Assembly (NCBI GenBank): GCA_025765615.1
Contig: JAIVFJ010000048.1
Coordinates: forward strand, 248,001-312,000
Direction of reading: 5' to 3'
From: Zopfochytrium polystomum
Lineage: Eukaryota; Chytridiomycota; Chytridiomycetes; Chytridiales; Chytridiaceae
DNA: 64,000 nt
Positions within the stretch are counted from its first letter, which is position 1, and each line of letters starts with the position of its first letter. Below the pieces are notes generated by a model that saw only the letters and a program-made list of their open reading frames with translations, was not told the DNA's origin and ran no database searches. The translations under genes were made by a program, and so were the position numbers. Shown here piece by piece: positions 1 through 64,000 of the stretch.

Positions 1-3000
1 GATCGCGGGCGCCCCACCTCCGCCTCGGCCGCGAGCGTCGAGTACGGTCGGCGATGGGGAAGCGCAGACGGCTCCTGCGGCAAAAGATTCGAAGGCGGCT
101 GAACCTGCGGCGCGGTCTCTTGAAAATTCAAAAGCCGGGAGCAAGACGATGGAGGCAGACGACACAAAAGGAATCCGGAATAGGGTGGCCGAGGAGGCTG
201 ATGAGGACGCCCAACCAGAGCATCGGCTCGTCGTCAACACTGCCACGACGACCACCGCAAAGACAACGCAAAATCCTGTCCTCGGGGCGGAAGCGAAGAA
301 AAGGAAGCTGGAAGCAGTCGCGCCCGTCCAGCAGAAGCAATCACCGCTGGCCAAAGGCGGAGACTCGGACGAGACGACCGAGCCCGTGAAACGAAAGAAG
401 AAAACAAAGATAGCCAGCGCAGCCAGGCCAGAGTCCAAGGGAGTCGTTTCAACCGCTGTCGATGGAACCACCTCTGCTTTCGCTGCGACAGGAGATTCAA
501 AGGCAGCTGAACCAAAGGCTCGTTCTCTCGTTAAGAAAAAGGCGAGGAGCAAGAGGATAGAGGCGGACGCAGATGCAGTGGTTGAGGCGGTTGAAGACGT
601 TGAGGACGCCCAAACAGAGGATCAGCTCAGCAACGCAACCAAGGCGTCCGCCAAGACGACAGCCGCGCTGGAGAAGCCGCGGCCAGAAGCTCGATCGGAG
701 CCGTTGTCGCCCACCCAGAACACGCAAAAACTTGTCCCAGACGCGACGACGAAGAAAAGGAAGCTGGAAGGAGTCGCGCCCGTTCAGCAGAAGCAGACAC
801 CTCTGGCCTCGGACGAGGTGACCGAGCCCGTGAAACGGAAGAAGAAAACAAAGATCGCCAGCGCAGCCAGCTCAGAGTCCAACGGAGTCGCTTCAATCAT
901 TGTCGATGGAACCACCTCTGCTTCCGCTGTGACAGGAGATTCAAAGGCTGCTGGACCAACGGCTCGTTCTCTCGCAAAGAAAAAGGCGAGGAGCAAGAGG
1001 ATAGAGGCGGACGCAGATGGAGTGATGGAGCAGGTGGAGGAGGTTGAAGACGCGCAAACAGACGATCAGTTCAGCAACGCTACCACGGCAGCCGCCAAGA
1101 CGGCCGCCAAGACGGCAGCCGCACCGGAGACGCCTCAGCCTTTAGCTCGATCGAAGCCGCTGTCGACCTCAGCCCGCGTCCAGAAAACGCAAAAACCTGT
1201 CCCCGACGCGGCAATGAAGGAGAAGAAACTGGAAGCAGTCGCGCCCGTTCAGCAGAACCAGACACCCCTGACTGGAGACGGAGACTCGGAGGAGCAGAAG
1301 AAAACAAAGATCGCCAGCTCCGCGTCGAAGCGAGCTGAACCGCGCGCGAGTGAGGTGAAATTGGAAGGAGAAAGCGGGTCGGAACGCACCGAGACTCGGA
1401 AACCCTCACGGCCGGCCATTGAACTCTCTGGGTTTTCCGATTCAGAGGACGAAGCACGTTCGCAGCCCCGAAAGGGAACCGCGGACCCCGCGAAACTCGT
1501 GCGCACTCATTTGCAAAAGGCACCCGCTTCGGGTCTGTGGATCCACGTCGACGACGACGACCTCGACAGCTCGGACTGCGAGGACGGCGGCGCCAGCAAG
1601 GGTTACAACAGCGGCCGCTACACCGAACGGGAGCGGCAGCTACTGACGCTCGCGATCGCGGCGTACATCAGCAAGCACTCTCTCAATGTGGACGACCTGC
1701 CGCTGCTCGCGAACCTGCGCCGCGCCAAAAAGTCTGAATGGGTGCCCGCGGAGACGCTCGCGCGGATCACGCGGCACACGAGGTTCGCCTCCAAGATTTG
1801 CCAAGAATCCGGCGTCAAGCGGACGCCCAATTCTGTGCACAACTGGATGCGGGCCGCCTTCCACCCGTTCAGGGATATGATTGGGAGCGACTGGACGCCT
1901 GAGCAGGACACTCAGCTTGAAGAGTTGGTGGCCACAATGGGGCGGAGCTGGAGAACTATTGAGGAGGAAATTGGAAAAACCGGCTGCAAGGTGCGTTTGT
2001 TTGGCTTTGTTTTCCCACCCCTGCGCCGAAAGCGGATGCGGACCCCGAACCGACCCTCCTCTTCATCTACAGAACCGTTACGACATCCTTATGAGAAAGA
2101 AAGAAGGTGATGCTCTTTTCACACCGGATATTCTCTTGCCGGCGGGGGAAAAACAAGGTCTAACAGTGGAAAACTCCAAACAACGGAACAAACAGGAAAA
2201 CAAGACGGCGAATGGACTGACGAAGAAAACCTGCGTCTTTGCGCCGCCGTCATGCGCTTTGCAAACCCCGAGACGGGCGAGGTCGCGAACGGCCGGTGGG
2301 CGGAAATCGCGGCGGCCGTCAAGACGCGCGACAGCTCGCAGTGCTTCCACCGCTACCGCGAGTACGAAGGGGACTTTCGACGGGCCAGGGCCAACGGGGC
2401 GAGCGGAGACCGGATCGTTTTAGACGTGATCGAAACGGCAAAGGCCACGTCTGGGAAGAAGGAAAGGTGGACGAAGGAGGACGATTTGCGTCTTTTGAAC
2501 AGGTTTGAAGGGAAACACTTGCCGTTGTGTGTGTTGATGGGTTTCTAAATTCAACTCCTTATTCCCCCCCTTTTTTTTCCTTTTTTTTTTTCTTCTTTTT
2601 TTCTCCAGCATCTTGACCAATCACCCCAAGGCACGGGACGAGTCAGAAATCAATTGGACAGAGTTGCTCCAGCGCACGGACTTGTAAAGCTGCATTTTTT
2701 TTTTCCTTCTTTGTTTGTATCGCAGGCCGGCTCTGACTTTGCACCACCAAAACACACAACACACACACACGCGCAGCGGCCGTCTTTCCCACGTGCGCGG
2801 CGCTTCCCTCAAGTCGCGCTGGCTCCGCTTGCAGGAAGAGTTTTGCGCCTCGGTGAACCTCGGCTTCATTGGTAAAATCGCCTTTCGGTCCCTCCCGTTC
2901 CGTTTTTAATCACCATCTGAATGTTTTTGTTTACTCTTTTTGTTTCCTCTCTTCTAGCGCGTGTGCGAAGCGTCCTGAGCATGAGAGAAGCGTTTGAGGC

Positions 3001-3031
3001 AGACTGTCTTCCCCGGGCGAAAGCCGAGTAG
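1..3031 (+). CDS. Reb1/TTF1-like Myb DNA-binding protein, 5' end outside window
   Basis: Exons read as <1-1990, 2073-2106, 2196-2502, 2609-2683, 2777-2871 and 2958-3031; every junction is GT-AG and the phases close, giving 857 codons in the window. The frame is open from base 2 and its internal repeat has already begun there, so the ATG at 149 is not the true start. The N-terminal two thirds is a Lys/Ala/Glu-rich repeat region with basic stretches (KRKKKTK, KKRKLE) that look like nuclear localisation signals. The C-terminal third has three or four Myb-like units: DWTPEQDTQL with GRSWRTI, GEWTDEENLRL with GRWAEI, and ERWTKEDDLRL closing with LKSRWLRL. This layout matches Reb1 and TTF1, which bind rDNA terminators and some promoters. 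Binding specificity cannot be read from sequence. The family call is fairly firm; orthology is inferred. Confidence 0.8.
83..1330 (+). repeat. Coding tandem repeat, about 450 bp period
   Basis: Three imperfect copies of a block of about 150 residues lie inside the Myb protein gene. Landmarks are DSKAA(E/G)P.ARSL at about 88, 493 and 943, and KKRKLE/KKLE..APVQQ at about 293, 752 and 1220. The first copy starts next to the window edge, so more copies may lie upstream. Confidence 0.8.
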
Positions 3032-3795
3032 TGAATCGAGCCCAATTTTTTTTTTTTTTTTTGCATGCCCCGGAGGAACGTTGTTGAAAGTGCGGAATTA
3101 TAATATATGAAACAAATTGAGCTGCGGAGTCGCTCGTCCCCCTTCCCCTCCCCCCTCCCCCCGCGTTTTATCTCACCTTGACGCCGTCTCTCTCTCGACC
3201 GTGATCGTTTTATCCCGCCCCCCCGTCGAGTCGCTCTACGTTCCGCTGCGTTTCATTTCGGCGCGCGGTAGAGGTTGGAGAGAGCATGCGGGCACAGGGC
3301 TCTGCGACGACCGCATCCGGAGATCCATCGATCCATCCATCCACCCATCCGTTCATTCATCCAACCACCCACCCCCCCATCCCATCCCGTCCCTCCCAAT
3401 ACCCCACCCACGCGCTTCGCCACGAGCTTTTAGTTGGCATCTTGCCGTCGTGACCACCAACCCTCCCGAAGGGGATGGTTTAGAAACAAGACCAAGCTAA
3501 GCTTGACCGCAGGTTGTCCCCGGTGAGGACTTACGACTGCGCCGGAGCGTCACTGCGCTCGCGCGAACCGAAAAATGATGAATGAGGAGGTGGTCTTGAC
3601 GCACGACAATTTTTTTTCTTTTTCTTTTGTTTGTTGTTGTTTATTTTTTTTGGGGGACCCCGACACAATTTTTTGCACTCCGCTTGCCGCCCCACATCTC
3701 TGGCAACTTGAAACAAGCGCCGGCAGCCTCACGGCCCGTACTTTCCTTTCGGCAGTCCAATCCAGGCGGCGAGCAAAGATTGTTATACTCACTGC

Positions 3796-3848
<53 letters not shown>

Positions 3849-3912
3849 CTCAGACGCACTCCCAGACCATTCACGGCTCTTTGACTCTGTTACAGCCCCG
3901 GGTCTTGCTCGC
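3032..3912. other. Intergenic: tetranucleotide tract and CA microsatellite
   Basis: No convincing gene. It holds a C-rich stretch near 3136-3170, a degenerate (ATCC)n tract at about 3325-3372, and the CA microsatellite at 3799-3847. The latter sits about 65 bp before the next start codon, so it is in the probable promoter or 5' leader. Confidence 0.6.
3799..3847. repeat. (CA)n microsatellite
   Basis: An almost uninterrupted CA dinucleotide run of about 49 bp, in the presumed 5' leader of the TRP-like gene. Cysteine/valine and histidine/threonine ORFs over it are artefacts. Confidence 0.95.
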
Positions 3913-6900
3913 ATGGACCTGATCCAGCGCCGCCCGAGCAGTATCGTTCACTACCAAGATGAGAGGAGCCAGGTCCGCGTCATCGTCGAGGCCTCCACCA
4001 ACATATCCGACTCGGAGATCACCGAGCGGGACATTCGCAAAATCGGGCGATCGGCGTCTATCAACGATCGCGGCATCGCCGAGCTCTTTGACAACGCTAT
4101 CCGCCGCGACGTCATCGCCTCCTTCCACCGACAGTTTGACCTCAGCGCAGGCGGCGGGGGCGGCGGCAGCAGCAGCAGCGGTAACAGCGGCGGCGGCGGC
4201 CCCGCGGGGGCCCCACCGTCCTGGTTGCGCGGCGGCGGGCCCAGCATGCCCGGTCGAGGCCTCACTGCGCCCCCGCCGGGCACCGCCAGCCGCCCGTTGC
4301 TCGCGGCCGAAGGCGGCGCCGTCCTGCCGCCGAACCCGGCCTTTGTCGACGCCGCCTACTCCATCGGCCGCTGGAGCGTCAGCAGGTACCGCCGCTTTGT
4401 CGGCGAACTCCGCGACGCGCTCGTCAAATACAACCCCGGACAGACCCTCCTCCACGCCCTCGACTCGCTGCAGTGGTCCATCATCGCGTTCGACGTCTAC
4501 ATGGAGTCGGAGGACGCCGACGCCTCCGACTACCCCGCCGCGCCCGACTCGTTTTCCTCCCCCGCCACCGCCGCCGCAGCAGCAGCCCTCGGGAGCGGAC
4601 CCGCGCTCGCCGACCGCGCGTCGTCGGTCGCCGCGTCGACCGGCGCCCACGATACGGTCAAGGAGGCAGAGCGCCAGGTGTGGGAGCGCTACTGCGTCAA
4701 AGTCCTGGGCATGCGGCGCGGCGGCGGTGGTGGAGGCGGTGGCGGTGTCGGCAGCGCGGCGGACAGCGGCGCGTCCTCGTCGTCGTCGCCGCACCCGGCC
4801 GTCAACGGCAAGATGCGCGAGGCGGCCGTCACGCACTTCAAGAGCATCGTCAAGTCCGAGGCCGCCCAGCTCGACCCGGACGCGCTCGTAAAGACCGTCT
4901 ACCTCCTGCCGTACCTCAAGATCGGCCCCACCGTCTTTGACATGCTCGCGTCGCTCCTCGCCGCCCGCGTGCCCCGCGCCGTCCTCGCCGCCGACGTCTA
5001 CCCGACCCTCGCCGCCCTCGTCGCCATGCAGATCCCAAATACCCCCGGCGCCCGCGGCGGGCACCTCAGCGCGCTCGAGTTTACTGAGAAGCTTCTTCTC
5101 GCCGCCGGAGACCTGTTCACCCCGAGCGCTGTCGCCACGTTCCTCGAGCTCTGCTCGCACACGCAAAAGGCGGACTGCGCGCGCGCTGTCATTGACGCCG
5201 TCGGCGACAGGATCACGGGCGAGGCCGTCGTGACCGCGTTGATCCCCGCGTGCATCAGCGGCGCGGATCACTACATTGCGCTGATGGAGCTGCTCGTTAT
5301 GGACCGCTCCGTCTCCGCCGAGCTGGAAAACGATATGGACGCGCAGGACCAGGGTTCGGCTGAAGGAAACACTGGCGGCAGCGGCAGCAGAAACAGCAGC
5401 AGCAATGACGATAACAGCGGAGGCGGCGGCGGCGTCGGCGGCGTTGAAGGCAAAGTAGAGTCAAGCAGCGAGTTCATGGTCTTCGTCGCAAAGTCGTCGT
5501 ACCTATTTATATTCCTCGCCGCGGTCGCCGGGTACGCAAAGCCGGCGACGATCCAGGAGGTCATCGACTTTCATTCGGACCCCTGCGCCGCGTACATCAC
5601 CGACCTCGTCGACACGCACCAGCCCACGTTTGCCGCGCACCTGTTTCGAAACGTCTGCCTCCTCAACTTTCCCTCGATCGCGTGGAAGCTCGTCGAGGTC
5701 GGCTGGATGCCGTCGTCGATCCTGGTCGAGCTCGAGATGGCGACCACTATCGGGAACCAGGGCATCGTGCACCTGCTCCTCGAGGCGCTCCTCCTCCCCG
5801 ACGAAAAGCTCGGCTCCTCCTCCCTCCCCGCCATCTTCCGCAAATCCGACGCCCTCTCCCTCCTCCCCAAAGTCGCTCGCCGCTTCCCGAGCGAGGCCGC
5901 CTGGTTCCTCGAGCAAATGTCGTGCGTCCCGCTGCCGGCGTGCATCCCCGCAAACCAGTCCGCCGAGCCCGAGGTGCGGTCCAAGCCGATACAGGGCATC
6001 CGCCTCGGCTCGCTGAGCCTCAAGGACACCATCTACAAGCGACCCAAGGGCGGCGCGCCGTTCCGCGTGTGGCGCAAGCTGGACACGGTCGGGCAGCTGA
6101 AAAAGGCCGGCAACGGCAAGAACGACTACGAGACCGACAGCACCGTCTGCGTCGCGCCGGGCGCCATGCTGACCGCCACCGCGTTCCACGACCCGCTTTT
6201 CGGCAAGTCCTGGTCGCCCGTCACCAGCCCCTTCATCCGGCTCCTCGCCGAGGACAACGAGGAAATCATCCTCCAACCCGTCATGACCGCCCTCATGGAG
6301 TACCACTGGGCCCGCGGCCGCTTCTGGCTCCGCTTCGCCTTCCAGTTTGCAATCACCGCCGCCTACTTCTCAGGCTTCGCCACCACCGCCGTCACCGTCG
6401 TCAACTGCCACGCCGCCGCCGCCCCCAAACCCCCCTACCTCGGCGTCCTCGCCGCCGCTGTCCTCGCCCTCGCCTTGTTCTTCATCCTCCAGGAGATCCG
6501 CGAGTTCCACGACTACCCGCAAAAGTACCTCGCCAGCGTCCTCAACATCCTCGACACGTTCATCCACCTCGTCGCCGTCTACCTCGTCGTCGCTTGCGTC
6601 TTCCTCGGCGTCCAACCCACCCCGATCCTCCTCTCCCTCGCACTCGTCTTTGCCGCTCTCCGCATCGTCGTCCACCTCCGCGTCCTGCCCTCCGTCGGCC
6701 CGCTCGTGAGGCTGTCCATGACCGCCGCCATCAACATCATGCCCATCCTCATCCCCATGGGCATCATGGCCGCTAGCTTTGCCGTCGCGTTCTTTTTGCT
6801 CGAGACGGAGGCCGCCGCCGTCTCGGGCGTCCCGACCACGCACTTTGAGAATCTGGGAGAGTCGTTGCAGTCCGTGTTGTCGATGGCTACCACGGATTAC

Positions 6901-6977
6901 AGGTGAACAGAAACAAAAAAAAAGAGAGAGAGAGAGAGAGAAGGATTGAAATTTGGGAGGGGCGAAATGGGTGGGGG

Positions 6978-7017
<40 letters not shown>

Positions 7018-8875
7018 CAGAGGGAGGGCGAACTTTGGTTTCCACTCTCCAACTGAAAAGTATTGCCTTTTCCGTTTTGCCGCGGGTTTGCTTCTCTCGC
7101 GCCCAACAAGCGTTCTCGACGCCGCGACCATTCCGCAGATATTTCTGCTGCGCTTGCTGTTCCACATCTTTTTCATCATCTTTTTGGTGAGTATCGCAAC
7201 CAACTCCTTTCCTCGCGCCGCCATTGCGGGACGCTGACAAACAAATGACTCTGGGTCTCCGTGTTCCGTGTTTGCGCCGCGAAAAATCTAGGTCAACGTC
7301 ATCATCGCTCTCATGACGGTCAACGTGTCGGACATTCAGTCCAACATGAACTCTGCGTGGCTCCTCGAGATCGCCGGGGTCATGGTCGACCTAGAGCTCT
7401 TTTGGCCGTGGCCTATCCGGTACAGCATGGGCGCCGAGGGTCGGGACAGGCCCGCGCGAGGCTGGCGCGGCAAGAGGAGCCGGCCGCGGGCCAGGAGCCG
7501 CAGCGTGCACCCGGCGGCGGCGACCGCACCACCACCGGCGGACGAAGCCTCCGTCGTCGCCGGCACGCCCGAGCACCGCGCCGTCCTGGCCCGTCTGAGG
7601 ACCGTCCTGTACACGTGGCCGCGCGAGCAGGTCCGCCAGTCCGTATGGTGGCGCATCATGGCCATCCGCGCCGTCGAGCGCGTCGCCGACGGCGACGACG
7701 ACGACGCGGTGTATGCCTCCCTGCCCGCCCAGTCCCAGTCGCAGCTGCAGGCGGCGGAGAATTATTCGAGTGGCGGCGGCGACGTCGACGACGAAGGCCG
7801 CGACGGGCAGGGCGAGACCGACGGCGACGACGACGAAGAGGACGACGACGACGCCGGCGGCGGCGGGGACGGCAGCAACGATTGGCTCATTGGCGGCGGC
7901 GGCGGCGACGACGACGCCCAGAGCGCGCAGCAGCGCCGCCTCCGCCTTCGCCGCCGCCGCGCCTCTGCCCCCGCGGCTGCCGCGTCGCCCGCTGCGCGCC
8001 TGTGGCTGCGCGTGCTCGCCGCCCTCCGCCTCACCCCGCGCCCCCGCCCCGTGCCAGGCATCTCTATCATGGCCCAGCAGCTCGACGCTTTTGGCGAAGT
8101 CGAGAAAATCGACCCGCCGCCGCCTCACGCACAGCAACTGCAACAGCAGCTCCTGCAGCCCCACGCATACGCCCACCTTCCCGTCGAGCCCCACGGCGTC
8201 GGAGGACCCGGCATTGCTGCTGCCCCGCTCCGCCAGCGCACCTCGCTCGCCCCGGCCGCCGCCGCCGGCTCACTGTTTGCCCCATCTACCGGTCACGCCT
8301 TCGCCCTGGCGGCCCCACCACCCGCGGCCCTCACCACCACTGCCGCCGCCGCCGTCGCCGCTTCGCTGGATCGCCGCCGCGCCTCCCTGCCAGACACAAC
8401 GCTCGTCCCCGCCGCCGCCGCCCAAACGCAGCAGCGCCGCCGCGGCTCAAATGCCACAATCACCTGCGGCGGAGCGGCGGGGGCGGCGGACCTCGCCGCG
8501 TTCCCGCTGCCGCCGTCGGCGTCCGCGCGGCGCGACCACGACGCTGCCGCCGCCGAAGCCGCGGCGGCGGCGGCGGCGGACGCCGACGACGCCGACCTCG
8601 ACGACGCCGGCGGCGGCGACGCGTACTACGCGTATCCCGGATACCCCTACGACGCGGCGGCCGCGCTCACGGCGTCGCAGGTCGGCGAGCTGGCCGCGCG
8701 GCTGGGCGCCGTCCGCGACGGGCTGCGGGCGCTCGAAAAGTCGCATCGGTCAGAGGGCCGGTCGAACCGCGAGCGCATCCGGCGGCTGGAGGACGCGTTG
8801 GTGCGGACCGGGGCCGCTGCCGCCGCTGCCGCACTCGGCGGCACCGGTAGCGGCGGTGGGACGGCAGCGGGGTGA
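3913..8875 (+). CDS. TRP-family cation channel-like membrane protein
   Basis: Exons 3913-6902, 7111-7186 and 7292-8875 give about 1,549 residues. The N-terminal 760 residues are cytosolic, helical and broken by glycine/alanine/serine runs; I see no clear ankyrin signature. A six-helix core follows: S1 near FWLRFAFQFAITAAYF, S2 ending ILQEIREFHDYP, S3 VLNILDTFIHLVAVYL, S4 around LRIVVHLRVL, S5 IMPILIPMGIMAASFAV, a pore loop FENLGESLQSVLSMATTDY, and S6 FHIFFIIFLVNVIIALMTVNVSD. That S5-pore-S6 pattern and the helix after S6 are typical of TRP channels. The long C-terminal tail is Ala/Gly/Asp-rich and ends in a short charged helix. The second exon could start at 7021 instead of 7111; both keep the frame, but 7111 gives a compact pore-S6 link. 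Ion selectivity and stimulus are unknown. Confidence 0.75.
6982..7017 (+). repeat. T36 homopolymer in intron 1 of the TRP-like gene
   Basis: Thirty-six consecutive T followed directly by CAG. It is either an extreme polypyrimidine tract or an insertion tail. A tract of the same length lies in an ABCG intron at 13712-13747. Confidence 0.9.
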
Positions 8876-10121
8876 TGTGGCCCTCTTTGTACCGTGGGGC
8901 GTCATGATCTTGCCCCTTTGTAAGTTTGAATCTCCTTTTTTGTGAGCTCGGCGAGGTGCGTTGACGGTGTGAAGACGACGAAGGACTCGGGACTGTTGTT
9001 GCAGAATTTAAAGCTGCCTAGTTCGTATTTGCCGTTTTTTTTCTCGATTCGCTGTTTTTTCTTTCTCTTGCTTCCATTTCCGTTGGAAGCCTTGGGGTAG
9101 ATTCCGCTAAAAGCAAGAGGAAAAGAGAGCAGGAAAGCCACGGCGAATTAAGGGTGAATGGCTCAAGTCAACGTTCTGATCCGCGTTCCTTTGAAGGGCA
9201 TTGTGGGTGCCACTTTTGGTCATCTTTTGTCGAAGAGCCGTTAGCATTCATTTCCAACTTCCCTTCTCTCTCTTTTTCTGGAAGGACTTCAAACTTCATA
9301 GTTCCATTTCCAATGTCCTCCACGACGATATTTTTCTGGAGAAACTGGGTTCGCTCTTTGCTGGATTCACATTTTACAGAGAAAAAACGCATTCACTCTT
9401 GGGCCTGCGCAACTTTTACGAAAAGCGAGCATAGACGATTCTACCAGCCATTTTTTATTGCTTTTTGCTTGGGGGTACGTGTACACGTTCGGTTTTTGCT
9501 TTTGGGCGCTTATCTCGTTCGGAGAGCCGCCACTGGGTATTTCTTGGGAATGCGACGCTTGCCTCCATACCTCGGTGGTCCGGGCGTGGCGCGTCGAATG
9601 AATGGCAATGGCCGCTGGCACCGTTTGCCTGTCGCCTCTCCCTGCGTCATATTTTTTTTTTAAACAGCCCGAGCGAACGCCACGGACGAATTGAATTGGA
9701 CAGTCGAGCGGAGCAAAATGAAAGGAAGGTTAGGGTTACGGCCCGCAAAGGAGCCGCCCCCTTTTTGCGACAGGTGGGAAAAGCGGATAAGCCCCAATGC
9801 CGTTACGCAGCGCCAATCCGCCAGGTAAAGGCAACAAACCGCCGGGTTGTTCCTTTCCCGAACCATTGGTACACCAACAATTCGACTGTGGCTTCGTGTT
9901 TTGTACTTTCCCTTTTCGTGATTTTTTCGGGTTTGCTATTGTTTTCCCCCCTCTCTCTCTCTCTCCCCCGTCTGTGAGTTTGTCTTGCCGCGCCCGCTTC
10001 CCAAACGCAAAACACCGTCACTTCTACTTTGAACGGACAGCCAACGGAAACAAAGAAACCTCCCCGTCCCTCACCTGTTGTGAAGGGTCGAACGATTCCC
10101 CAAAAAAATACAAGCACGAAA
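8876..10121. other. Intergenic, no gene seen
   Basis: About 1.25 kb between two same-strand genes. A 169-codon plus-strand ORF at 9154-9663 has no recognisable domain and a composition like flanking noncoding DNA, so it is not called. A CT-rich tract at 9950-9970 and T-rich stretches are the only structure seen; it probably holds the TRP 3' end and the ABCG promoter. Confidence 0.5.
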
Positions 10122-10781
10122 ATGTCGACAGGACCACCGGCGCTACCCGCCGGCTACGACTGGGCGTCCATCCTGGTGCCGGGCCACTGCTACGTCAACA
10201 ACTACACCGTCGGTATCCCCGTCACCACCTACGGGTATGGCTGCGCGCCGCACTTTTACTGCCCAAACGCGACAGCGGCCGTCGTCGCTTCGCTGCCGCA
10301 GCTGTGCCCCGCAACAATCGACTGCCAGCTGATCAGGCTGGGACAGGACTTTTGCGAGGTACTGTTATGTCTCTGCCTGCGAATGAAATGTGTGGGTGTA
10401 GATGGGAGAGTGCGGGCATATCCTCATTTACATGTTTGTGAGTGTCAAATGTTGGGACCGGCACTTTTGCTGGCCGACTGACAACCAACCAACCAATACA
10501 ATCAATCAATCAACTAATCAATGCCCACTACTCGCTGCTGCCGCCGCGGCCCTTCCCACCCACCAAACCAACAAAACACGCAGCCGCAGGGCCCGTATGA
10601 GCCGCGGGTGTGTCCCCACGGTCGCTACTGCCCCAACGGCTCGTCATCCATCCTGTGGCAAGTGTCAGTCGATTGGCCAATTCGTCGCATACTGATTGTT
10701 GTTATTGTCCCACTGCTCTGTTTCTCTTCTCTTTCCCGAAAACACATGGTTGCCCTCCCCCCACGACGACGCGTACACACT

Positions 10782-10838
<57 letters not shown>

Positions 10839-13707
10839 ATCCTACCCGACAGCCCGCAAGGAACGTGGTGGTATTTATGCTGTCTTGGCTCTCCCTCAAT
10901 CTCCATCTTTGCTCAACCTCCGTTCCTTGAATCCCCCCATTCCCCCTCCCCACCCCAAGCCCCGTCGGCACAATCACCCCACGCCCCTGCCCGCCACTCA
11001 GCAGCTGCCCTGCCGGGTCCACTGTGCCAGTCTCCTACGGCGGCATGATCGCGTGCCTCGTCATCGACGTCGCCCTCGCCGCCGCGCTCATCCTCCCGCG
11101 CGCTCTCCTCGGAACCGCGTCGCAAAAACCCCCCGGTGGCGCCGCACAACGCGTCATGGCGTGGCTGCGCGGCCGGCGCGCGCGCGCAAACGCTGCCGCG
11201 AGGACGGTGCCCGAGGACGAGGAGGCGCTGCGCGCCGCGGCGGTGGCCGAGGAAAAGGGCGGCGGCGGGGAGGCGGACGGCGGCGGCGGCAAGGGCCGGC
11301 AGCGGAAGGCGGGCACGAGAGCGCGCCGCGGCAGCCAGATGCCCGGCGGAGTTCTCGGCGTGACGGACGCCGAGCGGATCCGGGCCGCGGCGGAGGGCGG
11401 CGGCGGCGGCGGCGCTGGCGGGCGCCGGCTGCTGCAGGTCCGCGAGGGGGAGGTTGGCGGCGACGGCGACGATGACGACGGCGAGGCGGAGAGCCCGACG
11501 GTGGTGGTCGCCGGGGCGCGCATGCCGCTGTCGCGGCTCGAGAAGCGGCTGTTCCGGCGGCCGCAGTGGGCGTTTCTGAGCGGCGGCGGCGGCGGCGGGG
11601 ACGGCTTGGGTCGCAAGGCGTCGAAGGGGGCGTCGGCGGCGGCGGCGTTGGCGGCGTCGCCGACGCAGCCAGAGGCGCCGCTGCCACACGGAGAAGGCGG
11701 CGCGCCGTCCGAGCTGGCGGATTTCGTCGCGTACTTTACAAAGGCGCTGAACGGGCGGACGGACGTTGGGATGGAGTTTCGGTTCGAAGGGCTGGGGCTC
11801 TCGCTGCCCGGGGGCAAGTCCGTGCTGGCGGGCGTAACGGGAGAGATCAAGAGCCGCAGGCTGACGGTAATTTGTTGGAGCTCCGAACAGGCCGTTTTGA
11901 GTGGGCTCGTTCTTTTGGGGAAAGGCTACGCTAACATCGAATTTTACGCTTTGCTGGAGAAAAGGCCATCATGGGACCGTCTGGAGCAGGCAGTAGGCTC
12001 AGTGGTCTTTTTCGTTGAGGAGACATGAGGGGGGAGCGCAGGTAATAGACCAGCAGAACACCGAGACTCACTTCGACCACTCTTCCAACCAGAAACAACG
12101 TTCATGAACGTCCTCATGGGCAAGGTCAACCGCACAAGCGGAACACTCAAAATCAACGGCCATCCGGCCGAGATGAGAAAGTACAAAGAGGTTATGACAA
12201 CTCTCCCCTCCCCCCCGCCCATTCCTTCCAAAAGCGAGATGTGTCATCTACCACATAAGGTCCCCTCTCTCAGCTAACGCCTTGCGTTTCCGCCTCTCTC
12301 CCAAAAAAAAAAAAAAAAAAAAAAAAAATTCTTCCCTCTCTTTCACATGAACCGGAATGTTGCCATTTTTTGTTAGATCATCGGCTACGTCCCGCAGGAG
12401 GACATCATGCTGCGGGAGCTTACTGTCCGCGAGATCATTTCGCACAGCGCGAGAATCCGTCTGCCAAGGTCTTGGACGGCGGCGGAGATTGAGGACTATG
12501 TGGATGCCGTGCTGAATGTTCTCAAGTAAGTTTTCGTAGTTCAGCGATCCAGGAGAAGATTCAAGAAAAGATTATAAAACTTTATTTTTTTTTATTTGTT
12601 TGGTCTTTAACGATTCTTCCCCAACAGCTTGGTTCATGTTCAAGACAACCTTATTGGAGACGAGACGACGCGGGGAGTGTCTGGAGGTCAGAGGAAGAGG
12701 GTCAACATTGGGATGGAGCTTGCAGCAGGTTTTTTGTTTTCCTTTTACTGCAAATCCCGCCTTCACGAAAGTGGGGCGGTGTGTGTGCAGCGACTAAAGC
12801 GCGTTATCCAGTTCCGTTGGCGCTTTTTCTCGACGAGCCAACCAGCGGGTAAAAATCTGCTTTCGCGTTCGTCGGTCCCACATTCAAAGCGGCGAATGGG
12901 AAAGGCCCGTTTCCATCCCCTTTTTGTTATCATCTCGCATAAACTCTCACCCTTTACTTCCCCCGCCCAACTCCGCCCCCAGGCTCGACTCAACAGCGGC
13001 CCTCAAAGTCGCCGAAATCCTCAAGCAGATCGCGGCGACGGGGCTGACCGTCGTGTCGGTGATCCACCAGCCGCGGTACGAGATCTTTCAGCAGTTTGAC
13101 GACATTTTGATGATCGCCCCCGGTGGCGAGACCGCGTACCTCGGCCCGACTGCCTACGTCATCGAGTACTTTGAAAAGCTTGGGTTTTACGTAAGCCCTG
13201 AGTGGTGGGGTGGGGTGGAACGAGTCAGAGTGGCGGGGTGAGACGCTGCTATAGCGGGGGACGGTTACTGATTGCACATTTTATTTCTCCTTCATTTTTT
13301 GCTCTTTGCCGTAAAAAACCTCTCCCTCCTCCTGCAGTTCGACCCGCGCGCCAACCCGGCGGACATCCTGATGGACATTCTCTCGGACAAGGGCGTGAAC
13401 CTGTCGCGCCACTACACGCCGTCGGACCTGATCGCGCACTGGGCGTCGACGGGCAAGGCGTGGGTCGCGTCGGTGACGACGACGGGGGGCGGCACCGGCC
13501 CCGTCGCGGACGCGGCGGCGGCGGCCGACGAGGTGTCGACGACGCCCGAGGACCTCGTGCGCATCGCGGCGGGCCGCGGCGCGAGCTTTGTGCGGCAGGC
13601 CGTGCTGTGTCATAACCGCTACATGGTGCAGCAGTACCGCCGGAGCGTCGCGCTGGGCTTGGAAATCGGCGTCGCGAGCTTGGCGGGCGGGCTGGTGAGC
13701 GGGGGTT

Positions 13708-13748
<41 letters not shown>

Positions 13749-14837
13749 AAAACGGGCCGCGACGGCTTTACTGAACCAACGGTCCCACCCACACACACGC
13801 ACACGCACAAGATGGGGATTGCAATTGCCGACGTCAACGGCGAGCTGTACAAGGGCATCTTGGTGTCTCCGTACGAGCTGATATCGGCCTCCACGCTGGA
13901 GTGGCTCGTGCCTCAGATTGGTTTGTGTCGTCCACAAAGAAAAAAGAAGAATCCCGCTGGACACCTGTTCTAACTCGAAAAAATGATGGCAGGACTTCTT
14001 GTGGGCATTGCCTGCGGCCTTGCGGGCGCGCCAGCAGGTGTCAAAGTGTTTGGCGAGGAGCGCTCTGTGTACTGGAGAGAGGCGGCGTCGGGGTATGCAA
14101 ATGGGGCAGCAAAAATTTCCTCCCTCGTACTCGCCCGACCACCCATTTACAACGTTAAAAAAAAAATTTAAAAAAAACAAAAAAACAACCAAAGCCACAA
14201 CAAGCTCGCGTACTACCTCGGCAAGACCGTTTCGACGACGTACCGGTTCGTGATAACGGCACTGCACTTTGCGGCCATCTTTGTGTGGCTCGCGACGCCC
14301 GCGTCGTCGTTCGGGTTCCTGTTTGTGCAGATCCTCCTGCTGTTCTACTGCGTGTACGGCCTGTCGGCAATCGTGAGCATGCTTGTGCGGAGAGAGGACG
14401 CCGCGCTGCTGGCCGTGGTCACGTGCCTGTTCGCCGCCGTGTTTTGCGGATACGGTGGGTAGGAACGGGAGGAGTCGCGTCTTTTTGGTTTGAAGTCAGA
14501 GCATTCCCTCGTTTTGGTTTTTCCCTCGCGTACTCACACTCGTCCCCCTCGTGTCTGCCCACACAAAAACAAAGGCCCGACGATCAAGAACGCGCGCAGC
14601 TGGGGGCTCGAGTTTGTGTGGGTGCTGTCTTTCAACCGGTGGTCGACGGAAGCCATGTTTTCGCAGGAGCTGTCGGTGTACGACGGCGTGTACAACACGT
14701 CCATGACGGCGGACCACTACGGGTACACGCTCGGGCACGAGGGGCTGAACTTTGCGTTCATGCTGCTGCTGGGGAACGTGTTCCGGTTCGCCGCGTTTTG
14801 GTGCATGGTGCTGCTGCACCGGGACAAGCAGAAGTGA
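10122..14837 (+). CDS. ABCG-type half-size ABC transporter, 14 exons
   Basis: Exons: 10122-10358, 10584-10657, 10960-11866, 11965-11992, 12093-12190, 12377-12525, 12628-12728, 12812-12848, 12983-13190, 13338-13694, 13812-13920, 13993-14092, 14195-14454 and 14575-14837. All phases close, giving about 975 residues. Order: short Cys-rich non-cytosolic region (CPHGRYCP, CPPLSSCPAGS), a membrane helix near VIDVALAAALIL, a long low-complexity linker, one nucleotide-binding domain (Walker A GPSGAGKTT, VPQED, signature VSGGQRKR, Walker B ALFLDEPTSGLDS, switch VIHQP), then an ABC2-type membrane domain ending FRFAAFWCMVLLHRDKQK. NBD-before-TMD order and a Cys-rich N-terminus match the fungal Adp1 / plant ABCG24-28 type. 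Walker A is split over a 28-nt exon, and intron 2 appears to use a GC donor (gcaagt). Substrate unknown. Confidence 0.88.
10790..10833. repeat. (CA)n microsatellite in ABCG intron 2
   Basis: A CA run of about 44 bp inside the second intron of the ABC transporter gene. Confidence 0.95.
13712..13747 (+). repeat. T36 homopolymer in an ABCG intron
   Basis: Thirty-six T, starting 17 nt after the donor of the intron between exons 10 and 11. It lies close to the donor, not the acceptor, so it is not acting as an ordinary polypyrimidine tract. Confidence 0.9.
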
Positions 14838-15292
14838 AGAAGGAGAGGTGGTGGGAGGGGGGGTTAACAACGACTTTTTGTGATTGGGGATGAGAGGAGG
14901 CGGGTTTGCTGTCTTTCCGTCTCCTCTGAAGAGCTCGTGGCAATACGCTCTGTGAGAAAGTTGAGCTTTTCTCTGGTTGTCCCCCCGATCCGCGCTGCAT
15001 ATTAATACAAAAATGCTTTTGAAGCATATTTCCAGGGTTTTCCAATGAATATTTTTTTCGAGACTGGGGGGCAGGCCCCCGTGAAACCAGCCATCTTGAC
15101 ACTCGCTTGAGCGATGGACAAGAGACGTCCCAGTAAGAAACCTCCCAGCGTGTTGCTTTTGGCAGACAGACGGGCCTTCTTTTTATTCTCACAAAAGACC
15201 CCAAACAGGATTCATTCTTTTTTAGGTGCATTTATACACGATTAAAAAAAAAGGAACAAAACACGCGCGCAAGCATCCAACCCCTAGCAATA
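14838..15292. other. Short convergent intergenic region
   Basis: It separates the stop codons of the convergent ABCG and ARP6 genes. It probably holds both 3' UTRs; an A-rich run near 15,243 and 'attaataca' near 15,001 are the only notable points. No gene seen. Confidence 0.5.
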
Positions 15293-17524
15293 CTACAACT
15301 GAAATCGGTCCTGTCCATGCTCCATGTACCACGCCCTCGACATCGCTTGGGCTTTAAACTGGTCGGGGCACGACGCACCCCACATGGCGCCGCATTGCCA
15401 AACGTGGCGCACAGGGCTGTGGTATCGGAGAGACGGGTTGTTGTGGGGGGGGAATGTTTTGAGAGTGAGGGAAAACGTTTTGATCAACACTTTTGAATAT
15501 TTGATTCTGTTCCAAAAAAAAAAAAAAAAGGTTTCTACAAACTTTGCTGGCGTGTGAATCTGGAGAACAAGGTCCATCGAGACGAGGGGGCGGAGTTCGG
15601 AGTAACTGAGTGCGGTGAAAAAAAAAACCATAAAATTAAATAAAATGGTGAGCTGATTGGGCTGCGATTGCACAAAACAAAAATGAAAGTAAGAAGGAAG
15701 AGAAAAACGCACAGTCGATGTGGGAACCCTGGTAAGCACGCATTACCACCGACAATCAGGATGTTTGCAAACAACGGGCCTTGCAGTTCTGATTCAAGTA
15801 AAACGGGAGAATTGAGAAACGATTGTTGTGGGGAATGGCTCACCTTGATGGCAGCAAGAGACAGACTCAAAAACAGCTTCGGCTAGACCAGCTTGATCAA
15901 TCCCTGATATTAATTGAAGCGCGTAGCGGCGTAAGCGGAATAAAAGCGTTCTTTGACGAACCAATATCTGACGGGTGAAACACCAGCTCGGGAACCATAA
16001 ATCTTTCTCTGTTCAGAGTAATTGTCTTTGAGGAGTAAGCAGCGGTGCCGAGGATGGAAGGTAATCATGATAAACCTGGTCTGTATCTGTGAGCATCGTG
16101 TCTTGGGTCTGTTTGTTTGTTGTTTCGGGGGGATGGCGACATCAGTAGGACAGTATGAAACGAACCATCTGCTCACCCTGACAAAGCCTTTCATCACTCT
16201 CTGGAAGTCGGGGAGTACGTACTCAACAGCAGTCGCACCCTTCCTGTTAGGGCAAAAGAGCGGATCACAAAGTTATTTGGGAAAGTGGTATGAAAGGCCC
16301 ACTGGTATCCAACCTTGCAAGTTTCATGTCCACATCGAAATCCCTTGAGACAAAGCAGCATTGCTCCTTCATATCGTTGACGATGGCTGTTTTGTCCATC
16401 ATGTTGAAGTGGCTTTACGCCGCTTAATAAGTCAACTCATGAGAGCAGCAGCCAGAACATACCGATACGAGACAATCTCCTTCAAGTGGTTCGTAAGAAG
16501 CTTTCCGCCCACGTTGATTCTTTTAATGGAGGGATGGCAACGGAGCGATTAGGAAGAGGGAAAAAAGTGAAGAGAAAAGGTCCATAAACAGTCTTTTGAA
16601 GTTCACCTGCGAATCGCACCTTCGATGGGCCGACCTCGTAAGAGCGGAATCACATGCGTAAAAGAGAACCCCGAGTCTATCACGAGAAGGCAGTCCTGTC
16701 GCGGCGACACAAACTCGCTGTGCCACGCGCAGAGCTCCGCACCTGGCGCCAAAATGAGGTGTTCAGGGATTTTTTTGGCACAAAGTTTTAGCATCCAAAA
16801 CAGCGTGGTTGCTGCTAACCGGTCGCTCGAAGGCACGACTGGAACCCGTACTCTTCAAAGACGACCTCGTCGTACTGTCGCGCAAGGAGAGGAAAGTTGA
16901 AAGGCGGCTGGGTGAGGATGAGGTCGGTCCCGCTTGGGTCCACCTGGAAACGAAAGCGAAAATGTCATGGCCCCGCCCGTTCAGAAAAACAGGCGACACT
17001 CACGTTGAGCACGTCCTGTGAAAACAAGCGATCCAAAACCTGCCGCTGGGTCTCCCAGTCCGTCAAATATCCCTTGTCCCGGCAAATGAGAGAGAGAGAT
17101 CGTTTTCAGCCATCGCGACCAAACCCGACAGCTCTCCTACCCGTTCAAACGGCCGCTTGTACACCATCCCGCTCAAGTTGGTCTTGGCCGCGATCTCGTC
17201 CGCAACAAGCACTCCACCGGCGGCGGCGGCGGTAGCACGCTTGGGCCGCGCCGTGCAGTTTGGAAAGCATCGGTACCTCGCCTCGATTGCCCGGTCCGTC
17301 CGCGCCGCGGCTGCTGCCAACGCCGCTGCCGCGGGATCAAAGGGGGGGACGGCGGCCGCTGCGGCGGCCGGGGCCTCTGCAGATCCCAGCTGCGGCGGTG
17401 GTGGTGGCTGCTGCTGCTGCTGCAGGATCAGCGATGGGTCGAAGGGTCGAAAGTCTGGATGGGTGTAGCCAGCCTTGACCGAGTGACCGCCGAGATCAAC
17501 GACAAGCAAGGGCGAGGAAGACAT
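15293..17524 (-). CDS. ARP6: Actin-related protein Arp6 (SWR1 complex subunit)
   Basis: Thirteen exons on the minus strand: 17524-17141, 17072-17004, 16943-16820, 16742-16607, 16519-16463, 16412-16314, 16243-16177, 16086-16076, 16008-15962, 15903-15844, 15779-15713, 15605-15543 and 15416-15293. All phases close, giving about 435 residues, normal for Arp6. Arp6 marks: LLVVDLGGHSVKAGY near the start, CFPNCTARPKRAT, LILTQPPFNFP, LLVIDSGFSFTHVIP, RRINVGGKLLTN, MVPELVFHPSDIG and ILIVGGNACLPGF. Arp6 is a nuclear core subunit of the SWR1 remodeller that deposits histone H2A.Z. The nucleotide-binding loop after the first strand is altered (GGHS), as Arp6 does not need ATPase activity. A Gln/Pro/Ala-rich insert follows DPSLIL. 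Exon 8 is only 11 nt, so automated annotation will probably break here. Confidence 0.92.
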
Positions 17525-18008
17525 CTGTCCGTCCGACTTGACTTGCTGTTTTCTGACAAGTTCGCTTCCCCCCTTTGAATAATACATACCGAATGTACCT
17601 CAGTCGTTGCAGAGATTATTATTATTCACAACTGCCACTCTCCACAAGCGGCGGTAAGACGGGATATACATGTATACTGTTGGGGGTTTTTATTTTTTTT
17701 TTTCTTTCCCCCCCTCCCCCCTTCTTTCCCCGAGATACCCGAAATACGACTGAGAACAAACTGTTCGGAAAGGGAAAAAAAAGTACGTACAAGTGAGAAG
17801 TAACTTCAGAAACAGAAGAAAGAGATAACAGCGATTTCGTCTAGACATGGCAAAATAGAAGCATGGGGGAATCTACAAGAAGGAGAAAGTACAAGTGGGG
17901 TGCGCATACAAGAAACACCACACCACACCCAAAGGGGGGAGGGGGGGAAGGGGATAGTAATGATATCGACAAAGAACCACAATCATAGTAATACCAGCAG
18001 CCACACAG

Positions 18009-18084
<76 letters not shown>

Positions 18085-18241
18085 CCACACACGCGCGCGA
18101 CGCGCCCACAGAATCGAATACGCCATGCCCGCATCTTCTCACGGGAACAGCTGGGAGCCTTAAAGCGGGTAGTAACCCCCACCCGCCCGCCCGCCCCCGG
18201 GCCATACCAACCCGCATGCCTTCGAGCTAGCAATCAACGGC
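17525..18241. other. Intergenic with CA microsatellite
   Basis: Lies upstream of ARP6 and downstream of the large Q-rich gene, both minus strand. It contains the CA run at 18009-18080 and homopolymer-rich patches near 17,690-17,720. No gene seen. Confidence 0.5.
18009..18080. repeat. (CA)n microsatellite
   Basis: About 72 bp of CA repeat interrupted once by 'cat', in the ARP6 upstream region. Confidence 0.95.
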
Positions 18242-21200
18242 TTACCACTCCACCGGCGACCAAATGGACGGCGCGCGAACCGCCGTCGGTTTCGCCTGCG
18301 GCGGAGTGTTCGCAGCAGCATTGCTGCCGCCGCCGCCGACTCCTCGCGAGAAGGAGGAGTGTTGCCGCTTTTGTTGCTTTTGCTGCTTTCGCTGCTGCTG
18401 CTGCTGCTGCTGGTGATGATGTTGATGTTGATATTGATGCGGCGGTTGCAGCTTCTGGTGCGGCCGCTGTTGGTGGTCTTTCGCCTGAGGCTGTTGCTGA
18501 TGCTTATCCTCCTCCTCCTGCTCCTCCTCTTTCTGCTGGTGATGATGTTGCTGCTTCTGCTTATGGACCTGCGTTTGGTGCTGCTGCTGCTGCTTCGGAG
18601 GTTGCTGTTGGGGTGTCAGGTGAAGCGCCTTTGACGGCTTCGGCGTTTGCTGCGGCTGCGCATGTTGATCAGTTTGTGGCTGCTTCTGTTTCTTCTGCTG
18701 CTGCTGTTGCTGCTGCTTCTCCGGGTTTGCTAGTCGCTGCTGCTGCTGCTTCTGCGGTTGCGGCGTCTCAAGAGCCTTCTTTTGCTGCGGTTTCTCCACA
18801 ATGGCGCCGTTATTGCCGCTGCCACCGCTGCTGCCGCCGCCGTTCCTGCTACTGCTGCCGCTTCTGCTACCACCGCTAGCACTGCTATTCCGGACGGCAC
18901 TGCTACCCCTGACGGCACTGCTGCCGCTGCCGGCACTGCTGCCATCATCAGTGTCTCGGCGGCCGCCGCCGGCGACTTCTTCTCCCGCGCTACTGGCGCG
19001 GCCCGAAATATTCTGCGGGGGCGACGGCGGCTTGGCAAGTGCAAACTTCTTCTTGCGGAGGGGTCGTGATTGATTTGGAACGACCGGAGCCGGAGTGAGG
19101 GAGGACGGAGCCTGCGGTGGCAGGGGTGGGAGGGGAAGCGGGCGGACAGCTGGTCGCGCTGATGGCCGGCGCATCTCCAACTGCGCCGGCCGCGGTGGAG
19201 GCCGCAGCGGTGCCGGTGGCGGTGGCGGCGGTGGTGCGGCTGGTGGTGGGGTCATCGCAGGCGGCGGCGGTGGGGGCGGCGGCGGCGGCGGCGCGAAGGC
19301 CGGCGGCTCCATGTCCTGGTGGTGGTGCGGATGCGGACGCGGCGGTGGCGGAGATTCATTGAACAGCTCGTCCAGCAGTCCGCCCATCTGCTCTTCCAGC
19401 TCGCGAATGAGCTTGCTGCGCAGGTGCTTCGGGACGCCAAACGCGACGCTGCCCTTTTCGTTCGTGTTCACGCACCGTTTGAGGTTGTGCCGCACGCGGA
19501 ACTCCCTCGCGAGCCGTCTGGCGGGCTCGGTCAGTTTGACGACGGTTGTGAAAAACGGCCATCGGGTTCGAACAACGTCCGTCCAGGCCTTGAGTTTCTT
19601 GGAGGCGGTGGGATCACTCGCTTCCTCTGCGCGCCTCTTCTGCAGACGGAGGCGGTTGCGGCGGCGCCGCCGAAGGGTCTCGGAGGCGTTGCTGGTGCCG
19701 TCGTCGTCGGAGGACGACGCGGTCTTGTCGCAGTAATCCATGTCCGCTTCGCGATCGTCTTGCGTCAAGATCATTGGAAACTCGTCCTCGTCAGCTTCAA
19801 TGTGATGCTCGTTAGAGTCGGAATCCGACGAGCCCGAACTGGACCACTCGGACTCGGCTTCGCTCACGGCATCTCTAATGTCGTCATCTGTCGATTTATC
19901 GGTCAATTTATTGTTTGGTTCGAGAATTACTTCGATGCCACCATTGCCAGCGTGCGCACTATGCGCATCGGAATCGTCGTCACTGTGGTTTGCAGCGGGG
20001 CTTGGGGTGTCCCGGTACTCGGCATCTAATGCCGCACCAAGAAACTTCTTAATGTCTGAAAGAAAGTCGTGCCGGAGAGTAGCCGGAATTTCCGAGCTCA
20101 CGACGGCCGTGCTCGAGCTGGGGCCACCGATATGGGCCTCGTGCTCGCGATACTGACGTATCCAGGTCAACAACTGGCTGTCCAGGGAGGGATACCGGCC
20201 CAACGCAAAGGCGGGCCATTTGTGCCACACAATCTCGAACCAGCGGAGATCTTCCTCTGTTGGACCTTCGGTCGCTGCCACGTCGGAGCTCCCGTCTTTC
20301 GCGGTACGCCGGCTCAAGCGCGTGGCTCGTCGATCGCACGTCGTCCGGGCCTTCTTGGGGGGACTTTCGTCGGCGGCGCCATCGGCGTGCGACGCCATTT
20401 GTCGCTTTTTGCTGCTGCTGTCAGCTTCATTCCGTGCGCCTCCTCTCGCCTCACCACCTACGCCGGAGCCTTGCGTGGCGGCGGCTTGTTCCCCGAATTC
20501 GGCGCCATACTCGGGGCGGGCTGATCGGCGGGGTGGTTCCTCAGCGCGATGCCCTCCCGGCCGTGGTGTCAGTTCTGCCATTGATGTCGCTTGCACTCCC
20601 GCTTCACGCATTGAGGAAGAGGTTGGCGAGTGGGCGTCTTGGGCCGCGTTATTTCGGGAACAAGGCTGAGCCTGTGCAGTGTGGGCAGCTTCATCCTGAT
20701 GTGCGGCATCGGGTTGTAGCTCCATTTCGTTCACTTCGTTCTGCGGTTTGGTAGCGGGAGATAGCGAGGACGCGGTGGCGTGCTTCGAGGCGGAGTTTGA
20801 TGACGTCTTGGGCAACGCCACCGCCGCCGCCTTGGGCGGTGGCGCGCTTTGCGAGGGCGCGGTGGACGACCTAGTGACCTGCGACGGGGTCGGTCGCCGC
20901 CGGAACCTCACGGTGATGTTTCCGTCAGGCCCGGCCACGACGAACGGTTTCAACCCAAGGGCCTCCCCGGCGACCTCCGCATCGCGCGTGAGTTTCAATC
21001 CGCCGCCCTTGTTGACCGGAGCCGGTGGTAGAGTCGTTGACGGTCGCGGCTTGGTGGAAGCGCGGCCGGGCCGGTGCGCGCTTGAGGCCCTCTCTTTGCC
21101 CTTGTACCGACACGGTCCATCGGCGCCGTCAGCGATTACCGCGTGCGCAGCGGAGAGACCAGCCGTCAAGCCGTCGTCGGCGGCCATTGAGTTTCCTGCC

Positions 21201-21808
21201 GCGATCGGATCTGGAGAGGTTGCCGGCGTCCAAGCAGTCCCCTCGTGCGTACGCGTCTCCGTCGGCGCATCCGCCTCGTTCGCCGTCGTGACCGCCCGCA
21301 TCCCACGTATAGACGGCGAAGGCAGCCGCTGCTGCTCCTGCTGCTGCTGCTGGGGCTGGTGGCGGTGGTGGTCGTCCCTCGCGCGGCCAAGCTGCCCTCG
21401 TGCGTCCCCAACCTCTCCCTCCGCATCCCCCGCGACCCCGACACCGGCCCCGCCCCCCTCCAAATCCAGCTGCCTTGCGAATCTTGACATCGTAGCGCCC
21501 GTATCCGCCAGCCACGCCGCCAGGTCCCTAATCCTTGCCCTCCACCCCGCGACCTCGTCTCGCAAGCCCGCGTTCTCCGTCCCCAGGGCGTCCTTCTCGA
21601 CGCGGTGCCGCTCCGCCTCCCGCAGCCTCTTGACGTTCGCCTGCGCAAGGACTAGCGCCGACTGGTGGAAGAATCGGTCCACAAAGTCTACCGTGGTCAT
21701 GGTGTGCTCTGTCGTCTGCGTCGTCTTGAGGGTCACGCAGCCCGCCCCTGCGCCGTGCACGGCGTCCCCGTTCGTGGCGCCGCCGTCGGCAACCAAGCAG
21801 CCCGCCAT
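18242..21808 (-). CDS. Large low-complexity protein with prion-like Q/H-rich tail, unknown function
   Basis: Single open frame of 1,188 codons. Residues 50-115 form a probable coiled coil (LVLAQANVKRLREAERHRVEKD). Two short tryptophan-containing segments resemble each other, WFEIVWHKWPAFALGRYP and WTDVVRTRWPFF, and may be copies of one small fold separated by a long acidic Ser/Asp-rich stretch. A proline-rich region is followed by a C-terminal 250 residues dominated by Gln, His and Lys, typical of prion-like or phase-separating nuclear proteins. The terminal TAA lies inside 'gtggtaagcc', a good donor sequence, so the gene may splice onward and the true C-terminus may differ. I recognise no catalytic domain. 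Confidence 0.65.
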   Translation of the reverse strand: MAGCLVADGGATNGDAVHGAGAGCVTLKTTQTTEHTMTTVDFVDRFFHQSALVLAQANVKRLREAERHRVEKDALGTENAGLRDEVAGWRARIRDLAAWLADTGATMSRFARQLDLEGGGAGVGVAGDAEGEVGDARGQLGRARDDHHRHQPQQQQQEQQRLPSPSIRGMRAVTTANEADAPTETRTHEGTAWTPATSPDPIAAGNSMAADDGLTAGLSAAHAVIADGADGPCRYKGKERASSAHRPGRASTKPRPSTTLPPAPVNKGGGLKLTRDAEVAGEALGLKPFVVAGPDGNITVRFRRRPTPSQVTRSSTAPSQSAPPPKAAAVALPKTSSNSASKHATASSLSPATKPQNEVNEMELQPDAAHQDEAAHTAQAQPCSRNNAAQDAHSPTSSSMREAGVQATSMAELTPRPGGHRAEEPPRRSARPEYGAEFGEQAAATQGSGVGGEARGGARNEADSSSKKRQMASHADGAADESPPKKARTTCDRRATRLSRRTAKDGSSDVAATEGPTEEDLRWFEIVWHKWPAFALGRYPSLDSQLLTWIRQYREHEAHIGGPSSSTAVVSSEIPATLRHDFLSDIKKFLGAALDAEYRDTPSPAANHSDDDSDAHSAHAGNGGIEVILEPNNKLTDKSTDDDIRDAVSEAESEWSSSGSSDSDSNEHHIEADEDEFPMILTQDDREADMDYCDKTASSSDDDGTSNASETLRRRRRNRLRLQKRRAEEASDPTASKKLKAWTDVVRTRWPFFTTVVKLTEPARRLAREFRVRHNLKRCVNTNEKGSVAFGVPKHLRSKLIRELEEQMGGLLDELFNESPPPPRPHPHHHQDMEPPAFAPPPPPPPPPPPAMTPPPAAPPPPPPPAPLRPPPRPAQLEMRRPSARPAVRPLPLPPLPPQAPSSLTPAPVVPNQSRPLRKKKFALAKPPSPPQNISGRASSAGEEVAGGGRRDTDDGSSAGSGSSAVRGSSAVRNSSASGGSRSGSSSRNGGGSSGGSGNNGAIVEKPQQKKALETPQPQKQQQQRLANPEKQQQQQQQKKQKQPQTDQHAQPQQTPKPSKALHLTPQQQPPKQQQQHQTQVHKQKQQHHHQQKEEEQEEEDKHQQQPQAKDHQQRPHQKLQPPHQYQHQHHHQQQQQQQRKQQKQQKRQHSSFSRGVGGGGSNAAANTPPQAKPTAVRAPSIWSPVEW

Positions 21809-22366
21809 GGGGAAATAATTGCGAGACGAAGGGGAGACAAGTAGCGTCGCGGCGCGGTGGGAGAAGACATGTATGTAATGCGAGACCTTCTAGTGCGTAG
21901 CTGCTATTGGAAGCGCGTTGTGGATGCACAGGGGGAAACCTAACTAACGCCGAAGGGAGAACAAGAATATTCAAAAGCGATGAAGGGGAAGACACCAGGA
22001 AACGAACGATAAAGCAGCAGCAACCCGCCTGAGTGATTGAGTGAGGATGCAAGGAGAGGTAGCGGGGGCGGAAGTTGGAAACACGAAGCAAACAAGCAAA
22101 CAGAGGAAAAGGTGTTGGGAACGGCGCTAGTCCAAACAACGATGACAACAACCACACCCACAGATGCCCCCCCTTAAATCATCCCACCGGCTCCACATGA
22201 AGAGAAGAACAAAGGAAACGAGAGGGCCAAACGAGGAGCGACAACAACATGGCATAGAAGAACGAAAAAAAAAAAGAAAAAAAAAAAAAAAAGAAAAAAG
22301 GGAAGAGAAATAGAAAGCCAAAGAGATGGAGGTAGAGTTATCCCCCCCCCATTTTCACGACACACT
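21809..22366. other. Intergenic, no gene seen
   Basis: Between two minus-strand genes: the 5' region of the Q-rich gene and the 3' end of the arrestin-like gene. An A-rich tract lies at 22266-22297. ORFs here are short, low-complexity and not supported. Confidence 0.5.
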
Positions 22367-25300
22367 TTACAGTCCAGCACGATCATACACCTCGTTCCTC
22401 CTCCGCCAAAACTCCTCGCCGTCTATTTGACCCTGCAGCAGCATCTTTTCCAGGACGGCCAGCTCGGCGTCGATCTGATCCTCCCGTCCCTTTGGCGGCA
22501 GCGGCGGCGAGCCCGCACCGCCACCGTCCACGCCGAGGTTGCTACTCGCAGCCGACGAGTACGGCGGCGACGCGGCCTCTGGGATGCCCGTCCCGCCGCC
22601 GCCGCCGCCGCCCGCATCCCCGCCAGCCTCCCCAAACAAGCACGAGAACGGGAACGTGCCCTCCTCGCGTGTCGAAAGGTTGATCCCCAGAGCGTACCCG
22701 TCGTCCCACGCCATCCGCACAAACAAAACGTCGCCCACCCGCACCTCAATGTCCCCGGCCTCTGCCTCGTCCGCCGTCGGAGCGTGCCCCGACGTCGCAG
22801 GCTTCTGCAGGTTCGACAGGTGCGGCACCGGCCGCGGGCCGTCGTCCACCGCTGCTGCTCCCGAGGGGAGCGGCGGCGGCGGGCCCTGGTGCGGGTCCGG
22901 AAGCTGCCGGCGCGTCGACCGCCCGCCGCGAACCCGCGAAACGGTAGAGCTGGCGCTCGAGAGCGTCGACAGCGTCGTCGCTGTGCGCGAGGCCGCCGAC
23001 GACGACGACCCTGCGATGCCTACGAGCGGCGCAGACCCAGGGCTGGCCGGCCCCGCTGCAGCTGAGTCGCCCGCGCCAACCGAGTGCGGAGACTGCGGCG
23101 ACATTGGCGCCGGTCCGGGTGCGCCGCCGCCAAAGCCCACAATAGGGCCGCCGTCGCCCCACCCGCCGCCCAGCGCGGGAGTCGAAAGCATCGGGGCGAC
23201 CGAAGTCGTCCTGGGAGCGATGACCACCGGCGCGAGGAGGGGTGGCTGCAGCGGCGGCGGCCCGCCTACATCCCCGGGATATCCCAACCCGCCGACGCCG
23301 CCAAACCCAAACGCCGGGACCGGCGCGGCGACAACCCCGCCGCCGCCGCCGCCGCCGCCCAACTCCGCGGTCTCCCCGATGATGCTGTCGAACGACGGCG
23401 GCGGCTCGTCGAAAATGTGCCGCGAAGAGTCCCGCGGCGGCACGGCCATCCCCGCGACCGTTGTGGTGCGCGTCAGCGAGCCGAATCCGCCCAAGCCGCC
23501 CACGCCACCGAGCACGCCGCCTCCGCCTCCGCCTGGACTCGACATGCGGTGGTGGATATCGGCGGCGGCGGCGGTGGCGGCGGCGACGGCGGCCACGTCT
23601 CCGCTGAAAGATCCTCGCGTTGCGCTCGGGTCGAGTAGCATGGCTCCCGAGTCGGGAACAAGATCCGCAATGACCTCTTCGAATGGAGGCGGCGGCGCTT
23701 CGTAAGCGGATATGGGTACGCCAAACGTGTCGACGGCAGGAGGCTCAATGGGCACGGATGGAGGCCCGGCGGTACCAAAGGCCGAAAAGTGCCTTGACGT
23801 CGAACGGGCAGGGAATGCGATTTCCGCTGTTGCCGCGGGGGCTGTGACGAGAGGCCTCATCTGCTGCTGCTCCAACGTGGGGGCGGTCGGTTGCCCGGTC
23901 AGCGACGGCGTGTAGTGAGGTGATGCGGGACTCTCACTCGCGGGAAGGCTGTCCCGATGCGCGGACGATGAAGCTGATGGAGTGCGCTGGTGGCCACGCC
24001 GAGGTGGCAGTATGCCGTCCGCCGCACCGCGCTTCATCGACTGCATTCGCCTAGGTATGATAACTGGGGTCGAAGGGGCGCTGGAGGACCCTGACGGCTG
24101 CAAAGGTTGCCCTGCAACCGGAGTTGCCGCGCGTATTGGTTCCACTGCAGCAGGAGTCACTGTTGGTGTCTCAGCTGAGGGAGCTGCTGCCTGATCTCGC
24201 AGCCCTGGTGCCGCACCCTGTGTCAGTGGATTGGATCCAATCCGTTCAGGAACACAGCTGTCCGATGCTACTACACCAAGGGGCGAGCGAGGTGGGGCGA
24301 CAGGTCCTGGTCCAAAAGTTGAGCTTGGCGGCGTTGGCGAAACGTCAACCGCCTTCACCACACTGGGCGGCCCAACCGGCGGAGTGTGTCCAGCGTCTTC
24401 ACGATCCACCGACAGCGGCAAGACTTTTGGTATCGATGCTTGAGCATCTTGGCCCTGCCCCTTCGCTTCCTCATCGCTGTCGTCGCCGTAAGCACCAACA
24501 TCGAAGGGTGACAATCGACCGAGCGCTCCCGCGACAGACGCAGGCTCTGGAGACAGGCTTCGATCCCTGGGCTGTCTACCAGCTGCAAGGTTCCGGGGTG
24601 GGGCGGAAAGGGTTCCAAGAGGAGAATGGTCAATTGAGCGACCGACATGATTGGGTGATAGTGTCGATTTGGAGTTAGATACGGGATCCAGTTTCGACGA
24701 TGCAGGCGAAGCCTCCTCCCACTTTGAACTTTCTTCAGAGGATCTCCGCCCGAAATTGTTATAATGCGGTTCGTCGCGTGATCGAAAAGTCACTGGAGAA
24801 GCCAGGCTGTCCCCTAGTTCGTTTTTCCGCGCAATGGGTGACGTTGCAGAGGCACTGCTGCGAACAGGGGGTACTGGTTCCCCCTCACCGGTGGGCGAAA
24901 TGGGCACAGCGTTACCGCTTCGAACCGGCGGAACCAATCGGTGCAGGTTGACGACGCTCTCTGGCGCCTCTGACAACTTCGGAGAGTCAACAACTGACGT
25001 CGGAGACGGATAAGATGTCGCAGATACAGGCGACCGGTCCACCGGTGTGCCCACCTGGTCAGCATCATACTTTGAAATAGGCAAAACTGGCGACCCTGTT
25101 GGACCAACGAGGGCCGGGACAAAGCTCTCCACGTCAGACTGGCTCGCAAATTTGGAGTCGAGGGCCACTGCATTTACAAATGTCAGCCCTGTCGACAACG
25201 AGTCTGACAGCACCATAAAATGCCTCGTCTGCGTTTGACAGTATTCCACCTTGAACCGAATTTCGTGGGTCACCTGAGCGGATCCACCGTGCGTTTTTAG

Positions 25301-27304
25301 CAGTGGGTGTACGTTCGCCGAAACCGCACGCTGGTCCAAGTCAGGCATCGCCGAGTTCGTGGGAATGTCTTGAGTGAAAAAAAACGGGTTGGAATAAGAG
25401 GCAGGTGCGCCGGGAGTACTTTCTGAGGAGCGTAAAATTTTGGACAAAACATTCTCTCGCGAAATAGGGAGCTTTCCCGATTCCCTGCAAATGAGACCGT
25501 GAAGGTGAGCGAAAAGGGAGCCGCTTGGAAGGTGTTACTCAACTGAAATGTGAAAACCTCAACAATGGAACATTGCAAGGATTGAAATGATATGCGGTCC
25601 TCAGCAGCTGTCAACTCCAGCGACACTGAGGATGTCTTGCCGCCAATCTCAACAACTTTTGGAATGGACATTCGGTAACGCACCATGCCTGTGAGTGATT
25701 TGAGTAAAGGCAGCATTAAGGTTGTTAGGGAGGAAAAGAGGATAGCACACGGTCGAACGAGCAAACTGAAGGGAAAGAGGGAAGGTTCGGGCGGAGTTGA
25801 GTACTGGGCTAAGGTGGCACTACCATCCAGCACAGATCCTTCCCGCAAGTCCGGTTTCGGGGCAGCCAGCAAGCGACATCCCCGCCGCACAGTTATTTCT
25901 CTCCGAGCCACGACGGGGGGCCCTACGGTCCTTCGCAGGATGGCGTACAAAATGTACGTAACGTCCCTGTTCGTGTTGGAGACCGTGGGGTCGGCGATGG
26001 ACGGCGGCATATTCAGGGGAATGTCGACGAGAACGCTTGCCGTTGATCTGCATAAGTGCACCGCGCAGAGTAAGCGGGGTAAGAGTGAGAGAGAGAATGT
26101 GTGTGTTTTGTGTGTGTGTGTGTTGGTTGAGTGGTCAGTGTGCGATGTAATGTCTGTCGGCGTCAACCCGAAGTCAATAAATGAATTGCATTATGTCGGA
26201 CCCCTTTTTGGGCTGAAGACAGACGGAGACAGACAGATAGACAGACAGACAGACAGACAAAGACTTGTTTGCCCCTTCCCACACGCAACTCACCTTCCGG
26301 GAACCAAGCCGACTGGACTCGACGGGTCGACTATCGACTTGACCGCCTTGAAGATGGGCTTTCGGTGGAGCAGCGCTGCAGCGCTCCTGGACTCGGGATC
26401 GAATGATCCGCCCTTCACGCCCACGGGGACGCGTGCCGGCAGTGGGCCCTGGCCGACGAACAGCACCACCGACAGGCGGCTGGCCACCACCGAAACGGCC
26501 GTCTGATGATCGTCCTCCTGCTCGCTGAGAGGCCGGGACCCAGCAGCCTCGTCGGCCACGGTGATCGTGAGGCATCCGTAGAAACCGGCGGCGTCGTCGC
26601 TGATGACTACGACGCTGCTGGGAGAGCCGCTCCCGCTGCTGCTGGTGCTGCTGCTGACTTCGCTCGACGCCGATGGTAGAGAGGCAGAAAACAGTTATCT
26701 CCAGAGCAACGGGGACAGCAGCAGCAGCGGAGGACAACCAAGAAGCGGTCGAAGAGTTTGTTGTTATGCTGGAGGTGCTCGCACGGAGAGTCTGGGCTGA
26801 AAAAGTGGTTGAGACGGACGAATGCGATGACGATGAAGAAAATGCAGATGCGGGCGAAGAGAAGGTCAAGGCGCCACCGTTGTGGTGGTGGTGGTGGTGG
26901 TGGTGGTTGTGGTCAAGCGAGGTGCCCAATACGAGGGTTCGCGGGGCGGCCGACGCCGCCGGGCGCGAAGGCGACGGTGACGGCGCCATCGAACGCAATG
27001 GAGAGGTGGGAGAGGGTGGCGGAAGCGGCGAAGAAGAAGAAGCGGACGAGGAAGAAGATGTCCCCGATCGTGGCCCGAAGGCGGCGGCGGCGGCGGCGTC
27101 GGCGGCAGCGGAAGGGGGAGAGGATGAGGAGTAAGATGGCGCGAACGAGGAGAAGGGGGAGGAAGAAGGGGAGGAGGAGGTGGTGGTTGCAAGGGGTCGC
27201 TGCTTTGTCGATGGCGACGGCCAAGATGGATCCTGCGCCGCCGCATGCGGAGACGGCCCAAACGGACGAGGAGGCGGCGCCGGGGCGGCACCGCCGGGCA
27301 CCAT
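22367..27304 (-). CDS. Arrestin-like (ART/ARRDC-type) protein with C-terminal SH3-like domain
   Basis: Exons on the minus strand: 27304-26294 (internally problematic), 26047-25824, 25688-25544 and 25484-22367. The last three junctions are in phase. Exon 1 changes frame between about 26,700 and 26,600; a 52-nt intron at 26658-26607 (gtcagc...cgtag) would restore it, giving about 1,481 residues, but a sequencing or real indel is possible. Order: Ser/Pro-rich N-terminus with an eight-His run, arrestin-type strands (CLTITV, RLSVVLFVGQ), then VLVDIPLNMPPSI with VTYILYAILRR and YRMSIPKVVEIGG, as in arrestin-related trafficking adaptors. A long disordered region follows, then an SH3-like segment (VRVGDVLFVRMAWDDGYALG) and a short C-terminal helix. 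Such adaptors recruit ubiquitin ligases to membrane cargo; the SH3-like end is unusual. No PPxY motif was confirmed. Confidence 0.72.
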
Positions 27305-27450
27305 TTTCTGGGTTGTTTTTTTCTTCTTTTTTTCCCTTCTTTTTTGTTTTCTTTCTTTGTTCTGTGGATGCGGATAGAGTGGGTTAAGTCAATTATTATA
27401 AAAAAGTGGAGGTGGTGGTAGCGCTGCTGCTGCGTGCGTACACCACCCAA

Positions 27451-28390
27451 TCATAACGCCATCGGCTCAACCTTCACATTCTCCCCTTCGCCGGCAGCCT
27501 CGCGTTTGACGAAACTTTCGCCCTTCACCGTCGTCCCTGCTGCTGAGCTCCCAATTGGTGGCGCCAACTCTGCCCCAACACCACCACCTCCACCACCGCC
27601 GACGCCGACGCCGACGCCGACGCCAACCCCTGCCGCCTCTGCAGTGGGCCCATCGTCTTGCTCCATAGGATCCGGATGGTTCTTTCGCCAGTGGCTCCAG
27701 TGATAAAACTCCTTTTGGTGAATTAGCTGGACCGCGTTTTCCGAAGCGACCGCCGCGCGGAACGAGGGGTGCTGCAGGTTTGCGAGCATTTCTAGGCAGT
27801 AAGGGTACCTACATGAAAGAATGGAAGAGTAATACGCACGAAGGAGTGGCGATGTCGTGTTATTCGATCTCGAGTAGGAACGAAGAGTTCGAGAGGATGT
27901 TAACTGACACGATCAGCTTCGAGTACTCGGGTCTTCGCCAATAGTCAAGATATTTCAAGTAGTTGAGAAACGCCGGGTCGTTGAAGTACCGTTGTTGCGC
28001 AAGGACTGGGTCGGAAGGCAAGCGAAATGTTATTGATTTGCAGGCAAAGCTGATAATTTGCGAGGCTGCTTTCTCCCAGGCAAATGCTTTGGCAACCGCG
28101 GAGGAACCGCAAAGGACGATGACACGAACCAGAAAAAAAAAAGGGGTGGAAAAAACCCTTTAGCCTCACACTGAAGATACTTAGGGTTCGCCAGGCACTG
28201 CACGAACTCCAGCTCCATCATGCATCTCTGCCGATCGGCCTCGCTGGATGGAAAACGTTCTCAGTTGGCTTTCGATCGCGGTCGAAGATCAGGCGCGAGA
28301 TTGCAGTTTCAGCAGGACAAGCACCGGACTGCTTTCAGCGATGCCGCGTCCAGAGTACCTTTGGGGAGGGCGGCCGGTTCCATCTGCCAT
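27451..28390 (-). CDS. MED31: Mediator complex subunit 31 (Med31/Soh1)
   Basis: Four minus-strand exons, 28390-28359, 28243-28170, 28005-27909 and 27808-27451, in consistent phase, giving about 186 residues. The conserved Med31 core is unmistakable: MMELEFVQCLANPKYL, FLAQQRYFNDPAFLNYLKYLDYW, RRPEYSKLIVYPYCLEML and FYHWSHWRKNHPD. The remaining C-terminal 80 residues are a Gly/Val/Ala-rich low-complexity tail absent from most Med31 proteins. Med31 sits in the Mediator middle module, contacting RNA polymerase II. The first exon (32 nt, ATG at 28390) is inferred from phase and donor; a stop lies just upstream in the exon-2 frame, so an earlier exon is required. Confidence 0.93.
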
Positions 28391-30241
28391 GTGGGGTTGG
28401 GGAGAGAGCGACCACCGGATTGGAAAAAAAAATGGAGGCAAATGTTCACCAACACACAAAGGTGTTACACATTTCACAAGCTTTAGCAGGATACAAAAAC
28501 GATCATCGCCTTATTCGTAGTTATTCGTTGACAATAATGAGAGCAACTTTGGTGTTCTTTGCTCAATCGAAAACGCGACCACGTCGGTCACTTCACTTCA
28601 CCCTCCATCTCGCACTCCCTCACTCTCACTCACTCTCTCTCCCTCTCCCTGACTCTCACGTATCCGCGGAACAGCTGTCCAACTGAGCACACCCGTGGGA
28701 CTGCCGCTCTCCTCTGCATATGGCTTGTCTCCCTCTCTCTCTTGCTCTTGGTCTCCTGGTGTGTGTGTGCGTGTGTGTGTGGGTGTGTGTTTCCGCCCAT
28801 GACTGACTACTGCGAAATGCGAGCGCACGGAAGGAGGGGTCAGACTGAGTGCTGTCCACCGGAGTTCGCGCTTTTCAAGTCTGGCAGAGTGTGTCTGCAT
28901 CCAAGACGCGGAGAGAGACCAAGCACGAGGAAGAGAGGGAGAGAGGCCTTCAGCCCCGAGTCGGCGCAGATCTTGAAGGGAAATCACAAGCGTGGGAAAG
29001 GGAGATGGAGAGACAGTGGACGTTGTCAGTCGTTCCGACTGCTCTGCTCCTGAAGCAAAGTATTGCAAAGATATTCAGCAGACAGAGGTCCTATGCGCAC
29101 TTGCCCACACAGAGAGAACTGCACAACAGACCTCCCCCCGTATTTATATTTTTTTGGGCTGTTCCTGTTCTCACGTTCTCAGGATGAAAAGTATAAATTG
29201 AAACGGATCAAAGGCAGTGGGCGTCCAAAAAAAAAAAGGAAAAAGGAACTGAAAGAAGGCGGGGGAGGAAGAGAAAGAACAGAGGAGGAGGGAAGGAAAT
29301 TGACAGAAGGAAAAAAAAAACACATCATTTTTCACACACACACACACTCTCTCTCTCTCTCTGTCTGTCGTCTGTCTCTCTGTCTCTCGATCGCTCTCTG
29401 TTCCTCTGCCCACTTTGCAGAAGGACCAAACCAGAAGAAAGCGTGTGCCAAACAGAAAAAGAAGAAGAAAAAAAAATTCGCACAGAGGCCGTCGACTGGG
29501 AGCCGGGGTGAGTGTGAGTGAGTGAGTGGGTGAAGGGGGGGCGGTGGGTGGGTGGGTGGGGAGGGAGAGTGAGTGAGAAGAGAGCGAGCGACTGGGGGCG
29601 ATGGGCGCCGCCCACCACCCAACAGGCAACCAACCAACCGACCAAGGCCGCCCCCCTTGGCCTGTCTGTCCCCGCCCCCCTCCCTGTCCCCATCGACTTC
29701 TCGGCACACACCGGGCCTTGCCTCTCTCTCTTGGTCTCCCACTGGCACGTCCCACTCTCCTCCTCTATCCCCTGCTCTACCCTTCCCTCCGCTGTCTCCA
29801 TCCATCCGCACCCACACACCCACACACACACACACACGCCCTCTCTCTTTCTCTCGCTCTCCCTCTCTCCCTCTCCCTCTCCCTGCTCTTAAACTTCGAC
29901 CCACCTCGCGCACTCCCTCTCCCCTCTCCGGCTTCTACCTTTTTCTTGCCTTGCCTCTCGGCTTCATAGCCTCGTCTCACTTCCCAATGGCATCTACAAC
30001 ACAATTATTGCTCGGTTTTGTTGGAAAACCGGTCACAGTGAAACCCCAAACCCTCCCTCGTTGTCCCCCTCCCTTGTCCTTGCCTTCTACTGGCGTGCAC
30101 TCGCCTCCCATCCTTCGTTCTGTTGGCTCGCAGCGACCGTTCTAATCTTTCTCTCTCGTTGCCTGCCTCGTCAGCCTTCAGATACATTGTTCTCACACAC
30201 ACACACTCTCAAACTAAGGCGGAACGTACCAAGCTTGTTAC
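28391..30241. other. Divergent promoter region rich in CT/CA repeats
   Basis: About 1.85 kb between the divergent MED31 and HMG-box genes. It holds many pyrimidine-rich tracts: (CT)n near 28,620-28,650 and 29,345-29,400, GT-rich 28,757-28,792, CA/CT 29,810-29,885. Several ORFs over 100 codons overlap here on both strands, all low-complexity. No supported gene. Confidence 0.5.
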
Positions 30242-31892
30242 ATGTACGCCTTCGGTTCCAACCAGTCGTCGTGGCTCTCCACTCAACAGCAGCAGCAGCA
30301 GCACCAGCAGGCGCACACTGCCCAGCACCAGCAGGTTCAGCAGCAGCACTACCAGCAGCACGCCCAGTTGCAGGCACATGAAGATCCTCACTCCCAGAGT
30401 AACGTCGCGCCGTCTCAAATGCAAGCGAAACAAGCGGCTTCGCGCGCCCCTCAGGCGGCCGGAGAGACCGCTACGGGCTCGTCCTCAGCGCCTTCGCGAG
30501 GTATGCATCATTGTCGAGGGCAACAACAGTCTGACGATGACCTAGAAAAACGAGCGGAAATTCTAAGAAGCATAAAGGCACTGCCGCCTGCGAAAATAGT
30601 CCCCCCGAAGAATCCGCCCTCAGCCTTTTTGATTTACGCGAATTCCGTCCGAGAGCAGCTGCTCAATACTTTTGAAATTCAGAGCTTACCCAAAGCCGAC
30701 CGAATTAGGCGTGTCATGGCGATTGCTGGGGAACGCTGGAGAAATATGACACCAAACCAGAAATATGTGAGAAATATTTCGTTCTGTAATGGCTGTATGC
30801 TCACTCTTGACGTAATGAAAGGAATATGAGGAGCGGCACCGAGTCGCCAAGGAGCAGTACAATCGATCACACGCCGAGTATTTGAAACAGCGCACAACGG
30901 AAGATATCGTTCTTGAAGAGAAAAGGAGGGCGCTAAAGAAGCGTTTGAATCCGAATAAGGCACTCCGCCGAGTCGACAAGGATCCGGATGAGCCGGAGAA
31001 GCCAAAGAATGCCTACATGCTTTTTTTCATTGACGTTGCGAGCGGCAAGATGACGACATTGCAAGGCGACGTGTTCAGCCAGCAAATGAATCAAACCGAT
31101 CGACTGAAGGCAATTGCCGAGACGTGGAAGTCGATGTCGGACGAGCAAAAGGCGGTACGTTGTACCTCGAACTGCGGAGAGACTTTATGTATCTAATCCG
31201 ACCTTTTGATTTTGAATTGTTTTCCGCAGCCGTACGTCCAGCAAGCGAAAATATTGAAGCAAGAGTACGACGAAAAGTACCAGGAGTATCTTCAATCATC
31301 TGGCCGCCAAGACTTCGTGGATACCGTGAACGTCCTGATGCGGAAAGAAAAGAAGAAGAAGATTATTCCAATCGTTCCCGTGAACCCGGCGGCATCAGCC
31401 GCCGCCGCCTCGTTGGTTGCACACACTCAAACGGCCGCGGCATCCGGCTCTTCAAAAAAGAAGCAGCCAGCCAAGGCCGTCCCCGCAATTTTAAACCCAA
31501 GCATGGCTCCAACCGGTCTGAACCCGCAGATGATGGGGACGATGGGACAAATGCCAATGTTTGGCATGGGTTTAATGGGAGGTGGCCTTACCGCCATGGG
31601 TCAGCAACAAGCGCAGCAGCAGCAGCATCAACAGTACTTGCACCACCAGCAAGTGTTGCACCAACCTCATCACCAACAGCAGCAGCAACAACAGCAGCAG
31701 CACCATCAGGGGCTTCCGCTTCCGCGACAGCAGCCGCAGCAGAAAGGCAGAGGCGCCGCCGCTGCTGCCGCTGCGGCAGCGGCAGCACAGCAGCAGCAGC
31801 AGCAGGCCAATGGCATGATGTTGCAGGGACAACATCATTTGCATATGCAGCAGCAGGGGATGCAAGCTATGGGACCGCTTCACCGTTGGTGA
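30242..31892 (+). CDS. Tandem HMG-box protein with Gln-rich ends
   Basis: Exons 30242-30766, 30822-31154 and 31230-31892, phase 0 at both junctions, 506 residues. A Gln/His-rich N-terminus precedes HMG box 1 (PPKNPPSAFLIYANSVREQL ... GERWRNMTPNQKYEYEE), a basic helical linker (EEKRRALKKRLNPN), HMG box 2 (KPKNAYMLFFIDVASG ... ETWKSMSDEQKAPYVQQAK) and an Ala/Gln/Met-rich C-terminal tail. HMG boxes bind and bend the DNA minor groove. The long Gln-rich tails suggest a nuclear transcriptional or chromatin role and not a mitochondrial packaging protein; I see no clear mitochondrial presequence, but localisation is inferred. Confidence 0.85.
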
Positions 31893-33940
31893 AAAAGTCC
31901 GACGAGCTCCATCTCGCTAGCGGGTCGGATCCGGTGTTCAAGGATTTTTTAAGTGCAAATACCACGCGGAATGGACTTTCGACGACGTAGCAGCTCACGG
32001 CACCCTTGCATTTTTCGACATAAACGCATTTTTTCGCACAAACTCAGTACTTCTTCCTTTTTTCCCTTGTTTTTAAACACTTCTCCACTTGACACCACTG
32101 TTGGCACTTGGATTGAAGGAAGGTCTCGCAAAGTGTGTGCGCCGCGAACGTCTTTCTGTGTCCGTTCGTCCTTTCTCACTTCGCTCTCTGTTTCCCTCTC
32201 GTTGTTTTCTGTGCCGCAGTTTTTTTCCCCCTCGTTTGCCATGCTGCTTGCTAGCTTGAAATCCTGGCCCCAAAATTTGTTCGACTCCGTGTTCTCCCAG
32301 CCCACTTTCCTTTGCTTCTCGGTAGTTTTGTTGCTGTCTTTGTTGTGCTTCACCCTGTTTCCCGCTCACCCTCCGTGCAATTTTTTGTGTCCACCAGCGA
32401 GCCGGTCGTCGAAGTTGAATTCGTTCTTCGTGCCCTTTTTCGTCCTCCCTTGTTCGTTATTTTCCATCGTGTTTTTTGTGTGTGTTCGTTGCCGTCCCAA
32501 GCCGTATTTTTGTTTTGCTTTTTTCCCTTGTTTTCCCTACTTCTCAACTCAATTCACACGATGACCAGCGCCCGCTTTGTACAAATAAAAGCAAGGTATC
32601 TACTCGCAGTTGACAAAAGCTCCCCTTCATTTGGAGTTTTTAACCTTAACCACTGCCTGCGCGCGCGAGTGTCGTGCGGTGATGAATAATAAATAACCCC
32701 CCGACGTGGGATGAGCCGTATGTTGGTACCCCCGATCATACAGAGTAGGAGGATGAACCTGGTCCTAAGGGGATGGCTGGATGATTTCGTGCGTTGTGGA
32801 TGCCACATTCCTTGTTTTAAGCAACTGTGTGTGAGTCCAAGTATTTATTTGAGTTCAGCCGTAGTTTCCGCCCCTACACGAAGACGCTTTCGTCTGTGGC
32901 TAGATTTTGACGCAAAGATTCCTCATACCCTATTTACTATTCCTGATTCTTCAGTTCCCAAGGTGTGTTATCAAAAGTGTATTTTGCGACAAAAACCTGA
33001 CTGCTCTTTGTGTACAGTTTCCATTTGCGTCAGGGTTTGCCCCCCCACTTCCTTTTTTTTTTTTTTTTTTTTTTTCTTTTTTTTTTCCTTTTCAGTGACA
33101 GAGACTGCTCGGCTGCTAAGGGATTCAGGTGCCTGTCTTTAGCTTCCAAGTGGTTGTCCAAAGTACGTTTTGCAGATATCATTGGGGGACCTCTCTTTAC
33201 TACTAGTAAGTTTGTCTTTTACAGAGTGCTCAGGTGTACATAGTGCATTGTGAAGTGCGAAGCACGTAACCGACGTTTGGGTCAGGCTATTTATTATCTG
33301 GAGTATTTGTTTTATGTCGCCATGAAGAGGCGACGTCGGTGACTGGGTTGTAGACAGAACGGTCACCAGGGTGGTCCCATGAAAGCCATGAAGGGGCGTT
33401 GGTGTGGCAGAGATGACTGTGGGAGACAGGTGTGGAGTGCCTATCTCTCACACCATCTGCTGTGCCCATGGCCTCATGAAGGGGATACCCTGTGGGTGAC
33501 AGAAAAAGTTGGTGACTGCTGGGGACAGACAAAGTATGTCTGTCTCTTCACCTATCAGAGGTGAAGCAGTCTATCTGCATAGGAGGCGCACAGGCGAGTA
33601 GTGCCTGTCTGACGCCCAGTGCAGCCCTTGAGGGCCCATGATGAGGCGGATGAGGTCTGTCCACAGTGGACACAGGTGCAGTGCCTGTCAGAACCCACTT
33701 GGCTCGCTTCAGCAAAACGACTTTGCCAGTGGAGGCGACTTTTTGGAGGAGCGTCAGAGGTGCAGAGAGAGCCCATCAGAGATGACTGCAGCAGACAGGG
33801 TTGGAGACTGACAACAAAGGACAAAATCCAATTACAGCAGCATCCTGAAAAGTTTGGTTCTCCTTTTCACTTCCCCAGACAACATTGGACAACATCTGAT
33901 CAAGTAGACACACAGAGACAAAGGGAGCGGACATAGTAAA
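31893..33940. other. 3' region and start of low-GC repeat-rich DNA; no gene seen
   Basis: A pyrimidine-rich probable 3' UTR runs to about 32,600. At about 32,700 GC content falls and sequence character changes. A T-rich tract lies at 33052-33088. From 33,300 to 33,850 there are repeated short GAGGCG/GTGGACACAGG-like phrases without a usable frame. Treated as the edge of the transposon block. Confidence 0.45.
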
Positions 33941-33974
33941 TGTACAATTTGTCTAACGTCCGCACCATGTGAGG

Positions 33975-34110
33975 AACAGACATAAAAGTCCGCTGGTTTG
34001 CGTGCACTTAGGCGCACGCCAAGAGCCAGGGTTCGATTCCCTGTCGGTTTCATGCTTTGACAAGCTTTGAGCCTGAGCGTGTGCCTTTCAGTAAGTCCGC
34101 TCTGAGATTT
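33975..34110 (+). mobile_element. tRNA-like segment (possible SINE)
   Basis: A near-perfect pol III B-box with a closing T-arm, 'cagggttcgattccctg' at 34027-34043, is preceded by a possible anticodon-type hairpin (gcgtgcac...cgcacgc) at 34000-34018. There is no intact acceptor stem, so it is not a functional tRNA; a tRNA-derived SINE or fossil is the best reading. Confidence 0.4.
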
Positions 34111-34676
34111 TCCTGCCACTGGTGAAACTTGCATCTCACACAGCAAGGCCTCGCAAGGCACCCTTGTCACAGGTGTGGGGGGTTGTTCTTGTTCTGTCTC
34201 TGGTCAGCTGTCTGTTCAGTCCAAGCAGAGTAGGCAGTCCTTGCTCAAGAGGGTTGAACCGACCACCACAGGACACACAAGGCCTCCCCTTGCGCTGATT
34301 CCGCAAGTGACAAAGCTACTCCCACCTACAGCCATTCAGCAGCAAGTAGAATGTCGGCAGTCAACAGCAATCAGCCCCACTTACACATGAACAAAAAGGG
34401 AGGGTAGGACAGGTAAAAATAAGGAAGGAGGGTAAATGAAAAAAGTGGAGTGAAAGGTCGGATCTCGATATAGAGAGAGACTGTTCAGCAAGGTTTACGC
34501 TACTCTGCCCCTAGTTGGACAGCGCAAACCACAGAAATGAACTGAAGGACACTGACTAATGCAGCTGAATGCCCAGAACCTGAATAGCCACCACAGTAAA
34601 TGTCAGGTGGGAAGAAGAAGATATTCCAAATGCCAGAAAATATCAAAGTTAAAACCTCTCAGAATAATTTGGGATA

Positions 34677-34680
<4 letters not shown>

Positions 34681-34758
<78 letters not shown>
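34681..34758. repeat. (GA)n microsatellite
   Basis: About 78 bp of uninterrupted AG repeat within transposon-rich DNA. Confidence 0.97.
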
Positions 34759-34763
<5 letters not shown>

Positions 34764-35199
34764 GGGATAGGGAAAGGGATAGGATCGCTCACGTACTACA
34801 TGCACAAGGCAGGCGGTGTTTGTGGTTGGGGACGATCCTCACCTGTTTCTCACAGAGATTTCTTGGAGAAAAGGTGAAAGAGAGAAAAGAAAAAAGGGGG
34901 GGAAAACTATAACAAAAACGGAAAGACACGAAAAGGAAGAAACTCAAAGACATCCGAACGAATCCATATGTGTGTTTCAACCTGCTTTGGCAGTGACTTC
35001 GTTGCTGCCAAAGCAGCCAAATAATCCAGAAATCGAAGAAAGAGCAGCCTCAGTGCCTTGGGCACCTCCACCGCAAGCGAAAAAATTTGAACAGTCGCAA
35101 CGACGCCCCACAACCCTTGGCAAAGTTTCCGCTGACACTGCAGAGGTGACTTAGCTTCCCTACTGTAACAACAGATTGTGCATATATTCTAGTTGGTAA

Positions 35200-35395
35200 T
35201 TGGACTCTTTCCATGAAGCCCAGGTCACACGGCACAGGCTGGGTCCAACAACAGGCGCCTCCACGGACTTTCTCAAAAAGCACACACACCCAGCTCAACA
35301 CTGGGTAAAAGCATAACACTGGCAGGGATTCGAACCGCAGAACTTAGCACTATGACATCTGAACATAGAATGTCCGGACCAAGGAGGTATAGTAC
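35200..35395 (-). mobile_element. tRNA-derived SINE-like segment, minus strand
   Basis: Reading the minus strand, an A-box-like 'cttggtccggaca' near 35,380 is followed about 45 bp later by a B-box 'gcggttcgaatccctgcc' at 35322-35339, then a unique tail. This is the arrangement of a tRNA-headed SINE. Ends and target duplications are not resolved. Confidence 0.4.
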
Positions 35396-35619
35396 ATTTA
35401 ATATGTCCGCAGTCTGTGTCTTTTTTTTATTTTTATTATTTCATGCTGCGGGAGGCTGTGGGAAGAGTGAGATGCCACACAGGTATGGCAGAAAGCCAAG
35501 GACCTTGACAGAACCAAGCGCGTTGCCGCACGCAGGCCACCCTAGCTGCTGACACTACAGGGAAGCAAAGTAAACAACAACAAGAAAACTACATCAACAA
35601 CAAATGGGGTAGAAAACTT

Positions 35620-37081
35620 AAGGCCTAGTCCTTGCGCAAAGTGTCAATCTGACACGGAGTAAGTGGGTGGACAGAGTCAGGGGGGAAAAGGGCAGAGCCG
35701 CAGAAAAAGGGTGGAGCAGGGGAGGTGGGAGGCGCCAGATGAGGTACAGGATGTGGGGGACACACAATTGTCTGTGGAGTTGGATTGGAAACAGTGACTG
35801 TGCGCCGAATCCAGAGTGTTCCAAGAGCTGGGCGAACAGGGCCAAAGTAGTGTTGGCGCCCGACCTGAATACTGCCTCACAAGAGGAGTCAATCAGGAGG
35901 AGGACAGGTGTTGGAGTAGTGGCAGCTGCAGTTACCGCATTGAGGAGCATAAAGTGGCCGATGCTGACGTGCAGGGAGTATATGAGGCTGTGGAGAGGCA
36001 GTATCGCTGGGTGCTAGCCTTGGGTTGGGGGATCATGAGGGAGAGGGAGTGGCCTGCAGGGCCGCAGGAGCAGGGCTTGCAACTGGGGATGGTGCGTGGG
36101 GCATAGAGGGGCTTACAGGCGGAGGAGTGGGAGAAGTTGGTGGGTGGTGGCGACGCTTGTCACAGGATGTAATGCTGTGGTCACATTCCCAGAGATAGTT
36201 TCGTCACAACAAGGGTGCCAGATTAACTGATGGACGTTGAGGAGGAAGTCGTGGAAGATGTGTACAAGGGTGGTAACAACTTCGTTAGCTGGGGAGGCCT
36301 CACGGTGGTGGAGGATATTGTAAAAGGATTGAGGGATGATGCCCTGAAGGAGAGTGGGGAGGTTGAGCAGCGCGTCGGCAGAGAGAGGCAGAATTTAGGG
36401 AGGGATAGCCAGAAGGGGCAGAAGAGTGAGCGTTTGGGTGTAGGGCTTCTGAGGGGGAACAAGAGGCCAAGGCGGATGTGAGGGAGTTTTTAACAGAAAG
36501 GAAGGCATTCTGAGTGACATGGCAAAGAAAGATGTGGGAGGAGGCCTCTGCCACAGTTACACAACAAAGACAAAACCGTTGGGGTGAAACATAGTGTACC
36601 AGAGGTGGAGGCGAGGTCGAGAGGGTAGCGATTCAGTGAAGAGTTGGAGGCGGAATTTGCAGCAGTGTGGAGCAGGAAGCATGTCAAAAAGTGGGGAAGG
36701 GCAAATGCCAGATTGAAGAACAGGGAAAGTAGATTCCCAATAAACAGAAGAAAAAGAGTCTTGGAAAGCAGAAGCAAAAGAGTAATTGGAGAGACTACTG
36801 TGGAGTGTGTGACATGAAGGAGGCAGAGTTGTTGGTGAAGTTGCCTGAGGACTGCTGTTTCGTTGATGAAGGCTGTTGCGGGTAGAAGGGTCTGTGAGGT
36901 GAAGGGGATATCGGCAGGGGGCATCTTGACTTGGAAGTGAGAAGCGAGATGATCTGCTGCCTCGTTGCCAGCAGAACCAGAGTGGCCACGGGTCCAGATC
37001 ACAGTCGAGGGAGGTCCAAAATGTCACAAAAGGAGGTGTCCGATGGGGCCCAAAGGGAGATGGGTTGTAGTGGCTTGTCAC
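35620..37081 (-). pseudogene. LINE (non-LTR retrotransposon) 3' remnant with RNase H
   Basis: On the minus strand at about 36,940-37,002 a frame reads IWTRGHSGSAGNEAADHLAS, the conserved C-terminal motif of LINE RNase H domains (H.G..GN..AD). Downstream the frame is broken repeatedly but retains Cys/His-containing and Leu-rich segments consistent with the tail of a LINE ORF2, including LLLIDSSCEAVF near 35,890. No reverse transcriptase remains and no single frame covers it, so it is a 5'-truncated, degenerate copy. Confidence 0.5.
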
Positions 37082-37085
37082 TCCC

Positions 37086-37440
37086 CTTACCGATTCAGTC
37101 GGTCTTACTGATCCAGTCAGTTCTGTCTCTGTTCTAACTTGGCTTTGGCCTTGTGCCCCAGATGAAACCCTTCTGTGTCTTGCACCAGAGGATTATGCTT
37201 TCTTTTGTGATTGTGTCCGTTTCATGCTTTGGTGTGAGAAACCCCTCTTTTGTGTTAGAGATTTATTTGTGTTTTTCTTGGGCTTTTTAAGACTCCAAAT
37301 ACACTTTCCTGTCTAGTGCCCCTAGACACCCTCCTTTTGCTCCTTTTCATTAGTCAGGATTGGTATTTAGGTCCATGCTCTAGTTTCCACCTATAGCCCT
37401 AGGTGAGGAGTTAGAGAGCACAGTCTCACAACTTGGCATC
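37086..37440 (-). repeat. Element 3' region, copy 1
   Basis: Similar to 41147-41490 in the same orientation (shared phrases: cagtctcaca, cctagacacc, attggtatttagg, gactccaaataca). On the minus strand it directly follows the chromodomain stop, so it is the sequence downstream of pol in this retroelement family. Confidence 0.65.
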
Positions 37441-37481
37441 CAAGATTTGTTCAACCTCAAATTCCTCTTCACCCTCTACCT
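37426..37481 (-). pseudogene. Displaced chromodomain end of pol
   Basis: On the minus strand this 56-bp stretch reads, in the frame left open at 44458, EGEEEFEVEQILDAKL then TGA. EFEVEQILD is the start of the chromodomain used by chromoviruses to target chromatin. It is separated from its pol by about 7 kb and lies on the opposite strand. Confidence 0.75.
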
Positions 37482-37824
37482 TGTTATGAATCACCCTCTG
37501 GAAACCTCTGGAACCTTCTAGAACATTCCTTCATGGAACCTTCTGGAACCTTCTGGAACATTCTAGAACATTTCTCCATGGAACCTTCTGGAACCTTCTT
37601 TGCTTTCCTGACTTGTCTTGTTGTCATTGGTATCATTGGTATCATTGTATTACTAATTGCTCTTTCTGGAACTTTCTTTGAGTCTTGACAAGGAAGACTC
37701 TCAAAAGGTATAAAAGGGGGATGGGGGACCTGTCCCATCCCTCAAGTGAATTATTGTTTCCAATACAATCATCACTCCTCTCAGTTCCTTGTCTGCCTTG
37801 TCCTGTCCTGCCCTGTTCCTGACA
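37482..37824 (+). repeat. Ty3/gypsy LTR, plus orientation
   Basis: 343 bp, TG...CA ends (TGTTATGAATC...TTCCTGACA). It holds several (G)GAACCTTCT repeats, a TATA box (tataaaa, 37709-37715) and a probable transcription start near 37744. It is longer than the other copy by one extra GGAACATTCTAGAAC-type unit, otherwise nearly identical. Confidence 0.85.
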
Positions 37825-37837
37825 TCATAATTCACTT
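37744..37837 (+). promoter_or_regulatory. Self-priming pair: LTR start of R and primer-binding site
   Basis: The 11-mer AAGTGAATTAT at 37744-37754, about 35 bp after the TATA box, is exactly the reverse complement of ATAATTCACTT at 37827-37837, two bases after the LTR end. This is the arrangement of Tf1/sushi-type chromoviruses, whose mRNA 5' end folds back and primes reverse transcription instead of a tRNA. Confidence 0.75.
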
Positions 37838-37864
37838 CACCCTCTCCTACTACTCTCTGCCATC

Positions 37865-39322
37865 ATGTCTGACCCAAACAACACCTTCCCTGATGCAACT
37901 GCCTTCCAAGCCTTGATGGACCAATTACAAGCCCTTTCAAGACAGACACACCAACTTCAAGAACAAGTCCTTCACCAGCAGCACCAGCTTCAACAACAAC
38001 TTCACCAACAAGAACATCAAGCTCTTCCCCTGCCCCAAGCCAACCAAGCAAGAGAGCCCAAGGTTCCCAGCCCTGACAAGTTCACTGGGCTGGCCAAAGA
38101 CCTTAGGAACTTTATGGCCACTGTGGAGAATGTCATCCTTCTCCAACCTTCAAGATTTCCCAGTGAGCAAGTCAAGGTTCTTTCACAAGCACCCTCCTGT
38201 CTGGTCAAGCTCAATCATGGTACAGATCTCTCCCAAGCACACCCACCACCCTGCAAGAGCTCTGGGAGGGGCTGGAAGCTACCTTTGGTGACCCCTACGC
38301 ATCTTGGACAGCAAGATCCAAGCTCAAGCATATCAAGCAAGGAAAGCAATCTTGTGTGGCCTACACCAACCAATTCAAGCAACTAGCCAGAGACTCTGGA
38401 TACAATGATGCAGCTCTGATGGAGCTGTACCATGATGGTCTCCATGAGTCTATCCAAGACATGCTCTCCCAGTCTCTGCACATCCCTGAGACCTTATAAG
38501 AGTACATTCTCCTTGCCATCAAGATTGACAACAGACTCTACTCCAAGAGGTTGAAGCAAAGACAAGTAGGAACTACATCAAGGCTTACCCCAGTCCCGCA
38601 AGCTCTTACAGTTCCTGAACCCATGCAAGTGGATGCAGTTGAGACACTTCCTAAGGGTCCTCTGAGCCAAGAGGAGAAAACAAGGAGGGCCCAGCAGGGA
38701 CTGTGTTTCTACTGTGGCTCCAAGGAGCATGCTGTCAAGGACTGCCCAAGGAAGAAGCACCCAAACTCCCAGGTCCAGGCTCACTGAGGGGCAATTCCCT
38801 GGACCCTCCTCCAAGCTGCCCCTGTTTCATCACCACCACCAGCACCACAAACACCTCAGATTCCAAGCCCCACCAACTCACCATGGATGTCAAGATTCAA
38901 CTCTCACCCAAGTCAACCATCACAACCAAGGCCCTTATCGACTCTGAATCATCCTGCAACATCATTGATGCCACCCTTGCCAAGCCTTGTGCATTCCCAC
39001 CATCAAGAAATCCACACCCCTCAAGGTCCACTTTGCCAATCACGCTCTGTTCAAGAAAATCAGCCATGAAACCAAGCTAAACCTCCACATCCAAGACTTT
39101 CTACCATCCATGGTCAACCTGGAAGTATTGGATCTTGGCTCACCCACATTCTCTGTCATCCTGGGATTACCATGGCTGCAAGCCCAGAACCCTGCCATTG
39201 ATTGGGTCACTGGTCAAGTCCAACCTCCACCAATTGGAACAGTCACCCAAAACTCAAGTCAAGGCCCCAAGTCTCATGCTCGCAAGTCCTTGTGTGAGGA
39301 CGACAGGCCGTCAAGCCTGTGA
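37865..39322 (+). pseudogene. gag and aspartic protease remnant of the gypsy element
   Basis: The frame opens at ATG 37865 (MSDPNNTFPDATAFQALMDQ), shows a Gln-rich coiled-coil start, and breaks near 38,190. It resumes in another frame with FKQLARDSGYNDAALMELYHDGL, has a stop near 38,498, and ends with a zinc knuckle CFYCGSKEHAVKDC at about 38704-38745. A protease-like region follows in two frames: ALIDSESSCNIID (catalytic DSG-type loop altered to DSE) and FSVILGLPWLQAQNPAIDW. Several lesions make it non-functional. Confidence 0.75.
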
Positions 39323-39587
39323 CCTCAAATAAAAGAGTGTATACCCACTTTTTCACTGATAATTGTGAGGATTATCCACCTCTCTCGAAGCGCGTTATAC
39401 ACGCATTCGGCTTGGACTCTGCTGTATATATTATTATTTATTATTACTGGTTGTCCACATAAGCCACCGACTGACACTTGTTGTCGCACCCACATCACCT
39501 GTCACTATTATTATTCGTGCTATTATTATTATTATTCTGTACAATGGCTGCAGACTGAGTGATTCAGTGTTTGCTCAACTGCTGGCA

Positions 39588-39800
39588 TAGGGCTTCCTTG
39601 CTCAGTGGTTAGAGCACTCCCTTCCATTGGGAAGGTGCCAAGTTCGAGACTTGCTGACTGTTGGGCTGCAAAGTCCACCATGCCCAGCTAATAACCCCTC
39701 ACTTTTGGAATGACTAAGGACTGCACCACTTCTGTGGGAGAAGTGCAAAGTCCAGATGCCCAGCTACCATGATGTAATGCCTCATATGAGTGGTATGAGA
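39588..39800 (+). mobile_element. tRNA-derived SINE-like element
   Basis: A-box-like tgctcagtggttagagca (39598-39615) and B-box-like agttcgagac (39641-39650) have tRNA spacing, followed by an unrelated body with two repeats of 'gcaaagtcca ..atgcccagcta'. The acceptor stem is absent, so it is a SINE-like copy and not a tRNA gene. Confidence 0.55.
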
Positions 39801-41146
39801 AGACAGGGCTTTTCTTTCTCTTTCTGTTGATGATTTTTACTTATTTTTTCAATTAGTATTTTCCTTTGTTTTGGCTCTTTTTCTTGTTTTATCTTTTATT
39901 TAATTGTTTGTTTACTGTCTCTCTTTGTGTGTCTTCCTTTCTTTCTGTGGCTGTGGTGAGTGTCTTCTTGTCTGCACCAATCATTTCTTGCCGGTTCCTC
40001 CACCCCCCCTCCACTCTGCTCTGGTGGCTGTCTGCCAAGAAATGGCCCCATGATTCTCTGAGCTGTCTCTCTTTGTTGATGGCTCAGCCCTATTTGGTGA
40101 ATCACCCATCCATTCTGTTCTTTACTGTTTTATGTATTGGTTTGTTGTTTTGTATGCGTTTTCCCTCCTTTTTCCTCTCCTCCCTGTGATTCCAACCCTC
40201 TCCTATTTAAACTGCTGCCCCCTCTTCTTGTTGACTGTGAGAACTGTACCTGAAGTCCCTTGCCTGCCCTTTTCTTCCTGACTGTGTGTATGAGCTGGGG
40301 GTTGCAGTCCCCTGGTGTGTGACAGGAGGTTGAAGTCCTCTTGGCCTTCATGGCAGTGTGCTGGGTTCAATCCCCAGTGCACCTCACCATTCTGCATGCT
40401 GTTTAGGTTGGACTGGGTAGGAGCCACTTGGTGATGGAAGGATAGAGGGTAAATCTGTGGTGGTGCCTCTAGGTTCCTGTCAATACATCTAGTCAAATCC
40501 AGGTCTCTCAAGGTGATATGAATGAGCTGGCTGGTCAGGTACTGCTGCAGAAATGGTCTCTCAGGTATGCCCCCCATCTCCCTGGTTGTTGGCTCCTGTG
40601 GCCTCTGGTGGGCCTGGTCTTCACTGGGTTCAGACCCTCTTTCTCTCAGATTAATGCCTGTGATGTCATGGTGTCACACTTGTGTGTGGGAGTGGGTTTT
40701 AACCTTCCTTGCTCCTAAGATAGGGGATTCCTCTGGCCTGGTGAGGCAGATGTCTGTGTCCTAGTAGGATGAAGCAAGAAGAGTCCCACTGTCTCCCACC
40801 CTGTGTGCCCCCTCCTTGGATTGAGTTGGAACCTCTCTTGGGAGTGAGACAAGATGTGTCTGGTTCTGTTAAGTGGAAAACAGTTCTGGTTTGGTCCAAC
40901 AGGCATCTCTGCACACTAACTGTTCCTTGTGTTTGCCCTTTGTCTCCAACCCCCTCCAACTTAGGGCTTGTCGTTGGTAGAGAGGGAGCTGGTGCTCCAA
41001 GGTGGTGGCTCCAATAGGTTGGGACCTGGCCACTTTCCTCCCCACTCTCTTGCCTTTCCCCTTGGCTTCTGCCTTGGGAAGGAGCTGGCACAGATTGGTT
41101 GGTGCTGCCTTAGGCGCCCCCTTTGTTGCCCTAAGTCTCATTCCTT

Positions 41147-41490
41147 ACCGAGTGATTCGGTCCCTTTGGCTTTGCCACTGGGGTTTCTCTGAGTCTTGGA
41201 CCAGAGGCATTTTGCACTTTTGTGATTGTGCCACCTTTGTCACACTTTTCTTATGTTTCCCTTTTAGATGTGTGATAACTGCTCTTTTTTGTGTTTAAAG
41301 AGTTTCTTTTGTGTTTGATGATGGGCTTTAGTAGACTCCAAATACATTTTCCTGTCTGGTGACCCCTAGACACCTTCTTTTGCCCTTTTCATTAGATAGG
41401 ATTGGTATTTAGGCCATTGCTCTATTTCCACCTCCAGCCCAGGGTGAGGAGATTTAGAGAGCACAGTCTCACACTTGATTCAAGGTTCAC
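41147..41490 (-). repeat. Element 3' region, copy 2
   Basis: Second copy of 37086-37440, same orientation on the plus strand and therefore opposite to the neighbouring pol. Diverged but alignable over more than 300 bp. It marks the 3' end of a related element lying against the pol linker. Confidence 0.65.
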
Positions 41491-44458
41491 AGCCAGGTAT
41501 TAAAGGTCAACCACCAAAGACAACTCCAGTGTCACCCTGCAGTTCACAAATCCCAGCCAAGACTCAAGTTCCACAGTTCACAGTTCACAGTCAAGATTCA
41601 AGTAGAGCTTATAGAGCTCACAGTCATGGCCAAGACTCTAGTTCACAGAACCCACAGTCAAAGATTCAAGTACCACAGTTCACAGTCCACATTCAAGATT
41701 CAAGTTCCACAGCTCACAGTCTTTGCCAAGAACAGAACTCACAGTCAAAGATTCAAGAATCACAGTTCCCAGTCAAGAATTCAAGCCCCACTGCTGAAGA
41801 GCACAGGAACTTGGACCCATCAGACCTTTTGCTGGCATCCAAGCAACCAAAAGAATATCTCCCTTATGCTGATGTGTTTTCCAAGACCAAGGCAGACCTA
41901 CTACCAGCTCAGAGGCCTTATGACTGTGAAATTCCACTCAAGGATGAAACTTGCAGCCCACCTTTCAAGCCACTGTACCACCTCTCTCCACCAGAAGCCA
42001 AGACCCTCCAGGAATACATTGAAGAAATGCTGAACAAGGGATTCATCCAACCTTCCAAGTCACCAGCTGGAGCTCCCATCTTTTTTGTCAAGAAGAAGGA
42101 TGGGGGACTGAGACCCTGAGTGGACTACAGAGATCTCAATGAGATGACAGTCAAGAACCGCTATCCACTGCCTCTCATCTCTGAATTACTGGACAAACTG
42201 AGCCATGCAAGGATATTTTCCAAGATTGACCTCAGAGGTGCCTACAATTTGGTCAGAATTAAGCCCCAGGATCAATGGAAGACTGCCTTCAGATGCAAAT
42301 ACGGTCACTTTGAGTACTTGGTGGTCATGCCCTTTGGACTTACCAATGCCCCAGCTATTTTCCAAGGCATGATGAATGACATATTCAGGGATATTCTGGA
42401 CCTTTTTGTCATTGTCTACCTGGATGATATCCTGGTATTTCCATCTGACACTGCCAGCCATATGGGACATGTCAAGACTGTCTTGGAGAGACTCAGACAG
42501 CATCACCTCTATGCAAAGCTGGAGAAGTGTGAATTCCACAAGACCTCCATTGAGTTTTTGGGGTTCATTGTGTCTGACAAAGGGATCTCCATGGCACCAG
42601 ACAAGATCCAAACTATTCTTGAATGGAAGGCTCCAAATTCCATCAAGGATGTTCAAAGCTTCCTTGGATTTTGCAACTTCTACAGAACCTTCATTGCCAA
42701 CTATTCTGCCATAGCCAAGCCTCTCACTGATCTCACCAAGAAGATCACCAAGTTTGAATGGACCCCAGCAGCAGAGCAAGCCTGGCTAGCTCTTAAGACA
42801 GCAACCACAAGTGCACCACTCCTTAAGCATGTGGATCCCTTGCTTCCCTTCACCTTGGAAACTGATGCCTCAGACTATGCCCTCGGTGCTGTTCTGTCCC
42901 AGCCAAGCTCTCAGGACCCCTCTGCTCCTCTGCATCCAGTGGCATATTACTCCAGGAAGCTGAACAGTGCTGAGTGTAACTACACAGTCCATGACAAGGA
43001 GTTGCTTGCAATTGTGGAAGCATTCAAATTCTGGAGACACTACTTGGCTGGTTTTAAAGGCATCTCTGTCTATTCTGATCACAAGAACCTCACCTTCTTC
43101 AGGGCAAGGAGGTTGCTCAAGCAGAGGCATGCCAGGTGGGCTGAACTGCTCTCTGAGTATGACTTTAAGCTGTGCTATTCTCCTGGCCACCTTAACACTG
43201 TGGCTGATGCCCTGTCAAGAAGAACAGACCTTGCACCGGAAGGGGGAGATGGTTTCACCCCACCATCGAAGACACACCTTTCATTGCTTCCTGACAGTGT
43301 GTGGGCCCATGCTATTCCCAAGGACCCTAAGCCTCACAAGATTCAAATCAGCCAAGAAGAGGAAAAACTTGAGATATTCAAGACAAGGCATGATGCAGCA
43401 ACAGCTGGACACCCAGGAGAGCACAAGACATATGAGCTTGTTTCCAGAGACTTCTACTGGCCAGGCATGAGGAAGTACATCAAGAACTATGTCAGCAGCT
43501 GTGAAACCTGTCAAAGAAACAAATCCAGCAGACACAAGCCCTATGGACTTCTGGAGCCCCTCCCAATTGCCATCAGCCCTTGGTCATCAATATCCATGGA
43601 CTTCATTGTGAAACTGCCCCCATCCCATGGATTTGACTCTATCCTTGTTGTCATCTGCAGAAGGACAAAGTTGGCCCATTTCATCCCCTGTACTGAGAAT
43701 ATAGATGCACAAGGAACAGCAGACTTGTTTTTGCAACACATATTCAGGCTCCATGGGCTGCCTCAGTCAATCATCAGTGACAGAGGACCTCAGTTCAGAT
43801 CTCAATTTTGGAAAGCACTCACAGCAGCCCTTGGAATCAAGTCTCAACTGTCAACTGCTTATCACCCTCAGACTGATGGACAAACAGAAAGAACAAACCA
43901 GACTCTGGAGCAGTATTTGAGGTGCTATGTCAGCATCAACAGGATGATTGGCCCACCCTCCTTCCACTGGCAGAATTTGCTCTCAACAATTCTCTCCACT
44001 CAAGCACCCAGCTATCTCCTTTCTTTGCAACCTATGGCTTCAATCCAAGAGGAGATCTTTTGGGACAAGAGATCCTATCCAATGTCCAAGCTCCTGCTGT
44101 GGCTTCACACTTGCATAAGCTCAAGATCATCAGCACCTTCCTGGACTCCACCCTGAAGCGAGCCCAAGAAGATGCCTCAAGATTTGCCAACACTCACAGA
44201 ATGGACCATGACCTTGCTGTGGGTCAGCAAGTTTGGCTTCTGAGGAAGAACTTGCAGACCAAAAGACCAAGTCCCAAGCTAGACAACCTCAAGTTGGGAC
44301 CTTTCAAGATCTTGGAGCAAATCAATCCAGTCACCTTCAAGCTGGATCTCCCTGCATCCATGAAGATCCACCCAGTTTTCCATGTCAGCCTTTTGGAGAA
44401 GTTTGTGGTCAATTCCATTCCAGGCAGAGTTGTTCCTCCTCCTCCTCCAGTTGAGGTA
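41475..44458 (+). pseudogene. pol (RT, RNase H, integrase) of chromodomain gypsy element
   Basis: A linker with a short tandem repeat (ttcacagtcaagattcaagt-like, 41540-41790; peptide QFTVHSQDSS) leads into reverse transcriptase: KKDGGLRP, a TGA stop at 42117-42119 where the family has Cys, VDYRDLN, FSKIDLRGAYNLVRI, YLDDIL. RNase H follows (TLETDASDYALGAVL), then the integrase HHCC region (YWPGM, CETCQRNK) and DDE core (MDFIVKLP, ISDRGPQF). A frameshift near 43,925 moves the frame to one reading HQQDDWPTLLPLAEFALNN, then HPVFHVSLLEKFV and a proline run. The frame is cut by the inverted LTR at 44459. Confidence 0.88.
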
Positions 44459-44764
44459 TGTCAGGAACATGGCAGGACAGGACAAGGCAGACAAGGAACT
44501 GAGGAGTGATGGTTGTATTGGAAACAATAATTCACTTGTGGGATGGGACAGGTCCCCCATCCCCCTTTTATATCTTTTGAGAGTCTTCCTTGTCAAGACT
44601 CAAAGAAAGTTCCAGAAAGAGCAATTAGTAATACAATGATACCAATGATACCAATGACAACAAGACAAGTCAGGAAAGCAAAGAAGGTTCCAGAAGGTTC
44701 CACAAGGTTCCATGAAGGAATGTTCTAGAAGGTTCCAGAGGTTTCCTGAGGGTGATTCATAACA
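44459..44764 (-). repeat. Ty3/gypsy LTR, minus orientation
   Basis: 306 bp, close reverse complement of 37482-37824, lacking one internal repeat unit. It joins pol at 'gaggta' on the left; the right flank 'ttgac' is unrelated. It conserves the TATA box and the self-priming 11-mer. Confidence 0.85.
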
Positions 44765-44939
44765 TTGACCATGTGATTGTTGAAAGCGCCATGAAAAATG
44801 AGAAGTTGAGTATTGCCAGGAGATTTGCGGCTGATGTGATGCAACTTCAAAACATACTGCAGTACTGAAACTTCAGGAACTGCTGTTACTGGTACTGTTG
44901 AAGTGACTGAAGTTGAAACTACTTCTTAATGTTTCCAGA

Positions 44940-46117
44940 CTGCAACTTTTGCGAGTTTTTTGACTGCTTGCAGTTAGGATCAGGGCACTCAGAGTTGGAG
45001 TGCTTCTTTTCACAACAGAAGGTACACCAGCCCATTTTGTGATAGAAGTCACATTCTTCATCACGGAGGCATATGCGTCAAGAAGAGGAAGAAGAAGCTG
45101 ATGAAGGAGAGGCTGCAGCTGTGGAGGTGGCCTTCTTCCTGGCAAGAAGAGCGTCAAAGTCCATTGGATCTGAAACTTCTTCATAGCGTGGCTTGAAGGG
45201 GTGAGAAACAGGTGTTGTGGCAGATGAACAAGATGCAGGCGCTTTGCCTTTGGTCTTGAAGGAATGCCAGTTCAAGTCATCCAAACGCTGACCTTTCGGT
45301 TGCAGCTTCATTAGATTGGTGGAAGTTGTAAGTTTGGGTTTTAAACCATGCCAAAAGGCGGCGAATTGCATTTGTGCACTCATCAAGTTACCAAGGGAAT
45401 GAAGTAGACTGTTGAAACAAAGACAATATTCACGAGCTGAAGAAGTTTGCTTAATTGCCAAGATTTGATGCGTTGCTTCTTCGAAAGCAAGTGTAGAAAG
45501 GAAGTGCTGTTGAATCCAGAGCTGGTAATCTGCCCAGGAGATGAACGTTTGAAGAGCTGCAGGAACATTCTGCCATTCTTGAAATGCATGATCTTTCAAA
45601 CCACTTTGCAACCAATCGACATATGACAGATGAGTGGCATAGCAAGGAGATTCACTGTCCTAGTGGAAGTTGTTCAAATGACATTTGATTTCGCAAGACT
45701 TAAAATACTGCGTGACGACATTAGTGCATTGGTGAGGAGGTAGTTTAGAACAAGAACCGTCGAAGATTGCAGGAGAGGCGCTTGTCATTTTGAATTTGGT
45801 AGGCGATTTGTTGCGTTTGCAGTATGATTCACCTCCATTGCCTTGACTGCAGACTGAACAGTTGTGTGCATCATTGCGATGTACACAGGATGACAAATAC
45901 ATTGGACATCAGGGTTCAGAGTGTGTGTGGCGGGCGGCAGTGGAGCGGGTTGTGTAGGCATTGGCTGGACAGGTGGCTGTTGCTGCTGCTGAAAATGCTG
46001 CTGAATGAATGACTGCTGCTGTGGGAACAGCTGTGGTGGGAGTGTGGAAGCTGTTGGAGCAAGCTGAGTTGACAGAGCGGTATTGAGCGTAGTAGTACAA
46101 GCAAAAGAAGAATCCAT
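44940..46117 (-). pseudogene. gag remnant of a second LTR retroelement
   Basis: Minus strand. It begins at ATG 46117 with a Gln/Pro-rich stretch, shifts frame near 45,800, meets a TAG at about 45,660, then reads a typical retroviral-type gag core (WLQSGLKDHAFQEWQN, SWADYQLWIQQHFLS, EYCLCFNSLLHSLGNL). It ends with a CX2CX4HX4C zinc knuckle (CTFCCEKKHSNSEC) in a different frame. At least three lesions. It differs clearly from the gag at 37865, so it is another family or clade. Confidence 0.65.
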
Positions 46118-46665
46118 TCGCCTTCGTCAATGTTGGAGTCAGTGTCGGAATCTGTAGTTCTGTAAAACAGCAATGAATCTGTCGGGGGTGGCCTCCCCCA
46201 TGTGCTGAGGCTGCTGACGAACAAACTGTACTGTTACATGTGACAAGGATGGACAATGTGGGTGATTCTCACATGCTGTAGTTGCAACCGTTGTGTAACG
46301 AGAGTGCCTCCGACAGAGTGCTAGACAGATTCGCGGTGCAATCACAACTCCTGTGTGGTCTGGAGTTTTTCCATTCTGCCGCAGGGCAGATTACGTAACC
46401 CGACCCACTTGGGAATCAATTCATATTCGACTGGATATTGCTGTAATTATTTGAATTCAACACACGGAGGCCTGGTGATTTTGTCTTCGACGTTGTTTCC
46501 CTTTGCGCATAATGCGCACCGCCCACCACCAAGGCGGAAAACCTGAGACTTTCCATATATGGAGTCAGTTCGGACTCCAAACGGGGGCACTAATACACTT
46601 GCTGATTCGCCAGTGTTCCTCTACTGCTTATATTATTATCAGTTCCCACACCTTCCTTGCTCCTT

Positions 46666-47590
46666 TCACACTCGCCATAATTTGCGCTCTCTCAACCTCC
46701 CTTTCTCGCTCTTTCTCGCTCTTTCTCGCTCTTTCCTTCTTTCTGCCTGCCTCGCTCTTTCTCGCTCCTCCTTCTCCTTCTCCTTCTCTTCCTTTTCCAT
46801 TTCCCTCAGCAGCGCCGACTGCTTCAAGAGCATTTTACTGCCCCCATGCATCCACTTCCAGCCGCCCTTCCTGTGCCCGGAAAACACGTGCCAAACGCAC
46901 GCGTCGGGGTGCTCAAACCCCAGCGCTCGCTCGTGCGCCGGCGCAAACGCCGTGATTCCCAGCACGAGCACGTCCCCCATTCGCAGGTACCCGTGCGTCA
47001 AGTTCCCCGCCCGCCCCAGGTCCTCGCCGATCGACTCGAGGTACTCGCCGACGGCGTGCGTCCACGGCAACGGCCCCGTCAGCGCGATGACGCCGTCGAC
47101 GTCGCGCAGCTCCGCGTCCGTCGCGCGCTCCACCCTCTCCACGATCTGGTTCACGATACGCGCGAGGATGGGGTGACCCGCGGTCCCGGCCATCGTCCAC
47201 TGCGAGATCTGAATACCGGCCTCGTTAAAGACGTCGTAGTCCCACTCGAGCCCGACCACGAAGCGGATGCCCTCGCCGACGGAGGAAGCGGGCTCTTGAG
47301 GAACCCACTCGTCGACGCTCTTGAGGCAGACGGTGTCCATGTCGGTGTACACCCCGCCTTCGTGCAGGAGCACGAGGTACCGGTACAGTTCCGTCTTCTG
47401 CACGACCTGCGGCAGCCGCGCGTATGCGTCGTACACTCGGCCCGGGAAGTGCTCCCGCACGTACGCGGCCGCCTCCGCGTCGTCGCGCAGCGTGAGTCGG
47501 TACTGCGGGTTGAGGAGCGCCCACGTCTCGCGCCACTTGTGCTGTCGCGGGTGCTGTGTCGCGAGGAGGGTGGGGTTGCTGGAGTAAGAG
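46666..47590 (-). pseudogene. GT32 Och1-like glycosyltransferase, N-terminus missing
   Basis: Minus strand. From about 47,575 the frame reads KWRETWALLNPQYRLTLRDD, then FPGRVYDAYARLPQVVQKTELYRYLVL and the catalytic DXD motif in GGVYTDMDTVCLKSVDEW, then TGPLPWTHAV and HVFSGHRKGGWKW, as in family 32 alpha-1,6-mannosyltransferases of the Golgi. It closes with a 45-residue Glu/Arg/Lys helix. The family's membrane anchor and the usual I.HQ.W start are absent; upstream DNA is retroelement gag read in a different frame. GC content rises sharply over this segment. Either a 5'-truncated pseudogene, or a gene whose first exon lies beyond the insertion. Confidence 0.72.
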
Positions 47591-48610
47591 CGCATTTGGG
47601 TTTGCTGGTGGTCGATTCTGTTGCTGTTGCTGCAATTGCTGAAGAAATGTGTTGGCACACTGTCGAGCAACATGACCATAGCCTCCACATGCATGACATT
47701 GGACTCCAAAAGACTGTTGCTGTGCAGGGTACCAACTTCCCCCAGAGCCGCGTCCCATTGCAGTACCACCTGTTGCTGTTCCATGTGAACTTAGTCCTCG
47801 CCATGTTCCTCGGTCTTGGCCAAAACCACCATATGGACGCGGTGTGTACTGTTGGGACTGAGGGTTTTGGTACTGCAAGGTTGTTGGGCGGATATTAGGA
47901 TACGGCTGGTACTGCTGAGGTTTATGATAACTGCCACGACCGCAGAGTTGACTATAGTGTACTTTTGGCCGAATAATTACATTTGCTGTTGGTGTAGTGA
48001 CTTCTGGAATGGCTGTTGTCAGGTCCCGCTCCTGTTGTGCTGCAAGTCGATCCCGCCTCTCATCATATGTATTTTGACGGGCGGTAGATTTAAATAAGGT
48101 GATTAGTTTAGTCAATGATGAAACAGAAGTGATAGGATTCCCTGCAAACATGAACGTATTGGCAACACCCATATCGATTAGCGTGTTGTTCAGGGCAGAT
48201 ACGAAGACTCGCACAACTTTGGAAAATGGTGTGATGCGACTGCGGATTTCCACTGATGAACTTTCTGCAAAGCTTTCTACTTTGTGGTAAGCTGTAATGA
48301 AGTGCATTGCAAATGACTCGGATGATTCTGCAGGTTCCATTTTTATACGTTCGAAATCATCAATAATTTCCTTTGCTAATCCTTGATCTGTTGTTTGACA
48401 TGCAATCGCGATTTCTCCAAGCAGTGTGTAGGCAAAAATCTGCCCTCGTCGGGGGAACTGTGGTAGGAGCTCTGGTTCAACGTGTCGTCGAATGAGAAGG
48501 ATACAGTATGCGTTCTGGTCTTCTGTCCCTGGGAACCATTTGACCGGCTCACGCCCGTCTCGTGCAAATGCATAATGCTCGCCATGGTTGGGCCCCTGCG
48601 TACTCTGCAT
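47560..48610 (-). pseudogene. gag-like protein fused out of frame to the GT32 fragment
   Basis: The minus-strand frame from ATG 48610 gives a gag-like helical region (WFPGTEDQNAYCILLIRRHV, FAMHFITAYHKVESFAE), a Gly/Tyr/Gln-rich linker and a CX2CX4HX4C knuckle (CHACGGYGHVARQC) near 47,690. After about 47,575 the frame continues into glycosyltransferase DNA in the wrong frame, ending at 47225. The gag part is intact for about 340 codons and could still be translated. No matching pol or LTR was found beside it. Confidence 0.65.
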
Positions 48611-48699
48611 GTTGGGCCGACATTAGGATCATTGGGGTCTGTTCAATAATATAAGTTTTACGACATTATGTTATTGGTACTTTACGAATAGGACTTGTC

Positions 48700-51274
48700 A
48701 CCCAACCAAGTCCATACTTCTCATACAGCAATTTCAACCTCTCGCCAAAAGCATCCTGCTTAAACCATGTTTCATCTCTCTCCAATACTGACTTCCAAAT
48801 GGAAATAATATCAATTGACAGGACACGTCAGAAATCAGCACCACGTGATGTAAAGCGAATCATAGAGGATTCTTTGGACGCCCTCAATTCAAAAAATCTC
48901 GAAGCCTCACAGAAGACTGCCTCCACCCACACTTCCTTTAAGCAACAACCAACATTATGGCTAATCACAAGTCCAGAGCCAGGATCCAACATTTGAACGA
49001 CAAAATCCAGTTCTGGTGATTGATCTTGCGACATATGATCCATAGTGTGAAAGGCGTGGTTCAAGTAAGCAGAAAGGAGACACATCAGAGACTGTGTAAT
49101 CATTGGAGATGCCAAATGGAAACCAACGACTTGTTTGCGAAGCAGGCGGACAGCTTTCATCACTAGGAATCCATTCCAGAGAGAAACATTTTCCAACGAG
49201 GTTTTAAATGTTTCTCGTTCAAGATCTTCAAGCAGTAAACGTTCCAAATCTTCAATTGATGCAGATTTTTTGTTGATAAGGATAGCCATCTGTTCAGTAA
49301 ACGCTATGGTAAATGCCTCCGAGACGTATGACAAATCCTCATGAATTCTGTTCCACATAACGACCATATCAGACAGAGTTATAAAACTTAGATGTCAGAT
49401 GTCAGATGTCGAATCACTGTCATTACAACACGTTCCATATTTTCGACAAGCTCCGAATCAAAACCCCATTTGTAATCAATAAATTGAACCAATGGCTGTA
49501 CGTGCTCCACAAATCCGCGCTGTGCTAGGACGTTCGACAGTACTGGAAAGCAGCTACCATGAAGGTTGCTGTCCACAGAATTTTTTCGCAGAATAATTTG
49601 GAAGGAACTTGAGAATTGCGTTTAAAAGCTGAAGAAGCATTCCGTCAGACATTTCTGGTGCCAAGCAAGCGATAAGTTTTCCAACACCTTCCACTTTGTT
49701 TAGTTTTGACAATACTATAGGAATACATTGTTCAATGTGGTGTAAACGGAGTTCAGACTTATTGTTGCCCAAATTGTAAAGCAGATCCAAATGTTCGAGC
49801 TCAATAGCAAGCACAAATGTAGAATGGTAGCGCTGGCCTGACAAATTGTGACACAGAGCTTTAGCGTTCCGATCAATCTCAATGGCGGATCGAATATAAT
49901 TGAGATGACAATCTTCACTTCCACAAATTGGAAGATAATCCAGTGTGGTTGAATAACGGATGTTGGAATAGCAGCGAATCAGCTCATCAACATTTGATTC
50001 GAATTCTCCACTGTTGGGTCCAACATAATGATAAGACAGTTCAGACAGACGAAAGTCCAAAGATCTCAAACAATTAAACATATAGCCAGATTCTTCAAAT
50101 GACTTTGTCCTTACAATATCAGCAAGAATAGTGATGAGCTTTGGTGCTTGTTCGCCAATCACATTTGCATTCGCGAAAAGACAAAGTGAATGCAATAATT
50201 TGAGTTGTCTTTCAATGAGTGCTTTATAGGCAGGGACATCGGACTTGTCAATTTCAATTTCAGAGATGGTTTGTAGCATAGTGTCAACTGCGAGTTCCAT
50301 TACCTTGTCTGAATCAAAGTACCACCAAAGCCATACAGGTTGTTTACCACAATTGTTGGGATCCATTTCTTGAACCACGATTTGTTTCCAAAATGGAATC
50401 CAATCAGGACTGGTGCAAATGGGCCGAATAATACCAGTCCGTGTCCATGCCGTCTTGACAGTGAATTTGAGTACATTAAGGAGGTCCCATGCCTGACGGA
50501 CAATGTCTGCAGAGAGTGCTGGAAGAAGTGCCATAACAGCTGTAACAAGCAGTCGTGGTAATTGCAAAGAAGGATCTACTCCCCGATCAGATTCATTTTC
50601 GACTGGAATTGATATCGTTTTGCAACGTTCAACAAGGGTTCCGAGATGATTTTTGACGTAGGTTTTCAAGTATTGAAGCGCTTCCAAAGCTTGATCACTT
50701 TCAAAGCTGCTGGTCAGTGAGTTCATGAGATAGACATGACCGCTGTCACGACCATCATAAGCTCTATCAATCAAGCCCTTCCAGAATTCCAAACGCATCT
50801 CAAATGGCCTCAGCCAAAGGGACTGCCCAACCTTGATGGAAGAATTTAGGGCTTGGGCAGAAAGTTTGTCCAAATTGCAGGCAGGGGATCGCAGGATGCT
50901 ATCGATGGGGAATAGAAGGGAGATTGATTGTAAAATCGTGACATCATGATCTTCCTCTGAGGCATCGTGATGAAGATCAAATGTGTGTGACAGATCTATG
51001 TAGCTCCGAACAGCGGCCAGTACAGAGAAGAAGAAAGGGCTCTGGCTTTCATAGAGCATGCTCTTTGGCCTCTCCTGAAGGCAGTCCTTTGTAGCTGACA
51101 TGAGGCCAATTCGGAGGACGGGATCAATAAGCAATGGCTTTACAAAACAACGTCCGACGACTGATCAGGCAAAGGAGCAGCAGCAAGACAGTCGAGTAAG
51201 ATCCAAAAAGGTCAGTAAACTGCAGATGGCACAGATCACTTCTTTGGGAAGGCGAAAAAGGAGCTGGTGTTGGA
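48700..51274 (-). pseudogene. F-box-like protein, copy 1 (pseudogene)
   Basis: Paralogue of the gene at 59212-61809. Lesions relative to that copy: ATG replaced by ATC near 51,274; CGA to TGA near 51,162, inside the segment after the F-box; one extra A in a run of A near 49,583; a 14-nt expansion of the 7-mer agatgtc (three units against one) near 49,392-49,412. The remaining frames are 51134-49554, 49576-49388 and 49367-48828, with homology continuing to about 48,700. No single product can be made. Confidence 0.85.
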
Positions 51275-51429
51275 TGTTGTACAGATCGCGGCTGTCGATC
51301 GAACGTAGGATTGTTAAAGATAAGCAATATCAAAAGAAACAGATCACACCGAAGAGATGCGTTACTTGGTGAGAACGACGACGGGAAGGGCGGCGGCAAG
51401 TCAAGGGTGAGCGTGACAAGTCGTGCATC

Positions 51430-51644
51430 ACGTGAACGGTCTTGGTGTAGGAGGAGAGAATAAAATAAGAAAAAAAATCCTATAATATGTTTGGTGTGGG
51501 AGAGAAAGGAGTGAGAGAAATGTAGAACCAGATGTTCAATAAAGACGAAATACAATGAATATGTTGGTGCTGCTTGATGGGGATCATATATAGTGTGTGG
51601 GGGAATGCTAAAGAATAGTATTTGAAAAAAAATCCAAAAAATTC
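51430..51644. repeat. Left boundary repeat of the 7-kb insert
   Basis: Closely matches about 58800-59029 (shared phrases: atatgtttggtgtgg, gatgttcaataaagacgaaatac, ggggatcatat, aaaaaaaatccaaaaaa). It ends abruptly at 51644, where the chitinase frame begins. Confidence 0.75.
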
Positions 51645-54600
51645 TACTGCACGACGAGAACCGTGCCGTCAGGTGCTGGCTGTTGGCAGCTAACGCAAGA
51701 CTGCGGCATTACGCAAGCTCAGTTGGAGCAATTCAACTCATATGACAGTGCGTTCTGCTCACACTTAGTAAGCGGACAGACATACTGCTGTACATCGGGT
51801 GGGTTACCTCCAACCGGGCCCTCTCCATCTGCCAATGGTACATGCGCTCTGTACTATGTGAAGAGTGGAGATACTTGCTCAGCTATCGCCCAAGCCACAG
51901 GCACTAACTATGCGAACTATGATGCATGGAATGCCAATAACTGGCAGTGGCACGGATGCTCCGGCCTGTTGCCTGGGGATGTGATCTGTGTCTCTACTGG
52001 CACTCCACTCCCTAACCCGCAACCAAAGCAGAACACAGACGGGAGCTGCTACGCATACACAGTCCAGAGTGGCGATACATGCGATGCACTTGACAGGAAG
52101 TACAATCTGAAGACAGAGCAGATCGAGTCATTCAACACACTCACCTTCGGATGGCTGGGATGCAACAGACTGCAGGCCGGTGCTGTAATCTGTCTCTCCA
52201 CTGGCTCCGCTCCTTTGCCGCCTGTTGATCCTGCTGCTGAATGCAGACTGCAGAGCATGGTCAATGGGAAGCGCAACGGGACCTGTGTACTGAACACATG
52301 CTGCAGCAAGTGGGGCTTCTGCGGTACTACAGCCGATTTCTGTAGGCACAGGATGCCAGTCCAACTGCGGTATGGGATACCCCCAATCTGCTACATCACC
52401 TCCAGCACATAGCCAGTACAGAGTGGGATACTATGCGACGTGGACCAGAGGCAACGCATGCACTGCGAGTTCCCTGTTGCAGTACAACCTGACTGGCTAC
52501 ACGCACATCATACTAGCATTTGCGACCATTACCAGCGACTACAAGATAGCATTCGATGCAAGCGCACAAGCTGCACTATCTGAACTGGCGAAGCTATCGG
52601 GTGTGAAGCGCATGGTGTCGATTGGTGGATGGGGGTTTACTGATGATCCAGCGACTCAGCCCATATTCAGCCGGATGGTAGCTAATGGCAGATCAGTGTT
52701 CATCCAGTCTCTCGTTGCTATGCTGAATGCAGGTACAGCTGATGGGTTCGACCTAGACTGGGAGTATCCCACTGCAAGTGATAGGGGCGGCAATGCACAG
52801 GACATACCGAACTACCTGCAGCTGTTTAGTGACATGAGAAAGGCCATGCCCAATGCTCCTATATCTGTGACTGCACCCGCTTCACTGTGGTACTTGCGTG
52901 GCTTCGATATCAAGGCAATCTCCTCATACGTTGACTTTATCAACTATATGACCTATGACTTCCACGGGCAATGGGACTATGCAAACAAATGGACAGGGCC
53001 ATTCCTCAGGTCGCACGTCAATTGGACTGAGACAGTAGATGCTCTCTCGCTGATAGTGAGAGCAGGTGTCCCGAGCAACAAGATCACACTCGGTATCGCC
53101 CACTACGCGCGCAGTTTTAGAATGTCAAGCACAGGATGCACCCTGCCTGGATGTACGTTCTCATCGCAAGTAGCAGACGCTGGCACGTGTACTGGCACAG
53201 AAGGCATATGGACTCAGCCTGAGATTGATGAGTACGTGAGACTGTATGGGGAACACTTCAATCGGTGCTTCGACACCCAGTCCAGGTCTATGATTGGTAC
53301 TTGTGGGAACCAATGGGGAGCATATCTCACAGAAGATGAGAAGCAATACAGGAGACAACAGGCGGCAGCAATGAATCTCGCGGGAACGATGGAATGGGCT
53401 ATTGACATGCTGCCATCAATACAGACAATACAGCCAGTGATAGTTACCAATGCTAGACAGGGTATCTCCTATGACAGCCAGAACATCACTAAGGCATACT
53501 GCGATCAGTTTGCAGACTACAACCTACTGAACATAGACTCAGTACCAGAGCAATGTCGCAGGCAGACACTATGCAGGGGAGTCATGAGGAATGTAACTGA
53601 CGCAGTGTCCAAATTCAGACAGCTGGATACTGATGGTGACTACCCTGGCTACTTCCAGGCGCAGGTAGAAGCCACGAAAGACTATATGTCAGGTCAGCTA
53701 GTACGGTTCATGGCAGCGAACGGGACCAGGTACTTCCGCTGTACCACAGGCTATACACTCAATGGACTGTGCTGCAATAACGCAACAGGCACCGGCTGGG
53801 TGAAGGGATGTGACTCGAGCTCCACCTGTACCACAGGATCATCGAATGGAGTGACTGACTGTGACAGCAACGTGATGCAATTCCTGGTGACAGTGCCCCA
53901 AGTGGGACAGAGAGTGCCAGAGTACACGCTGACTGCCGTGAACGAGACTGGGTTCTTCGCTGATGTGAAACGCTATCTTGGGCTAGATCCCACATGGGTA
54001 CAGTACGGAGACCAGGTGATTAACCTGAACAAGGCATCCGTGCGGCAAGGACAATCCAATGTGTGTAGGCGACAGGATGTACTGGCATAAGTTCCCGGTG
54101 TTGAACAGAGACAAGGTACAATTGCCAGATCCACTCGATACTGCCCGGCTGTTGATGTCGAGGATGGACGGATATCTGTCGCAGTTTGCAATCACAACCT
54201 CCGGACTTGATTACAGTGGCACATTCAATGCTATGGTTGGCATGTATCCCCTGATGGCATTCGCTGACACAGTGAACAATGCACAGACAACGTATGACGA
54301 GGGGAAGGATGCAGCGGAGAAGCGAAGGAGGAATGGCATATTCGCTATAGTGGGTGCCGTACTTGGTGCTCTGCTGTTTGCAACTGGGATAGGTGCTCCG
54401 TTTGTTGTAGGCGAATGGGCTATTGCAGTTACTGTGGGCGAGGTTATCATAACTGGAGCCGATGTTACGACCACAATCATAGCAGCTGTAAAGAACAGGC
54501 CAGAGGCATTCAACATAGTGGGTGCTGTACTGGCTGTGATGTTGTCGGCATTCCCGGCTGGTAGTGACCTGCGGTTGCTGTGGAACTTCCGTACTGTAGC

Positions 54601-54712
54601 CGAGTGGAAGGCACTGTCTGGCATTCAGCTCAGAGAGGGTATAATGTCAGAGTACGAGACGCAGGTATATGACCGCATGAGGCCGAGATTACCCCAGTGT
54701 GGCAGACATTAG
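51645..54712 (+). pseudogene. Killer toxin alpha/beta-like chitinase, disrupted
   Basis: Domains in order: Cys-rich start, LysM 1 (YYVKSGDTCSAIAQATGTNY, about 51,855), LysM 2 (YTVQSGDTCDALDRKYNL, about 52,057), a hevein-type chitin-binding region (CCSKWGFCGTTADFC, about 52,300), GH18 chitinase with the catalytic signature DGFDLDWEYP (52741-52770), a Cys-rich region, and a C-terminal part with two hydrophobic segments (AIVGAVLGALLFATG, NIVGAVLAVMLSAFP). This is the layout of fungal subgroup C chitinases and of the alpha/beta subunit of yeast zymocin, in which chitin binding and the hydrophobic part serve toxin entry. There is no ATG or signal peptide at the left edge, and frameshifts lie near 52,340 and 54,063, so it is truncated and inactive as read. 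No introns. Confidence 0.82.
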
Positions 54713-54757
54713 GCACTGTGATGTGGTCACCAGAGTGCAGTTTTAAACTGTAGCTAA

Positions 54758-55189
54758 TCAGCACTCGGCCTGAGCGAATGCACCGAAAGATGCACTATCT
54801 TGTGCTCGTTTCATAGTACCATCCGAGATGCTAAGTGTACGCATCTCAACCTCGGGTATATCCAGAGCGTATATAATGTCAGCTGAGCTGAGCTCGAGAC
54901 CGGCGAAGAAATCGAATCTAAATATAGCTGCTCCTAGCGGGGCGAGGATCGAATTCAAGATGCGAGTGATTCTGGCTCCGTCATGCCCGTATATGATGCC
55001 CAATATGTTGGCTACTTTCACTCGCATGTTAGCCACGAACACAGCGCCTGCCATGCTGAATTTGATACCCTTCATTGACCAGAACAGTACCTTACTCTGC
55101 AACGCATCACCAGAGGCAGCCTCATTCTGGTATGTGCTGGACTCGATTACTGCCTTGTCAGCAGATGGCACGTAGGGCAGGGAGTTCAA
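54758..55189 (-). CDS. ORFan in virus-like insert
   Basis: 143 codons from ATG 55189. The sequence is balanced and protein-like (LGIIYGHDGARITRIL, LSSADIIYALDIPEVE) with a hydrophobic segment, but I recognise no domain. Its start lies exactly where the repeat of 55187-55315 begins, so its true N-terminus may have been replaced. Confidence 0.45.
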   Translation of the reverse strand: MNSLPYVPSADKAVIESSTYQNEAASGDALQSKVLFWSMKGIKFSMAGAVFVANMRVKVANILGIIYGHDGARITRILNSILAPLGAAIFRFDFFAGLELSSADIIYALDIPEVEMRTLSISDGTMKRAQDSASFGAFAQAEC

Positions 55190-55315
55190 GCCCCAGTGCG
55201 GTTGCTGAGATTATGGCAGGTATGCTGAAGGAGAGCAACACTAAGTTCAGCAGCAGCGTTATCAGCCAAGCATATGAACAGCAGATGCGTATGCCAGTGC
55301 CAGATGATGGGAACA
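55187..55315 (+). repeat. Internal direct repeat of the virus-like insert, copy 1
   Basis: About 129 bp, nearly identical to 58615-58743. It covers the first 34 codons of the following ORF plus a few bases upstream. Confidence 0.85.
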
Positions 55316-56166
55316 GTGACTTCATGCTTGCATCAACCATCAGTATCACTACAGCAGGTGAGTATGACTTCGACACACCATACTATGCTCTCTGTCGGTG
55401 CAAGGAAGAGCCCCGCATGCAAGTGGCAGCTACGTACAGCAAGGAGCACAACCTGGATGACATAGTTCAGGACAGCCTGAAGCGTATGGCAAATGTCATT
55501 GAGAGTCACCTTACTGTGTCTAGCAGCTACGTTGTGTCACGCTACTTGAAGGTAATCTCCGCTGAGTCTACAGCAGCAGACGGCACGTTCGATGTGCAGT
55601 GGCTGGAGGCTAGTGATCAGCGCCCCGCTATCCCTCGACTCACAGTACCTCACGGCCTTTCTGTATACAGTCTCCCCGGGCTGCGACTGGCTACTAAGCT
55701 GACAGAGGCTATGGTGCAGGAGAGCCTGAATCGTGCCAAGCATCAAGCAGACGATGCCCAGTCTGAGGATCTAATGTCTCTGCTGACAGGCACAGGGCAA
55801 GTGACGCTGTATTACTCGAACAGTGCCAGTGATTCACTCATCAAGCGTACAGCACATAGCGACAATGTGTCATCTGTAGTACGCAAGCACGGATGGCCGC
55901 TGTTCATCACTAGCAGGGAGCATACGCAGTCACTATTCAGCAGCCCAAAGTCGCGTCTCATGTCTCTGCTTATGATGACCAGCTATATCTGCCAGAAATA
56001 CAGCATACCAGCTGCTAGAGACGAGATAGTGGATTTCGTGTCCATACTCGATGCCAGTCTGGAGACAGTGGATGTGAGTAAGCCAATGACCAGCACCACA
56101 CAGTGCGACTTCATGCTATACACACAGTGCAATTTCTTGCTCTTGCTGTCTCTGATCATTGTGTAG
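55213..56166 (+). CDS. ORFan in virus-like insert, 317 codons
   Basis: ATG 55213 begins MAGMLKESNTKF, within the duplicated segment. The product is about 317 residues, mostly soluble, Ser/Thr-rich, with a hydrophobic end (CNFLLLLSLIIV). No family recognised; it could be a virion or replication protein, but nothing in the sequence decides this. Its last 180 bp overlap a convergent minus-strand frame. Base composition and lack of introns match the neighbouring polymerase and chitinase, not the host genes. Confidence 0.55.
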   Translation: MAGMLKESNTKFSSSVISQAYEQQMRMPVPDDGNSDFMLASTISITTAGEYDFDTPYYALCRCKEEPRMQVAATYSKEHNLDDIVQDSLKRMANVIESHLTVSSSYVVSRYLKVISAESTAADGTFDVQWLEASDQRPAIPRLTVPHGLSVYSLPGLRLATKLTEAMVQESLNRAKHQADDAQSEDLMSLLTGTGQVTLYYSNSASDSLIKRTAHSDNVSSVVRKHGWPLFITSREHTQSLFSSPKSRLMSLLMMTSYICQKYSIPAARDEIVDFVSILDASLETVDVSKPMTSTTQCDFMLYTQCNFLLLLSLIIV

Positions 56167-56711
56167 CTATCATCAACCCACCGTTCTCTTCTCTGTGCTA
56201 GATGCTGGATCATGGCCTCCATCTTCTGTGTTGGTGATACTCTCATGTTGCATATGTTCAAGCTGACCATTGTCACGCAAGTACCATCAACGAGAATGGG
56301 GAACACATGACATGGCACGAACAAGCGCGGGATGTACAGTGTCTTCGGCTCAGGTGAGTACCATGACTCAGGCGGGATGCTAGGTGCATGATACGGTGGC
56401 TGTACTGACAGTGAGTCAATGTAGTCCAGCACAGCAAGTCGCGTCACGAGCATGGCATTCAGTGTAGGTGATGTGCCTGATTCAAGTCTCCAGTCCATAG
56501 CATGTAGCTCATTGCAATATCCCACATTGTCACCTGTATCGTCAGTGCCAAGATCAAGCTCAGGTAGTTCCGCCTCTGCGACCTCTATGTCTTCCATACT
56601 CAGTTTCAAGGCATTGCGGACAGCAGTATGCCGAGTACAAGCAGGAGTACGTGTGTCAAGTGTATGCACCGGCACCTGTAGGCGGCAACCTGCATCTAGT
56701 GAGGATCCCAT
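55983..56711 (-). pseudogene. Minus-strand ORF after the DNA polymerase, possibly its C-terminus
   Basis: A 242-codon frame from ATG 56711. Acidic and Pro-rich stretches (MEDIEVAEAELPELDLG) are followed by a region with YIPRLFVPCHVFPILVDG. It overlaps the end of the polymerase frame above it by about 55 bp, so it may be the polymerase C-terminus after another frameshift or a separate gene. No domain recognised. Confidence 0.4.
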
Positions 56712-58628
56712 CCACAGTGGATCGCAAACTGCGCATAATCATGCTCCTGCTGGGCGTATGCATGAAGGGATCGAAGGATGATTTCTTCACATTGACTATT
56801 GCCCCATCATCGTTCACATTCTCCACGTACAGTTCCCCTGCTCTCTTCCTCTCCCGCACTAACTGTGAGACAGGCACCATGCCATTCTCCAGGCGCATCT
56901 CAATCGACTGCAGCACACTAGTCATGTATACAGATGCAGCAATCTGCCCTCTGAACTTGCATATACAACGACAGCAGGCAGTAGCCATCTCGCGTATGAT
57001 TGGTGCCCGGTCCTTGCGCTTACTGGCTATACCCTTCATTGTCTCCTTCATATTCTCTGGTACTGGCTTGTCTATCTCCACTCTCGCATTCAGCTCCAAG
57101 TGTCTAGCCATGTTCCTCTCTGTGGCAAATGCCTGGTACTGCTGCGCTGATCTGTATGCATTCTGCTCCTTGTCTGCATTGAATGCTGAGTATGATCTCC
57201 CGCCCATGCCGTAGTACATTTTCTTGTCCAGCAATGACTGTGCTTAGTGTCTCTTCACTGCACGATTGCTTAGTCTCTCTCTTCCATACAAACACAGAAT
57301 CAGTGTCACCGTATATGATGTCGTAGCCCAGCATGTAGGACACAGCCTCAACCACAGTGATCAGCCATCTGCCGATTGATGTGACAGATGAACCTGCAAG
57401 ATAGTTGAACAGGCCGGAATTGGATGATGCAAACGCACCGTACATGCTATTGGCTGCTACCTTCAGCGCCCATCCTGGCTTGGTGCTCTTGCCGACTTGC
57501 GTCCTGCGTTCGATGAGTGTCTGCAATGCTATTGCTGCTGATGACCTCCTGGTGCAGTCAATCTGAGCTACACGCCCACTGATTCCGATGTACGTATTCT
57601 CCTGATCCCAGTACACCGCGCCCTCCTGGATCTGGCCATTCGCAACAAGCGATCTCAGTGCACGTTTCGCGCTCTTACACTTGAATGGTACGTATGATGG
57701 AGAAGAGACTGGAGCATGTGTTCCCTGCATCTCGCTCAGTAGGTCATGTACTGTCTCTGCGGATATGTTGACTGAAGCCATGATAGTGGGATACATAGAA
57801 GCAAAGTCCATCAATAGTACGCCAGAGTAATACCCTCTCTTGGGCTGCAATACCCTTGCTCCTGACACTACCTTAGATGCGTATCTGTCGCCGGACCAAT
57901 CGATCACCTGTCCACAGGAGAGTGCGTATGACGCAATCAGAGTAGCAGCCATCGTACCTGTGATATAGCGAGTGGAATCAGTCAACGGGCACTTGCAGTA
58001 CGTGCTCAGTGTCACTATCTCATCCAGGAAGCCTGATGCTTTGCCCAGTGTCAAGTGAAGGTATGCGTCGTGCATGTTGTAGAAGATCATCTCAGATATG
58101 TCCTCCTCCGTGTCAGGCCGTATATCCATGCGTGGCTGTATGTGCTTCCCTCCCAGCCCATAGTGATTCGCCATATCATCCAGTGATAGTGACTCGAAGT
58201 CAGACCGATGCACCTTGTCAGCATAGCAGAATGTGTCAACAACCACAGTCTGTGGTAGTACCAGATCCACTCCCTTGCCTACTGCGCCTAGATTCCGTGC
58301 CTCGAAATACTGATCCAGTATGTGCGGAGCATGAGCTGCTAGCACCGGGATGTCGTAGCTGAATCCAAAGTGTATGAACACTATGTCGGGATTGTTGCAC
58401 AGCAACCAGGCAATGACCCATGACACTAGATCAGCTGAATTACTGACTTTGGCTATGTCATATCCGCGCTTAGCATCGAACAGTGCAGCATTATGAGTGC
58501 CACATACATACCTGCATAGCCTCCGTCCATCCCACGTAACTATGGCAGCAGATATCAGCGGATCACAGGGCAGAGGGTATGCTCTGTTGCGTAGTGCCGA
58601 TGTCTGTTCGATGTCAAGTCCCCGTTCC
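56656..58628 (-). pseudogene. Family B DNA polymerase, broken
   Basis: Minus strand. Motifs in order: exonuclease I DIE (about 58,610), exonuclease II FGFSYDIP, exonuclease III-like region, palm motif A MDFASMYP (57779-57812), motif B KVAANSMYG (57431-57465), SIGR, motif C YGDTDSVF (57289-57314). These are the residues of an active RNA/DNA-primed family B enzyme of the delta or large-DNA-virus type; I see no clear protein-primed insertions. A frameshift near 57,240 moves the frame to 57234-56656, which continues the palm and thumb. The N-terminal domain is cut off at 58,628 just before the first exonuclease motif; codons upstream belong to a duplicated fragment and flank. Confidence 0.85.
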
Positions 58629-58743
58629 GTTGCCGAGATTATGGCAGGTATGCTGAAGGAGAGCAACACTAAGTTCAGCAGCAGCGTTATCAGCCAAGCA
58701 TATGAACAGCAGATGCGTATGCCGGTGCCAGATGATGGGAACA
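58615..58743 (+). repeat. Internal direct repeat of the virus-like insert, copy 2
   Basis: Copy of 55187-55315 carrying only the first codons of the ORFan; it then runs into non-element sequence at 58743. It forms the right end of recognisable insert DNA. Confidence 0.85.
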
Positions 58744-58799
58744 AGGAAAGAATGTGGAAGGTCTTGGCAATGAAAAGCTGAATAATGTTTCTGGAAAAG

Positions 58800-59029
58800 G
58801 TCACGTGACAATGCGGAATTGCGACGAAGTGGAGAGAACAATATAAGAAAAAAAAATCATACAATATGTTTGGTGTGGAGAGAAAGTAGTGAGAGAAATG
58901 TAAAACCAGATGTTCAATAAAGACGAAATACAAGAAATACAATTAATATGTTAGTGCTGCTCGAGTGGCATGGGGATCATATTTGAAGTAATGTAAAGAA
59001 TAGAACATGAAAAAAAATCCAAAAAAATT
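58800..59029. repeat. Right boundary repeat of the 7-kb insert
   Basis: Counterpart of 51430-51644 in the same orientation. It lies in the 3' flank of F-box copy 2, so the spacer between the two F-box copies is present on both sides of the insert. Confidence 0.75.
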
Positions 59030-59211
59030 CAAAGAATATTTGAAGTAATGTAAAGTAATGTAAAGTAAAGAAGTGAAGTAGGTAAGTGGAGTGAGTGAAC
59101 AAGATGTTCAATAAACGTAACATCTTACGACATTATGTGATTGAATATGTTAGTCGGGCGAGTCGGAAATGGGCAGGGCGATCAGTACTATTTTTGACAG
59201 ACCGTAAACTT

Positions 59212-61809
59212 TTATTTGAAAACAAGTCCGTACTTCTTATACAGCATTTTCACCCTCTCACCAAACAAAACCTGCTCAAACCATGTTTCATCTCTCTCCA
59301 ACACTGATTTCCAAACGGAAATAATATCAGTGGACAGCACATGTCGGAATTCCGCGCCAGTTGACGTTAAGCCGCTCACAGGGGATTCATTGGACGTCGC
59401 CCTCAATTCAAAAAATCTGGAAGCCTTACAGAAGACTGCCTCCACCCACACTTCCTTTAAGCAGCTGGTGACATTGTTTGTAATCACGAGTCCAGAGCCA
59501 GGATCCAACATTTGAGCAACATAATCCAGTTCTGGTGATTGAACGTCAGACACAGGGGGCTTGTCGCTACGATTTATAGTGTGCGGGTAATGATTGTTCG
59601 AGTAAGCGGAAAGGAGATGCATCAGAGACTGTGTAATCCTTGGAGATGCTGATTGGAAACCAACGACTTGTTTGCAAAGCAAGCGGACAGCTTTCATCAC
59701 TCAGAATCCACGCCAGAGAGAAACTACCTCGAGAGAGGAATGAAGTCTCCTGCGACCTCGTGCAAGATCTTCAAGCAGCAAACGTTCCATATCTTCAATT
59801 GATGCAGATTTTTCGTTGATGAGGATAGCCATCTGTTCAGTAAACGCTGTGGTAAATGCCTCCGAGTAAGACAAATCCTCCTGAATTCTGTTCCACACCA
59901 CGACCATATCGGACAGAGTTATAAAACGCAGATGTCGAATAACTGTAATTAATGCATTTTCCACCCTCGAACGAAACCGTTTGTAATCAATTTTTCTGAA
60001 TAAAAATTGAACCAATGGCTGAACGTGCTCCACAAATCCGCGCTGTGCTAGGACGTTTGACAGTACTGGAAAGCAGCACCCATGAAGGTCGCTGTCCACA
60101 GAATTTTTCACAGAATAATTTGGAAGGAACTTCAGAATGGCGTTGAAAAGCTGAAGAAGCATTTCGTTTGACATTTCCGGGGCCAAGCAGGAAATAAGCT
60201 TTCCAACACTTTCCTCCTTGTTCAGTTTTGATAAGACTATAGGAATGCATTTTTCAATGTGGTGCAAACAGAGTTCAGACTTGTTGTTGGCTAAATTGTA
60301 AAGCAGATCCAAATGTTCGAGCTCAATGGCAAGCAGAAACGTAGAATGGTAGCGCTGGCCTGACAAATTGCAACAAAGATCGTCTGTGTAAACATTCGGA
60401 TTAATCTCAATGGCGGACCGAATATACTTGAGATGACATTCAACGCTTCCACAAATTGGAAGATACTTCAGTGTGGAATCATACGGGGTTTGGAGGTTGG
60501 AATAGCAGCCAACCAGCAAGTCAACATTTGTTTTGAATTCTTCACTGCTGGGTCCAACATAGTGATAAGACAGTTCAAGCAGACGAAAGTCCAAGGATTT
60601 CAAACAACTATACATATAGCCAGATTCTTCAAATGACTTTGTCCTTACAATATCAGCAAGAATAGGGATAAGCTTTGGTACTTGTTTGCCAATCACTTTC
60701 GCATTCGCATAAAGACAAAGTTGAAATAATTTGAGTTGCCTTTCAATGAATGCTTTATAGGCAGGGACATCAGACTTGTCGATTTCAAGTTCGGAGATGG
60801 TTTGTAGCATAGTGTCAACTGCGAGTTCCATCACCTTGTCCGAATCAAAGTACCACCAAAGCCATACACGTTGTTTACCACACTTGTTGGGATCCATTTC
60901 TCGAACCACGATTTGTTTCCAAAATGGAATCCAATCAGGACTGGTGCAAATGGGACGACCAGTCAGTTCTGAGCATTGTGTCTTGACAGTGAATTCAAGT
61001 AAATAAAGGAGGTCCCATGCTTGACAGACACTGTCTGCAGAGAGTGCGGGAATAAGTGCCACAACGGCTGTAAAAAGCAGTTGTGGTAATAGCAAAGATG
61101 GATCCTCTTCAGATTCCTGCTCAGATTCCGGCTCAGATTCTGGCTCAGATTCATTTTCGACTGCAATCGATATCGTTTTGCAACGTTCAACAAGGGTTTC
61201 AAGATGGGTTTTGACATAGGTTTCCAAGAATTGAAGCGCTTCCAAAGCTTGATCGCTTTCAAAGCTGCTGGTCAGTAAGTTGATGAGAGCACCGTCACCG
61301 TCATCAGCTCTATCAATCAAGATCTTCCAGAATTCCAAGCGCATCTCAAATGGCCTCAGCCGAAGGGACTGCCCAACCTTGATGTCAGAGTTTAGGGCTT
61401 GGGCAGAAAGTTCGTCCAAATGGCGGGCAGGGGATCGCAGGATGCTATCAATGGGGAATAGAAGGTGGATTGATTGTAAAATTGCATGATCTTCCTCTGA
61501 GGCTGGAAGATCAAACGTGTGGGACAGATCTATGTAGCTCCGAACAGCGACCAGTATAGAGAAGAAGAAAGGGCTCCGGCTTTCGTAGAAACTATCCTTT
61601 GGCCTCTCCCGAAGGCAGTCCTTTGTAGTTGACATGAGGGCAATGCGGAGAAGGGGATTAATGAGCAATGGCTTTACAAAACGATGTCCGACGACCGATC
61701 GGGCAAGGGAGCAGCAGCAAGATAGTCGAGTAAGATCCAAGAAGGTCAGCAAGCTGCAGATGGCACAGATCACATCGTGGGGAAGGCGAAAAAGGAGTTG
61801 GCGATGCAT
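59212..61809 (-). CDS. F-box-like protein, copy 2
   Basis: ATG 61809; uninterrupted 702-codon frame to TGA at 59701. Homology to copy 1 continues in frame for about 160 more codons to 59212 (VMKAVRLL ... YKKYGLVFK), so the TGA may be a truncating mutation or copy 1 may carry the change. Residues 5-45 look like an F-box (LFRLPHDVICAICSLLTFLD), the module that binds Skp1 in SCF ubiquitin ligases. The rest is a long helical, Leu-rich repeat-like domain with a Glu/Ser-Glu repeat expansion absent from copy 1 and no recognised family; it presumably binds a target. Intronless, unlike the host genes to the left. Confidence 0.65.
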
Positions 61810-61851
61810 GGTTGACTTGTCAATCTTTAACGACCTTTTCTTTCTTTTATT

Positions 61852-62073
61852 TCACTTTTTTCCACCCTTCGCTCTTCCTGCCACGACTCTGGCCTTGAGC
61901 GGTGAATTCGGCCCTTTCTTCGCCACAGTCATTTTCGCTTGCTTCGTTGCTTTCGTGAGCCCCTTTTTAGGCTTAGTCGTTTTTGCTCCTTGTTTCGTTA
62001 CAGTCGTTTTCGCTGATTTCGTCCCTTTTTTCGTCGTTGCAAGCTCGCTCAACTTGTCCCTTGCAACCCCCAT
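61852..62073 (-). CDS. Small basic Lys/Thr/Ala-rich protein
   Basis: 73 codons from ATG 62073, almost all Lys, Thr, Ala and Gly, with repeated KKG, TKKG, AKxTV phrases resembling a histone H1 tail or a ribosomal/mitochondrial basic protein. No globular domain. The start context (aagaATGgg) is reasonable. It may be a small chromatin protein or a chance low-complexity frame. Confidence 0.4.
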   Translation of the reverse strand: MGVARDKLSELATTKKGTKSAKTTVTKQGAKTTKPKKGLTKATKQAKMTVAKKGPNSPLKARVVAGRAKGGKK

Positions 62074-62243
62074 TCTTTTTCGGTTTCTATGCTTCCGAGA
62101 AACCTCATCAGTTTATGCGTGCTTGTTTCTCGTGTGTATTTACTGAATATTTTCGTCACTCACTCGCCACAAATCCCACCCCGGCTTTCCTCCCTCAGGC
62201 CGACATTACAGTCCACAGTCATCACCTTTCTTTTTCCTCCAAA

Positions 62244-64000
62244 TCACCTTCGACGGCCGTACGGGTCGCTCCCGGCCCCCCCGCCATGGCCGCCGCCACC
62301 ACCGCCGCCGGGAAGTCCGCCCGCTCCGCCGCCGTACAACTCGCGGTACGCATTGCCGATCCCGCTGAGACCATACATGCCGGCGCCGGGTCCGCCGGGT
62401 CCGCCGCCCGCGCTGCTTGCAGAGCCGACGCCGCCCAGCCCCGTGCCAAATAGGCCGGCCCCGCCGCCCATTCCCATCATGGCCGCGGCCGCGGCCGCCG
62501 CAGCCGCCGCCGCAAAAGCTGGGTTCGTTCCCACCACTGCCGACGGGTCGCCGCCGACGCCAATCCCGCCCCCAAATAGAGAAGCGGTGCCGTCGGCCCC
62601 ACCGACGGAGGCACCTCCGGCTGCCCCTCCGCCCGACACGAGGGTCTTGAGCCCGTTGGCCGACGACTGGGTCATATAGGCCATCGCCTGCGCAGCCGCA
62701 ACCGCTGCAGCGGTCTGGGCAGCCGCCGCCGCTGCGTTGGACGCGGGCGCACCGAGGTTGCCGTACATCCCAGAGTACGAAGATGTGGCGTTGAACGGAT
62801 CGTAGCCGCCTCCGGCGGCCCCTGCCCCCCCGCCGCCGCCGCTAGCGTCGTCGTACCGATCATCGCGACCGGAGGAACGGCCGGTGCGCCGGTCTCGGTA
62901 ACCACCGCCACTATCGCGTCCATAGGAGGAAGAGCCGCCGCCTCCGCCCCCGCCACCCCACGCCTCGTCCTCGTCGTCGTAGTAGGATCGTCTCCCGCCG
63001 CGACCATAGCCGCCGCCGCCGCCGCCTCCGCCTCCGCCTCCGCCTCCGCGGCCCCTGTCACGGAACCCTCCGCGACCGCGTCCACGGTACGATCCGCCCC
63101 CGTACGGATCGTAGCGGTCCTCGTGCGAATAGTATCCGCCGCCTCGGCCTCTCCCCATCCCTTCCCGTCCAACTCCTCGTCCAATTCCGCCCCCAGGTCC
63201 GCCAAAACCACCTCCACCACCAGGGCCGCCTTTGGGCACCGCTCTCCGCACCTCGACAGACCGCCCCTCGACCAAGACACCGCCCGCATCCGCGTCTCTC
63301 ATAACAGAGTCCACGCTCTCGCTTTTCTCAAACGTGACGAATCCAAAGCCTCGTGGCCGGCCGGTGGCACGGTCCACCATCAGGACGCACTCAAGAATGT
63401 CACCGTACGGAGCGAAGTGAGACCGCAATGCCGATTCAGTTGTTGTCGGCATCAAGCCGCCAATAAAAATTTTGTCGCTGCGAGCCTGCGGCGTCTGGTA
63501 GCTGTTGCTGCTGGGTCCCTGCGAATGGTGGGGGGTTTGCACGGACGGTCGGGGCACGGCGCGTTTCACTTCCAGCTGAGAAAGAGCCCGAAAGTGTAAG
63601 AATGCGTCGCTCTGGCATCGGAAAAGAGAAACACTCACATTGCGATCGTCGAGAACGTGCTTGAGGGAAAGAACGTGTTCGAGCACGTGCGCATCCTTGA
63701 AAATCACGAATCCAAAACTCCTCGATCTACCCGTGACTGGATCCAGCATAATGACGGCGTCGAGGATCTCTCCGTACTTTGAAAAGTAACCGCGGAGGGT
63801 TTCTAGAGATATGGCAAGCGATAGGGCCAGGTTGACATTGTCAGACTATTGACTTCTTCTCGACTTTAGTTAAGGGAGGAGTTTGATTGAGCTGTCTCAC
63901 GCGTTGTTGCATAACAATTGGTGCGCTCAGTGATGGAAGGGACCGCTCTATCTCTCTACTCGTCTTACCCTCTGTGGTGTCCCAATGGAGTGCACCAACA
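62244..64000 (-). CDS. Two-RRM glycine-rich hnRNP-like RNA-binding protein, 5' end outside window
   Basis: Minus-strand exons >64000-63969, 63802-63639 and 63575-62244, in phase. The first partial exon reads GALHWDTTE, the end of the RNP2 strand region of RRM 1, which continues LRGYFSKYGEILDAVIM and RSFGFVIF (RNP1). RRM 2 follows: KIFIGGLMPTTTESALRSHF (RNP2) and RPRGFGFVTF (RNP1). The rest is Gly/Arg/Tyr/Ser-rich (RGRGRGGF, YGRGG), then an Ala/Gly/Met-rich tail. This is the hnRNP A/B, Musashi, Hrp1 type: nuclear or shuttling RNA binding in processing and transport. Arg-Gly motifs are likely methylation sites. Homopolymer-like GCC and GGC runs make indels likely here. Confidence 0.88.

Follow-up and report, generated by a model that had tools for sequence, protein, structure and literature searches.

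Yeast virus-like elements of the pGKL1/2 type, which are cytoplasmic and extrachromosomal, combine their own family B DNA polymerase (PolB) with a multisubunit-type RNA polymerase, a capping enzyme and a poxvirus-type helicase, and a chitinase with LysM, ChtBD1 and GH18 domains has been described for yeast elements (PMC8472843, PMC6211774). Arguments about the origin of these killer elements have drawn on poxvirus-like transcription genes (PMC6211774). The chytrid Gonapodya has been reported to carry a chitinase gene adjoining viral genes and an NCLDV-type capsid gene (PMC5294986), and an endogenous region of Rhizophagus holds RNA polymerase, PolB and capping genes (PMC10640383); according to the latter paper, no dsDNA virus infecting fungi is known.

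The element described here, known from nuclear integrated fragments alone in the chytrid Zopfochytrium polystomum, resembles the pGKL1/2-type elements in its own PolB, multisubunit-type RNA polymerase, putative helicase and LysM/ChtBD1/GH18 chitinase, the capping enzyme being a weaker point of likeness. In contrast to them, its PolB is of the RNA-primed type, full length and without a terminal-protein domain, its RPB1 and RPB2 are separate genes, its helicase looks like SF3, and its GC content is near 50%, against an A+T content of 73 to 76% reported for Debaryomyces elements. With the Nucleocytoviricota it shares PolB, large RNA-polymerase subunits and hints of a D5-like helicase and of capping, whereas its core array of ~22 kb is short beside genomes of tens of kb to Mb and its subunits are compact.

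Structure of the locus

The window, a 64,000-nucleotide stretch of the Z. polystomum genome, contains at positions 51644-58743 a block of foreign, intronless DNA set among host F-box paralogues (Table 1). Composition was checked across the block, and GC is higher inside (0.50 to 0.53) than in the flanks (about 0.41 to 0.46), in line with the preliminary description of intronless DNA unlike the host genes; the coding frames are broken. The two flanking F-box paralogues were also recovered, the left one as a paralogue by sequence, the F-box domain itself being detected by Pfam in the right-hand ORF only.

The block had been described as one insert of ~7 kb between direct repeats of ~200 bp. The repeats exist, but they are copies of a host F-box spacer with a third copy at C135:56292-56478, to which both are closer (left 84%, right about 88%) than to each other (80%), and the block consists of several joined fragments; a single insert with terminal or target-site repeats is thus ruled out. 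DNA comparison with other contigs showed it to be a mosaic in which at least four fragments of a larger element are joined. They derive from the chitinase with its neighbor, an RPB1-like gene, PolB and the region where PolB meets RPB2, all of which occur elsewhere in the genome in copies that are longer or open and in which the order differs. The joints between fragments are short overlaps of 5, 5 and 9 nt, and ~10 nt of filler follow position 58743 before host sequence resumes at 58754. The RPB1-like gene has left another scrap at 58614-58743, which accounts for an internal 130-bp repeat (55186-55315 and 58614-58743, 95%), and the overlap of two ORFs on opposite strands simply reflects the junction of two fragments at 56135-56139. 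What the block presents is a patchwork, not ordinary host genes in a fixed set.

Table 1. Features of the window and their matches (C numbers are contigs of the same genome)
Feature	Positions	Strand	Evidence
Host left F-box-family ORF	49557..51164	-	77% to window 59704-61851 over 527 aa; 89% to C135:53546-54604
Host F-box spacer, left copy of ~200-bp repeat	51453..51641	.	84% to C135:56478-56292; 80% to 58831-59026
Chitinase pseudogene, secreted type, three frames	51644..54712	+	LysM x2, ChtBD1, GH18, hydrophobic tail
Remnant of secreted-looking gene after chitinase	54758..55190	-	Within collinear fragment 51644-55190; peptide stretch in common with 317-aa ORF C64:65905-66855
RPB1-like fragment (former orphan 1)	55186..56139	+	96% to 677-aa ORFs C64:60737-62767 and C491:21252-23282; 96.9% DNA to C64:61846-60893
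RPB2-like N-terminal fragment (former orphan 2)	56135..56738	-	95% over residues 1-206 to 921-aa ORF C115:4793-7555
PolB C-terminal part, other frame	56659..57218	-	DNA_pol_B E 1e-4, just under cut-off; 89.7% to C70:119399-119959; partly 96% to C319
PolB exonuclease, palm, fingers; cut off before exonuclease domain	57232..58622	-	DNA_pol_B E 6.3e-24; 96.3% to C104:40239-38850
Second RPB1-like scrap, same start base as fragment at 55186	58614..58743	+	95.4% to C64:61846-61717 and to 55186-55315
Junction filler	58744..58753	.	Between RPB1 scrap end and start of C135-like host sequence
Host F-box spacer, right copy of ~200-bp repeat	58831..59026	.	Inside 58754-62022 = C135:56555-53343, 87.8%
Host right F-box protein ORF	59704..61851	-	Pfam F-box E 2.4e-5

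Genes of the element

The chitinase proposed from its LysM, GH18 and hydrophobic-tail layout was recovered with all its domains by Pfam and translation, though as a pseudogene in three frames: two LysM domains and Chitin_bind_1 in frame 51612-52412, GH18 (E 4.5e-50) in frame 52294-54090 and the hydrophobic tail in frame 54029-54712. It keeps the DGFDLDWE motif of GH18, lacks its first residues and is 96 to 98% identical to a 969-aa ORF at C64:62649-65555; the whole fragment 51644-55190 corresponds to C64:62783-66333 (91.6% DNA identity). The secreted-looking gene after the chitinase has no Pfam match.

The motifs DIE, DFASMYP and YGDTDS announced for the polymerase are all read in its translation, together with NSMYGA. 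DNA_pol_B was detected in the minus-strand frame 57107-58942, and a second piece, in frame 56659-57243, reaches 21.7 bits where the cut-off is 23. About 100 residues at the start of the 612-aa ORF come from host spacer and an antisense RPB1 scrap. The element encodes a complete PolB of the RNA-primed type: the window PolB and its relatives P0002, P0006 and P0012 match PF00136 above the cut-off, PF03175 (organellar/viral, protein-primed type) stays below it in P0002 and P0012, and RNA-primed PolBs align along all 760 aa of the chain, which has a complete fold and no terminal-protein domain. The earlier impression that the polymerase does not look protein-primed was thus correct, and a pGKL-type protein-primed enzyme is ruled out. 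Structural matches are archaeal and Pol delta-type family B polymerases, similar in fold yet only 18 to 19% identical; phi29-type chains are absent from the best 60 of 112 structural matches, which alone excludes nothing, and the structural search in BFVD favored no single viral family.

In a tree that took in host Pol alpha, delta and zeta exons and no virus references (none of NCLDV), 14/14 element sequences fell in one clade of their own with a long stem and a support of 1.0. The host polymerases, encoded by separate PolB genes, lie outside this clade, which rules out an origin from host Pol delta or zeta. The clade takes in proteins from Clydaea, from a Melampsora record and from metagenomes, and one Melampsora gene model reads PolB, then RPB2.

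The two ORFs first taken for orphans are not orphans: 55186-56139 belongs to an RPB1-like gene, and 56135-56738 is the beginning of an RPB2-like one. The former, inverted relative to the chitinase in comparison with C64, starts just past the DFDGD active-site motif and hence lacks it. Rpb1 domain 2 is recognized in the 677-aa ORFs on C64 (E 2.9e-6) and C491, and RPB1-like ORFs carry the active-site motif N(L/G)DFDGDE with a PDB profile match at E 4.6e-8. The 921-aa ORF on C115 matches RNA_pol_Rpb2_6 (E 2.2e-10), and RPB2-like ORFs carry GDKxxTxHGQK with a PDB match at E 5e-16. These matches span the catalytic neighborhoods only (about 73 and 210 residues), in two separate genes with open frames of 656 to 794 aa (RPB1) and 815 to 921 aa (RPB2). 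A multisubunit RNA polymerase is thus represented in the element by two proteins that resemble its large subunits.

Copies elsewhere in the genome

Pieces of the element occur on 37 contigs, a count that is the union of several sequence searches of this genome, and form at least three lineages (A, B and C) of a multi-copy element. Longer copies share the gene order capping-enzyme-like, X1, SF3-helicase-like, PolB, RPB2, further ORFs and RPB1, with a collinear core of ~22 kb. This order is the same in lineages B and C, both with large open frames and no introns, and the helicase-PolB-RPB2 neighborhood is also found on the lineage A contigs C104 and C319. The LysM/ChtBD1/GH18 toxin-type chitinase belongs to lineage A only, where it adjoins RPB1. 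Stretches of 20 to 30 kb with element copies have a GC of 0.45 to 0.52. Lineage C copies show dS of 0.21 to 0.26 and dN/dS of 0.02 to 0.16, indicating purifying selection, and therefore diverged while functional. The copies are embedded in host DNA on long contigs, their ends ragged and differing, and one has received a Ty3 retroelement (LTRs 99.7% alike) whose integrase is the only one seen.

The putative SF3 (D5-like) helicase is suggested by a Walker A motif, a W..RR pattern and a weak best PDB match to ASFV C962R (E 0.044), with no primase domain seen in the protein. The candidate mRNA-capping enzyme is suggested by mRNA_cap_C in 2/3 members (E 0.082, below the Pfam cut-off) and, by eye, by motifs IV/V and a methyltransferase-like motif; a PDB profile search with it returned no capping enzyme among its matches. 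The predicted structure of X1 has no fold (pLDDT 31), with no Pfam or PDB match worth using, and X2, X3, X5 and the lineage C X6 were paired across lineages by position and not by BLAST.

Unlike in the Nucleocytoviricota, no Pfam match to a capsid, an A32-type packaging ATPase or VLTF3 was found in the element ORFs and fragments scanned, from copies that may be incomplete, and no relative was found among the IMG/VR viral contigs scanned. No terminal inverted repeats occur between the available ends of C175 and C374, beyond which the true element ends may lie. On C206 the same genome holds a lone 53-aa piece of an NCLDV capsid (PF04451 E 2.6e-20), with no element gene within the 1.5 kb read around it.

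Discussion

We consider the block, with a probability of about 0.84, to be a dead patchwork of at least four fragments, derived from a self-transcribing DNA virus or virus-like element of chytrids that has not been described before. A relic of this kind was already suggested by the preliminary description, and the separation of the PolB clade from the polymerases of the host argues for it. We propose a model in which the element would rely on a polymerase and a helicase of its own for DNA replication, and would transcribe and cap its own mRNAs, probably outside the nucleus. In lineage A, the fungal wall would be the target of a secreted chitin-binding chitinase, which would serve either to cross it or, like its counterpart in yeast killer elements, to carry a toxin. 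DNA of the element that was in the cell would have been captured at a chromosomal break in the F-box gene array, and the captured fragments would have been joined with short overlaps and then have decayed.

More tentatively, and at slightly less than even odds, the copies may represent a new lineage of fungal DNA replicons, of family level or higher and about 22 to 28 kb in size, combining an RNA-primed PolB and an SF3 helicase with a capping enzyme and a compact RNA polymerase of two large subunits. One end would carry secreted proteins that attack the wall, as exchangeable cargo, and a capsid would be either absent or of an undescribed kind. Such a lineage would be a DNA-world NCLDV relative, either arriving independently at the way of the yeast self-transcribing killer elements or sharing ancestry with them.

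What kind of replicon left these copies can be read in several ways. RNA-primed PolB, RNA-polymerase subunits and the hints of a D5-like helicase and of capping make up the NCLDV expression and replication set, as would befit an encapsidated virus, be it a small or reduced relative of the Nucleocytoviricota or a new phylum, with capsid genes too divergent to be seen and a chitinase aiding passage through the wall. The capsid fragment on C206 and the co-occurrence of NCLDV-type capsid and chitinase genes in Gonapodya (PMC5294986) point the same way, but the former has no element gene in its surroundings, the long arrays lack capsid and packaging ATPase matches, and the collinear core is only about 22 kb, so that this reading falls just short of an even chance. 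A capsid-less, cytoplasmic, plasmid-like element, working as pGKL-type elements do and inherited without particles, is possible with the odds against it: the functional set (a polymerase and an RNA polymerase of its own, a candidate capping enzyme, a killer toxin of chitinase type) is the same, the LysM/ChtBD1/GH18 layout is as described for yeast elements (PMC8472843, PMC6211774) and Pfam scans of the element ORFs and fragments yielded no capsid gene, whereas PolB scores far above the PF00136 cut-off and only below that of PF03175, RPB1 and RPB2 are not of the fused ORF6 type, GC is about 0.45 to 0.52 instead of 24 to 27%, and the available ends show no terminal inverted repeats.

A nuclear transposon-like element (Polinton-, Starship- or Helitron-like) moving by its own integrase would also be multi-copy, integrated and split into diverged lineages, yet we regard it as highly unlikely, since the copies revealed neither an integrase or transposase nor inverted ends belonging to the element, copy ends are ragged and differing, the window joints resemble end joining, and such transposons do not need RNA-polymerase subunits; a Polinton is ruled out by the lack of an integrase other than that of Ty3 and by a PolB that is not of the protein-primed type. 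Decayed host genes (a nuclear PolB and a killer-like chitinase) or an assembly artefact are barely credible, for although fungi, this host included, have GH18 chitinases and nuclear PolBs, the host Pol alpha, delta and zeta lie outside the PolB clade, the nearest host-like GH18 matches are only 27 to 35% identical, and the copies lie within long contigs of host DNA, one with a retroelement landed in it.

As probable fragments of a self-transcribing virus or virus-like element of chytrids, these sequences belong to a field in which dsDNA viruses of fungi are almost unknown. A collinear element with several lineages gives concrete genes for seeking live carriers, and relatives exist in another chytrid (Clydaea), in a rust-fungus record (Melampsora) and in metagenomes. 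The finding also bears on the origin of the cytoplasmic self-transcribing killer elements of yeasts.

Results

The window is C48:248001-312000 in an assembly of the chytrid Zopfochytrium polystomum (80.16 Mb, 761 contigs). We dissected the block between the two F-box ORFs by comparing its DNA with further copies from that assembly, giving the pieces listed in the table. Adjacent fragment matches overlap by 5, 5 and 9 nt, and a filler of about 10 nt precedes the host sequence, which starts at 58754; from these short overlaps and this filler, we read the block as several fragments that were probably end-joined at a break. All the pieces named in the preliminary description are there: a broken-frame LysM/ChtBD1/GH18 chitinase with its hydrophobic tail, a pair of unassigned ORFs and a DNA polymerase of family B (PolB), here split over two frames, whose motifs DIE, DFASMYP and YGDTDS were confirmed in translation. 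GC content is 0.50 to 0.53 in the block versus about 0.41 to 0.46 in the flanks. The element at this locus is dead, being truncated, frameshifted and rearranged. The ~200-bp flanking repeats once thought to bound the insert belong to the F-box array. Their spacer also lies on C135, between two F-box genes without an insert, and the window copies are 80% alike mutually, and 84% and about 88% to C135; this insert-free spacer and closer match rule out repeats of the element's own.

Fragments of the block and related features of the genome
Feature	Window	Elsewhere in genome	Remark
Chitinase and next gene	51644-55190	C64:62783-66333	91.6% DNA identity
RPB1-like piece	55186-56139	C64:61846-60893	96.9% DNA identity; inverted relative to chitinase
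RPB2 start and PolB end	56135-56897	C115:6952-7714	98.2% DNA identity
PolB C-terminal sequence	continues to 57218		
PolB	57232-58622	C104:40239-38850	96.3% DNA identity
Second RPB1 scrap	58614-58743	C64:61846-61717	first base same as in first RPB1 scrap
RPB1-like ORF	55066-56166	677-aa ORFs on C64 and C491	96% identity over 321 residues
RPB2-like ORF (-)	55986-56738	921-aa ORF on C115	residues 1-206 95% identical
Secreted-looking gene	54758-55190	C64:65905-66855	317 aa
Secreted-looking frames		C374:14002-17240	834 and 294 aa
Ty3-type retroelement		C374:28515-33820	
Reverse-transcriptase element		C384:10766-16055	RVT_1 E 8e-9
F-box spacer		C135:56292-56478	
Capsid piece		C206:50226-50384	53 aa; PF04451 E 2.6e-20

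The two ORFs earlier called orphans are, from their identities and domain matches, pieces of RNA-polymerase subunit-like genes, RPB1 and RPB2. The 677-aa ORF on C64 matches Rpb1 domain 2 (E 2.9e-6), as does the C175 relative (E 1.1e-8); in the alignment, longer RPB1 copies carry the catalytic motif N(L/G)DFDGDE, directly after which the window piece starts. Against PDB, a profile of four RPB1-like sequences found RNA-polymerase largest subunits (E 4.6e-8, over about 73 residues), and the C175 RPB2 relative, which carries GDKFATMHGQK, found second-largest subunits (E 5e-16, over about 210 residues). The 921-aa ORF matches RNA_pol_Rpb2_6 (E 2.2e-10).

Genome searches with PolB, RPB1, RPB2 and chitinase matched 37 contigs, a count from which rows hitting host-derived ends of the queries, antisense overlaps, host-like rows and rows with E > 1e-5 were removed, and which probably includes some haplotype pairs. 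The near-identical contig pairs C51/C466, C1/C514 and C64/C491 are probably haplotypes of a heterozygous genome, which would affect copy counts. Three lineages could be distinguished: A (window, C64, C491, C115, C104, C319, C70), B (C374, C94) and C (C175, C384, plus RPB1 on C491). Longer copies array large open frames on both strands, in the order capping-like+, X1-, X2-, helicase-, PolB+ (with one internal stop), RPB2+, X3-, X4-, X5-, X6+, RPB1- on C374 (X1 to X6 are further ORFs). Gene order is identical on C175/C384, the correspondence between B and C being supported by BLAST for capping-like, X1, helicase, PolB, RPB2 and RPB1, connected via lineage A for X4 (E 5e-11 and 7e-7), and positional only for X2, X3, X5 and lineage C X6; the X2 stretch is present in C384 and absent from C175. 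Lineage A has adjoining pieces of helicase, PolB and RPB2 on C104 and C319; X6, RPB1 and chitinase stand together on C491, and RPB1 and chitinase on C64. As covered by these copies, the core spans about 22 kb without the C374 retroelement.

That Ty3-type retroelement, with a chromodomain integrase, lies between PolB and RPB2, and its LTRs are 99.7% alike, hence a recent insertion. On C384, a reverse-transcriptase element is fused in frame to a broken lineage C RPB2. TTTAAAA, a possible own promoter, occurs upstream of 7 of 39 gene starts (C374, C175, C384), which is not significant when set against a positional control.

For five genes of lineage C (C384 versus C175; for RPB1, C491 versus C175), dS was 0.21 to 0.26 and dN/dS 0.02 to 0.16, and thus these copies diverged while their genes worked. 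Window comparisons with other lineage A copies (seven) gave dN/dS of 0.12 to 0.52, between constraint and decay, and lineage B pairs (six) 0.11 to 0.32; the near-identical A pairs C64/C491 and C491/C115 hold too few changes for interpretation.

A protein search with PolB returned 15 matches, comprising the host's own P0001, P0006 of Clydaea vesicula (40%), six metagenome proteins (35 to 41%) and others at E 1.7e-13 or weaker; P0020 is a further Zopfochytrium database protein. RPB2 gave five, one of them a gene model of Melampsora americana in which RPB2 comes after PolB. In a FastTree phylogeny of 41 sequences, the element PolBs (14/14) formed one clade with support 1.0, apart from the exons of host Pol alpha, delta and zeta (polymerases named by eye from motifs), from PolBs of archaea and bacteria and from seven further PolBs of the database. 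Lacking NCLDV, herpes, Polinton and pGKL references, the tree demonstrates separateness from the host and not placement among viruses.

Discussion

We recognised no published description of this element in the literature searched; Zopfochytrium was used in an RNA-virus screen (PMC7482067).

The chitinase is open on C64, where its 969 aa comprise a signal-like N-terminus, a pair of LysM domains, ChtBD1, a GH18 domain bearing DGFDLDWE and a hydrophobic stretch at the C-terminus, and the closest host-like GH18 rows reach only 27 to 35% identity. Yeast virus-like elements have chitinases of this layout (PMC8472843), and the lineage A enzyme could equally serve as a killer toxin or in wall passage. 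The secreted-looking gene immediately after it, without a match in Pfam, might be its partner. Lineage B has instead, at the opposite end and adjoining the capping-like gene, two overlapping, serine/threonine-rich, secreted-looking frames, for which Pfam gave nothing better than E 0.36; they are possibly comparable cargo.

A lone NCLDV major capsid protein piece lies on C206, with no element genes beside it in the 1.5 kb read. It could have been left behind by a second giant-virus contact of the orthodox kind, or could be a detached remnant of the capsid that belonged to the element.

We propose that the element DNA would be replicated by its own PolB and a putative helicase, and that, without recourse to the host nucleus, mRNA would be made by an RNA polymerase of the element with two large subunits, together with a probable capping enzyme. 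Genes for the PolB and the RNA polymerase are shown; the remainder of the scheme is inferred, including that the secreted proteins would be active at or beyond the wall.
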